64,000 nt of DNA, from contig OX637334.1 of the NCBI GenBank assembly GCA_951799405.1, positions 10,416,001-10,480,000 of the forward strand, given 5' to 3'. Every line of letters begins with the position of its first letter. Position 1 is the stretch's first letter. Position numbers and translations under genes: made by a program. Positions 1 to 64,000 of the stretch are shown in pieces. The stretch comes from Agapetus fuscipes. Its lineage: Eukaryota; Arthropoda; Insecta; Trichoptera; Glossosomatidae. A model generated the notes under the pieces. That model saw only the letters and a program-made list of their open reading frames with translations. It was not told where the DNA came from and did no database searches.

Positions 1-157
1 AAATTAAAACATTACAATGATCTTCGAAATTCAATCCGACTGCAGATATTATTTAAATTAATTTTAAAGCGCGGAGCTCTGGTGATACAGCGCGTCGCCA
101 TTGGCGCCAGCGACAAGGATCAACGACAAGGATCGGTACGTTTTGGTAATGATCTTG

Positions 158-171
158 CCCCCCCCCCCCCC
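158..171. repeat. Poly-C run (14 C)
   Basis: A homopolymer of 14 C lies just upstream of the LINE remnant. It is likely unstable and prone to sequencing error. Confidence 0.9.
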
Positions 172-176
172 TACAT

Positions 177-1382
177 TTGATCCTGGGTACGCTCATGCCC
201 CTCAATCTTAGTTGTTCTTTTCTGTCTAAAAAAATTCTAATTAAAAATTTCTCCCTTTCACAAAGGCTCATAGATTCCTTAAACATTTTGTCTAAGTACT
301 GTATGAAAAACTCATATTGGAAACATAAACACATACCAATCTTAGTTAGCTGCTTAACGGCGCTACAAAGTTATTGTAGTTGCATCAATCGTACCAATAT
401 TCTACCTATATTTTTAAGCCCTATTGAACACCTCACTTTTCTCCCCTCAGTAAAAAGGAGCACAGGACTTATAAAAACATATCACCCTAAGCAGGAACAA
501 AATTTTCAAAATTTAATCGAAAATAATTGGAAAGATTGGACAACCCTCTTTACGGATGGTTCCAAAACACCATTTCATTGGCCGTTGGTGCAGCTTTTTA
601 CTGTCCAAGTCGGTCAATTGTCTATAAATTTAAATAACCTGTAACATCAACGATTTTCTCTGCAGAGGCATATGCCATCCTGGAATCTCTTAAATTTATC
701 AATCACACGACTATTTCTCAAAATTTTGTTATTTTCTCAGACTATCTTATCCTTCCCTTTTAAACGTCCTTCAATTTCAATTATTCTAAAAATTAAATCC
801 CTCCTCTGCAGTCTATCACATTTGGGGAAAAACGTGGATCTGGTTTGGATTCCCAGCCACAGTGGAATTGTGGGTAACAAAGTGGTAGATGGCTTTGCTA
901 GAGAAGCTATTCTGACTGGTATCCCGGCCTTCCATTCTCTCCCCTACGGACCTTATTCCGTCAAACACTCTCTTCGAAATGAATGGAGTGAGATTTGGTC
1001 CTCGATATGTACAACAAAGGGAAAGTGGTACGCTGGCATCCAGCCATATTTTCCTATTTCCCCATGGTTTTATAATTATTCTGTTAGTAAACAACAAATT
1101 TCTATCCTATGCCGCATAAAAATTGGCCATTGTTGCTCTCCAGCCCACCTCTTCAAAATGAATGTAGTTGATTCTCCTTTCTGCGACTGTAAAACCGAAA
1201 TAAACGGTTTAGACCACATTTTCTTTAACTGTTTTCATCATTTTTATCAACTGTATTTTCTTTTTCTAAGAGCTGGCATCTCCATTCAATATCCCGTTAA
1301 TGTTAATTTTTTATCCCTGAATTTGAAAGCCATTAACCGTCTGTTTCTAAAATTTATTTCCCACAACAACATAAAGTTATAA
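177..1382 (+). mobile_element. Decayed LINE: RNase H and zinc-motif C-terminal region
   Basis: This is the 3' end of a non-LTR retrotransposon polyprotein. The first part ends in the RNase H motif LFTDGSK near 550. After a frame break near 580-670 the frame resumes with AEAYAILESLKF near 665 and the last RNase H block LVWIPSHSGIVGN near 840-875. A CCHC-like motif follows (PFCDC...DHIFFNC, about 1,175-1,235), the arrangement seen in RNase H-bearing insect LINEs of the I/Loa/Nimb kind. It ends at TAA near 1,380. The 5' end with endonuclease and polymerase is absent, and at least one frameshift makes it non-functional. The clade assignment is tentative. Confidence 0.8.
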
Positions 1383-4190
1383 TATTTTTAAGGGTTTGGT
1401 GGTTTACACAGTGAAAGTCCATTGTATATTAATTAAATAAAATTATAATTTACTTTACCCAAAAACTACTTTATGTTAATTTTCGTTTCATTCCCTTAAA
1501 ATTATGATTTACATGTGTTTTTTGTTTTATTCTTATTGTTTTATTATTGCTTAAAATCGTGTGTGAATCGTAACCATTGAATCGTAACCTCTTCCCTCAA
1601 TTATTCCCACCATTCAAAATCCCCCTCCAAGTGTACTTGACACTGACGCCCCTGCTCTCCGCGAGAATCGCCATACAGAAGAAGAGGCTCACATACTTTT
1701 CACAACCAGGCACAAGTACATTTGCTCTCATATATAAATTTGCACGCAGTCAATAGCTCAGTTACTTATACGTACACAAATACCTTTTAACACAAATGCA
1801 AAGTATGCTCTTCAACTCTTTGTGATATCACTAGAACAGGAATGGCATTTTCACAGGGCTTAAGACCTAAAAATAAAGAGAATAGAAGAAAACAACGGAT
1901 TCCATCATTGCAAAAGCTATATATATTTATAATTATAATAAATACAAGACATAAACGTAGCAAAATAACTTGTAAGTAAATGGGATCTCTCTATTATCTT
2001 ACATTACATATAACAGACCTTTTTTCATCATCATATTGTAACAAAATGAAGCTTTTTTAAAGTTAAATACAATACATATTTTTAGGTTTTGCATAGACAA
2101 AGACTAAAGGTACTTGATTTGACTGAAATATCTTAAAAATTCAAAACAAACTTATAAAAATAGTACAGATTTTATACTTGTTAACTTTCATACAAAAAAG
2201 CATAGGTACTCAAATTATAAGCTTACCTTTTATAAGTAATTAGAGGTTGGTGTTATAGAAAGCCTTGAATAACAAGATGACCCTCAAATCCAAAAATATA
2301 ATACGAAATAAGTAGGTATTACATTTTTAATGTAAGGATCTTTTTTTATCCTGACTCAGGGCTTTCTTTTGATACCAATCTTAAGTATTACAATTTAAAA
2401 ATATATATTCTAGGTATATTTGTTTCGAATTCTTAAGAAACCCTTACATCCATGCACATTGCCAATACTTAAAAGATTAAGGTACTTCAATTAGCTGCCA
2501 TTTTAATTACTGAATTTTTACATTACATATAAATTATTATGGTTCAAAGGTTACCCATACACAAAATACATATTGTTTTCATAGGCCAAATTCAATTTTA
2601 TTTTAAGTAGATTTTAAAGTGTCGCAAAAGCAAGCTAGAATTGTTTACTTGTTTTTAGTAAGCGAGGAGAGAAAAAAAAATATTGCTATTGCACAGTTCT
2701 GTCAAATAACAAAAGGAAAGTTTTGAATACAGATAATTTATAGTTCAATTCTTTACAAAATCCTTACATTTAACTTGTATTCAAAAAGGTCCTTTTTTTT
2801 TTTTAAATGTCAACAAAATCTATTTCAAACAACACAAAATATAGCTATTGAGTTTAAAGGCATGTTTTGGGCTGAACTTTTTATTATGATTGTTGCTTCT
2901 CTTACAAAATAAATACTGATTTCAAAGGTGTAATAAATAAAAAAACGGACATATTTATGAAAACTTTTTGGATAGCCCTCTCAAGAGGTCAACCATATAT
3001 TCCTCTGAAAACTTTTTATTATTATTAAGATGAAGCATGGGATTATTTTAGATGAATAAAGGTAGATAGTTTATTTAATTCTATACAAAAATGGTAGACG
3101 TTTATACCTAATTATAATATTAAGGCAATGTATTTACAATAATTTTAATAAATAAAAGAAGAATATCTTACAAGAAAATACTTTAAAAGTTTTGAGAACC
3201 TACTAAAAAATACAATGGAATCGGAACAAAGCTCCAAATATAAAATTACAAGATGACATCATAGGTCTATGTGACTAGGGTCTTTAGAAACCAAATATAT
3301 TGGTAAACTATTCCCCAAAATAAAGTCTATCAGCCAGATGACATAGCATTTTTTTTTTGTTTTTTACCGACAACATTGAAAAATAATGCTGTTTTTATTT
3401 GTACAAATAAATAAGATTATTTTCATTTCTTGTAGGTTCAAATTTCTATTAAATACTTAGTTATCGAAATCGACAAAATAATAAGCAAAATATCATTGTT
3501 TTATGATTTTCTTTTTGTTTCAATCGCTGAAGAATTTAAAGGACAGTTTCATTACAAAGCTCAGTGCATTTTTAGTTGAGCTGCCAGCAAACTTTCTATG
3601 ATGATTTCAATAAAAAAAATAGTAGGTATAAAAAAGTAAAAAATATCAATTTTTTTTTTTTTTTTTTGTGATAGCAATAGGTACTTTACAGGAGTGCCAA
3701 TATCTAACATTTTAAATTACCTGTCAAAAGGAACAAAAACTGACATTCATTTAAAAGATGTGTTTTAGCCTTTTAGGGAACAATCTTATTTAATAGTCTG
3801 ACATAAAATATGTACCTGCAATGCTAAAAAAATATGCACTTAGTATCCTCTTTTACCCCGACCAAAAGCCATACTGACATTAACCGATCATATTTTCAGC
3901 TGTCACAAAAATAACCTTTAGCAATTGTCCAATTGATCATCTATTCATCCCACACAGCAAACTTTTAGTTCTAAAATTCCCTAGTTAACAAATTAACAAA
4001 CCTTGGTTAGCGATACCAAGATGTAACCACCTACTCATCTTGTTGTTTTTCGTTATATGCCAGCCAAACATATACAAAAAACATGCAAATACAACAACAA
4101 AAAACAACCACATATTTTGCTTGTTATTTTGAATAAATACATCATTAAACTTTTTTTAACATCAAATAAGACTTAGGTATATTTTAACAA
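1383..4190. other. AT-rich stretch, no gene seen
   Basis: This is long AT-rich sequence with poly-T and poly-A runs, no reading frame of note and none of the repeat families common elsewhere. A short GC-richer motif near 1,646-1,690 (CCCCTGCTCTCCGCGAGAAT) recurs in diverged form near 18,575-18,600. The stretch lies downstream of ITP in the gene's own direction and might include distal 3' flank. Confidence 0.5.
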
Positions 4191-4194
4191 ATAA

Positions 4195-4290
4195 GTAAGT
4201 GGAGAAGACAGATTTTTCAGTGTTTTGTCTGAGTTATATCCGACATTGTTAGGAGGCATTCTTGTGAAGCGACAAACAAAGACAAACAAA
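4195..4290. repeat. Fragment related to the foldback arm at 40.9 kb
   Basis: The core GTCTGAGTTATATCCGACAT and the following AGGAGGCATTCTTGTG resemble the arm of the inverted-repeat element at 40,885-41,243. It is diverged and single-armed here. Confidence 0.4.
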
Positions 4291-4669
4291 TATTCATAAT
4301 CTGCCTTTTTACTTAAATTATTTGTAAGAATATATGCTTATTTACAATTGGGCTTCTCATATTTACATAAGATACGTAGAGATCTTTGGCATGCATTTTT
4401 TATCCAAAAATCACTACTAAAGATATTTGGAGGTTACATTAAGTATGCTTTTATTTTTATTTTAATTGAATTTGTTTTATAATGACTATTCTTTGATACT
4501 TGCACTTCAATATCCATAGGCTTCACTTTCTTTAGCCTCACCTTAGTATTTTTTTATTTTTGTAATTTAATTTAAGTAATTGAAAAAAGTTCTTCCTTCA
4601 AACTAGATGTCATTGAAGATCTCTTATATGACGCACCCTCTTCACAATTCAACGGGATGACGACCACAA

Positions 4670-4800
4670 AAAGCTAGCCCAAAACACTGATGCACAATAT
4701 CATACAGCGCATGACTTGCTGAAAATGCCACTGGGCAGGTCATGCCGCAAGACAACAGGTGGCCGAAAAGGATTGATCTTCTCCATGCCGACACAATAAG
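4670..4800 (+). pseudogene. Short LINE reverse-transcriptase tail remnant
   Basis: A plus-strand reading near 4,722-4,772 gives a peptide with WAGHAARQQ. This resembles the W-x-GH-x-AR motif in the C-terminal domain of RTE-like insect LINEs. The frame is short and broken, and nothing else of the element is recognisable. Confidence 0.4.
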
Positions 4801-4901
4801 GTTCTGCCTTTACAAGGATGAGATATACTGAGCAAAGTCTATAATATAAACCTTCAATTATAGTTAACACCCGTCGTGACTTAATAAAAAGATTCCATTT
4901 T

Positions 4902-5519
4902 TAATAGGGTATTTGCAATAGTGAGGAATATGATAAAAAGTATATTATTTTGATAGATTTCGAAAAATCAAATAATAATATGTTGATTTGAAGCCGAAAA
5001 TATTTTTTTTCGATTTTATATTTAAAAAAGAAAATATAGAAATTTGGACAAGTTTTTAAACGGATATGAGATCTGCTTCTTCTATTTCCGGTGCTGTGAC
5101 GTCACATGGTGACGTCACTTTCTTTTATTGACATTCCATACTCTGTTGACATGTGTTGTTGACAACAGAAACAAATGAAAACAACAGAAACAAATGAAAT
5201 GTTTTTAAAGAAACACACAAACTTCTTGAAAAAACAACAGCCTCAACGATGTAAGCATGAAAAAGCGATGTTTGAATGACATGAATGTGAGGGCTGTCAG
5301 TTGATACGGCTGGATACGGCGATGTTTACAAGACCGTGACGTCACGCGAGAAAATTTCATATGGTAGCGTTTTGGCGCGAAAATTCAAAAATCGATTTTA
5401 AAATGCTTATAACTTTGCTAAAAATACAACTAAAATTAAAATTCAAGAAGTTTTGGGCTAATAAAGCATAAACGAATTTTAATCACAAAAAAAAGAAAAA
5501 TGTGAAAATACCCTATTAC
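4902..5519. mobile_element. Non-autonomous DNA transposon or MITE with TAATAGGGTATTT ends
   Basis: The left end TAATAGGGTATTT is matched by its reverse complement AAATACCCTATTA about 615 bp away, a 13-bp terminal inverted repeat. The interior has no coding capacity but holds three GTGACGTCAC palindromes, two side by side near 5,098-5,119 and one near 5,337-5,346. The superfamily is not clear because the ends do not give an unambiguous target duplication. Confidence 0.6.
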
Positions 5520-5540
5520 ATGATTAGGTACTTATCTTTT

Positions 5541-6196
5541 CGCACGCTTAATCATAAAGAGCAATAACTCTGTATGTAAATAAGAATGTTGGGAAATCAC
5601 GTTTGAAGTTCCGACAACCCGTTCCTCCAGTTCTTGTTTGCCGTATAGACAAATTCTGTCAAATATGACTTTTTAATGCAGTTGTAATAAGAATCAAATT
5701 CTACACAATCTGCGCTAAGAAAAAACGTAAAACTCGATAATGTGAGAGTTTTTTTCAATATTTTAAAAATCAATTTCCTGTTTTCATAAGACACATTGGT
5801 CCAGTACACATGCAAACATTTTTGCAACTAAGCTACACATATAGTGTAACTTCTTGCCTGCGTTATCCCCAAAGGGGTCGCATGTGGCGATTCGGGACCT
5901 ATTTATTTTTACGGGTAAGGGGGCCGGCCTCACACCAACCACTTTCAGTTGAAGTGGGGTGGGGATTGCTCGTTAAAATTAGCTTAATGGTCTATACGGC
6001 AAACAAGAACTAAGGCAGCGAACCAGTACAACTTGTATGGGATGAAAAAGGCGACCAATGTTTTATCTCGGTCATATTCGTCCAAATTGAATGGCTGTTG
6101 CATTCTACCTATTCTTCTTGCATTGTTCTTGCGTTTTATTACAAAATCTCGATTTTCCCATTTTTTGAGTTATTGCTCTTTATGATTAAGCGTGCG
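5541..6196. mobile_element. TIR element with a nested SINE B copy
   Basis: A perfect 30-bp terminal inverted repeat begins CGCACGCTTAATCATAAAGA at 5,541-5,570 and is matched at 6,167-6,196. A second perfect 20-bp pair lies inside, 5,630-5,649 with 5,991-6,010. Between the inner pair sits a piece of SINE family B. There is no transposase frame, so this is a non-autonomous foldback or MITE disrupted by a later SINE insertion. Confidence 0.75.
5815..5985 (-). mobile_element. SINE family B, 3' half
   Basis: It shares AAGCTACACATATAGTGTAA, the GGGGTCGCATGTGGCG block and the GGGGGCCGGCC block with the fuller B copies at 36.7 and 55.9 kb. The tRNA-like head is missing. It lies inside the TIR element at 5,541-6,196. 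Confidence 0.75.
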
Positions 6197-7623
6197 TTTT
6201 GATAGAGAAAAAATATTGAATGGCCATTTGATCCAAAAAATGTATCACTATACAATGGAAAAAGAGTGTTAAAATAGCTGAAAAGCTATGCCATCTATTC
6301 TCTTTATTCAATGAATAAAAGAGCAAAGAGAGAGCATGGATTTAGGAGTTAATAAGAGTAAATGTTGAGAAACAATCTAAGTTAATCTGTAAAAAGATAT
6401 TTTAGAGTAAATGTAAATATTGGTAACATATTTTACGAATTATTTCATTCAAATCAAAGTTAAGATCATTTTCCCTCCAAAGCAAAATTCATTTTTAATT
6501 ATCAAAAGCTAGTAATAGGTTCAGAATTACTTAAATACCTATCTAACTATTTATTTAATACTTGTTCTTTTAACTTCAATAGCTTTCCTAACTTAGACTA
6601 TTTATTTTAACCATTAAAATAATTTTATCACTCTTCTTTGACCTACTGTATTTTGGTTCCGTTGATTCTTTCTATCAAATCTATCCCCTATCGACATAAC
6701 CTAATAACTTAACCTATTTCTTATGCTTAATTTTAGGAGTTAACTTAGGTATTCCTTAATTTTATTTTATACACATTAAAATTAAATAAGTTTCAATAGT
6801 AACACATATCAATATAGGTATCTTATTATGTTTTTACAGATTTTTTTTACATACTTTTTTGTTTAACTTAAAAAATATAATAATTTACAATCGATATGGC
6901 CAGTTTTTTTCTATACATGTTCACAAGGAATAATAATTAGAGATTTATTATATTTTTTTAAATACCAAAAGATAAATGTAGTGATTCCATTAAGGAATAA
7001 AAGCATTATAAGTGTGATCAAAAATTTACTTTAAATTCAGTAATGGAATCCAGCTGAGTGACATCACAACTTTTTGTCTATATAGTAGGTACAGACTCTA
7101 TTTGTGTATATAGCATTGACAGTTCTGATTTTTGTTAGTGTGCAAATTTCTCCATGAATGTCTAATTCATCAATTTTCTGTCACTTATTACTTAATGCTT
7201 TTAAACCTGTATAAAATAATATGTTAATACATGCTACATTTCATACCATAAAGATATATTTAATAATACCTACCATCATATTATATTAGATACAATGTTG
7301 ATTTGACGACTAGAATGTATGAGGACAGCCAAACTACAGGCCTTACCAATAAAAATAACACCATCTCTGTTTCAACACCAAAAGCTTTTTGATGACAAAA
7401 AAAAACAGCTCTCCTTACTTTTTTCCAAACAAAACCATCCTAATATTTCTATGAAAAGAAAATAAATAAAAAATATATTTTCATAGAGAAATACTGCTAG
7501 AATATTATAAGTTTTTGAGGTTATGTTCCAGAAATATATAAGGTTAACTCTTTTAGGTTGAGGTTGTCGCGTTGTCCGCGAGATGTCACTGCGGTCGCCG
7601 CCAGTTGTCGTGGCGCTGGCTCT
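6197..7623. other. AT-rich stretch downstream of the ITP stop, probable 3' UTR
   Basis: No reading frame or known repeat is seen. On the minus strand it directly follows the ITP stop codon, so part of it should be 3' UTR. The nearest AATAAA in that direction is at 6,949-6,944, and an ATTAAA lies at 7,264-7,259. Neither can be confirmed as the poly(A) signal from sequence alone. Confidence 0.45.
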
Positions 7624-7741
7624 CTACTTCTTCTTCTTCTTTCCGAGGAATTCCACCATTTGCAAAAATTTGTCTTCTTCTTCGGTGAGCAGGAGCGCCT
7701 CCACGCACCCCAAGAAGTACTTGCTGGAGAAGCATTCATTT
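7624..7741 (-). CDS. ITP: Ion transport peptide, terminal exon (amidated ITP isoform)
   Basis: This last coding exon gives the short ITP form, a CHH-family neurohormone that in insects acts as an antidiuretic and ion-transport regulator on the hindgut. On the minus strand the acceptor TTTTGCAG precedes the exon, whose first base completes the Arg codon split at the shared exon (phase 2). The exon reads NECFSSKYFLGC (cysteines 5 and 6 of the family), then VEALLLTEEEDKFLQMVEFL, then GKKKKK and a TAG stop. The Gly followed by basic residues is a classical amidation and cleavage signal, so the mature peptide would be 72 residues ending in Leu-amide, the usual ITP length. The run of five lysines is longer than the usual two or three basic residues. 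It is used when the 121-nt cassette at 12,813-12,933 is skipped. Confidence 0.93.
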
Positions 7742-9087
7742 CTGCAAAACCAACACAACAAATGATCAGCATTTCAGGTGTTTTATAACACTTTCATAAG
7801 ATGCCGTTCTCACAAAAAGGAAAAAAGGAAGAGTCACTTTTGTAATATATGTATTATAGATCAAGTAAAATGACTTGTCCAACAATTAACGCTAACGTTT
7901 AATATTTATTCATTAAATCATGGCTCCATTACAATAATCAAAAGTGTATTTTTTTTAGAATATTGACTGCAAAATTTATATTGTCAATTTTCAAATAAAT
8001 TATTAGAAAGTTGTACTTAATTACTGTTGTAATTATAACAGAGAATGAATGTAGAAAATCATACGGGAAAAAGTAAAAAATACTTTCATTGGCCAAATAT
8101 TTACCTGGAAAAGTTAGAAAATATATTTTTTTTGTTTCAAAATTGTTAGTTTACAATAGGAATATGATGAGATAGTGATAGTGCAAAATAAAAGTTTTTA
8201 TACAGTGCATCAGAAATAGTAGCAAGAATTCAATTTGAAAAATTATTATACCAATGCTAGAAAACTACATCAGCCAATAGAAAATCAAAAGTATTCCAGA
8301 ATATCAAAAATGTATCTCAAGATATTGACAGATACATTTCTTGATCGACCATATCTCTTTTTAAAAAACTTCTGCTTGGGAAGAGACAAATTAAAAAATG
8401 AAGGTTAAAAATCTGTCAGTGCATGCAAAGAACACCCATATTAAAAAAATGCTATAATATATGGAAAATATTCTTTGCCACATTGGATGTGGTCTAAGAT
8501 ATCATCAAGTGAGATCTGAATTATCTTATGTCAAAAATTTCCAAAAATAAGATAATTTAATAAGCTGCCTAAAATATATGCAGAACTGTCATGGACATAA
8601 GTTAGTTGTGATCTCTTACTATAAGTCATTACAAAAACTGTTCAGTGTGCTATGAGAAATCATAGCATTATTGTGAAACAAATGCAATGGTCATAGCATG
8701 AGCTCCCATAGCATTGTTTGCAAATACAAGTGAGTGTTAGTATATAGTGCGCTAGAAGAAAACAGTGTTAAATTTGGAATAATTAGAGGAAATACATTCA
8801 TACTTACTACAACAGTTAGTTAGTGCTAAAACAAGAAATAAGTATTAGTAATTAGTAGATAGATAAAGAGAACAATTAGAGTGACAAGTTTTAGTACAAT
8901 TTTGAATACACGGGTGCAGTATGAGAGCTGGAAGAAAATTTTATAAAGATATTTTAGAGAATGATTAGAAATGATATAAGAAACACAGAAGATTCGTGAA
9001 CTGGTATTTTTAATATCAGAAAACGGTTAAAGATATTTTCCATAAGATCTTCGTAAGCGTAAAGATGTCATCAATTCAGGTTAAAGC
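7742..9087 (-). other. ITP intron, 3' part
   Basis: AT-rich intronic sequence in which I see no repeats or reading frames of note. It belongs to the ~5.1-kb intron between the cassette exon and the terminal exon. Confidence 0.6.
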
Positions 9088-9235
9088 TCTATTCCCTTCG
9101 ATAGCTGAATGGGTATAATGCATGCATTCAAATGTTAGGGTTTGATCCTTAACAAGAGTATCAGAAATTTATGTCAAACCTGTCCCCTCTGAACGAGGCC
9201 TTCACTTCTAATGAAGTGGTTAGGGTTAGGCTAGC
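9088..9235 (+). mobile_element. SINE family B, diverged, with tRNA-like head
   Basis: The head reads CGATAGCTGAATGGGTATAA, with GGGTTTGATCC as a B-box-like motif. A trace of the family body follows (AATGAAGTGGTTAGGGTTAG). It is diverged and lies in the ITP intron, just upstream of the Gag-DEK LTR element. Confidence 0.5.
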
Positions 9236-9504
9236 TCCCTAACTTGTTACAATAAATATGTTCTACTGCGCATGCAACCTCATTAGAGTTGCTTATCAGA
9301 ACAAAACTGAATTGTAACTTTGACACTTCTCTTCTTATGTTTGTCTTCAATAAGGTATTTTTTCCCATTTCTAAAAAGGTAGATGGCCTTTGAATGAAAT
9401 ACGACATTGGAACAAGAAGAAAATGTGTACAATAAGAGTTTTCAAGGTCATCCTTCTTCATCCATGGGCCTGAATCTAGGTCTGGACTTTCTGATGTAGG
9501 TAAT

Positions 9505-9508
9505 ATAC
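9505..9508. repeat. Left target-site duplication (ATAC) of the Gag-DEK element
   Basis: ATAC directly precedes the 5' LTR and recurs directly after the 3' LTR at 12,574-12,577. Four base pairs fits many Ty3/gypsy-type integrases. Confidence 0.75.
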
Positions 9509-9964
9509 TGTAACGAAATACACTGGTAGATGCTTATTGGTGTACGTGTGTTTTGAGAGAATGTTCTGGCCCAGACGATTGTAATTGTAAGGTGTGTATG
9601 TAGGTAGGAAATGGACTCTTCATGAAATAAATATGTCCAGAATCGTCTATACAACTGTGGTAGTGGAACTTTCTAGGGCAGGCTGGAATGGCCCCTAGGT
9701 TCCGCTATAAGAAGGGCGACAATGGGCTGAAGCGAGTCAGTCTTTTGAAGCACTCACACAGTGGAATATCTAGTTACTAGGGCGACTAATATGGTGTAAA
9801 ATAAATGTAATCTGTGCGAAATAAATAAGTGTGTTAAAATAAATCTGTTAGAATAAGTCTGTTAAAATAAATCTATTGTAAGAAAGTCTGTGTAAATAAA
9901 CTGTATGGCTAACTTGTGTTAAACTTGTGTTTTAATTAAAAGAACCCTAAGGAAAAACGTAACA
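9509..9964 (+). repeat. 5' LTR of the Gag-DEK element
   Basis: It begins TGTAACGAAATACACTGG and ends GGAAAAACGTAACA, a TG...CA boundary. It is 456 bp and matches 12,118-12,573 base for base as far as I can read. The 3' half contains short near-repeats of GTTAAAATAAATCT. Confidence 0.93.
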
Positions 9965-9965
9965 G

Positions 9966-9981
9966 TGGTGTCGGTGTGAAG
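9966..9981 (+). promoter_or_regulatory. Putative primer-binding site
   Basis: TGGTGTCGGTGTGAAG begins one base after the 5' LTR. The leading TGG would pair with a tRNA 3' CCA end. I cannot name the tRNA from sequence alone. Confidence 0.55.
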
Positions 9982-10404
9982 TTTAAAACCAAGTACCAAG
10001 TAAAAACTGTGCTTGAAAGTATTGAAAAATATATCTGGACAACATAATAAAAAAAAAAGTTTTAAATAAAACTGATTAAACTTGAATTAAAAACGATCGT
10101 GTGGTTACCCGCTAAAAATTTGATTGAAGTGTGGATAGATAACGTGTTAATAATATTGTGTTAGTATTAGTAAATACTCATTAGCCGATCTGACGAAGCA
10201 AAGTAAATAATCATTATCTAATATCATTATTTGGTGATTTAAAAATAAATATTAAAAGGCGGTACCTACCTACCGTCAGTATAATTAGATAAATTATTAT
10301 TTTGCTAAAGTACGTATTTAAAATAACTTTATATATAAAACTCATAACCCGTATTAAATAAAATTGCAAATATTTTTGTTTTGAAGTTTGTTAAAATAAA
10401 AAAA

Positions 10405-12117
10405 ATGGCTAAGGTGCACATCAAGGACCTCAAAGTCTATGAGCTTAAGAATGAGCTTCTGGAGAGGGACCTGGAGACCTCAGGAGGGAAGGCGGCCTTA
10501 CAAGCACGCCTCATGGAGGCCTTGGAACAGTCAGGCGAAGACCCGGCATATTTTGTCATGGCGTCTGGAGGGGACCGCGAGCGAGCCGTGGAAGAGTTTA
10601 AAACAAAGATGGCTGCCAACTTCAAGAGCTTGAGGGAAGACCTAGCTGGTTGGAAGGAGGAGATGGCTAAAAACCTAGCCTTAAAAATGTCGGTGGACAC
10701 TGATAGTGTAAAATTAAGTGATAATCAGGATGACAAAAAGGCCGATATGTCAACTGAGGATGAGTCATCTCAGAAGTTGGGGAAGGGAGACCTGAAGGCC
10801 AAAAACAACGGCCAGCTCAAGGCTGAGGACTCAGCTGACAGCAAAGATGACAAAGATGATGTCAAGTCGGCTGAAAACGGCAAGAGTGACTCGGCCGAGG
10901 TGAAGGCTGACAAGGATGCGAAGGAGGAGACGGACGCCAAGGAGGAGGATGAGGACGCCAAGGACAAGAAGGGCAAGGCCAAGAAGGCCAACAGTGTGAA
11001 GAAGAAGCCCGCGCCCAAGAAGAAGGCGGAGGAGGCCGTGGAGGAGGCTCCCAAGAAGAAGAAGGCCGTGGAGCCGCCGGTGCCCGTGCCCGCGGGCCGG
11101 GGCATCCCCATCGACCACATCCCCGACGTGGAGGTGGCCATCTCCAGGTTCAAGATGGAGGACCTCAAGTTCCTGTACAATCAATTGTGCCGCACGAACC
11201 TCATCAAGCGCAACAAAAAGAAGTTCAAGGGCTACGAGTTTGAGAAGGACACGCCTGAGCACAAGGCCAAGCTGGAGGAGGTGCAGAAGCTGGAGCCCAA
11301 GCAGCTGCGGACGCTGTGCGAGAAGCTGGGCTTGGACAAGAGGGGCGCGCCCACGGAGCTGGCCAGCAGGGTGGTGGGCTTCCTGCTGCTGCCAAAGCAG
11401 GTCTCCTCGCACGCCGGGGGGCTGATGAAGGAGAGGCCGGTGACTGACCGCGGCGAGGCCACGGGAGGCAGGCCCAGAAGGTCCGCTGCTGCTATTGTCA
11501 AGAGAAGTTACTCTAACGAGGAGTATGAAACAGATCCGGAAACCAAAGTGCGGGGACCCAAAGTCAGCAGGGATGAATTAGGGGATTCAGATGGCTCGTA
11601 CAACCCGAACGGCTCCGGACAGGAGGCGGACTCTGACTTTGACCCGTCAGTGGGGGAGGGGAGCGCTCCCTCCCGCAGGCGCCGCGCCCCCGCCCGCAGG
11701 GGCTCAGCCAAGCAGAGCAAGCCGAAGGGACGACCCAAGCATGGCGCGGCAGGAAGCCACTCAGCGAGTCAGAGGACGAGAGCAAGAGTGAGAACTCCGC
11801 TTCCGAGCAGGAGAGCGGCTCCGACAACCAAGGATTCTGATCCTTTGACGCAGGAGCCGGCGAGCAAGCGGAGCCGAGGAGCGGTGGCTGACCGGGGACG
11901 CAAGGCGGCGCCCCCAACCAAGGAAAGGCGCTCATGCCGGCCGCCAAGAGGAAAGCACCCCCCCCCACACCAGCCAGCAATGACGGGCAAAACCCTAAGG
12001 GGAAAATTCCGTGGAACGTCATTTTTCCTGACCACTGGATGCAACTGTGGGTCAAACTGCCCGTACCTTCTTAAAGAAAAGACTGTTCCGGGGCGGAACA
12101 GCCTAAGGGGGGGATAA
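10405..12117 (+). CDS. Gag-like SAP N-terminus fused to captured DEK chromatin protein
   Basis: The start chosen is the ATG at 10,405 in the good context AAAAAATGGCT. An in-frame ATG-less stretch (TTG at 10,381) precedes it. The frame gives 570 residues. Residues 1-94 hold a SAP-like helix-extended-helix motif (LKVYELKNELLERDLETSGG) and resemble N-termini of insect Gag proteins. From residue 95 it becomes an acidic and lysine-rich tract. Residues about 239-331 then match the DNA-binding core of DEK (IPDVEVAISRF, FLYNQLCRTNL, FKGYEFEKDTPE, LRTLCEKLGLDKRGAPTEL, GFLLLPK). DEK binds chromatin and distorted DNA. The C-terminal DEK domain is missing. After about residue 444 the frame appears shifted: the +2 register has an acidic serine-rich DEK-like tail (SESEDESKSENSASEQESG). 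The stop codon abuts the 3' LTR. No introns are present, which implies capture from spliced RNA. Whether the protein is made is unknown. Confidence 0.85.
   Translation: MAKVHIKDLKVYELKNELLERDLETSGGKAALQARLMEALEQSGEDPAYFVMASGGDRERAVEEFKTKMAANFKSLREDLAGWKEEMAKNLALKMSVDTDSVKLSDNQDDKKADMSTEDESSQKLGKGDLKAKNNGQLKAEDSADSKDDKDDVKSAENGKSDSAEVKADKDAKEETDAKEEDEDAKDKKGKAKKANSVKKKPAPKKKAEEAVEEAPKKKKAVEPPVPVPAGRGIPIDHIPDVEVAISRFKMEDLKFLYNQLCRTNLIKRNKKKFKGYEFEKDTPEHKAKLEEVQKLEPKQLRTLCEKLGLDKRGAPTELASRVVGFLLLPKQVSSHAGGLMKERPVTDRGEATGGRPRRSAAAIVKRSYSNEEYETDPETKVRGPKVSRDELGDSDGSYNPNGSGQEADSDFDPSVGEGSAPSRRRRAPARRGSAKQSKPKGRPKHGAAGSHSASQRTRARVRTPLPSRRAAPTTKDSDPLTQEPASKRSRGAVADRGRKAAPPTKERRSCRPPRGKHPPPHQPAMTGKTLRGKFRGTSFFLTTGCNCGSNCPYLLKEKTVPGRNSLRGG
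12102..12117 (+). promoter_or_regulatory. Polypurine tract before the 3' LTR
   Basis: The purine-rich AAGGGGGGGATAA immediately precedes the 3' LTR, the position of the plus-strand primer in LTR retroelements. The end of the Gag-DEK reading frame overlaps it. Confidence 0.75.
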
Positions 12118-12573
12118 TGTAACGAAATACACTGGTAGATGCTTATTGGTGTACGTGTGTTTTGAGAGAATGTTCTGGCCCAGACGATTGTAATTGTAAG
12201 GTGTGTATGTAGGTAGGAAATGGACTCTTCATGAAATAAATATGTCCAGAATCGTCTATACAACTGTGGTAGTGGAACTTTCTAGGGCAGGCTGGAATGG
12301 CCCCTAGGTTCCGCTATAAGAAGGGCGACAATGGGCTGAAGCGAGTCAGTCTTTTGAAGCACTCACACAGTGGAATATCTAGTTACTAGGGCGACTAATA
12401 TGGTGTAAAATAAATGTAATCTGTGCGAAATAAATAAGTGTGTTAAAATAAATCTGTTAGAATAAGTCTGTTAAAATAAATCTATTGTAAGAAAGTCTGT
12501 GTAAATAAACTGTATGGCTAACTTGTGTTAAACTTGTGTTTTAATTAAAAGAACCCTAAGGAAAAACGTAACA
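12118..12573 (+). repeat. 3' LTR of the Gag-DEK element
   Basis: It is 456 bp, TG...CA, reads as identical to 9,509-9,964 and is followed by ATAC. Confidence 0.93.
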
Positions 12574-12812
12574 ATACTATCGCGGATGAGCTGAGAATAA
12601 TCTACTTTCTAAGTTTGCAATGATTTTCTGTCTCAAAATATATGTACCTACTTGTGAATTTCTGTATTTCTTATTACAACACCCATTTTGAGCACCGAGT
12701 TTGAAGATGAAAGATGAAAGAAATCAAGTTAAAAATGAATGAAAGGAAAGTGGGGTGTGGAGTGTTGAAGGAAGATGAAGTAAAATAAAATAAGATGGCG
12801 TGGGATGTGTAC

Positions 12813-12933
12813 CTAGACCCCGGGATCTGCTCCGTGCAACTGTTTTATCCAGGCCTGGATCTCACCAACGTCGTCTGACATCTGAAGAGCCTCCAGGCAG
12901 CCCTTGAAGTAGTCCGACGTGAAGCAATCTTTC
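12813..12933 (-). CDS. ITP: Ion transport peptide, alternative cassette exon (ITP-L isoform)
   Basis: This 121-nt cassette exon is read on the minus strand. The acceptor ATTCCAG precedes it. Its first base completes the split Arg codon. It then encodes KDCFTSDYFKGC, LEALQMSDDVGEIQAWIKQL and HGADPGV, ending in TAG. A donor GTACAC follows the stop codon immediately, so the exon can be included whole. Inclusion puts a stop upstream of the terminal exon and yields a 79-residue mature peptide without an amidation signal, the known design of insect ITP-L. Cysteines 5 and 6 are spaced as in the ITP exon. From memory, the locust ITP-L insert is also 121 nt. Confidence 0.94.
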
Positions 12934-13651
12934 CTGGAATACCACATCTTAACGGTCAACAACAATCATGCAAAATAATAGTACAGACAGGTAACACAAA
13001 ACACATCATACTGTTTCTACTTTTAATTGCCCCTCCTAAAAATTATTCATTAAACTAATAAGTAGGTAAATATTAGGATAAATTATTTGGTGAGTGCTGT
13101 TTTTGTGAGCCTTCTCCGAGTTTGTGCGTCACTATAGAAAGTGCCAATTCTCAAGCACCCTCTCCAAGCGCCCTTGGAGTGACTACATCACGAAACGGCT
13201 CTATAAAGAAATTTACCAACTCATCATCATCACATTCATTTATTTGTAGCTCCACCTCCGGGAGACCGCAGCAGCAGATCCTGGAAAGCAACTCTCCAGA
13301 ATCATTATCATTCTGAAGAAGCCCATCGCAGACATGGATGAAACTGGCACCAGAACTGTCCAGAAATTCTGGCTCCAGGAAAACAACCCTCCAGTGCTAG
13401 CCGCCAGCTTTTTAAGCCTAAAACTTCTATTGGTAGTGTGGCAGCACTGGTCAAGTGAGCAGCACCACCGCAGTGCACACACATCAAATGCATCACATAA
13501 TCAATTAGTCATTAACACAATATCTTGGACGCCGAACGCTTCTTTCCGAAGAAATATTCCCATACTAATCCAACCACCCCGTTATTTCGAACCCTTCTGT
13601 GTTTTTATGGGTTCGGATTAACGAGGCTAAAGTTAAAGTAGATTGACCAAC
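12934..13651 (-). other. ITP intron between shared exon and cassette
   Basis: The intron is bounded by donor GTTGGT (13,651 downward) and acceptor TTCCAG (ending 12,934) on the minus strand. It contains the SINE C fragment at 13,078-13,205 and no other recognised feature. Confidence 0.8.
13078..13205 (-). mobile_element. SINE family C, 3' part
   Basis: It shares TTATTTGGTGAGTGCTGTTT and AGAAAGTGCCAATTCTCAAG with the fuller C copy at 19.4 kb. The tRNA-like head is missing. It lies in the ITP intron on the ITP strand. Confidence 0.7.
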
Positions 13652-13881
13652 CTGCATAAGGAGTGCAGCTGTGGTTCCCGGAAGAGGTTGTAGCAGTCGT
13701 CGCAGATGCGGTCCAGGCGCGCGTAGATGCTCTTGTCGTAGACGCCCTTGCACTGGATGTCGAAGAAGGACCTCTTGGTGAGGTGGTGCTGGTGCAGGGG
13801 ACCCGCAGGACCCGCGGCCGCCAGCGCCGCTAGCAGGGCAGCTGCCCACACGCCGCGTACGCCCAGGCGCCTGACAACCAT
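13652..13881 (-). CDS. ITP: Ion transport peptide, shared exon with signal peptide
   Basis: This exon is common to ITP and ITP-L. The chosen ATG is at 13,881-13,879. An in-frame TGA lies 18 nt upstream (13,899-13,897), and GCAG directly before the ATG could be a splice acceptor, so extra upstream coding is possible only through splicing. Residues about 8-24 are a hydrophobic signal core (VWAAALLAALAAAG). A short propeptide ends in the dibasic site KR at 36-37. The mature peptide then starts SFFDIQCKGVYDKS and continues through RICDDCYNLFREPQLHSLC. Cysteines 1-4 sit at the CHH-family positions. The exon ends two bases into the Arg codon at donor GTTGGT (phase 2), which fits both downstream exons. 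Prepropeptides would be 115 (ITP) and 116 (ITP-L) residues. Confidence 0.94.
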
Positions 13882-13933
13882 CTGCAACACCACAAGTCAC
13901 TGAAGATGAGCGTGGTGCCTGGTTACAAACCCA

Positions 13934-14103
13934 GGGCTGGAAGTCTCTTCTCCACGGTAATTCTCGCCTACCGAATATCGGTACTATTTGTATGAAGACC
14001 TGTCAATCCAAGATGGCCGCAAGTGAACAGCTGATTAGTATTTATACAAATATTACCGATATTCGGTAGGTAAGAATTACCGTGGTGATGAGACTTCCAG
14101 CCC
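13934..14103. mobile_element. MITE or foldback next to the ITP shared exon
   Basis: The left arm GGGCTGGAAGTCTC..CCACGGTAATTCT..CCTACCGAATATCGGTA is mirrored on the right as TACCGATATTCGGTAGG..AGAATTACCGTGG..GAGACTTCCAGCCC. The arms are about 55 bp with few mismatches around a ~50-bp centre. It sits about 50 bp upstream of the ITP coding exon. Confidence 0.75.
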
Positions 14104-14214
14104 AGGTTAAGTTAAAGGTAAATACCAAGTTAATAATTATTCTGGTTAATGACAATAAAACTGAGAACTCGATTACAACATTCAAAAGGAGAATTCTGCG
14201 GTGTAGGACCTATT

Positions 14215-14455
14215 TATTTCCGCACTATAAGAGCCCTCTACAATCTACATGTGTGGTCGTTGCTGATCAGTACCAATTTCGCAAGCTAGATCCATTTGCT
14301 GTAAGCCTAAACCTTTGCGACCGGCATTTGGTAAAGCTAGATCGTTCTTCAATCCAAAAATTATATTTTTGTGTAGTCCGCTGCGATCGAACCCACTCCC
14401 TGCCAATTACGGGTTCGAAGCGTTAAATACCTGCTAGACTGCGACTGGTCTTTTG
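14215..14455 (-). mobile_element. SINE family C, diverged
   Basis: It aligns by eye to the copy at 15.7 kb through the block CGATCGAACCCACTCCCTGC, then ACGGGTTCGAAG. The right end resembles a tRNA-like head on the minus strand. Confidence 0.5.
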
Positions 14456-14984
14456 TTGGAAAAGAAAAGTTTTTTTTGAGACGAGATATCCAAAGGTTAT
14501 TTTTATTTTTATTTTACACCTAAGACAAGTTGCCATGCGGAGTTGTTTTGCAAGATTTGTATCAGCAACGCAGGATCATCTGTCTTGGCATCAGACGTAA
14601 CCTGATATGTCTCTTATCGTCCAGTGGAGTGTTCACCATCCAGCTGATCTCCAAGTCTTCCCCGCCCCGGTGACCGGTCTGGCGGGGAGCTTTCCGAGGA
14701 AGGGCAAGAAGAAAAAGAGCAAAAAAGTCGCAGAACTCGTTTCATATTGTCTCTAGAAGACTCCGCGAGGTCGATACAACTCTGCGAACTCAGATTAAAG
14801 GCGACAGGGGGGCGAACAGGGACGTACCGAAAGAATTAAAGAGCCCTAGAAATGTATTCTTAATCCTCATACAAAATTACCGGTGTCGATTTATAATAGA
14901 GTTTTAAGTTTTTAATCAAATCTATTTTCTAGTGAGTGCGACTATGAAGTGAATGAACTTATATAATAGTTACGAAGATATTTT
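14456..14984. other. Unassigned GC-richer stretch
   Basis: A moderately GC-rich block near 14,640-14,830 (for example GACCGGTCTGGCGGGGAGCT) stands out from its AT-rich surroundings. I cannot assign it, and no reading frame long enough to name is present. Confidence 0.4.
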
Positions 14985-15190
14985 AGCATTTAAGATTCTT
15001 ATTAATTGCACGCCCACAAACAGATCCGTATAAGTTCGCGCTTACATAAGAACCTAAAAAAGAACTCAATCTCAAAAGAACATCAAGCAAGCAACTCCTG
15101 CCGCCTTTTCTTAAAATATATGGCTGACATTGACAAAGGTAACCATGGTTGTAAAGCATAGGACGTCAGCCTCATACCAATCTAATTAAA
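14985..15190 (-). mobile_element. Unit A, diverged
   Basis: It contains CCCACAAACAGATCC, AGTTCGCGCTTACA and CAGCCTCATACCAA in the order of the antisense A unit, with small deletions. Confidence 0.6.
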
Positions 15191-15714
15191 CAAGTTATTA
15201 AGAAGCTCCTTCAGTTTAAAGAACATACCATTTTTTTATTGAATGTTTTTATTTTACTAAAACTAAAATTAATTTATGTTAATTACTTAGTATTATTTTC
15301 ATTACATGTCTTTTAAAAAGCATTGAAATTTACAAGTCTTGTTGTTAATTTATGACACTTGAAATTATTTATAAAGTGGAGAAGTAAAAAAAGCTCGTAA
15401 CAAATGAAGTTTTGTACTTGCTTCCCCTGGAACCTGGCCTGGTTATCCCTTCACTAAGCACATCACTGAGGTTTATCTCACAGCACTGACTGTGAATAAG
15501 CCTCAGGGCAGCACTTATCTGCAGGAGCGGTTTCCTTTGCCAGACTAACAATATAATGATCGGCCGTGTTGTTACCTTGGAGGAGAAATGACCGCTTTGA
15601 GTCCTGGGAAGGCCTCACAAAACACAAACGTTCAATCGCTACAATGAAATTTCTTGATGAAATGAAAGAAGTTTTTTAAAGAAATCCTGTGCGGGAGACT
15701 CCCTAGATTTCAGA

Positions 15715-15925
15715 GACTCTAGGGGTCTATGACACTTGTTGTAGTGCCGCAGAGATGTTGCTTACGAGCTTGGTACAAAGCGCCAAGCTCAAGCAAGACC
15801 CATTTTTCAACCCAGCGAGGAGCATATTTGAAAATATAAATGATATTTTTTTGTGCTTCGCCGGGATTCGAGCCCACAACCTTCCATTTACGAGTCCGAA
15901 GTGCTGCCACTGGACTGCGGACCAG
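15715..15925 (-). mobile_element. SINE family C with tRNA-like head
   Basis: On the minus strand the head reads CCGCAGTCCAGTGGCAGCAC with a B-box-like GGGCTCGAATCCC. The body shares GAAAATATAAATGATATTTT with other C copies. Confidence 0.75.
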
Positions 15926-15951
15926 TCAAAGTATGCAATGACCGAAAAAAA

Positions 15952-16035
15952 TTGCTTAATGTGCAATATTGGCGACTAGGGCTCTAATGCAATTTGCTTA
16001 ATGTGCAATATTGGCGACTAGGGCTCTAACGCAAT
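15952..16035. repeat. Tandem duplication, 42-bp unit, two copies
   Basis: TTGCTTAATGTGCAATATTG at 15,952 recurs at 15,994 with the full 42-bp unit nearly identical. It looks like a recent slippage or unequal-exchange event. Confidence 0.9.
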
Positions 16036-16085
16036 TTGAAGTTATTTAATTTAAGTCCACCTTTCAGTATCCTTGACTAATAGAT

Positions 16086-16300
16086 TGGTTTGAGGCTGAC
16101 TGACCTCCATTATATTAAATATGGTTTGCTTTATCAATGCCATCCCGGTTTCAGGGAAAGCAGCAGGAGCTATTTTAGTTTATGTTCATGTAAGGTTTGG
16201 TTTATTTTGTAACTACACATGCAGTGTGTAGTTACAAAATAAACCTACATTACAATATGAACCTAAAATTTCAATGTATCTTTGCAAATTAGATTATGGA
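16086..16300 (+). mobile_element. Unit A containing a perfect palindrome
   Basis: The sense A unit is recognised by GGTTTGAGGCTGACTGACC, the GTTTCAGGGAAAG block and the 3' ATCTTTGCAAATTAGATTA. A perfect 19-bp inverted repeat with a 5-nt loop lies inside at 16,201-16,243. Confidence 0.7.
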
Positions 16301-16550
16301 CTTACTTTATACATTCTATAAAAGGCTTTTCCCCCGGCAATATATATAAATAACTAATACACGTATGTGCAGCTTATTTGCGTTTTCGGAAAGGTTTTTC
16401 ACAACTGATTTCAATTGAGAATTATCCATACGCACGAGTGTAGGTACGAATATAACGTTTGGTATAATTACATATAAACTCGCAGTAAATGTTATTCAAC
16501 AGATGGTACAGAAAAGTAGGTACATGGTGTGCTGAGAGACGACTTATTAA

Positions 16551-17572
16551 TAGGGACTGGAAAATAGTGGTGTTATTTTTTAGGAAATTCGCGTTATTTT
16601 TTATCGAAAACAGAGAAATTCGCGTTATTTTTCATGATAAATAGGGAGTTTCGGTGTAATTTTTAGGGTTGATTTGATCAAAATGAAGGTTTATTTATAT
16701 AAAATAGCAAAACAAAATATTTTACTAATATTTACAATTTATTATACAAACAACAATATGTACCTTCAAAACCAATGAATAAACAACATCTGAATCAATA
16801 CGAGGACCTAACTTACAAAAAACCATTGATTGAAAAAAGTATTAATATTTCAATGACACTCCGAATACCCTGCAATATCCTTTTAAAATATTTCGTTTTT
16901 GTGCATTTAATCTCTAGATGAAGGTTATCTAATTTTTCAAGGGATTTTGGCTTTTATGAAAGCCTCAAGTTGTGCTCTTGGCTAATCCAGCAACAGCTTT
17001 ACTCCTTGAAGTATTTTCCTTCATTGATGTCACGATTCAAGTCTGCTTGGATGATCCAGGACAGTTCTGCTTATATATTTTTTTTTAATTAAATAGATTT
17101 GTGAATAGGAATGCAATTCACCAACCTACTCTGCCTGGCCAGAAACAGGTATTAATATCATTAATTTATAATTCGTTATTGTTTAATTTAATTAATTATT
17201 AATTTATAATTACCCAATAACAATCGCTATGTTGAACCAGGGTCAAATGACCCAGGTGGGGATCGAACCCCGCGTCTAGCGTTCTAGCGTGTTTCAACGT
17301 TGAAAGATCAGCCCACTTGGCCCCCTCGGCTATAACACCGACCAATTTTCCTGTGCTTTGCACCTTGCAAAGGGTTTTCGCAGGAATCTTTTCTTTCCCA
17401 CAAAATCGTTGCGTTGCAAAAGCGACACCTGACAACTTTTTCGCACAATTTCTTCCAAAAGTACGAAAATTCGCGATATTTGCGTAAAACCTCAAACTTC
17501 GCGTTATTCGCGTAAAAAAATTAAAATTCGCGAATAAATTCGTTTCGCGATCGCGAAATTTTCCAGTCCCTA
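16551..17572. mobile_element. hAT-type non-autonomous transposon with 8-bp target duplication
   Basis: The ends TAGGGACTGGAAAA and TTTTCCAGTCCCTA form a perfect 14-bp terminal inverted repeat. CTTATTAA directly flanks both ends (16,543-16,550 and 17,573-17,580), a perfect 8-bp duplication typical of hAT transposases. Subterminal copies of TTCGCGTTATT lie near both ends and are plausible transposase-binding repeats. The interior shows no intact transposase. SINE family E is nested inside. Confidence 0.85.
17090..17335 (-). mobile_element. SINE family E with type II tRNA-like head
   Basis: On the minus strand the head reads GCCGAGGGGGCCAAGTGGGC, then a long variable region and a B-box-like GGGTTCGATCCCC. 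It is followed by a body with ATTAATTAATAATT stretches and a tail ending in the AGGCAGAGTAGGTTGGTGAA block. It is nested in the hAT-type element. Confidence 0.8.
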
Positions 17573-17727
17573 CTTATTAATTGTTGGCATTCGCGGCATG
17601 TGAGACGATCCCATTTAAAATACTATGTACTCACATAGTGGGAACAATCGCTAGCGGTAAGTGATAAGTGGCAAGTGGTAAGTACAGTGGTAATAAGATT
17701 AATATAACCGGTTGTTGATATTATACG

Positions 17728-17935
17728 ACCGGCCTCTAGTCTAGTGGTTGACACTTCGGACTCATGATTGGAAGGTAGAGAGCTCGATTCCCGGCGGAGT
17801 TTTTCTCGACGGGCAAACGACACACGCCTATGTGACTACGGTCGATAGGAATCAATAACAAGATACTTGTATTCCTTTTCCCTAAAAACCCGCCCGTGTG
17901 ACGTCACAATTTTGTCGTCTATAGAATGTATATTG
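17728..17935 (+). mobile_element. SINE family D with tRNA-like head
   Basis: The head CCTCTAGTCTAGTGGTTGAC and a B-box-like GCTCGATTCCC precede a body with TTTTTCTCGACGGGCAAACG, CCTAAAAACCCG and the palindrome GTGACGTCAC. This is the best D copy in the window. Confidence 0.75.
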
Positions 17936-18151
17936 TCCGCGTCCATAAGGGAATATGTTGTCAAAATATAAGAATAAGAAAGCAAGACAATTTAGCTAAA
18001 TTCTGTAAAATAGCGATCATCAATACATTAATTTTTTTAATTCTTAGAACATTCATTCTAGTCAGCACATTTTTATTTAGTCAATGAAAAAAACCTCTTA
18101 CAATCATTATTCTTTTATTTGAAAAAAAATCTCTTTGAGGACTTGGAAAAT

Positions 18152-18285
18152 AAAAATCCTTATCTCAAATGAACATAAATCCTACAACTCTTGCCAGCCT
18201 ACCCTGAAACAGGGGAAACTTAGAAAAAGTGAACCAAATTTACAGTAGAATGAAATGCCAGACCAATGCCAACCCAAAAGTCGGA
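18152..18285 (-). mobile_element. Unit A, partial
   Basis: It carries ATCTCAAATGAACATAAATC, CTCTTGCCAGCC and CCTGAAACAGGGG, the centre of the antisense A unit. Confidence 0.65.
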
Positions 18286-19060
18286 AAAAGGAGGAATGGT
18301 CAAAACGCAAGCACCCAGAGGATACAACATCGCTGAAAAACTGTATGAAACTTATTACTCCCTAGGAGTGCCATCGTATATTTAGGGGTAGATTAAGGGG
18401 GATTTCATGTAAATGTTTTATACTTTGATGAAGAAAGCTATAGCATTTTGAGGACAGGTCTGGCTGATGGCTGTGTCCCATACTCTGATTCAATAGCGTA
18501 AGCTACTTTCATTACATTATAAATCAATGGTAGCGATTATAATATTAATTTCTATATTCAACTCAATACTGGCGCCCCTGCTCTTCGCAGGAATTCACTA
18601 CAAAGAAAAAGAAGAAGATATTCGCTATGGTTGTGTTAGTAACCATAGCAACTCCAGCTGTGTTCGCATCAGACTGCCTGGCGACTTGTCTCAGGTCGTT
18701 CACACCATAAAGCAGAATATGTGTACAGAATAAACCAGCTCACGTTAGATACTGGACGCGCACAGTCACTTGAAAATATCTGTAACGTTTTATACTAAGC
18801 CAATACCGCCAGTATAAAGTTTAGCTGATCAAGGAAGTTAGTGAGAATACCAAATTTGTTTGGCTGTAGGAAATAACGTAATTTCTTTAACAAAACGCAA
18901 TAATTTGTGTCAAAAAAATACAGTACGTTTGCTATATGGTTTTTCAGTATACCTACTTGGACCTTTTTTCTACACCCAACCCTGATGGCAGAGGCGTCAT
19001 CCCATACAGGCACATGCGCCTAATAGGTAGGCAATATATGGTAAAAAACGCATTTAAGCT
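18286..19060. other. Unassigned stretch
   Basis: No reading frame is supported. A short motif CGCCCCTGCTCTTCGCAGGA near 18,573 resembles one near 1,650 and may mark a small dispersed repeat. A local inverted repeat GGTTGTGTTAGTAACC lies near 18,627. Confidence 0.35.
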
Positions 19061-19062
19061 TG

Positions 19063-19320
19063 ATAATAATCTAAATCTAAGCTGCAAAGATATGTATCAT
19101 TTGAGATTCATATTAAATGCATTCCCACAAGCAGACATGCATAATTTCGCGCTTACACATGCCGCATGTGGACCTACAATATAAAAAACCCAATCTCAAA
19201 TGAACATAAGCCCTGCAACTCTTGCCAACCTTCCCTGAAGCAGGGGTGACATTAGCAAAGTGAACAATTTTTTACAGTATGGGTGGCCAGCCGCATACCA
19301 ACCTATCAGTCAAGGAATAC
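19063..19320 (-). mobile_element. Unit A, near full length
   Basis: It runs from the TCTAA-type end (AATCTAAATCTAAGCTGCAA) through ATTTCGCGCTTACACATGCC and CCTGAAGCAGGGGTGACATT to ACCAACCTATCAGTCAAGGA. Confidence 0.85.
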
Positions 19321-19341
19321 AAGCAATCAATACATTCTTCA

Positions 19342-19367
19342 TAATAATAATAATAATAATAATAATA
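19342..19367. repeat. (AAT)n microsatellite
   Basis: About eight copies of AAT lie between unit A and SINE C. Confidence 0.9.
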
Positions 19368-19369
19368 TT

Positions 19370-19668
19370 AGGATGATTTATTTGGTGAGCGCTGTTTTTG
19401 TGTGTATCACACCTCAAGAGCCCTCTGCGAGCTTGGTCGTCGCTGTAGAAAGCGCCAATTCTCAAGGAAGACCCAGTTGGTGTAAGGTTGGATGGACCTT
19501 TCAGTGACCGGTCTTTGGTAAAGGTTTATGAATTTTTCAACTCAGCGAAGAGCACATTCGAAATATAAATGGTATATTTTTGTGCTCCGCCGGGATCCGA
19601 ATCCACAACCTTCCATTTACGAGTCCGAAATGTTGCCACTACGGACTACGGACCGGTCCAATTGAAAT
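19370..19668 (-). mobile_element. SINE family C, near full length
   Basis: The minus-strand head reads GACCGGTCCGTAGTCCGTAG with B-box-like GGATTCGGATCCC. The body ends in AACAGCGCTCACCAAATAAA. It is the reference copy for family C here. Confidence 0.85.
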
Positions 19669-20335
19669 TGGGATTTAAAATTTAAGTTCGATTGGAGCCA
19701 TCGTTAGCACTTTAGTTAATTTCAAATGAGCAATTTTAAAGGAATGAGAGAAAATATTTATTCTGAAATGTATTTGCTTATACGCTATGCACGCGCCTGC
19801 CAATAGGGTAGTTCATAACGAAGAATTATTCTCCCCTGCAAAAGCGTAATTAAAAAGTGGATAACAAGGCGTCTACTCCAAGGTTTATCAATTTTCTTGG
19901 ACTTCTTTTCTGCAGGTAATAACGTAAGCAGTGGATTTAAAATGTTAATATACTTTTACAAGTCATAATTTTAAAGTGCTCCCTCATTTTTCTATTTACA
20001 GAGCAAATTGACGTAGCAGAAATGGCAGAACCAAAAATAAAACGAATTGAAATTGAAGAAGTCACAAAAAAATTGAAAGCAATATCTTTTATCTTATTTC
20101 ACGATTGAAGCCTCAGACATTTATTCGATATCCGACTTAAAGAAATCAATTTGCAGATGAAATAAGAGACAAAAGGTCAAAGCTGGAAGTAGGTACAAAA
20201 TTTAGCTGTTTTTTTTTTTAAATAATCCGGTTTCATAAGTATGTAGATGCCTTCAATATTGATCTCTTTGCATTGACGTAAAAAAAGTGTTTCTTAAAGA
20301 TTAATTCTACTTCCTAAACCTAATTTAAAATAACG
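19669..20335. other. Unassigned stretch with a possible short exon
   Basis: At 19,987-20,107 (+) a pyrimidine-rich TTTTTCTATTTACAG is followed by an open frame reading EQIDVAEMAEPKIKRIEIEE and a few more residues to a stop. This could be a 3' exon or chance. I do not recognise the peptide. Confidence 0.3.
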
Positions 20336-20343
20336 CTTTAGAC

Positions 20344-20540
20344 CAGTGTTTCCTAACCTTTTTTCGCCCATCGCCCCTTTATGCGTAGGAACATAAATAG
20401 ATAACCTATCGCCCCCTTATGCCTAAATGAAAATCGTGCCGACAGGGGGGGGGGGAGGAAAGCGCATGTTTAGGGGTAGTATCGCCCCCTTATCGCTACA
20501 TCGCCCCTTAATAATTTACGCCCCCAGTTGGGAGCCACTG
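20344..20540. mobile_element. hAT-like MITE with near-perfect 8-bp duplication
   Basis: Ends CAGTGTTTCCTAAC and GTTGGGAGCCACTG are imperfect inverted repeats (11 of 14 match). CTTTAGAC and CTTTAGAA flank the element (7 of 8 match). The interior is rich in TATCGCCCCCTTAT-type repeats and a G run near 20,446-20,455. Length is 197 bp. Confidence 0.8.
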
Positions 20541-20657
20541 CTTTAGAAGTTGGAACAATAAAGAAGAACACGCGTTGAAAAACTTGAATTGACAAATTTG
20601 GGATGGACTATTTTTTTCCCATACCATTATTGGTTAGTACAGATGTGTGACACATAC

Positions 20658-20912
20658 AATCTAAGTTGCATTTAGTAAATGTATTTGTATATTAGGTTCA
20701 ATCAAATTTGCATACACTAACAGACACGAGTAGGTAAGTTCGTGATATGCAGTACACATTATGTACTGCATGTGTAGGTTCAAGAAGGAAAACATAGCCC
20801 TCAAATGAATATATTATCTTCAACTCCTACCGCATTATCTGAAACAGGGGTGGTATCGGCAAAAATAAATTATTTTTAACTAGGTGGTCAATCGCATACC
20901 AACTTACATGGT
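20658..20912 (-). mobile_element. Unit A, diverged
   Basis: It carries ACAATCTAAGTTGCA, the palindromic GTACACATTATGTACTGCATG, TCTGAAACAGGGGTGG and GCATACCAACTTACA. Confidence 0.65.
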
Positions 20913-21489
20913 AAATAATCATGTAGGTATAAGGAATGAAAATACATACCTACATAATGTACCTGCAAGATTCTCAGTTTCTATAGTAGCTAATTAAGAT
21001 TGAAACCCCCGGGCTTTTAGAAAGTTATTTTTTCATTCTTAAATTTTTTAATAGAAGTATCACACAATCAATAGAAATATGAAATGATTAAATATTTATT
21101 CATTCAAATGGAATTTCTCGTTTCCAAAGTTCTTTAAAACCCTGTTAGTTTTTTTTAAACGTCACATCAGGTATTCCACGGGAAGACAAATATTCAAATA
21201 ACGTTCGAATTTGTCAGCTGTTTAAATAAAGAACACAATTTGAAAAAGTGACAAAAGAACGAATATTCCAGACGACCTGTCGCCATACTTGATTCAAGTC
21301 TCGTATTTTTTATTTGCTTTTAAAATACAATTATTATAGCATTTTAGTACAGCTGCATCATATGTATACCTATGTATGTAGACAAACCTACGTGCTACAT
21401 AGACCTTCTTGTACATGTACCTTGTACCAACCATTACATAACTGAAAGTGAAAAAAACTTTTTCGCTTCAAAGATAGTTCTGACTTTAT
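20913..21489. other. Unassigned AT-rich stretch
   Basis: No reading frame or recognised repeat is seen. Confidence 0.4.
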
Positions 21490-21632
21490 ATTCTTATGAA
21501 GGCTGAGTATACCTTGTCGGTGCTAAAGCTGAATGACAAACGGGAAACCATATCTGACACCCACGTAGGTATCGAACCTATATGCCTCCCGCTTCATCAA
21601 TTTGCCCATTGACCAGAATACTTTTGCTATAC
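21490..21632 (-). mobile_element. SINE family B, head half
   Basis: It shares TATGAAGGCTGAGTATACCT, AACGGGAAACCAT and the tRNA-like GTAGGTATCGAACCTATATG with B copies. The 3' half is missing. Confidence 0.6.
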
Positions 21633-23399
21633 AAAAATTGTTTTTCCAATATTTACAAAAATAAGTTAAAAATTAGTAATTTGTTATCAAATAAGTAATT
21701 TATAACCAATATCGGCAATTACGAGTTTGTTTCTAAAATTGTTTTACTACAAGAAAATGGAGAAATAATTTTCTGATCGTTTCCATACCTACATTTATCT
21801 AATTTTTTCTTTCGTTTCCTTTCGCATCATCTATGATTTTTATTAATCAAATATGAAATAACTATTTTTCATTTACTTAGATAAACATTTTACAAGACAT
21901 CTAAGATGCATATGCTCCACGCCATTGCTTGAAAACACTAAAAACCGAATAAGAAACTGGGAAATACGAGTAGGAAGCATTTGCTTCCACTGAGGACACT
22001 AAGGACAATTTCACAGCCGACAACCCTAAAGATGCAAGAAAAACTGGTCTCCTGCATCACAAGAGAGGAATACCGAATTAACTGACTAACAGATCAATAG
22101 AGAGAAGAAGAAGATGATTTCTGGGACTGTTATTCCAGATTGCATTATATCATAGTTCATCAATAAATAAAGTTCATCAATAAGTAAATCGTCAATAAAT
22201 AATAATAAAAAGTTTACTTTAATCCTATTTTTGTTCATTTCCTAAAATTTGAACTACGCAATTCCCCAATATGCCGAAATGGCGGCAAGCTGACTGTAAA
22301 CATGTCCAGTATTTAATGAAAAACGAAAAGAAAAAGGACGCACTGGTTGGCCGAGGTCTACTGAATGATTAATGTCGTCTATACGGAGAAATCGTCTCCG
22401 CTTGGCCACTGGCCAAGTATCAGAAGTCTTCCAGTCCATTCATGAGGTGTGCAACGAGTCAATGAGAAACATATCTGTATAACTGTACTTGCAATAACTG
22501 CTCAGTAAAGAGTATTTCATTAATTAATTAATTACGGTATATCTAAAAACTTCATGCATCGCTTTATGATATCTACATAGAGCTCGATGTGATCTGTACC
22601 ATTAGTACGAGTTGCAAAACTTGAGAAGTAAAGTTTACGGAAAATATTAAAGAGTGGTTTCTCCAAAAATCTGCCGTTTTTGTTTTTTACACTTTATGGT
22701 CTTAGCAAAAGAGTTACAGTGATGAAGAAAATCAAGTTCAAATAAACAAAAACGGCAGATTCAGAACCATGACTTAATTAGGTACATTGATAAAATTGTG
22801 AATGAAAGTAAAAACAGAGTGAATATAAAATAAGGAAATTTATGAAAAAGTTGATGGATATGAATTCAGAGAGACATTCAATGTTTTTAATCAGTTATTG
22901 TTTGCTAAGGGCCCTAATTACACAGACCTGATAGCATTGATCTAAATAAAATATATATATTATTTATATCGATGCCTGATAGTCATCCGCGGGGAAAAAT
23001 CTGATTTTGACCTCCGATTCCATTTACCTACATAAAAAACCTTTTTAAAAGAATTAAACTCGTATTCGTTGGAGGTATGATGCTGATGATACTTATATCT
23101 TGTCGCCTTGGCAGACTGTGTGTCGCCAAGAAAAGTCGGCAGGCTAAAAAATAAAAAAAGTACCTACATACATACATGCACGTACGCACGGTAGGTACAA
23201 AAGCGATCGCGAACGCTAACAGCCGACCATAATAAATTATTGTCTTTGGTCATTTAAAATTAATTCGAAATGCCAAAATAAAATTTATACCAAGTTACTA
23301 CATCTATGATTTATACCTACCTGCATACAAACAAACTTACTATAATTATTTTTTCAAATATATGAATACATTTTTTTTGAAAACTTTTATTCGCAACAT
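21633..23399. other. Unassigned AT-rich stretch with two hairpins
   Basis: No supported gene. ATCTGCCGTTTTTGTTT near 22,669 and AAACAAAAACGGCAGAT near 22,745 form a 17-bp inverted repeat, and a looser pair lies around CTGATAGCATTGAT near 22,930. A GC-richer block near 23,095-23,235 includes AAAGCGATCGCGAACGC. Nothing else is recognised. Confidence 0.4.
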
Positions 23400-23690
23400 T
23401 CTTTGATGCAGAAAGAATGGATGATGAAAGAAAGTGTATAATATACTGAGGAAATTTCAAAGGAAAAAGAGGAGACTCAGAAAAGTATGGCTGGATCAAA
23501 TCGGTGAAATTGTGAAAGAATGGGATATACAAAGCTGATGTAAAAAAAGGAAATGTAGATACTAAAAATATTATGGATATGAATGAACTTAAAAAGTTTT
23601 GCAAGGATAGGAAAAAAATTGAGGCAAATCTGCAGAGGTTCTGGCCACCCCTAGCGCAATGGCGAGCTACAGTTACAGGTATAAAAAACA
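23400..23690 (+). pseudogene. LINE reverse-transcriptase C-terminal remnant, second subfamily
   Basis: Broken frames encode ERMDDER, GWIKSVKL-like and LKKFCKDRKK near 23,590-23,615, followed by RFWPPLAQWRATVT. This ending differs from the subfamily at 33.3 and 42.6 kb, which ends in KKWRLICNV. Confidence 0.65.
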
Positions 23691-24359
23691 ATACAAACAT
23701 GCAGTAAAAATATTTATCCTTAAATGTATATTCCTAGAGGAATATATGTACCTACATTTTTTAATAAATGCTAAAATAAAGGCTAGAGCCATTGCTCGCA
23801 ACAAACGTACGATTACGTTATATCACACTCAGTTAAGTATTCGTATAAGTTGCAATGAAGTTAATGTTCGTGCATACCTAGGTACTTGGGTTTTATTGAG
23901 GGTAATAATTATAAGTGTACTGTCAGTATTCAGTAGGTAATAATTATTGCATTGCTGAGAGAGTGTGTGTAATTGGACATCACGGCAGACCGCTTGGCTC
24001 CGTCGCAGTTAAGAGTTGCTCACAAAAGGTTAGTGATTAGTGTTAAAAGGAAAGTGGTTAAGTGACAAGTTACTTTAACTGTAGCTGTAGCTCTGCCACT
24101 GCAGAGTTGCATTAACTTCTTCCTATCCTCGCATACTTGCAAACTTTGCTGGTTTTTTTATTATTTCAATTATGCTTTTTGTACCAAGATGTATCATGTT
24201 TTAAAACTGTGTGTTTGCTATTTAAATAAAAAATACCTCGTTCAATTAGTTTATATCTATCATCTTATTTATACTCTTGATGGGGGCAAGATAGTAATTT
24301 CGACAAGCGTGTTTGAAAAAAAAAGAAAGCTGGATTGATTCTCTTTGAAACTTTGACGA
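23691..24359. other. Unassigned, with a possible promoter or first exon
   Basis: A GC-richer block at 23,950-24,030 (+) follows an initiator-like TCAGTATTCAGT and ends at a donor-like AAAAGGTTAGTG. There is no coding evidence. Confidence 0.25.
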
Positions 24360-24485
24360 TAATCCGAACCTGGTTCAACACAAGTCATCAGGTAATATAT
24401 AATTGATTAATTAATCAAATTAGAACTAAAATGATACATTAGTAATTGATAATATAAATATATGTTTCTAGCCAGGCAAAAATAT
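24360..24485 (+). mobile_element. SINE family E, fragment
   Basis: It shares GGTTCAACACAAGTCATCAG, runs of TTGATTAATTAATC and TTTCTAGCCAGGCAAAA with E copies. The head is missing. Confidence 0.5.
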
Positions 24486-24599
24486 GTTGTAGCATTACAT
24501 TTCTCTTCACGATTTCATTTAAAAAAAAACTTTGACGCTGATTATCTCATTTCTTCAATTATTTCCCTAGTCTGATCGATGCCTCACACCTAATGTCCA

Positions 24600-24725
24600 A
24601 CCAGTAGTAAGCAACTGGTCTTGATGGAGAATTGCCGCTTTCTATAGCGAAGACTAAGATCACAGAAAGCTCTTAAAGTGTTATTCTCACAAAAACAGTG
24701 ATCAAATAAATAATCTTAATATTTA
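24600..24725 (+). mobile_element. SINE family C, 3' part
   Basis: It carries GAGAATTGCCGCTTTCTATA and CACAAAAACAGTGATCAAAT, the reverse complement of the C body end. Confidence 0.65.
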
Positions 24726-25277
24726 TTTACTATCCATTGTAAGGAGTCCTTGTGCGAATGGGTTTTCACTCACTATACATATGTACACACATATTCGCTA
24801 GAGAACGCATCTCATTCATAAATAACAAGTCAGACGTGTTTGATACGCTTTGCAACTTTCCTTATGTGAACGGAGCTTCATATATCAGATCATATAATAT
24901 ATCAAGATATAAAGCCATAGTATGAACTTTACTACGTACTTAAGTAACCAAGTTTTCAACATTTTCTATGAAAATAGGAAAGAGCCTGCATAACTTTTCC
25001 AATAAGTTTTACGGTGTTATGCACATACAGCGAATCCATGGCTCAACCGCCATCTAACGTCAATTTTCCATACAAAAATCGATGATTTTTTTATGCTATG
25101 GATGAAATGTGTTGTGAATAACCCTGATAGAATACTCGATGACTTGCTTACTTCGTTAAAATTCTTACAAGTTGCTTTTATATTAAAATGTACCGTCATG
25201 TTGAGCTGTCAAAGTAAAACAAGATGGCGGCCGGAAAAGTGACAGCTGACTGCACCAATGAAAACACACATCTGGCC
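24726..25277. other. Unassigned stretch
   Basis: No supported gene or recognised repeat family is seen. Confidence 0.4.
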
Positions 25278-25725
25278 GGTCTGAGTCTAGCGGTTAACGC
25301 TTCACACTTCATACATTGTAAATGCTCTGGGTTTTTAAACAAAAGGACGCCGAATAATGAGAAGATTCGGATGAAATGGCGGATTTTCACACAGTGTGAT
25401 AGTAAAAAGGAAAAGCTATAGATATTCAGCTCTGTCGGCAGTTAAAACTCACCCAAACTATTCCTCACCCAAGTTGAAAAAATAATTTTGAGCTCTAACA
25501 GGGATTTAGGTAACCAAAATCCTTTTGATTGGATGATCAAAGAAACAAAATTTACGAATACAATAGACTCCAAAACGACGTTTTTAAATAATTTTATTTT
25601 TTTCTAAGCGGGCAAACGAGACACGTCTATGTGACGAGAGTTCTTACCAACCAATAATAAATTAATAATGAGTCTTTTCTCTCTATCATGTGACGTTTTA
25701 ACTTTTTTCTTTCTATAATGTTATC
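25278..25725 (+). mobile_element. SINE family D, split or internally diverged
   Basis: A head-like CGGTCTGAGTCTAGCGGTTA occurs near 25,279-25,300. A D-type body piece occurs near 25,607-25,700 (GCGGGCAAACGAGACACGTC, then ATGTGACGTTTT). The 260 bp between do not match D and may be a later insertion. Confidence 0.4.
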
Positions 25726-26074
25726 GCTGGCTACATTAGATCAAATTTAAATTTCTTAGTAAAGAGCGATTTTTTGGAAAAGAAAATTATCTCTTACATT
25801 CAAGTATTTTCTTTTGAAAAAGCAACTGATCGCAAAAGAAACGTCAAATTTTGACAGCTGTCACTTTGAAATCTAACAGCACAAAATTACAAGTGTTATT
25901 ATTCTATTGAAAATTTATTCATCTGCTTGGCAGTTTTTTGACATTTTTCTGTCATCGAACGTTGCCAAAATCTGAGGACCATTTGGACCCATTCCAAGTT
26001 CCTGTGTAAATTTTCAGAATCACAAAAACTCACATTTACAGATGTCTTAATTTGAATTGAAATATTCGATAATC

Positions 26075-26200
26075 ACTATTTACCCCAATAGCATAGTAGA
26101 TAAAATGCTTGCATTCAAACCAAAGAGTCAAGGTTCTATTCCAACGAGGATGTCCTCGATGGAATGAAACACTGGGATGAAATCAACCTCTGGGAATAAA
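26075..26200 (+). mobile_element. SINE family B, head fragment
   Basis: The tRNA-like head reads ATAGCATAGTAGATAAAATG, with CAAGGTTCTATTCC as a B-box-like motif and poly-A near 26,200. Confidence 0.45.
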
Positions 26201-26440
26201 AAAAAAAAATTATAAAAATAAACATTTGGAGAGCGCCTTTTCGTGACTGAGTCACTGAAAAATAACAGGAACAGGAACCGGCAAATCTACCGTCGAGGTG
26301 AGCAACAAATAGTGAAAAACGTTTTGATCCTAGAAATTGAGTTTTTAGATGAAAATTTATGGTTCAATATGAATCACTGTTAGAAATCTTTTTTTTTCAA
26401 AAGTATTAAAAAATATTTATTGCAAAAAAAAAATTGTTTA
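26201..26440. other. Unassigned
   Basis: No gene or recognised repeat is seen. Confidence 0.3.
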
Positions 26441-26610
26441 TAAGCTGGTCTGACGCTGACCACAAGTACTGCAAAAATTGTTTCACTTTGTCAATGTCAC
26501 TTGTTTCATGGAAGGTCTGCAAAAATTGCAGGGTAAATTTTATTTCAGATTTAGGATTTTATTTTGTAAGGGCGCACTTCGCATTCATCTCACACGTTTT
26601 TTTTTTTCAT
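26441..26610 (+). mobile_element. Unit A, diverged
   Basis: It carries CTGACGCTGACCACAAGTAC, GTCAATGTCACTTGTTTCAT and GAAGGTCTGCAAAAATTGCA in A order, followed by a GGGCGCACTTCGCATTC trace. Confidence 0.5.
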
Positions 26611-26929
26611 TTTTACAGTATGGTTTGTGTCTTGACAACTTATTCATTTTAAATTGCAATACCTATTCGATAATCACTGTTTACATCGATGATCGTTTTT
26701 CAGTGCCTGTGGGGTCTGCTTGCGTTTTTTTTAATTTCCTAAACCGGTTTGTAAAATTATCTGCAGCACCGCAACGAACCGGTTTTGTAATATCTATCTA
26801 ATAATTATACGGGAAAATTGTCAAAGGTATGTGTGAGGCACGCACTGCTTAAAGATAATTTCCCCTGCCAATAATTATCAGTTTAACTGGTAAACATAAT
26901 TAAGTGCGTTTACTCGAACATGAGTTTAA

Positions 26930-27510
26930 ATTATAACAACTGGTGGTAGGTTAACTGATGATATGTAAACTGATGGTCAGTTATCTGATGGTCAGTAAGC
27001 TGACGGCTATATGATGCTCCATACAGTGATAAGAAATAAATAAAGCAGGTATGAGCTTTACTTCCAATCATACTTAAGAATTGGATAGATCATAAATTTC
27101 ATTTAACCTATGCATTTAACACAATTGATAGTCAATTTTCCAATGGTTAGAGAACTGCTATCCAGGTGTTTTTTTGAAAAGGGATAGAAAGTTATCAGTT
27201 TTACTTGAAAAATACTGTAATATAAAATAAGTATCTTGACCTATTTTGACCCTTGTATGAAAACGAGACTGATGGTGAGTTAACTGATGTTTTTTAGCTG
27301 ATGGGCGATGGATCACCAGTAAGCTGACGTGTGTTGCAAGTGATAAATTTACTGATGGCCAGTTGACTGTTGGTCGGTTAACTGATGAATAATACAGAGA
27401 TGGTAAAATGTGTTGTTTATAAGGCAGGTTCAATTTTAAGTTAGCTGACTGACTATCAGTAGTAAAACTAATGGGGACATAGCTGATGACCAGTTTCTTG
27501 AGTTGCTGAA
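26930..27510. repeat. Degenerate array of CTGATGGTCAGTTA-like units
   Basis: Many imperfect copies of a ~14-bp unit (CTGATGGTCAGTTA, GCTGATGACCAG, ACTGATGGCCAGTTG) are clustered here with AT-rich spacers. Densest parts are 26,936-27,015, 27,265-27,400 and 27,435-27,510. No coding frame is supported. Confidence 0.6.
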
Positions 27511-28237
27511 GCAAGTTCACTGTGGTGAGCTAATTTTGGTTAATTAATTAATGGCTACTAGACAATTATAAAATTTGTTGATACCTTAATCAGTCTACAA
27601 TTTATAATGCAAAATTACAAGTAAGTAAGTAAATAAGTAAATCTATTTAAACAAACAAGAATTTCCCACTTGCAATACTCGATGTTCCAAAATTTGAAAT
27701 CTCGCGTCGCAGATCAGGGTTGCCCCTGACTTTTAAAGTGCTTTTTTTTTCGTCGTCTGCGGATCATTTGACATGTCATGTCATGAATTGTGTGCTGCTG
27801 GTGTGCATGCGTGCGGGGGCCGTGACCTGTTTGTGCCACAAAACGTCTCAGATGACTGCGAGGCCGGAATCCATGCACAGGGCTGTCTTGTTAATTAAAT
27901 GATTACTACTAAAAAATGACTAGCGAATTGAGAGATTTTTTTTTCATCAAAATTCAACGGAAATTCATACGATTTATATTGGACGTTTTCTATTAAACTC
28001 TTCTACACTCCATCTCCAAAAGGGATAGTATGGAGCCTATTTATTTTCACTGGTAAGATAGCTTGCTTTACTCTCTTTATTCAATGGAGTCGGGACGTTT
28101 TTTGCACGGATTTAATTAGTGGGAAAAAGTCTCACGTCTATTACTTTTGACGTTTTACAGTGTGCAGTTCTACTTTAAAAATGAGGTATCGATCCTTACA
28201 CAATATCCTGTCCAAACCATTATGTTAATTTTCCTCT
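27511..28237. other. Unassigned
   Basis: A GC-richer patch near 27,700-27,890 could be read in several frames, but none is recognised. No repeat family is assigned. Confidence 0.35.
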
Positions 28238-28425
28238 AAGTGTACATACACAATCACACAAGTATAAGTTCATGCTTACACATGCTGCAGGTACAATAGC
28301 ATGAGAAAATCTGAAGAAAAAAATTAAATTATCCTCGAAATTCTATCTGTCATTCCCTCAACAAAGATAGCATCTACAAAGGATTGTTTTCAGTGATTTA
28401 CCTAATGCCAGCCTATTAGGTAAGC
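28238..28425 (-). mobile_element. Unit A, strongly diverged
   Basis: It carries CAATCACACAAGTATAAGTT, ATGCTTACACATGCTGCAGG and a trace of ATGCCAGCCTATTAGG. Confidence 0.4.
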
Positions 28426-28469
28426 GACGATATTAAAATTAATGAGGACCGCACATGAATTGATACAGA

Positions 28470-28590
28470 AAAAATTGTGGCGTCACATGACCGGGTTGCT
28501 AGGGGAATGGCAAAAAAAATGTAATTGGTTGTTAAGAACCGCTGTCCTATGCAAGTGTGATGTTTGCCGCCGCGAAAAAGGTCTGAATTC
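28470..28590 (-). mobile_element. SINE family D, body
   Basis: GCGTCACATGACCGGGTTGC, TAGGGGAATGGC, GTTAAGAACCGCTGTCCTAT and GTTTGCCGCCGCGAAAAA together are the reverse complement of the D body at 29.1 kb. Confidence 0.65.
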
Positions 28591-29119
28591 AAAATTTGTA
28601 CTGAGCCCACGGATGCATTCGTGTTTTAACTCTTGATAAGGTTTTGAAAATGTATCATAAAAAATATAATTAACGTGGGTGACAGCCCTGCATTTTAGTC
28701 GCGCCGCTCTGTCTCGCGTTTCCCAAAACAATTTTCACGGCTAGGTATACAACTTTTTAAATTTAGAAACCGCCATTAGTTCACACAACATGGCGGCGTG
28801 GATTTGACAGTTCGAGACGTGTGTTACGTTACAAACGACTTGATATAATTACAAATTACTGGCTGATAACGCGTTAATTGTTTTTGGCAGGAGTTGTACC
28901 AATAAATTCAACGTTTTATTGTTTAATAAATACGTTTATTTTGTACTCACCTACCGAATGGATGACATAACTTTCAGTTTAAAAAACAGAAGCGTTTTTG
29001 AAAAAAAAAAAAAAAAAATTAACAAGTAGGTACTCCTTAACACGATTATTGCTGCTTTTCTTAGATGAACAAATCTATTAGCTTTTTAAGGATGATACTT
29101 GACTAATTTCAATGAACCC
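28591..29119. other. Unassigned, with poly-A
   Basis: No supported gene is seen. A run of 18 A lies near 29,001-29,018. Confidence 0.4.
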
Positions 29120-29265
29120 TTTTTTCTCGGCGGTCATACGTCACAATTGTATAGGACAACAGTCCTCAGCAACCAAAATCAAAGTATTTGGAAGCCTTTT
29201 CCCTAGCAACCCGGCCTCGTGACGTCACATATTTTTTCCATTTCAACTCATTTGCGGATCTTATT
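29120..29265 (+). mobile_element. SINE family D, body
   Basis: TTTTTTCTCGGCGGTCATAC, TCCTCAGCAACCAAAATCAA and CCTAGCAACCCGG lead to GTGACGTCAC. Confidence 0.7.
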
Positions 29266-29304
29266 CTGTAGATTCTTGTAAAACACCGATTGAAATGATA
29301 ATAT

Positions 29305-29515
29305 TGGGATAATTTATATGGTGTGCGCTGTTTTTACGAAACCCTCTACAATCCTTGTCGCCACTATGGATCGCGCAAGTAGGTACTGAAGCAAACTCAC
29401 TTTCCATACGGCTGGATGAACCTTTAATGAGCATTTGCAATGCTAAGTAGTATTTACTTTGCGCTCCACCAACAATTGGAAGTCACAAGCGTTACCCACT
29501 AGACTACGAAACGTT
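29305..29515 (-). mobile_element. SINE family C, diverged
   Basis: It carries GGATAATTTATATGGTGTGC and, in order, a trace of the minus-strand tRNA-like head around ACCCACTAGACTACGAAACG. Confidence 0.55.
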
Positions 29516-29639
29516 GAAATTTAATTTGGCTTATATTAATAAACTATTGATCAATATAGGACATTAGTGAGAGCTATAATTAAAAGTGTAAAGGATTGAG
29601 TACGCCCCTGACCAAACGCTGAAAGACATGAGAGGGTAC

Positions 29640-29775
29640 TGTAGTGAAGCAAGCGTCGTGAGTTCGTCAGCAGAAAACTGTAAACATGTGGAAGACTAAG
29701 AGTGAGGAGATGAGGAGGAAGGATTTAAGGTGATGGAGACAGATTTGTGGAGAGAAACTATAGAAAATAGCCGCC
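29640..29775 (+). pseudogene. LINE C-terminal remnant (weak)
   Basis: A broken plus-strand reading with VMETDLWRETIENSR near 29,730-29,775 resembles the conserved ...MEMDFLRRS... block of RTE-like LINE tails. Confidence 0.3.
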
Positions 29776-31180
29776 ATTTTCTACAATTAATTGCGAAAAA
29801 GATTTCATGATAAATCCTTTCCGGCGAGGTCAAAACGAAACGTAAACAAAAATGACATTCAAATTTTTAAAATAATAAAGCCTTGTATTTCCTCCAAATT
29901 AGTTTATCAATCTATCTTACGCCGATGATGACCCTTGAACAGATGATTAGTATTCTTACCCCAGGAAAAAAAACGATGCGTTGTCTTGTATGAAGCCGAT
30001 CCGCGAAGTAACAGATTTATTTATGAACGGGGAAAGTGTGACATCTTACTTACAACAGTTACAAGATTGGTGCACAAGAAACCAATCCAATTTTGACCTT
30101 CACCTTAGATTTATTTTAGACCACAGAATATGACCTATAATAACTAATTATAATTAGTTCTTGCATTGAACCGCTTTAAAAGCTTACATATGTGAACACT
30201 TAGAACGTTCATCTGGTTGGGGAATTGAGTCGAACACCTTCCAGGCTTCCTGCTGTCACGATGATCTCAAGTACTTATATCCAGCGTATTGCGTACGATG
30301 TGATGTGACCAAAGTCCTGAAGGATTTGACGTGACAAAGGTCAATGATCCATGAATCCTCGTGTCTAAATGTAGAACCGACACAAGAGAACCGGGCATAA
30401 CTTAAACGTCACCCAATCGGTTCATTAGGGAAATCGCAAATTAATATTTTGTTGCTGGTTGCTACGGATTTACCTAGATCTGTGACGACATCCAAGCGAG
30501 AGATATTCAACGATTGGAATTTGGAAGCATTCAAGAAAGCATTAAAAGCCCATTGTTTTACAGACACTCAAAGTGCCCTTGGAGTGACAAAGATCACGAA
30601 ACGACGCTGTATTCAATACCTAAACCATCATCATAATTTGTCCGACTCCAGTACAAGATAGATGCATTTCAATATGACGCACTGAATTACGAGAAATCCC
30701 AATATTTTTGGCCATCTGCTCTTAGTCACATAAAATTTTGGGGCGGACATTTTTTCGCGGTGTTTGCTTGAAGAGCGTGACGGAACGATTGTTGCAGAGT
30801 CCAGCTCACCAAGTTGCAGCCATTCCCAATGATTGTCAATTATTATTTGCGAGTCAAACTGATTGGTCAAAAGTCGCCGCTCGCAGAAGGAATGCATCTC
30901 CATTTACATAACACGAGTAGGATTGTATTGAGAGAGTTTAATAAGGTATCGCCTCAAAATTGAAATGCTTTGGATACCGACTCTATGAATGCATGTGTAA
31001 ATTTACTTCAACAACAAACATTTACCTATCTACAAAACCAGGACTTAAAGTTTGTATAAGATCCCGGCAGTACTCAAGTCTTGGCTTTCACATGGCATTA
31101 CTTTATTCAACCATAAATATGAAATTCTTTAAGATGTTAACCGTTTAATTCCCAACAATATTTTATTAAATTAAAAAAAG
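29776..31180. other. Unassigned
   Basis: No gene is supported. A patch near 30,568-30,605 (GCCCTTGGAGTGACAAAGAT) resembles a patch at 13,169 next to SINE C. The rest is unremarkable AT-rich sequence. Confidence 0.35.
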
Positions 31181-31227
31181 GAAAATAAACTCTGTTTTAT
31201 TCTACTAATTTCACAGAGTTTATTTTC
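31181..31227. repeat. Hairpin, 15-bp perfect stem
   Basis: GAAAATAAACTCTGT at 31,181-31,195 and ACAGAGTTTATTTTC at 31,213-31,227 form a perfect inverted repeat with a 17-nt loop. It could be a small MITE core or chance in AT-rich DNA. Confidence 0.7.
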
Positions 31228-32274
31228 ATTTTTTAATTTTAAAATGGAGTTCTACAAAGTTTCCGCTGAAACATTTCATAAATAATTCATATATTATTGT
31301 GATGAAACTTTCATGGCAATACAACAATAAAATGGCAACAGATAAACTGTTTAAATTAAAACTCAATCCTTGAAAATATGGTACATTCTTTATAAATTAG
31401 CACAATACTAAGTTGGTACTTATTGGGGTAAAATAAAGTTTCTGTTTTAGTTTCCACATGATTTGTTGATCGAACGACGTTTTTAATCCGACAACTAAGG
31501 TGCAAGGCAAAGAGAGAGGACGGTTGGTTGTTCCACTACTTGCGTATGCATCAGACAACCTTCAATTGATGCAAGTGAAGATGTTGGACTTAAATTGAAT
31601 GGGAATCAACAATGAGTTATCTAATGCGACTTTTAACGACGCAGCTGTTGACACAAACTCTTGATCTAATGGAATTCCAGTGAATAATATAACAACCCTT
31701 CATATCCTGAAGCTTTTAATATCTTGGAATTGCACTTAGTGATCGAGGAGGCGACTTTGGACTTTTCATGTCTCCAGAGCCCGTCCCCAGAACACATGAC
31801 ACGCACACATCGAAGCTTATGATATGCTAATCGGTCAACGTCCCAAGGAAGACCTCCCAAATATGGATCGATAGCTGGACATCCTCATCTCATGATTCAT
31901 GAGCCTATAACAAGTTTTTTTGTAAGTATGCCGATCAAAAGACCTAAGTCATCGAAAATAAAAAAGATGGATTGTAGCAGAAGTAGATAATATCAATGGA
32001 TTGGAATAAATATATCAACATAATACAGTCAACACAAATGGTCTGCTTCAGGATAAATTTGAGTATCTTGCAGGAGCTATGAGGCACGTTCCCAAAGTCA
32101 GTCTTCCAGTTCTTTGGTCTCACATAGTACCTTGAAAGGCTTGTGATAACTAAAAATCCTGGAAGCTCAAAGAATTAAACGTAGATCTTCAATTTGATGG
32201 ATTGGTCGAGTGGGTGAAAGAGATCACGACTTTCTTTTGCAAGAGATTTTTAATGGGCTTATTTTACCATAGTT
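31228..32274. other. Unassigned
   Basis: No supported gene or recognised repeat is seen. Confidence 0.4.
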
Positions 32275-32355
32275 CAAACTCGGTAGTTTCGACACTGCAG
32301 AGGTTCTTGCAGCCCCTATCTAAATGACAACAGAGCTACAGTTACAGTTATGGTA
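32275..32355 (+). pseudogene. LINE 3' end fragment, second subfamily
   Basis: CTGCAGAGGTTCTTGCAGCC and AGCTACAGTTACAGTTATGG match the end of the remnant at 23,640-23,690. Confidence 0.5.
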
Positions 32356-32937
32356 AAAGATCTTTTGAGGCCTTTCGAGGAATACAAAAGAAGGGTCAAA
32401 ATCCCTATTATTGAATCAACCTACATGGACAAATGGATAAACAAAAATGCGTTCATTGACTTCAAACCAATGCCAAAATTATACGCATTCGGCAATTTCT
32501 CCTTGAACTTTGAATGCAGAGATGCGTAAAACATGAAACAAGGCTTTACCTTGGGGCTTGGACAGGATTTGACAGTTAAACAAAATGAATTGCCAGGCAT
32601 GTTTGCAGCGACTTTCTGATGAGGTGATTTGTGTATTTCAGCGACCACTGCAGTGTTAAGGCTTTACTGTTCACCATTTGTACACCTGTGTGTTTTTTTA
32701 ATGTCATTCAAACCAGTAGAGATGGTCTTTTAAACAATAATCACTTGAAAATTCTCAAAAAAATCTATTTCATTATTTGATGAGCGCATAAATTTTGACA
32801 AAACCTATAAAATATTAGGGCTATCCCATTGAATAAAATATGTGTGATTTTTTTTTCTTACATTTTGAGATAGCTTATTATTTATCTAACTGTGATACCT
32901 ATTCTATGAGACAGTTTCATGACTTCTTTATAATAAT
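32356..32937. other. Unassigned
   Basis: No supported gene or recognised repeat is seen. Confidence 0.4.
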
Positions 32938-33945
32938 AATAATCTATAATCTAAGTTGCAAAGATATATTCATTTAAAGCTCTCAGATGTATGCCCACAA
33001 ACCAACAAGTGTAGTTCGCGCTTACAAATGCTGAATGTGTACTTACAAATAAAATCCAAACCTCAAATGAACATAAGCCCCACAACTTTTGCCGACCTTC
33101 CCTGAAACAGGGGTGACATTGGCAAAGTGAACCATTTTTTACAGTATGGGTGGTCAGCCTCATACCAACCTATAATTCAAGGAATATGAATAATAAATTA
33201 CATTTAAATATAAAAAAGAACAAAACCTTACAAAGAAATCTATACAAAAAAAGTCAAAAATTTCCTATGCAAAAAATGTAGCAAATGAATACACCAACAT
33301 TAGAAATCAACATTGCAGATTAGCCGCCACTTCTTCCTGTCCTTGCATACTTCTTTCATTTCATCCAGAGTCATAACCTTTTTCATACAAGTCCTCCTTT
33401 TATTATGACTCTGGATATCCCATTCATTCGCTATTTCAGAGATTTGATCCTTCCATACTTTTCTCGGTCTTCCTCTACCACGACATCCATCTATTCTAGC
33501 AACATATACTTTCTTCGTCAATCTTTCATCACTCATTCTCTCCAAGTGCCCGAACCATCTTAACATACTTCTTTTAATCTTCACTTTCACACTTTCCCTT
33601 ACACCACATTCTTCTCTTACAAAATCATTCCTCACCCTGTCACTTCGTTTTTTCCCAATCATACTTCTTAGATAGTCCATTTCTACTGTATGGACTTTAC
33701 TAATTTCCCTTTCACTCACCGTCCAGGCTTCACTTCCATACATCAAGGTTGGCACTAGTATACCACCGTGCACCGCCAATCTAACATTTTTTGAGAGATT
33801 TTGGTTCCTGGCGATGCAAGCGGTTGCACCCAGTACACACCTGCCTTTCATTATTCTTCTTTCAAATTCACCGGCCATTCTTCCATCTTTTTCAAACTTA
33901 CATCCCAAATATACAAACTCATTTACAACATCAACATTCTTCTTT
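32938..33945 (-). mobile_element. LINE 3' end: C-terminal domain plus unit A
   Basis: On the minus strand an open frame (stop at 33,300) runs from about 33,945 and encodes the domain after the reverse transcriptase. It carries EFVYLGCKFEKDGRM, LMYGSEAWTV, RSMLRWFGHLERM, GRGRPRKVWKDQIS and KDRKKWRLICNV. About 110 nt of AT-rich sequence then leads into unit A at 33,188-32,938. The polymerase core is missing, so the copy is 5' truncated, but the remaining ~200 codons are unbroken, which suggests a fairly young insertion. Confidence 0.85.
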
Positions 33946-34780
33946 ACTTGATAATAATACCGAAGACAGAAAACGTTTACTTTTTTACATAAAAAATCGC
34001 GAAAATTAACAGTGTTACGGCTAAAGAAAAAAACCTCTTTGAAATAATAAAGACATAAATTTGAAAAAAAAAATTCAGTCGCTTTTGCGTTTAAAATTCC
34101 ACCGTCTCTCCCATCTCTACAGAACCAGCGGTGGAATCCATTTTGATTTAATATTCAAATCACAATGGCGGACTAAAAACCGCACAGATGTCACGTACTG
34201 TCAAACACGATGTACGTTCCATTTAAAGCTTTTTTTCTAAACCAATTCGACAGAAGCGCTCAGAAAAAAACGCAACTCGTAACAGATTTTTTTCTGTTTC
34301 TTTTTGAACTGACGATTCACAAAACTATGTCCACTCTTTTTAAAGCAAGATGAATCACTTTAAATTTTTGACTGTTCACAAGAAGTTAGTGAACAGTTCA
34401 TGAATGACTCCATAATGGGTTTATCAACTGTCATTTTGACAGTGTAGTAATAATTAACTGACTTTGGATCTTATGTATTCTTACCCACTGAACACGCTGT
34501 GATTCTACGAGCTACCGATAATAAAATCCTACTTTGAGGCAAGTATGACACATCAAACAAATTCGTCCATGTACTTGAACATAATAAAACAATAAGAACC
34601 TGTCCTCCTGTGCCTTCATATTATAGAAAAGCCAGTAAATTAGAATGGACAGTGGTGTTTTTGCTCTTATAAACGACTAAAATATAGCATGTATTTTTTC
34701 CAACTAAATAACACAATACAGTATCACAAATTTATTTTATAAAAAAATCATATTATCCCTGTATACCTACTACTAACCGC
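33946..34780. other. Unassigned
   Basis: AT-rich sequence. Nothing is supported. Confidence 0.4.
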
Positions 34781-34881
34781 TTTCGACTTAGAGACATTCT
34801 CATCTGTTTTTTTAGCTTAATCTAGAATCTTCACCACAAGATGGCGTCATGATTATAAAAAGAGATCAGTCATGTGTAGCT

Positions 34882-35370
34882 GTACCCCAAGTATACAACA
34901 TAAGGTTTAAACTCATCCATAGCATAATATATTAAAACAATAACACCACTCCTAGTGAGCGTTTTAGTTACAATACATTTTTGGTAAAATGGTTGAGTTT
35001 ACACGAAAAGTCTTATAAAAGGGGTACAGCACCCCGTGTATACAACATTGCGTCGATTCCCCACGTTTGCGTAAATCGTAAAAAGGATTAAAACTAAATA
35101 AGTCACTAGAAGTGCTGTCATGTATTTCATACATTCTTATTTTACGCGATCGAGGGGAGCTTATGTAAATCTGTATACTCGGGGTACTGATCACAGCTAA
35201 TTGCACATTTTTACACAGAACGCTGAGTATCAACTTGCAACGTAACGGAAGTGAGAATTCTAAATCTTTTATCAAAGTTGTAGTGGCGCTATCCCTTTTT
35301 CATACAAAATTAGGGATGCTAAATTATAACTTTACGTCGTTAAAGTGATTGCAAGTTTATACTCGGGGTA
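34882..35370. repeat. Four copies of a GTACCCCNAGTATAC-like motif in two orientations
   Basis: GTACCCCAAGTATAC (34,882), GCACCCCGTGTATAC (35,029), GTATACTCGGGGTAC (35,173) and TTTATACTCGGGGTA (35,356) pair as two forward and two reverse copies. This could be a foldback element or a cluster of sites. The rest of the segment is not recognised. Confidence 0.55.
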
Positions 35371-36199
35371 GAGATGCTTCTAGAGTTGCTAATTAATTCC
35401 CAGAAGATGTTTTAAGGCGATGACGCAGGAATTCCGCCATTAATCTCGCGTGACTCTAATTTGAAAATGTCAAACTCTGAGTTAAACAATGGACGACAGT
35501 TTTACTGAGAAAATGTTAGGTGAGGTCTATTTTTACTTGCACTTAAAACTGTCAATCATACGAAAGAAGTTCGCCCAACATAGTGCGCAGTTGCAAGCCT
35601 TTCTAGGGAAATATACATATAATAATATGATCTATGTAAAGAACATGGAAGGATATCTTCGGATATTATTTTTACGTTTTAAAAAATATTTTTCTTAAAT
35701 TTTACGTTCTTAGTATAAGAATGGCATTAATAATAAAAACAAGGTTGTTCATTAAATATGTAGGAATAAAATGTATTCCAAATTATACCGCAAAAACTTA
35801 AAATTTATCTCATTTTTTACTAAAGACACGAACTGACATGTTTCGTATATATTTTAAATTTGGTATGTATAGAAAATGACTTTATTTTTGATAAAGTAAT
35901 TATTCTATCTATAATATGAGTATATAATAAAACATATTTTGGGATTCAATTTATTGAATACATTTATGAAAATAGTTTACAATTAATATATTTTTTGAAA
36001 ATAGTTGAAAATAGTTTTTCAATCATTCTTCATAACTATTAACATTATCAAAAAAAGTTGTGTTAAACATGCAAAGACAACTAAATTTGTTGATACCGGA
36101 ATGTTATCAAAATGAAGAGTTTTACTTGACTTTATCCGGAAAGAATTGTAAATTTTTCGTTAACTTGAAAAACTCAACAGAACAAGTAACAAGTCAAGT
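35371..36199. other. Unassigned AT-rich stretch
   Basis: No supported gene. A short frame at 35,489-35,698 (+) has no recognisable motif. Confidence 0.4.
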
Positions 36200-36345
36200 C
36201 GACCTCTGTAATCTAAGTTACGAAGTTTTCTTTTTTAGGATTTTTTTTCAGCTCTTGCCTCTTTTCCCTGAAACAGGGGTTACATTGCCTGAACATATTT
36301 TTTACAGTACGGGTGGTCAGTCCCATACAATAAGCAAATTAATCA
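36200..36345 (-). mobile_element. Unit A with internal deletion
   Basis: TCTGTAATCTAAGTTACGAA, then CCTGAAACAGGGGTTACATT, then TACAGTACGGGTGGTCAG. The segment between the tail and the centre is missing. Confidence 0.7.
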
Positions 36346-36674
36346 AAGATCTCATAAAAACGTCTCAAGTCAATTGAATCAAAAGCGCGATCAAAGCAGT
36401 AAATTCCGGATGAAATTTATTTATATTTAATTGAAGATGATAAATTTTAATTCCGACTGGTGATGATGATGGTGACTGCGAGTGACGTCACTGCTCAGCC
36501 GATGCCAGCCAGTCTGGCGAGTCGACTCGACACATATAGGTACAAACGTATTTATGTATAGACGTACACATACATATTAGTGCATACCAACACACAACGA
36601 TAGCGATCTGGTATACGCTCTATACATATAAAACGAAGGACGTTCAGATTAGCAACGCAAAAAAAAACGCAAAA
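36346..36674. other. Unassigned, with a CRE-like palindrome
   Basis: GAGTGACGTCACTG lies near 36,480, and a TATAAAA-containing segment near 36,629. There is no transcript evidence. Nothing coding is seen. Confidence 0.3.
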
Positions 36675-36999
36675 CGCAACTAAGCTACACATATAGTGTA
36701 ACTTCTTGCCGCGTTATCCCCGAAGGGGTCGCATGTGGCGAGTTGAACCTATTTATTTTTACAGGTAAGGGGGCCGGCCTTACGCCAACCACTTCAGTTG
36801 AAGTGGGGGTTTCCCAGCTTCCGAGGGGGCTGGTACTTATTTCTTGTGAAGGCTGAGTAAACCTTGCCGGTATTTTTATTATGGGGTTTGAAATAAACAC
36901 CGAAATAGGAAATCATTTCTGACACCCTCCTCGGTGGGACTCGAACCCGAGCTCACGGGGTAGAATGCAAGCACTCTACCAACTGAGCTATCGACCGGA
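36675..36999 (-). mobile_element. SINE family B, full length
   Basis: The minus-strand head reads CGATAGCTCAGTTGGTAGAG and continues to a B-box-like GGGTTCGAGTCCC. The body follows with ATGATTTCC, the GCCGGCCCCCTTACC block and the 3' end TTACACTATATGTGTAGCTT. Length is about 325 bp. Both internal RNA polymerase III promoter boxes are recognisable. Confidence 0.9.
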
Positions 37000-37117
37000 C
37001 AGCAGATTTTCTATATATCAGCATTTTTTTTTTCAAAAATAGTCGGAGTGAAACAGCCGTGTTATAATCAAGTTGTGTTATTTAATTTTCTTCATTTTGT
37101 TACATTTTTTATCTCAG

Positions 37118-37340
37118 GAGAAGAGAAAGGCCGAGAAAAGTGTGGCTCTATCACATAGGTGGAATTGTGAAAGAAAGAGATTGTTCAGTCGATAGCACTG
37201 TTGGTAGAGTGCTTGCATTCCAAACAAAACGAGTAAGACGATGGATTTGCGCACTGATTCCAGGACGTGGGCAAGGGTCATGCCACCCAGGGTATTATAA
37301 ATGATTGACCGTTTTAGTGTTTTTTCAAACCCAAAATATA
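37118..37340 (+). mobile_element. LINE tail scrap followed by a SINE B head
   Basis: AGAGAAAGGCCGAGAAAAGT near 37,122 matches the GRGRPRKVW region of the LINE tails. From 37,180 a B-type head follows (CGATAGCACTGTTGGTAGAG), with a body trace CAAACCCAAAATATAATACC. Confidence 0.55.
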
Positions 37341-37827
37341 ATACCGGTAAGGTTGACAAGATCTAGGGGTTCTTTCTTTAAAGTATTTATTGATGGGATA
37401 ATACTCACATCAACTTTTGCAAATGATGCACAGTATTTTCTTTAATCATTGATCCAAACCTTACCACCGGGGCAGGTTCAGAAATATCATTTGACAACTT
37501 GTCGAACAAGCGAGCACATTGCCTGTGAAATGACATTGATTTTGTTCAAAATGGTAGAAAAGGTGAAATCGGGCATGACTACTGAGTATTTGCTTCTGCA
37601 CATCAATGCCGGGCTTCAGTTTTCCTCCACTGCGATGGTCTTGTATGTAGATGCAGCAAGTCTCTGGCTTTGTGAGCGTTGGTTCATGAGAATCACCAAC
37701 CTTGCTGACTTAACGAGGAACACCCACAGGCTGACACGATTATACAGAGAGACATAGCAGCAACCAAACACTGCATCTGCTTTAGTTTTTTATTTTTTTT
37801 ACAACTATGTACGCTACATCGTTCCTT
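37341..37827. other. Unassigned
   Basis: A frame at 37,449-37,757 (+) of about 100 codons has no motif I recognise and is probably chance. Confidence 0.3.
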
Positions 37828-37953
37828 GACTTATAGGATGGTATGTGGCTGACCACCCATGCTGTAAAAAATGGTTCGCTTTGCCAATGTCACCCCTTTT
37901 TCAGTAAATCCCCAATGTTGCATATCTTTGCAACTTAGATTAGATTAAATTAG
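37828..37953 (+). mobile_element. Unit A with internal deletion
   Basis: TTGACTTATAGGATGGTATG, CTTTGCCAATGTCACCCC, then directly the 3' end TGCATATCTTTGCAACTTAG and a GATTA-type tail. Confidence 0.8.
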
Positions 37954-38258
37954 AAGCTACACATATCGTGTAACTTATTGCCACGTTCTCCCCAAAGGTG
38001 TCACATGAAGCAAGTGTAAACTATTTATATTAGCAGGGGCTGGCCTTCCGCAAACCACTTCAGTTGAAGGGAGATTTCCCAACTACCGAGGGGGCTGGTA
38101 CTCCATCTGTGAAGGCTTAGGAAACCGTGCCGGTAGTGTATTTTGGGTTTGAAATAATCACCGAAAAGGGAAATCATTCCTGACACCCACGGTGGTATTT
38201 GAACCCAAGCTCTCGGCATGGAATACAAGCACTCTACCAAGTGAACTATAGACCGGGA
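37954..38258 (-). mobile_element. SINE family B, near full length
   Basis: Head at the right end (minus): GTTCACTTGGTAGAGTGCTT, with TTCAAATACC as B-box-like. The body has the GAAGGCTTAGGAAACC and TTCAGTTGAAG blocks, and the 3' end is TTACACGATATGTGTAGCTT. Confidence 0.8.
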
Positions 38259-38579
38259 TCAGATTAATAAACTTAGCACAAACTCCCAGACAAAAAGATG
38301 TGACATTCCACGGCCGGGTTCCGGGGTAAAGGAAAAATAACATTTTGTCATCGAGTTCCGGTCCTGGTGCTTTCGAAAGCTCAGTAGGTAGAATAAATTT
38401 TCTAAAATTTATTTGATAAAGTAGAAAAACATTTAAGTAGAAGTAAGCATCTAGAAACAAAAAAACATATTACAAGTCCTTATGAAGTTGAAATATAAGA
38501 GAGTATAGGAAAAAGTAGCTCTTGATAGATAAAGGTAACCTTTGATAGTAAAAAGATCTTCATAGAAAATTAAATGAGA
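38259..38579. other. Unassigned, with small SINE D and B scraps
   Basis: GTGACATTCCACGGCCGGGT near 38,301 resembles the D body end. Nothing coding is seen. Confidence 0.3.
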
Positions 38580-38830
38580 GTTCCTTGACTTATAGGTTGG
38601 GATGAGGCTGACCACCCATACTGTACAAAATGTTTCACTCTGCCAATATCACCCCTGTTTCAGGGAAGGTCAGCCAGAGTTGCAGGGCTTATGTTCATTT
38701 GAGATTGGGTTTTTATGTTGAAAGTCTTCATGCGGCATATGTAAGCTCGATCTTATATGTGTCTGCTTATGGGAATACATTTAATATGAAACTTAAATGT
38801 AGAATATCTTTGCAACTTAGATTATGGATC
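38580..38830 (+). mobile_element. Unit A, full length
   Basis: It starts TTCCTTGACTTATAGGTTGG and runs through CCCCTGTTTCAGGGAAGGTC and GCGGCATATGTAAGC to ATCTTTGCAACTTAGATTAT. Confidence 0.9.
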
Positions 38831-38837
38831 ATAGTGT

Positions 38838-39235
38838 AACAGTTGTAATTGGGTAATTATTAATTAATAATTCATTAAAATAAACAATAATGAATTCGAC
38901 TTCTCCAAGGAAGAAGGCAGTAAATCCAAAATTGAGGTTTTTGACTTATTTCCATTTCTGAAGGTAACAAATTATTATCTTCATTCCAAGATGACAGCCG
39001 TGTCTCTATCTCTTTTAAATTCGTTAATTAATGAAAGAAAAAAATAGTTTAGGCATTGTTCTCCATGGAATAAATAACATTCAATTGGCTTTGCTGCAAA
39101 ACTATCTTTTTTGACTTAGTGCTGTCTTCCTTGGAGCAGTTGAATTATTAATTGATGATATTGATACCTGTTTCTGGCCAGGCTGAATAGGTTGGTGAAT
39201 TGCATACTGCTTCACAAATCTATTTTTTTTTTAAA
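38838..39235 (+). mobile_element. SINE family E interrupted by a foldback element
   Basis: E sequence (GGGTAATTATTAATTAATAA) at 38,850-38,896 resumes at 39,141 with TGAATTATTAATTGATG, then TACCTGTTTCTGGCCAGGCT and AATAGGTTGGTGAATTGCAT. The tRNA-like head is missing. The interruption is the element at 38,897-39,140. Confidence 0.75.
38897..39140. mobile_element. Foldback or MITE nested in SINE E, TGAATT duplication
   Basis: The left end CTTCTCCAAGGAAGAAGGCA and the right end GCTGTCTTCCTTGGAGCAGT are inverted copies. TGAATT flanks both ends (38,891-38,896 and 39,141-39,146). Length is 244 bp and it is non-coding. Confidence 0.7.
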
Positions 39236-39764
39236 TAGTCACCAATAAAATAATCTGAGATGTATTGATATATTTTTTTTAATTGAATATTGCGATAGCG
39301 TGGTTACTTCACTGGCGTCACCAACCACTGTGAATGGAACATTTTGGTATTCAGTGTGCGCGCATCGGGCACAGGTGCTGCAGCATTGTCACGTCACAGA
39401 TCCTGTGAAGATGCCGGTGTGGAAGGAGGGAAGGAGGAGGCCTGCGAGGGAAGACAGTCATTCCAGAAGCTTCCATACAACGAGAAGATGGATACGAACA
39501 ACGGGATCTTTAAATTTCGAGATGGGCTACTCAAATACACTGTTTACATTACAGTTCAGTGGCCAGTGGATAAAACACTGCGTAAATTCCCCTCTATCGC
39601 GTAAATAGAACAATGCATGGATGAGTTAAAAGCACCTCTTGTGGGTAATTTAGTTTTCAATTGAGGGGATTTTTTTTTATTAACATTAATTTTTAGAAAC
39701 AGGTATCAACAGGTATTACTGTTTATCCATTTGTTTATGTCAAAAACGTTATTTGTTGTGTATA
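39236..39764. other. Unassigned
   Basis: A GC-richer patch near 39,300-39,600 carries overlapping frames of about 100 codons without recognised motifs. Coding status is unsupported. Confidence 0.3.
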
Positions 39765-40012
39765 TTCCTTGACTTATAGGTTGATATGCGGCTGACCACA
39801 CATGCTGTAGAAAATGGTTCACTTTGCCAATGTCACCCCTTTTTAAGGGAAGGTCGGCAGCAGTAGTTGCAGCGTGTATGTCCATTTGAGATTTGGTTTT
39901 TATGTTGTAGGTTCACATGCGGCATGCTCAAGCGCGAACTTGTACGTGTCTGCTTGTGAGAATGCATGTAATGTGAATCCCCAATGTTACATATCTTTAC
40001 AACTTAGATTAG
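39765..40012 (+). mobile_element. Unit A, full length
   Basis: TTCCTTGACTTATAGGTTGA at the 5' end, GTTCACATGCGGCATGC in the middle, ATCTTTACAACTTAGATTAG at the 3' end. Confidence 0.9.
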
Positions 40013-40015
40013 AGT

Positions 40016-40135
40016 GTCGATAGGACACGGTGCAGGAGGGTTTTGAACTTGCGCTTGTTTCAATGAGGCAAATTTGAGTGCCAACGACTTATCCGCTCGA
40101 CCATACCAGCTACAACGTCAACACAGTTTGCGCGA
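40016..40135 (-). mobile_element. tRNA-like head of type II form
   Basis: The minus strand reads GTATGGTCGAGCGGATAAGT as an A-box-like region and CAAGTTCAAAACCC as a B-box-like region, about 45 nt apart as in tRNAs with a long variable arm. The acceptor stem does not close well by eye, so I call a SINE head or degenerate tRNA. Confidence 0.45.
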
Positions 40136-40154
40136 TGTTTTATAGTAGGGTACG

Positions 40155-40300
40155 CAACGAAATTAAGCTGCGCATAAAGTGCAACTTCTTACCGCGTTTT
40201 CCTCGAAGGAGTCGCATTTGGCGTGTGAAACCTATTTATTTATACAGGTAACGTAGTCGGCATAACGCCAACCACTTCACTCTTAAAATTCCCAATTCAA
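40155..40300 (-). mobile_element. SINE family B, 3' half
   Basis: AAGCTGCGCATAAAGTGCAA, TCGAAGGAGTCGCATTTGGC and ACGCCAACCACTTCACT match B. The head is missing. A shorter scrap (AAGCTGCATATATAAAGCAA) lies at 40,727. Confidence 0.65.
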
Positions 40301-40479
40301 AAGAAAATTCTAAAAAGTATTTCTACCCAAGTAGGGGTGAACAATTAATCTCTACCTTTATCAATGACTGTAAAGTGTAGATCAATTAAAATGCTGGAGA
40401 AATTGACGCTGAATTGCTACGATCAATCCTACAATAGGCTCTTAAAGGGGTAATTCACGTAACAACAGCCTAATGGATA

Positions 40480-40585
40480 TGAATGCACTTGAATAGATAT
40501 GCAAGGATAGGAAAAAACGGAAACAACAGTGATTCTGGCCACCTGTAGTGAAATGGCGACAGAATTACTATAACAGTTACAAAAA
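40480..40585 (+). pseudogene. LINE 3' end fragment, second subfamily
   Basis: ATGGATATGAATGCACTTGA, GCAAGGATAGGAAAAAACGG and TTCTGGCCACC match the 23.6-kb remnant. Confidence 0.55.
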
Positions 40586-40884
40586 TCTAAAGGTTGACAT
40601 TTTACAACCGTGTTTTGTCAAGTTCAGAAGGTTTTTAGTTAAGAGACATCTAAGAATGGTAAGACGCCAAACCTGAAAAATATTTCACTTCATGAATTTC
40701 TTTTAACAACTGTAATCTCGCAACTAAGCTGCATATATAAAGCAACTTCTTTAGGCGAATATTCTATTACACTGTCTCTGTCCCCTTTTTTTCTCAATCA
40801 CTCATCGTCCTTTTTTTCTAGATGCCCAAACTATTTGACTGTAGATTTTAAATTATGATAACGGTCGTTAGACGTTTTGGATTG

Positions 40885-41243
40885 AAAAAACGGATGTTAC
40901 TGACCGTGGAAAGAGAAGAACAATTTTCTCTACGTTTCGTCAGAGTCATATCCGACGTCTTCAGGAGGCGTGTGTTCACTTGTACAGAAGGACGATACTA
41001 TGTCATCTTGTGAAACCGTCCGATTAATGAAAGGGGGGATCACAGCATCTATGAATGCATCACCGAAGGTTAATAATTGTACCTACAACCTTCGACCTCG
41101 AGCACACAACAATAATTCAACAGTTCGTGTTTCTTCTCTGTGGAAGACACACGCCTCCTGAAGACGTCGGATATGACTCTGACTCTGAAGAAACGTAGAG
41201 AAAATCGTTCTTCTCTTTCCACGGTCAGTAACATCCGTTTTTT
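40885..41243. mobile_element. Foldback element with ~90-bp arms
   Basis: The left arm (40,885-40,975) contains ACGGATGTTACTGACCGTGG and ATATCCGACGTCTTCAGGAG. The right arm (41,147-41,243) is its near-perfect reverse complement apart from a few substitutions and a short insertion. The ~170-bp centre is not coding. A related single arm lies at 4.2 kb. Confidence 0.85.
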
Positions 41244-41644
41244 TCATTCCAAAAAATATTTGATCGTACTTGCTCCCTCGCTGCCGATTCTATTTGTTTG
41301 ATCTTTTCGTTGGGTATTTACGATTTCTAAATCTTGCAGAAAATAAATTATTACTCATTGCCCACTCAGCAAACATTGGAAATTTTCGGTGAAAATTCTC
41401 CGAATAATTATCGACATTTTAAAGTGCGGACTGTTGACACAAAATGAAGCAATGTCGAATTGAAAATTTGCAAAATAAGGTCGACAAACATTAAAGAGGT
41501 CGCCATGACTAGATGCCGGGTAGATGTGGTAGGTATACACCGGAAATATGCAGATATGATCTGTTTGTTTTTTCAAAGTAGGTGAATTTTTGGATATTGA
41601 ATTCATCTTCAAGGTGGACGTTTTCGGAACATTTTTTTTTTAAT
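41244..41644. other. Unassigned
   Basis: No supported gene or recognised repeat is seen. Confidence 0.4.
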
Positions 41645-41785
41645 TCAAATCAGAACTTTTTTTTCTCGGCGGCCAAACGTTACATACTTATCTATGAAAT
41701 TACGGTCCTTGGTAATCAGTTACATAATATTCGTTTGTCTTTTTTTAGAAACCCGGCCGTGTGACATCACAATTTGTCTATTTCG
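41645..41785 (+). mobile_element. SINE family D, body
   Basis: TTTTTTCTCGGCGGCCAAAC, TTACGGTCCTTGGTAATCAG and AAACCCGGCCGTGTGACATC match D. Confidence 0.7.
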
Positions 41786-42104
41786 ATTCATGTGCTGACC
41801 TTAAATAAAATGTACGGCTTTCATTACAGTCAATCGAATGAAAAATCAGATTTTCTTTTTTTGTAAATTTACGGTGTTTCATCGAATCATTTTTTACTTG
41901 TGTCCCTATATTTGCAACATTTAATTAATGCGTTGTATTGTTGCAAAAACTGTAAACACCAAACAACGAATTTCCGCGAGCTTTTGTCCACAGCATGTAC
42001 TAACCGCTGCAGAATAAATTTGAATATAAACAAGGATTTAAATTTAAATATTATCTTTCATTTGTTTGTAACTAACTAAACAAAAAATCAACCGTTTTTA
42101 ATAT
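41786..42104. other. Unassigned AT-rich stretch
   Basis: Nothing is supported. Confidence 0.4.
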
Positions 42105-42222
42105 ACTGACTTATGGGTTGGCATGAGGCTGACCACTCATAGTGTAAACAAATTGTTCATTTTGCCAATGTCACCCCTGTTATAGGGAAAGTCGTCAAGA
42201 GTTCCGGGCTTATGTTCATTTA
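42105..42222 (+). mobile_element. Unit A, 5' half
   Basis: CTGACTTATGGGTTGGCATG to GGGCTTATGTTCATTTA, ending abruptly at the TCTAA run shared with the next, opposite A unit. Confidence 0.8.
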
Positions 42223-43288
42223 ATCTAATCTAATCTAATCTAAGTTGCAAGGATATGTTACATTGGAGATTCACATTACATGCATTCTCACAACCAGACA
42301 CGTACAAGTTCGCGCTTGCACATGCCTCATGTGAACCTACAACATAAAAACCAAATCTCAAATGGACATACACCCTGCAACTCTTGCCGTCCTTCCCTGA
42401 GACAGGGGTGACATTGGCAAAGTGAAACCATTTTTACAGCATGGGTGGTCAGCCGCATACCAACCTATAAGTCAAGGAACACACACACACGACAAATTAC
42501 ATTTTATACATCATTAAATAATAATATCCAAATACAAAATATCCATTTACAAACAAAAACAAATTCCAATTTAATAAACCCTAGCCGCCAACATTACAGA
42601 TCAACCGCCATTTCTTTCTGTCTTTACATACTTCTTTCATTTCCTCCAGAGTCATAACCTTCTTCATACAAGCTCTTCTTTTATTATGACTCTGGATATT
42701 CCATTCATTCGCAATTTCGGATATTTGGTCCATCCATACCTTTCTCGGTCTTCCTCTACCACGAAATCCATCTATTCTACCAACATATACTTTCTTCGTC
42801 AGTCTTTCCTCATTCATTCTCTCCATATGCCCAAACCATCTTAACAAACTTCTTTTAATCTTCACTTTCACACTTTCTCTTGCACCACATTCTTCTCTTA
42901 CAAAATCATTCCTCACCCTGTCACTCCGTTTTTTCCCAATCATACTTCTTAGAAAGTTCATTTCAACAGTATGGACTTTACTAATTTCACTTTCATTCAC
43001 CGTCCAGGCCTCGCTTCCATACATCAAGGTGGGTAAAAGTATGCCACTGCGTACCGCCAAGCGAGCATTTTTTGATATGTTTTGATTTTTGGCGATACAA
43101 GCTGTGGCACCCAGTACACACCTGCCCTTCATTACTCTTCTTTCAAATTCACCGGTCATTCTTCCATCTTTTTCAAACTTACTTCCCAGGTATACAAACT
43201 CATTTACGACATCAACATTCATTCCATTAATTTTAAATTCATAATTCATACTTTCATCATCTCTTTCAAAAATCAATATTGTAAACAA
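42222..43288 (-). mobile_element. LINE 3' end: longest intact C-terminal frame plus unit A
   Basis: On the minus strand a 235-codon frame (42,581-43,288) encodes EFVYLGSKFEKDGRMTG, LMYGSEAWTVNES, LLRWFGHMERMNEER, GRGRPRKVWMDQISE and ends KDRKKWRLICNVGG. About 100 nt later unit A occupies 42,480-42,222 and ends in a (TCTAA)n tail. The frame lacks stops and is the best copy of this domain in the window, but the polymerase is absent. Confidence 0.88.
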
Positions 43289-43289
43289 A

Positions 43290-43436
43290 ATATATTTGAG
43301 ATTGGGTTTTTATGTGCACATAAAGTCCACATGCGGCTTGTGTATTGTGTAAGCGCGAACTTTTACGTGTCTGCTTGTGGGATTGCATTTAATATGAATC
43401 TTCAATATAATATATCTTTGTAACTTAGATTATTAT
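43290..43436 (+). mobile_element. Unit A, 3' half, abutting the LINE 5' truncation point
   Basis: GAGATTGGGTTTTTATGTGC, TAAGCGCGAACTTTTACGTG and ATATCTTTGTAACTTAGATT, then (ATT)n. It lies in opposite orientation to the LINE fragment it touches. Confidence 0.8.
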
Positions 43437-43639
43437 TATTTATTATTAATGCAATCTGCAGATGGTTTTTTAGTCCTTAAAATCTTACACGACCACGTTG
43501 ATCATAACTTGTTTATCTTCTTGACCTTGATTGCATATTACATACAATGTCAAATACAGCACTTATCCCATTTCAGGGGGAAAATGCACTTGTATTACTT
43601 TTCACTAGTGTGACGAAGAATTTTACTGTATTACTATAA

Positions 43640-44110
43640 GAATGGTTGAAGTCTCTGAAGAGTTGCCTCCATTTCTTCCAATCCTGGTATCGATCTTTTA
43701 ATTTATTCATATCCATTACTTCTTTCATTTCCTTATTTTACATTCTCTCAGTATTTCCCATTCTTTCACAATTTCAACAATGCAGTCAAACGATACTTTT
43801 GTCAGTTCCTTTTTGTCTTAATCTTTTCACATTTTCTCTTTATTTACTGTCACATGTCGCGCATTCCTCTTACAAGTCCAAACCATCTAAACATTTTTTT
43901 GATACCTTTACTTTCGCATTCTCTTCCGACTTGCATTTCTCTTTCACCCATTCATTCTAAACTATCATTTAGAGTTGTTCATTTCATACTCCGCAAGTGT
44001 TTCATTTCCACCACACATGGCCTACCTACTCATTTCTCTTATCGTCCATGCTTCACTGTCAGAAGCTATATGCCGTTGTGTCCCGTCATCCTTCAATCAA
44101 TCGTCAGCTT
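43640..44110 (-). pseudogene. LINE C-terminal remnant, second subfamily, broken
   Basis: Minus-strand readings with EIVKEWE near 43,760 and ETLAEYEMNNS near 43,980-44,010 match the LINE tail but need several frame changes. Confidence 0.5.
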
Positions 44111-44144
44111 GTTTATTGCAATACTTCCTACGAAAATTACTAAT

Positions 44145-44375
44145 AATAATCTAAGTGGGAAACATATATTAACACTCAAAAACACTATTCACACATGTCC
44201 AAAAGCAAACACACGTTCGTTCGCTCTTACACATGCTGTATGCTGCATACAAAAGAAAACCTCTAATAAATCATGTAAAAATTCTGCAACCCTCGCCACC
44301 TTCCCCTGAAACAGGAGTGGCATTATAAACTATTTTATCATTTGTTCATACAGAGTGGTCAAGCTCATATTATGT
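44145..44375 (-). mobile_element. Unit A, diverged
   Basis: AATAATCTAAGTGGGAAACA, GTTCGCTCTTACACATGCTG, CCTGAAACAGGAGTGGCATT and GTGGTCAAGCTCATA follow A order. Confidence 0.7.
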
Positions 44376-44765
44376 AGAAATCTGATAAATAAACTAAATA
44401 AATATTTAAAAAACTACATACGTTTTTGCACACTTTTTTGTGCGAATAAAAATGCAAAACATGTATTTTGTTTCATGTTAACACAACTACAAATGAAACG
44501 AGTAATGGTTGTCACAAGCTATTTTCAATGAATAAAACATTTAGCCTAATTGCATATAATAAACTAAATACCGCTCATTCGAATGGGCGTGTCCGACAGC
44601 CCTGACAGTGACGTCACAACATCATTTTAAATTTCAAATATTTTTGTTTTAAAAAACTTTGTTACATAATGAGTACGATTTTATGACTGAGATAGGAACA
44701 AACTCAAAATAAGGCAGTGTGAGGTACGTAACAACTTTTTGTCTTTTTTTACCGTGTTGACTTCA
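44376..44765. other. Unassigned
   Basis: AT-rich sequence with one AGTGACGTCACAAC near 44,608. Nothing coding is seen. Confidence 0.35.
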
Positions 44766-44828
44766 TTGAGGTCTGAAGCGCTATTCTGCTAGATTCCTTA
44801 CACTTTGGATATTCATACAAGTCGGAGA

Positions 44829-44993
44829 TGTTGAGAAATATTAGGTAGGTATATATGTTACATCACTACTAAATTATAATTGTTGTCTCTGGTACTTCTT
44901 CCTGTCATCAGCATGGCTGACTAGTAAAAATATATTGTGAATTCGTAAATAAAATAGTTTTAATTAATCAACCCTCGATCCCACAACTTAACA
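44829..44993 (+). repeat. 5' LTR of the copia element
   Basis: It starts TGTTGAGAAATATTAGG, ends CCACAACTTAACA, and is 165 bp. It matches 48,443-48,607. Confidence 0.95.
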
Positions 44994-45005
44994 TGGTAGC
45001 AGAAC
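44994..45005 (+). promoter_or_regulatory. Primer-binding site (initiator tRNA-Met type)
   Basis: TGGTAGCAGAAC follows the 5' LTR directly. From memory, TGGTAGCAGA is complementary to the 3' end of insect initiator tRNA-Met. Confidence 0.75.
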
Positions 45006-45089
45006 GTGGTTGATAGTGAGTGAGGTTGATTAATAGTGAAGTATATTTTGGGGTTGCGATCCGCGCAGTAAAAAAGGATAGTAAAAAAA

Positions 45090-45356
45090 ATGGCTGGCAC
45101 TGCTCTGTCTAATTTGCCATTTTTGGATGAGAAGTCAAACTTTAGTACGTGGAAATTTCGTCTAAAACTTATTCTACAGGAGAAGCAGGTTGAATATGTG
45201 TTGGATGAAAATGAAATTAATACAGAAAAATCCAAAAAGGATGATGCGAAAGCTAAATCAATCTTGGCTCAAAGCGTGTCTGATAAATATATAGAAATCA
45301 TTAAGGATGGCAGAACTGCAAGAGAAATGCTTCATTTTCTTCAAAATGTTTTTTGA
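45090..45356 (+). pseudogene. Copia gag, N-terminal part before a frame break
   Basis: The ATG at 45,090 (AAAAAATGGCT) opens a frame with copia-type Gag features, including LPFLDEKSNFSTWKFRLK and LAQSVSDKYIEIIK. It ends at TGA just after a run of six T (45,348-45,353). The same protein continues one base later in the next frame, so either a single T has been gained here or expression would need a +1 shift. Confidence 0.85.
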
Positions 45357-47907
45357 AAGAAAAAGTGTTTTCAACAGATTCCACTTGAAACGCAAATTAA
45401 TAACATTGAAATGCAATAATGAGCCGCTGCAGCAATATCTAATCAAGTTTAGTTCGATTATCAGCGACCTGAAAGCCATCGACGTCAAAGTAGACGAAGA
45501 AGATCAAATTTGTTACCTACTCTCATCACTGCCGAAAGAATATGATCCTGTAATTACATCAATAGAAACAATGGCTTCAGAAAAGAAGTTAAGTTTTGAT
45601 TTTGTCAAGGCCAGACTGTTGGATGCCGAAACTAAGATCAGCACCGATACAGTGAACCAGGAGAACGCATTTATGATGTACTGTTACACATGCGGGAAAC
45701 CAGGGCACAAGTCTTATGAGTGTAGTACTGGTAATAAGGAACAAGGAAAATACAGAGGAGGACGGAACCAAGGTCAAGGTCGAGGTTATGGTCAAAATCG
45801 CAGAGGAAGAGGCAGATTTCAAGGACGAGTATCCCGAGGCAGAGGCTTCCCGGGACAAGGTGCTACTTCATTAATGAGTGAATCTGAGATCGGTTTTGTA
45901 GCCAGTGAAAATGTTTTTAGTGCTGAAAGTATAAACAAAGGCTATGATATCACCTTCATTGTGGACTCAGGGTGCACACAACATCTTGTAAGTGAAAAAT
46001 TGGAAAAATACATGACAAACATTCAAATACTAGATAAAAGTGTAAAAATATTAGTTGCAAATGGCCAGTACATTAATGCTTATAAAAAAGGTAATTTAAA
46101 AATAAAATACAAAAACTTAAAAATAAATGTTGATGCTTTAATTGTAGAAAACATAATCTATAACTTACTCTCAGTCAAAAAGATAACCGAGGCCGGATTT
46201 CATGTAAAGTTTGATAAATATAAAGTTGTTATTACTGGAAAGAATTCATTTGTTACTGGTAATTCTGATGGGAAATTGTACAAATTAAATGCTAATGTAT
46301 GTCATGAAGTGTGTAATATTAGTACAGGTAAAAACCAATGTGATGATGTTCTTTGGCACAAACGTCTGGGCCATTTAAATAGAAAATGTTTGGGTATTAT
46401 GCACCTACCAATAAGTAATAAAACGTGCAGCCCATGTATGGAAGGAAAGGCAACTAGAGAACCATTTCAGCAGACAACAAGACCAAGATCTAAAAGAGTA
46501 GCAGAAATGTTGCACACAGACATAGCGGGACCTGTCAAGGAGTGTGGACTAAATGGTGAGAAATATTTCATGACGGTATTAGATGATTATTCTCATTTCT
46601 GTGTAGTGTTCCCTTTGGTAAACAAATCTGAAGCAACAGAGAAACTGATTGACTATATAAGAAGGATTGAAAATGAAACTGGAAGTACAGTTCAGCGAAT
46701 CAGGTGCGACAATGGCGGGGAATATACAGCCAACAAGTTAAAAGATTTTTGTAAGAAAAAAGGAATAAGTTTAGAATATACTTTACCCTACACAAAACAG
46801 TCCAACGGTGTAGCGGAAAGATTAAATCGTACCTTGTGTGATAAGGTAAGAACTTTATTTGCAGATACTAATTTGCCCAAAACTTTATGGTGCGAAGCTA
46901 TTCAATGTGCTGCCTATCAGCTGAACAGGTCACCTTCATCAGCAATAAATTATAAAACACCGTGTTTCATGAAAAATGGAACCTGTGACCTATCAAGACT
47001 AAGAGCTTTTGGCGCAAAGGCGTGGGCCACTATTGTACCTCAACGCGACAAACTGAATAAAAGAGGAAAAGAGACAAGAATGGTTGGCTATAATACAGTG
47101 GGATACAGATTGTGGAATCCAGAAGAAAATTCAATAATAATATCAAGAGATGTGAGATTTGATGAAAGTGATACAGTATACAAAAAGGAAGAAAACGAGG
47201 AAAGAAGATATATTCAAGAAGAAGAAGAAGAAAACCAAGAAAATAAAATAGAGATGAGACAAGAAGAGAAACAAGAAACTGAGAATTTGGAAGGAAAAGG
47301 AAACAAACAAGTCACTGATGAGGGAAATTTAAACAAGGATGCAACAAGAGAAGAGAAAACAACAAGATCAGGAAGAATAGTAACACAACCTGCACATCTT
47401 GATGAGTATGAGACAAATATAGTTATTTGCTTGAGCGCAAATACACCTAGCTCCTATGAAGAGGCTATAAGCAATACAGAATGGAAAGAAGCTATCAATA
47501 AAGAGTTACAAGCACTTGAAAAGTTAGAGACCTGGGAAGAAAAAGAATTACCCAAAGGAAAGAAAGCTATTGAAACCAAATGGATTTTTAAAGAAAAAGA
47601 TGAAGAAACCAAAAAGGCTAGACTAGTTGTGAAAGGATTCCAACAGCAGAAAGGAGATATTTTTGATAGCAATTATGCCCCTGTTGCGAGACACTCTACA
47701 GTGAGAATGTTTCTATCAAAGGCAGTCCAAGAAGACTTAATGATTACTCAACTTGATATACCATCAGCGTTTTTGAACGGAAAACTAAAGTCAGATGTAT
47801 ACATAAAAGTTCCTCAAGGATTGAAATCAAAGAATTCAAATACAGTATTAAAACTAAGAAGAAACAATCATGTGTTGCTTTGTCGACAGCAGAAGCTGAG
47901 TACATAG
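45355..47907 (+). pseudogene. Copia gag-pol: zinc knuckle, protease, integrase, truncated RT
   Basis: The frame is open from 45,307, and homologous sequence starts after the break near 45,355 (ERKSVFNRFHLKRKL). Domains in order: CCHC knuckle CYTCGKPGHKSYEC near 45,682; aspartic protease IVDSGCTQHL near 45,958; integrase zinc region HKRLGH...CSPC near 46,356-46,440; catalytic D in HTDIAGP (46,515), D in RCDNGGEY (46,705) and E in SNGVAERLNRT (46,802); and RT start KWIFKEK and QLDIPSAFLNGKL (47,749). The frame then jumps at about 47,853 into RNase H sequence in the wrong register and stops at 47,907. The RT catalytic YxDD region is lost. Confidence 0.9.
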
Positions 47908-48206
47908 CTGCTGCTGCCACTGCACAAGAGTTGGTAAATCTTAAGGGCCTGAGTAAACATCTTAACGACAACTGTGATGCTTTATTACTCGTTGATAATA
48001 TAAGTGCTATATCTATGTCTAAAAGTTATGAAAATTCTAAGCGAACCAAACATATAGATATAAGAGCCCATTTCCTTAAAGACATTGTTGAAAGGAACAT
48101 CATCTCAATTGAGTATGTAAATTCTAATAACAATTTAGCTGATTTAATGACTAAAAGCCTGTGTAAAGAAAAGTTTGTAAATTTTGTTAACCTAATTATG
48201 GATTAA
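47857..48206 (+). pseudogene. Copia RNase H, C-terminal part after the deletion
   Basis: The frame continuing from the deletion carries CVALSTAEAEYIAAA, then TKHIDIRAHFLKD and NLADLMTKSL, the standard end of copia RNase H, and stops at 48,204-48,206. The N-terminal half of RNase H and most of the RT are missing. Confidence 0.88.
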
Positions 48207-48431
48207 TTTAAATTTTAGTTTATAAAGAGTATTTTCCTAAAGTTGATTTTAGAGTTAAGAGTCACTAAGGTTATTTTGTTTAATGATAAATCTTTATAAA
48301 ATGTATTCATAGAGTAGAGCTGTTGTAAAATAAAGAACTAAATAGTAATTTGTTGTAACTTAAGTTTATTTTGCTTGTTTAAATATGCTCATGTTTTATA
48401 GGCAAATTTAATATGTTGTTCTAAGTTAAAT

Positions 48432-48442
48432 TTGAGGAGGAG
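48432..48442 (+). promoter_or_regulatory. Polypurine tract of the copia element
   Basis: TTGAGGAGGAG immediately precedes the 3' LTR. Confidence 0.8.
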
Positions 48443-48607
48443 TGTTGAGAAATATTAGGTAGGTATATATGTTACATCACTACTAAATTATAATTGTTGT
48501 CTCTGGTACTTCTTCCTGTCATCAGCATGGCTGACTAGTAAAAATATATTGTGAATTCGTAAATAAAATAGTTTTAATTAATCAACCCTCGATCCCACAA
48601 CTTAACA
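48443..48607 (+). repeat. 3' LTR of the copia element
   Basis: It is 165 bp, TG...CA, and reads as identical to the 5' LTR. It is followed by the duplication GGAGA. Confidence 0.95.
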
Positions 48608-48745
48608 GGAGATTGCTAGCGCTTGCCAAAGAACTCCATAGATAAAAAATCACAGTAGGTACACCTATTTTTTTGACATGAATCGCTATCTCGTCGTCTT
48701 AAGGTCGGAAGGAACTTAGCAGAATAGCGCTTCTGGTCCTCTGGT

Positions 48746-49257
48746 TTTGACTGCAAAGAGTTTTTACGTGCATTTATCTTAGCATTCAAAAGCAGTTTTT
48801 GTACTAAATAAGGTTAGTAGTAAATTTAATATCTGCATTAATAAATATATCTTTATCTTGGTAACATTGATTAAAAGTAAAAACAATCCCGGTTATAAAA
48901 ATGCACTTATGAATGTCATTAAATATCTAAACTAAGCCGTTGCTAATTTCAAGGTTTGACCATTATTTACTTTAATATATAATGTAGACCACACGCCATA
49001 CTAGTTTAAAAATCTCAATTTAAAATAAATATAAAAGTACGTAGGCATAGCTGACATTAGACATGCAGTCGGTCACGCAAGAGTGTCATTTTTTTTTTTG
49101 CATTTATTGAAAACTAAATTTGTTTTACTTTAAAATCTTTTCGTTAATCTTTTGATTCGAATGACTTTCAATAAATCTATTTTTAACACATACATTTAAC
49201 ATTCGTGTAGTTACATATGCATTACAATTAAGCATGTGCCTCCATAGTCGTGTATAA
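48746..49257. other. Unassigned AT-rich stretch
   Basis: Nothing is supported. Confidence 0.4.
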
Positions 49258-49445
49258 AATATAATAACGATGGTTCGATTCCCGTCGGGCCCCTTGAACT
49301 TGACTTTGACCACGGTTCTACAGATTTGATTGGGTAAGTATTAATTAAAATTCTTGACAAAAGAATAAAGCAATCATAAATTGATAATGTCCTATTTTTG
49401 GGCAGGCAAAATATGTGGGTATACTGGATTCCTCCTCACAAATTT
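49258..49445 (+). mobile_element. SINE family E, diverged
   Basis: B-box-like GGTTCGATTCCCGTCGGGCC, then ACTTTGACCACGGTTCTACA and GATTGGGTAAGTATTAATTA, with a GGGCAGGCAAAATATG trace at the end. The start of the head is missing. Confidence 0.6.
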
Positions 49446-49509
49446 ATTTTTAAAAATTTCGTAGGTACTCAAATCAACACAAACTTTATAGCCACAGATG
49501 ACATTTTTT

Positions 49510-49640
49510 GAGAGTTATGTGTACTGTTTCGTTGGTACACATGAAGCATGTGGAAGCGCAAACTTACACTTAATGCTTGTGAACGTGCATTAAAAATGAA
49601 TCTTATTGTTAATATATCCTTGCAACTAAGATTATAGATA
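49510..49640 (+). mobile_element. Unit A, 3' part, diverged
   Basis: GGTACACATGAAGCATGTGG, AAGCGCAAACTTACACTTAA and ATATCCTTGCAACTAAGATT follow A order. Confidence 0.55.
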
Positions 49641-50101
49641 GATAACTATGAAAAGCAAAGTTTAACAGCGCTGAAGTGCATGGAGAGTCCGTGACTGTGA
49701 CACAAACCAATGATCAATAGATACTCACATTACGCTGAGTATTTTTCAGGTGCAAAAATTTCAAGCATGCATGTACGTCTATAGCGAGTATAAAAATCTA
49801 GACAATTTCCATTTTAAGGTAAAAAATTAAAAACTGCTTTCAATTCAAGTGAACACTGTGCGTGCCCGGTGTACTTACAAGCGTACGGTGGACATAATAT
49901 GCTGTCGCTATTTAAGCTGACGCAACTCTGAACTCAATGAAAACATCATAAATAATTGTTCCTGTCCCCAAAAGAGAGACGGCTGACGTAAAACAATCGA
50001 AAGTAGACTCAGAAACTGACAAAACTCGGTTTCATTCGTATCCAATCGTTTCATGAGTCAAAAATAACTGCCGGGTGTTAAAACTCAGCTTGTAAATAAA
50101 T
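49641..50101. other. Unassigned
   Basis: No supported gene or recognised repeat is seen. Confidence 0.4.
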
Positions 50102-50290
50102 ATTAGGATTATTGATTTAGTCAGCGCTGTTTTTTTTGTGAATCACACCCCAAGAACCCTTGCGAGCTTGAGAGGGGCTATAGAAAGCGCTTATTCGTAA
50201 GAAAGGCCACAGGTACTTTAAGGCTGGATGGGCCTTTGGGTGTACGGTCTTTGATAAAGAAAGATGGGTTTTTAAAAACACAAACGTTTT
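50102..50290 (-). mobile_element. SINE family C, 3' part
   Basis: ATTTAGTCAGCGCTGTTTTT, ATCACACCCCAAGAACCCTT and CTATAGAAAGCGC match C. The head is missing. Confidence 0.75.
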
Positions 50291-50529
50291 AGTACCTTCT
50301 GATTGAGTGCCTGAAGTGCAAGCACTTGATTAAAGGACTTATTTAAGTAAAATTAAAAAAAAACACCAGCATGATTCTCATAAGTTTGTTGTTTTCATTC
50401 AGCTTAAAGTCGCTAGACTAAATTTGAAGCACCCGAACCATAAAGCCTTAAAATTGGAAAGATTATTACTTTATCGCCTCTCTGTTACGGATGGCCAAAG
50501 CCTCTGCACCATTGCCTTCACTTACTCCT

Positions 50530-50823
50530 ATTCTTGCGATAGCTCAGTTGGTAGAATGCTTGCATTCCATGCCAAGAGCTTGGATTCGAAACCCACCGAG
50601 GGTGTCAGGAATGAATTCCCGTTTCGGTGTTAATTTCAAACCCAAAATTAAATGCAGGCAAGGATTACTACTTAAGCCTTCACAAGAAATAAGTACCAGC
50701 AACATCGGAAACTTGTTAGCGTAAGGCCATCCCGCTTACCTGTAAAAATAAATAGGTTGCACTTGCCACATGCGACCTCTTCGGGAAAAATGCGGCAAGA
50801 AGTTACACTACATGTGTAGCTTA
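50530..50823 (+). mobile_element. SINE family B, full length
   Basis: The head GCGATAGCTCAGTTGGTAGA and B-box-like GGATTCGAAACCC are followed by GAATTCCCGTTTCGGTG, CTTAAGCCTTCACAAG, a TTCGGGAAAAATGCGG block and ACACTACATGTGTAGCTTAG. Confidence 0.88.
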
Positions 50824-50829
50824 GTAGCT

Positions 50830-51005
50830 TCGCATACTTCTTTTCGTCCATTCATATCCACCGCCTTTTGAACACATTTTCTTATTTTACACTCACCCTG
50901 TATTTCCCATTATTTTACACTCATTCTGTATTTCCCATTATTTTACACTCACCCTGTATTTCCCATTATTTTACACTCACCCTGTTTTTCCCATTATTTT
51001 TTTCA
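50830..51005 (-). repeat. 28-bp tandem repeat (four copies) inside a LINE tail remnant
   Basis: TTATTTTACACTCACCCTGT begins at 50,882, 50,910, 50,938 and 50,966. The unit matches a piece of the second LINE subfamily on the minus strand (compare 43,735-43,760), so LINE sequence has been amplified locally. Confidence 0.85.
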
Positions 51006-52029
51006 TTTTAAGGAAAACTTCCAAAACATTTTCTGTAGATGGGAGTTCATTACATATGTATGTACCTACGTCAATTTCTAAATAATATAAAAATGTTTGA
51101 ATGATCGGTTTTTCGTTATCCTGCAGTCTATGCATAGTCCACATGTATAATTAACCAACTAACAAATGTTATATTTATAAATATTCAGTAGGGCATTTAA
51201 TCGTTTTAGTTTATTGTTTACTGTAGAAATGATGGATTGCATTTGTCCTCAAAATGGAATAACTGTCTGTTTCCAATTGAACTAATGTGATAGAGGTCTG
51301 TCAAAAATACAAGAAAGTAGCTTTAGTATATTTCTAAATATATTTTTTAATTAAATACTCCTTCCTTAAAAAAATAATAATTTACAAAAATACGTTTACT
51401 CACGATGACAATGTAGAAGTTGAACCTATAAAACGACGAGAAGATTTGGCGCCAAATCCGATTCGAAAAGAACCGGAAACGTTCAAAATTGGAGCACACT
51501 ACTTCCGGAAAATTCAACTCACAGATTATTTTTAATTCCTTATTCAAATGTTGAACTTATTATTATTTTATGTATATAATTGTCAATTTAAGTACGAAAC
51601 TGTGCACTTTCACAGAATATTGTAAAATTGTGTATATTTTGTAGAAAAATAGATTAAGGTGTGTTTAAAATTATAAAAATTGATTGATTAAGTATATCAG
51701 ATTAAGTAACTCAGTTTTGTTGATTAAGTACAGTGGTTTGTTAGTTTTCTCGGTTGGGTTTTACGTATTTGAGAGGTTTTCAGCACTGACCGACTGCGTG
51801 CGCGCGCTACCAAGTTCTGTGTTGGACTGACGAGTATCTTTTCCTATCGGCAGCTTTTCACGACTTTGATTATATATGTGTGCACGCCTCTGGTGCGCTG
51901 TCTGCGCCCCTCCAGTGTAAGCTACCGCCACCAATCACGCTGCAACCCCGCCAGGTAATGTACCACTCACTGATGCAATCAGGAGCGTGCAACGCGTCGA
52001 GACAAACACATGCTTAAATATTTAAATAT
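51006..52029. other. Unassigned, with a GC-rich candidate promoter or first exon
   Basis: AT-rich to about 51,780, then a GC-richer block (51,780-51,960) with alternating CpG (GCGTGCGCGCGCTACC). On the plus strand it ends with a donor-like CCGCCAGGTAATG. On the minus strand TATATAAT near 51,875 and initiator-like TCAGTCC near 51,830 could instead drive minus-strand transcription. There is no coding evidence. Confidence 0.35.
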
Positions 52030-52278
52030 TTTTAATCAATTTGTGAAGAGGAATGCACTTCAAAAACCTATTTTGCCTGGTCAAAAACAGGGTTAATTAT
52101 TATCAGTAAATAATGCACAATTTAATTTTTATTTTAATGAATTATTCATTGATACTTACCGAATGACATCTGTTGAACCAAAGTTATCTTCAACAATGTC
52201 GCCAAGAATGGAATCAGCTTCATTGTATTTCAAACACGCTTAATTGAGATTACGCTTTTGACCCGCTTGGCCATAGCG
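52030..52278 (-). mobile_element. SINE family E, diverged
   Basis: TTTGTGAAGAGGAATGCACT, CCTATTTTGCCTGGTCAAAA and GACATCTGTTGAACCAAAG lead to a head trace (CTTTTGACCCGCTTGGCC). Confidence 0.7.
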
Positions 52279-52282
52279 CTGA

Positions 52283-52870
52283 TTTGGCTTATAGGCTGGT
52301 TTGACTTTGATAATGTAAAACAAAAACACTATCTTATCTTGCGTTTTTTTTTGCGAAATCCACCCTTGTTTTAAGAAAAGGAGGCTGTATTTTCAGAGAT
52401 TACAATAATTTGAGCTTCAGATTTTTGTTTGTTAATACGCATGCAGCATGTATAAGCATGAACTTGCGCAGGTGAATAATAAATAAAACTCACGATGATT
52501 CTTTGGTGAGCGCTGTTTATGTGAAAGCTCTCAGCATGCTTGGCGGTCGCTATAGAAAGCGTCAATCTTCAAACAATACCAAGTTGCTGTGAAGCTGGCT
52601 AAACTTTCGTGGGCGGGAAAACTTTTGCACCCCAGCAAACGGTATTTTTGACAAGTGAAAGACCTAATTTAGTGTCCCGATAGAAATCGAGCCCACCACC
52701 CTCCGGTTATACGCGTCAGTAACGTAAGTAAAAATTTGTTTTTTATCTGTAAAAATACATTTATGAGAGATGAGTGCCTAATCTTCTATTTTGAAAGTAC
52801 GCATGCAGCATTTATAAAAACGAACTTACACGTACATGTTTACAAGTGTATGAATCGTATGGAACTAAAA
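52283..52870. mobile_element. Diverged unit A pieces around a SINE C copy
   Basis: A-type traces lie at 52,283-52,480 (+) (GCTTATAGGCTGGTTTGACT, ACGCATGCAGCATGTATAAG) and 52,790-52,870 (+). Between them SINE C lies on the minus strand at 52,490-52,735 (TTCTTTGGTGAGCGCTGTTT, CTATAGAAAGCGTCAATC, GAAATCGAGCCCACCACCC). Confidence 0.55.
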
Positions 52871-53284
52871 GCATCACTAATGTCTTTAATGTCACAAATT
52901 AAGTCATTTTCTGTGTTTTCATATACCTAGGATTTATTATATTTTGTAACAAAATCCTAGATTGCCGGCTTTAGTTCTTGCATATAGTGGTATTTGCTTG
53001 ACGAGAGATGAGTCACACTTCTTGTTGAATCTTTGGACTTTCCTTGTTCAGTGATAAAATGTGACGTCACCAATTCTTAAAACTACTCCACATCAATCAT
53101 TGTGTCACTCCATTGTACCTGATGTACCTCAGGCACGTACATGAGTACATGAGGACTGTGAAATACGACCTCTCCATCTCATCATACAAGGAAAGATTTA
53201 TAGCATGGAAGGGTGGACAAACACAGTGCTTCTTCAAAAAATTCACTGCCTTTGAAATGTGATTATATGTAATGTGGTCGGATG
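52871..53284. other. Unassigned
   Basis: Nothing is assigned apart from one TGTGACGTCACC near 53,061 resembling the D motif. Confidence 0.3.
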
Positions 53285-53440
53285 CTAAAAATTTCCTTTA
53301 TGGATCGTGTCACAAATGCCGATGTTCAAACTTCTGATGTCCATCAAAATGCAGAAACTGGTTGATTTCAGCCACATAATGAGAAATGAGAAGTATCCAC
53401 TCTTACATTTCAGCATACAGGGAAGAATCGAACAGTTATT
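53285..53440 (+). pseudogene. RTE-like LINE C-terminal remnant
   Basis: Broken frames give FMDRVTNADVQ near 53,300 and a MRNEKYPLL-like peptide near 53,385, the conserved RVTNxEV and MRNEKY blocks of RTE-type LINE tails. Confidence 0.55.
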
Positions 53441-53492
53441 TCCCGTTTCGGTGTTTATTTCAAATTCTTAAATAATGTATTCGTAATAATTC

Positions 53493-54003
53493 GTAAATAA
53501 TGCCGAGGGGGCCAAGTGGGCTGATCTTTCTAGCGTGTTTGGAATAGAATAACGTTGGTTTGATCCCCGCCTGGGTCATTTGACCAGAGCTTTGGCCCTG
53601 ATTCAACAGATGTTATTGGGTAATTATTAATTAATAATTCATTATACTTTAAAATATTATTATTATTATTAAATTATGATTATTTAGGCTGACCACCCAT
53701 ACTGTAAAAAATGGTTAACTTTGCCAATGTCACCCCTGTTTCAGGGAAGGTCGGCAAGAGTTGCAGGGCTTATGTTCATTTGAGATTGGGTTTTTATACT
53801 GTAGGACCTACAGTGTAGGTCCACATGCGGCATGTGTGAGCGCAAAATTATGCGTGTCTGTTTGTAGGAATGCATTTAATATGAATCTCAAATGATACAT
53901 ATCTTTGCAGCTTAGATTTAGATTATAATAAACAATAATGAATTATTAATTGAGGGCAGGCAGAATAGGTTAGTGAATTGCATTCCTCTTCACAAATCAA
54001 TTT
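53493..54003 (+). mobile_element. SINE family E split by a unit A insertion
   Basis: The head GCCGAGGGGGCCAAGTGGGC with B-box-like GGTTTGATCCCC and GATGTTATTGGGTAATTATT is at 53,493-53,655. The element resumes at 53,932 with AACAATAATGAATTATTAAT and AGGCAGAATAGGTTAGTGAA. Unit A lies between. Confidence 0.88.
53683..53935 (+). mobile_element. Unit A nested in SINE E
   Basis: GGCTGACCACCCATACTGTA, CCCCTGTTTCAGGGAAGGTC, CACATGCGGCATGTGTGAGC and ATCTTTGCAGCTTAGATTTA. It is close to the A consensus, so it is younger than the E copy it interrupts. Confidence 0.9.
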
Positions 54004-54007
54004 TTTA

Positions 54008-54165
54008 TATAAAAAAAAGGATAGCGGCAAGGCTTACTCAGCCTTCACAAGAAATGGGAATCAAACGCATCGGGAGGTGGGCAACTCCCACTTCAACTGA
54101 AATAGTTGGCGTAAGGCTTATTCTTAGGCCATTCGGAGACAACTCCGTAAGAAGTTGTTCAATAT
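54008..54165 (+). mobile_element. SINE family B, 3' half
   Basis: CGGCAAGGCTTACTCAGCCT, CTCCCACTTCAACTGAAATA and TTGGCGTAAGGCTT match B. The head is missing. Confidence 0.7.
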
Positions 54166-54794
54166 ATGCCCTGTGCTCAGAGGACATCAAAGTATATGAA
54201 ATCACTTCACATATTCATGAGTAACCTCAGTGGCGCCTCACGCTGACTGGCTCTACGTCACTTGTACATAATATTATGGTCACTCAAGACTGTGATTCTG
54301 TGAACTGCCTCAAGTTCTGTGAATGAACGTCCCTCGAGTGTAAAAACAAGCACTTAAACTCTAGTCTAGCAAAGAATACACAAAAACTAAAGCAGCGCCT
54401 CTAGGAAGTGCTTCAGTGTTCAGGTAAAACGCTAATATAAAACTGTAAACCAAATTGGAGTACCTCATGTTTTCTTTAAACTCAACCCTTTACTAGCGCT
54501 TTTCATAAAAACATGAATAGAAACTACAACGCTCGGTAGTTACGCTATTTTACTTTTCGTACTTATTTTAGTAAATCATTGCAGTTGAGAAGAAATCTTA
54601 AGTTTTTTACACATGGTTACTCAGACTCACCGCTGTGGGATTTTTACATAATTTACGAGAACCGGAAATACTCGATGAGCTTAAAAATACCAAACAGGCG
54701 GATCTGGTCAAATGACAGCAGGTCAGAGGATAAAAAAAGACTTGGAAAACAACAAAAATCTAAAAATACACATTCATTCAGGTTGATTAAGGCC
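54166..54794. other. Unassigned
   Basis: No supported gene or recognised repeat is seen. Confidence 0.4.
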
Positions 54795-55040
54795 TTGTTC
54801 TTTGACTATTGGATTGTTATGAAGCTGACCACCTATTTTGTAAAAAATGGATCACTTTTTCAATTCAATTTATCACACATGCTTTGCGGAAAGTCTTTAT
54901 GATATGTTCATTTATTGTGGTATTTTGTGAGTATACATGCAGCATGTGTAAGCACGGACTAACGTGGGCTTAAATGTGAACATGCATTTTACATGCATCA
55001 TAAATGTTTACAACTGTGTGTATCTGAGATTATATAATTA
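54795..55040 (+). mobile_element. Unit A, diverged
   Basis: TTGACTATTGGATTGTTATG, AGCTGACCACC, ATACATGCAGCATGTGTAAG and a degenerate 3' end follow A order. Confidence 0.65.
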
Positions 55041-55079
55041 TGGTGCATGTCTTTTGGATAAAATAATCATCGTTTTCGT

Positions 55080-55245
55080 TACGCAAATAAGTTGCACGCA
55101 TAGTGCATCTTTTTGGCACATTATCAATGAAAGGGTCGCATGCGGTGAGTAGAACTATTTTATTTTCACAGGCAAGGGGTAGAACATCAAAACAGGGTAA
55201 GCGATATTTAGTCATGGGAAAGCAATCATGACAGTGGTATCAAAA
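55080..55245 (-). mobile_element. SINE family B, diverged 3' half
   Basis: AAGTTGCACGCATAGTGCAT, AAAGGGTCGCATGCGGTGAG and GGGAAAGCAATCATGACA match B loosely. Confidence 0.55.
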
Positions 55246-55526
55246 TACTTAAAAATAGATATACTCGTACGAGTGTCTACAGGCTGGTAAATAATCAATA
55301 ACAAATATTAATAAAAGTTAACTTATCATGCCCAAAATAGAAAGGAATAGAAGTTGGGAGCAAATTAACAATATTCAAATCAATCAAATGTCTATAAATA
55401 CATCATGAGGAAGGTGAAAATAAATGAGGAAAATATGAGTCGGTGAATTAGCTATCATCAAATTTCCAAAAATAAATAAGTCTTATTTAGGTTTTCAGCA
55501 GTAACTTTGTGAAAGTTCATCTTTAC

Positions 55527-55699
55527 AATTGTTAAAAATGAAAAACTTTGTTATAATTCACTGTGTGAGCTTTATTTTTAAAAACACTACTAGTTTCGAC
55601 ACCCGTCGATGGTGGATATTGACCCACCGAAACTAGTAGTGTTTTTAAAAATAAAGCTCACACAGTGAATTATAACAAAGTTTTTCATTTTTAACAATT
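55527..55699. mobile_element. Foldback element, perfect 72-bp arms
   Basis: Left arm 55,527-55,598 and right arm 55,628-55,699 are perfect reverse complements as read. They contain AGCTTTATTTTTAAAAACAC and CACTACTAGTTTCG and surround a 29-nt centre. It is non-coding and would form a very stable hairpin. Confidence 0.92.
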
Positions 55700-55849
55700 A
55701 TAAATAAGTCTGCTTACTGAAATAGCCAATATAAGCCATTATCAAGTGCCTAAAAATATGTATACCTATCATGAGGAATATTCATGCATATTAAATAAAT
55801 GAAAAATATGACAAAACAATCATCACTAAATTTCATAATTTTTTTAACT

Positions 55850-56168
55850 AACTAAGCTACACATATAGTGTAACTTCTTGCCGCGTTATTCCCGAAGGGG
55901 TCGCATGTGGCGAGTTGAACCTATTTATTTTTACAGGTAAGGGGGCCGGCCTTACGCCAACCACTTCAGTGGAAGTGGAGGTTTTCCCAGCTCCCGAGAG
56001 GGCTGGTACTCATTTCTTGTGAAGGCTGAGTAAACCTTGCCAGTAGTTTATTTTGGGGTTTGAAATAAACACCGAAACGGGAAATCATTTCTGACGCCCT
56101 CGGTGGGATTCGAACCCGAGCTTTCGGCATGGAATGCAAGCACTCTACCACCTGAGCTATCGACCGGA
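55850..56168 (-). mobile_element. SINE family B, full length
   Basis: The minus-strand head CGATAGCTCAGGTGGTAGAG with GGGTTCGAATCCCACCGAGG, and the complete body to AAGCTACACATATAGTGTAA at 55,855. This is one of the two best B copies. Confidence 0.92.
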
Positions 56169-56264
56169 CTTAATAAGTAAGTAAGTATTATAATAAATAA
56201 GTATTCTATTTCCGAGGGAGAAAATTAACTAAAAAGAATGCTCCTGAATATGTTTCTAATCTAA

Positions 56265-56718
56265 TCTAATCAAATTTGAGCTGCAAAGATGTATATCATT
56301 AAAGATTTATATTTAATGCATTCCCACAAGCTGACATGTAGGTATAATTTCGCGCTACCTACAATATAAAAACCCAATCTCAAATGAACATAAGTCCTGC
56401 AACTCTTGCCGTCAGGGGTGACATTGGCAAAGTGAACCATTTTCTACAGCATGGGTGGTCAGCCGCATACCAACCTATAAGTCAAGGAACATCCACGACA
56501 AATTACATTTTTTTAAATCAACAAAATATAGTAGATTATGTATACGTATAGACATCAAAACTAAAAACAACACAAATTCCAATTTTAATAAACCCTAGCC
56601 GCCAACATTACAGATTAACCGCCAATTCTTTCTGTCCTTACATACTTCTTTCATTTCCTCCAGAGTGATAACCTTCTTCATACAGGCTCTTCTTTTATTA
56701 TGACTCTGGATAGTCCAT
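56265..56718 (-). mobile_element. LINE 3' end: short C-terminal frame plus unit A
   Basis: On the minus strand the frame from about 56,718 reads TIQSHNKRRACMKKV, then LEEMKEVCKDRKNWRLICNV and stops at 56,595. Unit A follows at 56,492-56,265 with a small internal deletion around the GCCGTCAGGGGTGACATT junction. Beyond 56,718 the sequence is unrelated. Confidence 0.8.
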
Positions 56719-57067
56719 TCGGTATGTCTAATTGTGCATAAACAACTTATTTTTAATTTTGTATAATATTGACCTGTGTTGTGACTTGTGTTACGACCTT
56801 TCCCCCAAAAATCACATTTTTGTCCAGAGGTACACCTATGGGTGTGTACCTGTGGACAGGGGTAAGTGTACCTTGGGACAGCATGTGTACCTCTGGACAT
56901 CAAAAAATTTAAGTAGTTTAAAAATGATTAAACATAGTAAGTATTATTTTATATTTTATTGGTGATAAAATTGCACAAACTTATTATTATAAAAATGACA
57001 ACAAAACATTTTGATAGCGATTAATAAAAACACGTAATATATATTGTTAGAAAAACCTACCTTATAA
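56719..57067. other. Insertion-like segment with a GTGTACCTNTGGACA cluster
   Basis: TGTCCAGAGGTACAC at 56,821 is the perfect inverted copy of GTGTACCTCTGGACA at 56,885. Further direct near-copies lie at 56,844 and 56,866. The rest is AT-rich. No gene is seen. Confidence 0.6.
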
Positions 57068-57888
57068 CTATTCTAATCTAATCTAAGCTGCAAGGATATA
57101 TACCATTTAAGATTTATATTAAATGCCCACAAGCAGACATGTATAATTTCGCGCTAACACATGCCGCATGTGGACCTACATTATGAGAACCCATCTCAAA
57201 TGAACATAAGCCCTGCAACTCTTGCCGTCCTTCCCTGAGACAGGGGTGACATTGGCAAAGTGAACCATTTTTTCACAGTATTGGTGGTCAGCTGCATACC
57301 AACCTATAAGTCAAGGAACATACATGACAAATTACATTTTTAAAATCACTAAATTATAATACATATGTATGGATATCAAAAACTAACAGAAAACAAATTT
57401 TAATTTAAAAAACCCTAGCCGCCAACATCACAGATTAACCGCCATTTCTTTCTGTCCTGACACACTTCTTTCATTTCCTCCAGAGTCATAACCTTCTTCA
57501 TACAGGCTCTCCTTTTATTATGACTTTGGATATTCCATTTGATCGCAATTTCGGATATTTGGTCTATCCATACCTTTCTCGGTCTTCCTCTACCACGACA
57601 TCCATCCATTCTACCAACATATACTTTCTTCGTCAGTCTTTCCTCATTCATTCTCTCCATATGCCCAAACCATCTTAGCAAACTTCTTTTAATCTTCACT
57701 TTGACACTTTCTCTTGCACCACATTCTTCTCATACAAAATCATTCCTCACCCCGACACTCCGTTTTTTCCCAATCATACTTCTTAGAAAGTCCATTTCAA
57801 CAGTATAGACCTCACTAATTTCACTTTCGTTCACCGTCCAGGCCTCACTTCCATACATCAAGGTGGGTAAAAGTATGCCACCGTGTAC
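57068..57888 (-). mobile_element. LINE 3' end with one nonsense codon plus unit A
   Basis: The minus-strand C-terminal domain (57,415-57,888) reads as at 42.6 kb but has TGA where the other copies have AGA (around 57,730, between NDFV and EECGA). Unit A lies at 57,320-57,068 with CTAATCTAATCTAAGCTGCA at its tail. Confidence 0.85.
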
Positions 57889-59140
57889 TGTCTTAGGCAA
57901 ACAACTTTCAGTACGTGATTTTACACTTTTTGTTAGTATTTTTACTTTCTTGCTATAGCTTAAGGCTATAAAGAAAGTTTTGATTTGGTGTGAAAAAAAA
58001 TTTTCGAGGTTTTCACGGAAATGAGTTGTCTTGGTGCAGGACATGCCAAAAAACACTATCTTTCAAAAACGTCCGTCTGTATGTGTGTGTGTGTGTGTGT
58101 GTCACTTTCCTAAGTATAAGACCTAGAGATACCAAATTTTGGCTACATCAACTTTTTTGGACATGTATTAAGTATGAATAGCACGGCATTACACCAACTT
58201 GAAAATTCAAGATGGCTGCCATACAAAAAAAACATAAAATTGCACTTTTCTCAAAAACGGCTCCAAGAATTTTTCTTAAATTTTCAGAATTGCCACTTAT
58301 TAGTTTTTAACTTAATAAATTAGTTATGGCAACACTCTTACTAATCTGTGTCTATGGGTTGCCATATGAAAAAAACAAACGATTGTGATTTTCTCGAAAG
58401 TTTAGGGGTCAACAAAAATATAATGTTTTACAATATTATAGACAACATAAAATTCTACAAAATTAAAAAAAAAATTGAAAAAAAATATATAAAGCACCGT
58501 TTACGCGACCTGAAATTTTAAATCGAAAATATTACAAAAACCTATTAAAATGCAAGATATTTAAATTTGTTTTAGATTTGGTAGAAAAAACAAGTTTATC
58601 ACTTTAATTCGTAATCAAAGATTTTGTACTTTTTTGAAAATTCAAGATGGCTTCCGAAGAGCTGAAAATTTAAAATGCGATTTTCTTAAAAACGGCTCCG
58701 ACGATTTTTCTTAAATTTTCTGTGAATCCGTTAATAAAATAGTGCTATCTAATGATTACAATTATTTTTTCATCATAATCTCGGTGTAAGGAGTTGCCAT
58801 ATAAAAGAAAAAGAATGGAAAAATTCTCGGCAGTTAGAGGGTTAATAAAAAAATAATGTAGCACAAATGTAAAACAATAATGGTAACCTATATATTGCCA
58901 TCATTATTTTTTCCAAAAATTTAATCAAAAGTATAGCCACCATACAAAGTGAAAAAATTTCCATACAAAATGTTTTCGTTATTTTCTTGGTTGTCAAAGG
59001 GTTAAAATTAGAAAAAAGGCTGTGATTCTAAAAATTTTATAAATACCAATAATAATCAGTCGTTACTTTTTCAAAATGTAACTAAAAAGTTTACCCACAT
59101 TACAAAGTCCTAGTTTGCATACAGAAGGGTTCAATGACTA
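57889..59140. repeat. Diverged tandem duplication, ~435-bp period, with (TG)n
   Basis: GAAAATTCAAGATGGCT at 58,201 recurs at 58,636, and the GTTGCCATAT block at 58,358 recurs at 58,793, both at a 435-bp offset. AAAAACGGCTCC plus GATTTTTCTTAAATTTTC is shared in each unit. A partial third unit may follow. A (TG)n microsatellite lies at 58,080-58,101. No reading frame is seen. Confidence 0.65.
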
Positions 59141-59147
59141 TATAATA

Positions 59148-59385
59148 ATCTATAATCTAAGTTGCAATGAAATATAAACATTCAAAACTCATATCAAATG
59201 CATGCCCACAAACAGGTACGTGTAAGTTCGCGCTTACGAATGCTGAATGTGTACCTACAAATTAAAACCAAATCTCAAATGAACATTAAACCTGCAACTC
59301 TTGCCAACCTTCCTTGAAACAGGGGTGACATTGACAAAGTGAATTCTTTTTTACACTTTGGGAGGACTGAGAAATGTCAGAAAAT
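59148..59385 (-). mobile_element. Unit A
   Basis: ATAATCTAAGTTGCAATGAA, AAGTTCGCGCTTACGAATGC and CTTGAAACAGGGGTGACATT, ending near TTTACACTTTGGG where LINE sequence of the opposite strand begins. The missing end (AGCTTCATACCAACCTATAA) appears at 60,038-60,075. Confidence 0.8.
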
Positions 59386-60037
59386 TGAGAAAAGACTGAA
59401 TTAAACAAGAGTGGAGGTCGTGAAAGAATTTGATTATCTGGGAAGCAAGTTTGAGTCGAATGCGAAATTGACGAAAGAATTGGAAAAGCGCGCTAGTAGA
59501 GGAAGAAGTGTAATGGGAACGATTGGAAGAATTGCAAGAAATAGGAAACTTACAAAGAATATGAGATCGGCGGTCTACAATGGCATATTGGTTGGTGGAA
59601 GTGAGGCTTAATGAATGTGAGCTGAGTAAAGTACGTACGGTTGAAATGGCTTACCTGAGAGCAATGGCTGGAAAGACACTGAGTGAAAGAGTACGTAATG
59701 ATTGGGTGATGAACGAGTGTGGTATAAAAGAGAATATGAGAATGAAAGTACAAAAAAATACGATGAGATAGTTCGGACATCTTGAAAGAATGGATGATGA
59801 ACAACTAACGAAGAAAGTGTAAGTGAAAGGAAATGTCAGAGGAAAACGCGGAAGGGGAAGGCTGAGGAAAGAATGGTTAGACCAAATAGGTGAGATTGCA
59901 AAAGAATGGAATCTGCAGAGTGAGAATAAGAAAAGAGTATGTATAAAAAAGGTGATGACAGAAAAAAGTGGAGGCGCATCTGCGGAGGTATCGGCCACCC
60001 TTAGTGGAACGGCGGGAGGATACAGTATAGTACAGTA
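59386..60037 (+). pseudogene. LINE C-terminal domain, decayed, inside a split unit A
   Basis: Plus-strand pieces read VVKEFDYLGSKFESN, GTIGRIARNRKLTKNMRSAV, TVEMAYLRAMAGKT, FGHLERMDDEQLTKK and GRGRLRKEWLDQIGE, with several stops and one frame change. It belongs to the second subfamily and ends GGCCACCCTTAGTGGAAC near 60,000. Confidence 0.8.
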
Positions 60038-60069
60038 TAGAGGTCAGCTTCATACCAACCTATAAGTCA

Positions 60070-60182
60070 AGGATCTTTCTCGTGTAATTGGTGCTTTTTC
60101 CAGAGAAGACCAACCTCGCAGAGGACTCTTTTGAGGTGTGATTCACACAAAACGGCGCTCACCAAATAAATCATCCAAATAT
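60070..60182 (+). mobile_element. SINE family C, 3' part
   Basis: GTGTAATTGGTGCTTTTTCC, GTGTGATTCACACAAAACGG and GCGCTCACCAAATAAATCAT match the reverse complement of the C body end. Confidence 0.65.
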
Positions 60183-60480
60183 TTTTTATTGACTTTATAA
60201 GAATTTATATGGATATTTCCATATTGTACGGGTATACAGGTACACACCGCGGTGGAATAAAATTGATTTATTATCGATATATTATATTTTCATTGAAACT
60301 GCATAAGCTAGTAGATGATTATAGCTTTACATACGTCATACAGTGGGTTAATTTTTGCAAGAAAGTCGAGTGCAGATTCTGTGCAATTTATTTTAATTGT
60401 TTTTTTTTTATTTCGTGTAGAAAATTAACAATCATCCAATGCCTAAAAACAGAGCTCCAAAAAGGTAAAAATAAATGGAG
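60183..60480. other. Unassigned
   Basis: AT-rich sequence. Nothing is supported. Confidence 0.4.
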
Positions 60481-60482
60481 TA

Positions 60483-60786
60483 AATATGTATGGAAATTAT
60501 TTATGGAAATTAATTATGGAAATTATTAATGGAAGTTATTAATGGAAATTATTTATGGAAATTATTTATGGAAATTATTTATGGAAATGATTTATGGAAA
60601 TTATTTATGGAAATTATTTATGGAAATTATTTATGGAAATTATTTATGGAAATTATTTATGGAAATTATTTATGGAAATTATTCATGGAAATTATTTATG
60701 GAAATTATTTATGGAAATTATTTATGGAAATTATTTATGGAAATTATTTATGGAAATTATGTATGGAAATTATTTATGGAAAATCG
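60483..60786. repeat. 13-bp minisatellite, about 23 copies
   Basis: The unit ATGGAAATTATTT repeats head to tail with few variants (AATGGAAGTTATTA, ATTCATGGAAATT). Because 13 is not a multiple of three and the unit has no stop in any plus frame, all three frames stay open and give a periodic peptide (YGNYLWKLFMEI). This is a by-product of the repeat, not evidence of a gene. Confidence 0.95.
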
Positions 60787-60794
60787 TGTATAAC

Positions 60795-60850
60795 ATTCTT
60801 AAATGATATATATCTTTGCAGCTTAGATTAGATTAGATTAGATTAGACAT
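60795..60850 (+). mobile_element. Unit A, extreme 3' end
   Basis: ATATATCTTTGCAGCTTAGA followed by (GATTA)n. It directly follows the minisatellite. Confidence 0.75.
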
Positions 60851-60884
60851 GTAGGCAGGAACGTGGTAAAAACGACCTGTAAAA

Positions 60885-61000
60885 AAAGAATGGACAGATT
60901 TAAGTTTTTTTTTCAGGGGTTTGGTGTAACTAGAGCCCAAAGCAACCAATACAAAAATATTTGTTTGCCTTTTCTCTAGATCCCTGTTGTGTGAAGTCAC
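60885..61000 (+). mobile_element. SINE family D, body, diverged
   Basis: AGAGCCCAAAGCAACCAATA, TTTGCCTTTTCTCTAGATCC and TGTGTGAAGTCACGAG match D. Confidence 0.55.
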
Positions 61001-61099
61001 GAGATTTCGATGTCTATGGTATGTGCGCTAAAACTGTTAGAATTATTATAAACCTTGAACCACGCTTAATTAAGTTCAGGCGAAGAGGCATGAATATTC

Positions 61100-61392
61100 A
61101 AACGCAACTAAGCTGCACATATTTTGCATCTGTTATCATTTACATTGTTACATTGTCTCCGAAGGCGTCGCATGTGGCGTATGGAACCTAAACATTGTCA
61201 CAAGTAAGGGGGGCAGCCTTACGCAAACTACTTCACTTAGATTCCCAGCTAACGAGAGGGCTGGTTCTCATTTCTTATGAAGGGATGAATAAACCTTGCC
61301 GGCACTTTAATACGGGTTTGAACTAAACACTTTCTGACACATTTCTGACACACTTGGTGGGGATCGAACCTGCATAATTATTGGCCTATAGT
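61100..61392 (-). mobile_element. SINE family B, diverged, head to head with the next copy
   Basis: AAGCTGCACATATTTTGCAT, CCGAAGGCGTCGCATGTGGC, GATGAATAAACCTTGCCGGC and GTGGGGATCGAACC. The outermost part of the head is degraded. Confidence 0.75.
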
Positions 61393-61404
61393 TCAGTGTT
61401 CAAT

Positions 61405-61690
61405 TGATAGCTCAGTTGGTAGAGTGCTTGCATTCCATGCCGAGAGCTCAGGTTTGAATCCCACCGAGGGTGTTAGAAATTATTTCCCGTTTAGGTGTTT
61501 ATTTCAAGCCCAAAATAAAATACCGGCAAGGCTTACTCAGCCTTCACAAGAAATGAGTACCAGCGCCCTCGGAAGCCAGCTCCCAGTTGAAATGGGACTT
61601 TTAAATTTACCTGTAACTATAAATAGGTTTCACTTGCCACATGCGAACCTATTGGGGAAAACGCGGAAAAAAGTTCCACTATGTGTAGAG
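61405..61690 (+). mobile_element. SINE family B, near full length
   Basis: Head TGATAGCTCAGTTGGTAGAG with GGTTTGAATCCCACCGAGGG, body AATACCGGCAAGGCTTACTC, and end CCACTATGTGTAGAGCTAAG. Confidence 0.88.
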
Positions 61691-62159
61691 CTAAGCATAC
61701 CTACTTATAATAATATGTAGAACAGTAGAACTAAACTGCATACTTCTTCTTAAACTGCATATTTTGCTATTAGTGCCTTATGAATCAAGCATTTATCTAT
61801 TTATATAGAGGAAAATGTCTCAAAAAATATAATAATACTAGTATAATAATATATACATATTACGACATTATAAGAAGTTGGTCGTTGATTATTTTAAAAG
61901 ATTAATGAAGCTTTTACAGCCAACACAGCTTGCAATGTTTAATCTGCCATCAAACGCGATTCTTGACATCAGTTGTTCATTAATTAGACTTGATTTATAA
62001 ACGAGGAAAACGCTCGAATGCAAAATGCATTAAACTCTAAATAAAATGTTTCACGGGTGTATTCATTCTGTTTTTTTGAAATCTGATTCAAAGTAACCCT
62101 TGTCTGGATGACGTCACAGGCTGTCGTCCATATTCCAGATAATCAGGACTTATTTTATT
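61691..62159. other. Unassigned, with a SINE D trace
   Basis: CTGGATGACGTCACAGG near 62,105 resembles the D motif. Nothing coding is seen. Confidence 0.35.
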
Positions 62160-62208
62160 CACAAACATTTGGGGTTAGCCTCATACCAACTTCTAAGTCA
62201 AGGAATTA
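62160..62208 (-). mobile_element. Unit A, 5' end only
   Basis: GTTAGCCTCATACCAACTTC and AAGTCAAGGAATT are the reverse complement of the A 5' boundary. Confidence 0.6.
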
Positions 62209-62229
62209 ATATTGTAAAAATAAAAATTA

Positions 62230-62392
62230 AAGTTTTCTTCACGAGTTGCTTGATTTTCTCAAGCGCTTTTCTCGTTGCTGTTCTCATTTCTTGGGTTGTT
62301 CTTTTAACAATAATGTGATAACTATATATTCCGTGATCTGTGGGGATAACATTGAAAGGGCTTGAGAAAAAAAAGCAATTCGGGAAGAAAAA
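62230..62392. mobile_element. Small foldback or MITE
   Basis: CTTCACGAGTTGCTTGATTT..CTCAAGC near 62,235 is mirrored as GCTTGAGAAAAAAAAGCAAT..TCGGGAAG near 62,358-62,387, with about 80% identity by eye over about 30 bp. Confidence 0.6.
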
Positions 62393-63914
62393 CTTTTTTT
62401 TGTTTACATTATTAATTGTACCTATATCAATATTATTTTCGATCCGCTAGAAATCGGTGACACACAATTTTTTTTTAATAATGTTTATCTACAAATAAAC
62501 ATACATATTATACATAAATATAAAATATACATAAATATACAAATAAAATACAAAATATAAACGCGAAATTATCACCAGCTAGTTTTCTGTAGGTACATAT
62601 TTATTTGTTCCATCTTTGGTGTGGCAGCACTTGTACTCCGCAACTTGCAACTATGTTCAGTGCAGAAATCAAAGTGTCAAATCTGTCACAACAAGTTATC
62701 TTTTCAAAACATCAAACAGCACACAAATAAACGAATCAAACCTATTTTACAATCATCTGAACAATCATTTACTGTATTGGCATCAATATTCGGTGAGTGT
62801 ATTTGAAATTTACGTTTAAAAACTTTTTGTTATAAACATAACCTCATTTTTATTCACTACGTCAAGATAATGATACTCACACAACATAAATCCAAGCGGG
62901 AAGGTTATAAGGTTTTACAAGTGTGTAAAAATATAATATAGGTATTTAGTAGGTTATTCACGTAAATAAAAATATTAAATTACTTACCTAACGTAACTAG
63001 GCGTACCTATTGAGAAAAGAATACAATTTTTTTCTTCTAATACTCTTATCGTGCGCCGTCTTTGAAAATCGCATAACGATTTGATTTCAAACACTTGGAC
63101 ACTAAAAACTGGTCACAAATATACACTTCCAACACACAATTCCTGCAAACGGTTCACTTGAGGGCATTTTTGTGTTTTTAGATATATATTGATCACTTTT
63201 TCACAGGTGTTGTATGGGATTTTTATTGTGGTCTGTCAGACGTTGTATGGGTAAATCCTTGGTGGAACTGTGGAAGAAGAGAAATCGGGAAGGGGGGAGG
63301 GGAGATCGCAATACAGAGACACAGGATGCAACTAGTTAAAAAAGACAGGGGCAGATGGGCATCGTTTATGACTTGTTTTATTTTCCCATAGAGTATGCAG
63401 CTATGGCTTTGTATATGCCCAGTGATATCCGGACGAAACGTCAGTCCTCCCATTCAAGGGAAACCAATGTTTGACGAAGGAACCAGAAGAGTGCTTTTAA
63501 ACCCTGTCATTTCTATTTCACCTAATAATTTTAAGCCCCTTTTCACACAATCCGGTCCGTTGCCGGATCGGAAGTCGCGTAGTTTATGGGGATGCATGCT
63601 AGCTTTCATACCGACGTGGTATTTATCCGGCAATCCCATAGGTACATTTCACAACCAGATCTGGATGGTGTGAACAGACAGAACAAACAAACAAGCAGAA
63701 TAATATAGATAGAGGAAGTTGACCAAATGCAACAAAAAGCAAAATAAGTTATTACTAAAAAGATGCTGATTCCATTACTCCCATCTCTAGAACTCCACCG
63801 TATTCTTGAAAGAGGACTAGTAAAATTATGCAATTTTGTAAGTACCGACTAGTTTTCACCTTCTTACAAAATTATTTACGAAATTAATTATGTTGGCACG
63901 ATTACAGCTCGCAA
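62393..63914. other. Mostly unassigned, with a possible short exon
   Basis: A plus-strand frame from ATG 62,621 includes a CQICHNKLSFQNIKQH segment (zinc-finger-like CxxC...H, second histidine absent) and reaches a strong donor GTGAGT at about 62,793. It may be a first exon but is unsupported otherwise. Around 63,535-63,600 a CCGTTGCCGGATCGG-rich patch stands out. The rest shows nothing. Confidence 0.35.
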
Positions 63915-64000
63915 CGCAACGCAAAAACGCAACTAAGCTACACATATAGTGTAACTTCTTGCCTGCGTTAGCCCCGAAGGGGTCGCATGTGGCGCTTCGA
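63915..64000 (-). mobile_element. SINE family B, 3' end, continues beyond the window
   Basis: AACTAAGCTACACATATAGT followed by CCCCGAAGGGGTCGCATGTG. The head would lie past base 64,000. Confidence 0.85.

What the first reader, a model, noticed from the sequence alone, without database searches (positions are those of the whole stretch)
9509..12573. LTR retrotransposon that has captured a host chromatin gene (Gag-DEK fusion)
Seen: paired 456-bp LTRs, a TGG-initial primer-site candidate, a purine tract, a 4-bp duplication and one intronless frame. The frame starts Gag-like with a SAP motif and turns into DEK (core at residues ~239-331) with no pol. Known: DEK is a conserved DNA- and chromatin-binding protein with a SAP-type core. 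Inference: a host mRNA recombined into a Gag-bearing element, giving a protein with two SAP-type modules. Such a fusion could tether element RNA or DNA to chromatin, or simply be a passenger. I know of no described family of this design.
Basis: partly seen in the sequence, partly recalled or inferred. Interest (0 to 1): 0.9.

Follow-up and report, generated by a model that had tools for sequence, protein, structure and literature searches.

The report
Jumping element carrying a host gene
An insect genome holds a young jumping element, present in many copies, that has taken up a spliced copy of the chromatin gene DEK and joined it in frame to the start of its own coat protein, a natural case for asking whether stolen host genes help mobile DNA spread.

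Summary
Window 9505-12577 is a complete LTR element: identical 456-bp LTRs, ATAC duplication, one 570-codon frame. The frame starts as the SAP/coiled-coil N-terminus of a Ty3/Gypsy Gag; a gag-pol relative surrounds one copy. Its middle is spliced DEK: six exons of this genome's own DEK gene (contig C11) joined, five introns gone, about 93-95% identical. The DEK_C domain is missing; it was found at one genomic place. The end is a remnant of Pol, so 'no pol' is nearly right. It is no assembly join: 440 candidate insert places, 40 of 40 scored full-length; of 38 copies read, 36 had both LTRs: 0-1 mismatch per pair, 33 matching duplications, 34 frames of at least 550 codons. DEK residues look conserved near the capture (S14:N2) but not in the amplified lineage (S3:N10). 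Best reading: a non-autonomous element moved in trans, with DEK a passenger or a relaxed chromatin-binding module. Host-gene capture by LTR elements is known; my searches found no description of this design.

The parts
9505..9508 (+). target-site duplication ATAC, left
   Evidence: direct reading; 33 of 36 copies have matching 4-base flanks
9509..9964 (+). 5' LTR, 456 bp
   Evidence: identical to 3' LTR
9966..9981 (+). primer-binding-site candidate TGGTGTCGGTGTGAAG
   Evidence: position one base after the LTR; varies between copies; tRNA not identified
9965..10404 (+). 5' leader; its last ~175 bases are 88-90% identical to the gag-pol relative
10405..12117 (+). single frame of 570 codons: Gag start, DEK, Pol C-terminus
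   Evidence: frames of at least 550 codons in 34 of 36 copies
10405..10686 (+). Gag N-terminus, residues 1-94 (SAP at 10420-10527, then coiled coil)
   Evidence: Pfam SAP E 1.1e-08; 90% DNA identity to the relative's gag start up to 10579, weaker (74-79%) to about 10674
10687..11742 (+). DEK in its own frame, residues 95-446; core 11119-11397
   Evidence: the 5' joint is inferred to lie just upstream of the DEK start codon (shared CTTAAAA before ATG in the window and L071); the host 5' exon was not fetched
11182..11506 (+). host exon X2, joined to X1 upstream and X3 downstream without introns
   Evidence: host 629-953 of L074 (reverse complement), 93.9% identity
11507..11592 (+). host exon X3
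   Evidence: host 2022-2107 of L074 (reverse complement), 93.1%
11593..11741 (+). host exon A; its 3' end is removed by a 40-base deletion that spans the A/B joint
   Evidence: 92.8%
11743..11841 (+). host exon B (5' part deleted), read out of DEK's frame
   Evidence: 92.9%
11842..11973 (+). host exon C, joined to B exactly at the splice junction; homology to the host ends at about its 3' end
   Evidence: 94.0%
11999..12117 (+). remnant of the Pol C-terminus; by reading, its CCCH-like finger has lost the first Cys and the His
   Evidence: 76% DNA identity to the relative's pol end; 31 residues at 77%; the finger itself is a below-cut-off match in the relative
12105..12117 (+). polypurine tract AAGGGGGGGATAA (its last three bases are the stop codon)
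12118..12573 (+). 3' LTR, 456 bp
12574..12577 (+). target-site duplication ATAC, right

Best explanation
A non-autonomous Ty3/Gypsy-type LTR retrotransposon. A spliced DEK mRNA recombined with the RNA or cDNA of a SAP-Gag element (most simply by template switching in its particles, inferred), replacing everything from late in the Gag coiled coil to the C-terminal part of Pol. The chimera kept LTRs, leader, PBS candidate and PPT, was copied in trans by gag-pol relatives (inferred), was trimmed, and has recently amplified (hundreds of candidate places). It encodes Gag(SAP + coiled coil)-DEK-Pol tail. What the protein does is not shown: most likely DEK is a passenger or a relaxed nucleosome-binding module whose exact sequence the amplification did not need.
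For: LTR pair, TSD, PPT. 440 candidate insert places, 40 of 40 scored full length at 99-100%, on 24 contigs. 36 of 38 copies had both LTRs: 27 pairs identical, 9 with one mismatch; 33 of 36 TSDs match. 30 of 30 insert loci (one is the window itself) carry the Gag start and the Pol end. Six host exons joined, five introns of 154, 1068, 656, 449 and 730 bases absent. The same -40/+1/-1 in 10 of 11 copies checked; the eleventh (L071) has the +1 and -1 and a larger deletion in place of the -40, so one capture. L071, nearer to the host in the tree, keeps longer Gag and Pol pieces. 11 of 30 LTR loci are LTR-only, 9 with matching TSD.
Against: No gag-pol element with the same LTR was found: none among the 30 LTR loci read, the known relative has a different LTR, and the genome searches for one did not complete. 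Expression, protein and mobility are untested. Copies were ranked by likeness to the window, so youth and intactness are over-represented. Against a pure passenger: L071 versus young copies gave dN/dS 0.40-0.50.
Confidence: 0.85

Rival explanations
1. The Gag-DEK protein works: the Gag part gathers into or onto particles of a partner element and the DEK core ties the particle or cDNA to nucleosomes (as PFV Gag and MLV p12 do), or loosens silencing at the element, which helped this family amplify.
For: DEK core kept; the predicted model's best PDB matches are DEK-nucleosome complexes (8kcy, Foldseek E 5e-4). Frame of at least 550 codons in 34 of 36 copies. Constraint near the capture: host+stem S14:N2, L071 S5:N0. 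The frame stays open through several tail indels. Gag-nucleosome tethers exist in retroviruses (PFV abstract; MLV p12 title and abstract start).
Against: The branches to the young copies sum to S3:N10 and current variants fit neutrality (57 nonsynonymous, 2 stop, 25 synonymous; expected 58.2, 3.0, 22.8). The copies are so young that open frames need no selection. A 12-base deletion lies inside the core of the 15 young copies compared, not in L070-L072. The structural match is loose (rmsd 19 A, TM 0.44 on the target) and residues 241-280 of the model have pLDDT 41-66.
Confidence: 0.25
2. The DEK was captured in another species and the element arrived here by horizontal transfer.
For: dS host-insert, 0.13-0.17, is larger than among element lineages (0.04-0.09), and most of it is host-like in pattern (S14:N2), as if two host genes had diverged.
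Against: The host branch alone could hold most of these changes; no donor genome was examined; the insert is about 94% identical in DNA to this genome's DEK exons but only 49-60% in core protein to six other DEKs.
Confidence: 0.2
3. Assembly join or single chimeric retrocopy of DEK beside unrelated LTRs.
For: None beyond the window's single-copy view.
Against: Many dispersed full copies with their own TSDs.
Confidence: 0.01

Closest known systems
LTR-mediated retroposition chimeras in animals (Tan and coworkers, as cited in PMC5408686; passages seen)
   Same: Spliced host mRNA joined to retroelement sequence; template switch in particles is the published model
   Different: The passages speak of retrocopies; here the chimera is itself an amplified family with an in-frame Gag fusion
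Maize Bs1 (mentioned in PMC5408686, passage; loss of pol is recalled)
   Same: LTR element that took part in making copies of host genes
   Different: Plant, three cellular genes; here one insect chromatin gene
LTR-captured genes of rice and sorghum (PMC3726574, abstract)
   Same: Host genes inside LTR elements; some neutral, some under purifying selection
   Different: Plants; the abstract names no DEK
Retroviral Gag chromatin tethers: PFV Gag (PMC12125541, abstract) and MLV p12 (PMC6021111, title and abstract start)
   Same: What it may work like: a Gag part that binds nucleosomes
   Different: No captured host domain named there; binding untested here
SAP-Gag Ty3/Gypsy elements (relative at C8; P0013-P0028)
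   Same: Same Gag start; the C8 relative has the same Pol end
   Different: The C8 relative has capsid and pol and no DEK

Membership tests
LTR retrotransposon | paired direct LTRs with TG..CA ends | tested here: met
LTR retrotransposon | short target-site duplication | tested here: met
   ATAC here; 33 of 36 copies
LTR retrotransposon | tRNA primer site and polypurine tract | tested here: inconclusive
   PPT plain; PBS candidate starts TGG but no tRNA was matched
Ty3/Gypsy, autonomous | gag capsid and PR-RT-RH-IN | tested here: not met
   between the LTRs, the 30 insert loci matched only the Gag start and the Pol end; the relative has RT, RNase H, integrase, protease and a Retrotrans_gag match
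LTR-mediated gene capture | host gene lacks its introns between the LTRs | tested here: met
   five introns absent
LTR-mediated gene capture | microhomology at template-switch points | tested here: inconclusive
   3' joint at the exon C end or 3 bases beyond; 5' joint not placed because the host 5' exon was not fetched
DEK protein family | SAP-type core | tested here: met
   sequence; loosely by fold
DEK protein family | C-terminal DEK_C domain | tested here: not met
   absent from the frame; one place in the genome, C11
Gag chromatin tether | binds nucleosomes in cells and steers integration | not testable with these tools
   no experiment

The most novel reading that the evidence does not exclude
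The element stole the host's nucleosome-binding protein and uses it: a Gag-DEK fusion carried in partner particles anchors element DNA to nucleosomes or opens silenced copies, and this drove the recent burst. It would be a retroelement whose chromatin tether is a captured host domain.
Probability: 0.2. Interest if true: 0.88.

Novelty: new variant of a known kind. Interest (0 to 1): 0.68.

Why it matters
Here the donor gene, a ladder of older to very young copies, a gag-pol relative and hundreds of candidate places lie in one genome, so capture, trimming, frame keeping and selection can be read step by step. It makes one question testable: does a stolen chromatin protein help a mobile element spread, or does it ride along?

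Tried and rejected
Rejected: assembly join; N-terminus being DEK's own; an ancient, fast-evolving DEK in the element. I first inferred the last from 49-60% core identity to six other DEKs, but the insert is about 94% identical to this genome's own DEK exons (window 93.7%, ten other copies 94.2-96.9%), so most of the distance belongs to the host gene. Open frames as proof of selection: rejected, since LTR pairs show 9 mismatches in about 16,380 bases. Selection tests that gave no clear answer: L070, L071, L072 against the window, ratios 1.21, 0.62, 0.66, P 0.75, 0.05, 0.19. The 41 rows include one element twice (L029 and L042), which can turn a private variant into a shared one.

Led nowhere: a partner with the same LTR; DEK with 'retrotransposon' and 'Lepidoptera' gave 1 paper, on homeobox genes by its title (listing); DEK with 'LTR retrotransposon' gave 19, none on such an element by title and abstract start (listing); the 15 papers shown of 729 hold no 'SAP domain'.

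Full report
Observation. The element runs from 9505 to 12577 with its duplications. LTRs are identical (456 of 456), TSD is ATAC, and a purine tract abuts the 3' LTR. The frame 10405-12117 has 570 codons.

Gag start. Residues 6-41 are a SAP domain. The copy on C8 sits antisense inside a gag-pol relative whose Gag starts with the same SAP and coiled coil and goes on to a Retrotrans_gag match and a zinc-knuckle match just under its cut-off; the pol frame of 1418 codons in the stretch read has protease, RT, RNase H and integrase and a below-cut-off CCCH match. The first 94 residues of the window frame are therefore Gag's own. SAP is common in such Gags: 14 of 16 hits to the relative's Gag carry the Pfam SAP label (7997 candidates scored, a capped list). 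The relative's LTR gave no match to the window's.

DEK. A DEK_C peptide hits one place in the genome, on C11. Two stretches there (L073, L074) hold six exons that match the insert (X1 in part), with GT..AG introns of 154, 1068, 656, 449 and 730 bases that the insert lacks. The B/C joint is exact; the A/B joint lies in a 40-base deletion; a +1 and a -1 follow; homology ends at the end of exon C. Of the window and ten further copies compared, 10 of 11 share the -40/+1/-1; L071 has a 104-base deletion there with the same +1 and -1, so one capture. Host exons for residues 95 to about 207 were not fetched.

Older architecture. L071 keeps a longer Gag coiled coil before the DEK start, and Pol residues 1282-1353 follow its exon C. 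A tree of the DEK segment (window, 17 further copies and the host) puts the host next to L071, then L070, L072 and the young copies as a ladder; several inner supports are low. So capture came first and trimming later (inferred).

Copies. LTR search: 1090 candidates, 40 scored, all 40 full length at 98-100%; of 30 loci cut, 19 lie in DEK elements and 11 are LTR-only, 9 of these with matching TSD and none with gag or pol nearby. Insert search: 440 candidates, 40 of 40 scored full length, plus 24 partial matches. DEK protein search: 1042 candidates, 68 scored, 64 of 68 without a stop. Candidates are not confirmed counts. Of 38 copies read (L040, the window again, left out) 36 had both LTRs whole (L063 and L066 did not): 27 pairs identical, 9 with one mismatch (L042 also with a 16-base gap); TSDs match in 33 (not in L048, L056, L067); the frame is at least 550 codons from the Gag start in 34 (not in L032 and L037) and reaches the common end in 29 of these. 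20 of the 30 insert loci belong to a subfamily with a ~300-base internal duplication of about window 11668-11965. These sets were ranked by likeness to the window.

Selection. Recent variants: 84 in 41 rows (40 elements), 57 nonsynonymous, 2 stop, 25 synonymous, against 58.2, 3.0, 22.8 expected. Between L071 and five other copies Nei-Gojobori ratios over the DEK part are 0.40-0.50, with L070 0.47; L070 and L072 against the rest 0.34-1.18; with a matched mutation spectrum the L071-window ratio is 0.62, P 0.05. Host to window: dS 0.14, dN 0.035; host to L071: 0.173 and 0.006. Polarised counts (synonymous:nonsynonymous): host plus element stem 14:2; L071 private 5:0; branches to the young group 2:2, 1:6 and 0:2, together 3:10; private L070 2:9, L072 2:5, window 1:2. 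I read this as constraint near the capture and none detectable in the amplified lineage; the numbers are small. The early constraint could also be that of a cellular gene in another species.

Mechanism. Shown: spliced insert, Gag fusion in frame, dispersal with TSDs, youth. Inferred: template switching, movement in trans, translation. A model of residues 1-446 (from an alignment with DEK proteins) has mean pLDDT 54.8; residues 61-100 of the coiled coil reach 80-94 and DEK residues 281-330 reach 81-90, but 241-280 only 41-66. Its best PDB matches are DEK-nucleosome complexes, E 5e-4 for the first, with a loose superposition (rmsd 19 A). A tether like that of PFV Gag or MLV p12 is possible, not shown.

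Known and new. Host-gene capture by LTR elements is reported in plants and animals (PMC6431247, passages and section 5; PMC5408686, passages; PMC3726574, abstract). A survey of lepidopteran retrocopies does not have the word DEK in its main text (PMC11675541, term count and passages). In the listings I saw no Gag-DEK element; most subscription papers are not held. No Gag-DEK fusion of another species appeared among 1 and 10 protein hits (capped candidate lists and limited sensitivity).

Noticed in passing
45307-47907 (+): 866-codon frame that looks like Ty1/copia gag-pol (zinc knuckle, integrase, RT start; motifs recalled), seen
   Followed up: no
33300-33878 (-), 42581-43249 (-), 672-1382 (+): Frames that look like pieces of non-LTR retrotransposons (RT tail and RNase H; recalled)
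   Followed up: no
copies; window 9966: Primer-site variants TGGTGTCGGTGTGAAG, TGGTGTCAGGTGTGGGG and others occur in one family with otherwise alike LTRs, as if leaders were exchanged with other elements
   Followed up: partly
20 of the 30 loci L040-L069; window about 11668-11965: Subfamily with a ~300-base internal duplication of the basic DEK tail and following sequence; frames of 651-668 codons
   Followed up: partly
L032 / L031 (C8): A DEK copy nested antisense in a gag-pol relative whose DNA around the gag start is 90% identical to the window's although the LTRs differ: a mosaic history
   Followed up: partly
L063 (C16): Copy without a whole 5' LTR; upstream lies a Pol C-terminus identical over 48 residues to the C8 relative, perhaps a recombinant
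   Followed up: no
L072 (C20): 40-base insertion that looks like a local inverted duplication; it shifts the frame ahead of exon B
   Followed up: no
L073, L074 (C11): The host DEK is much diverged from the other DEKs in its core (53-71% in matched pieces) yet about 91% or more alike in DEK_C
   Followed up: partly
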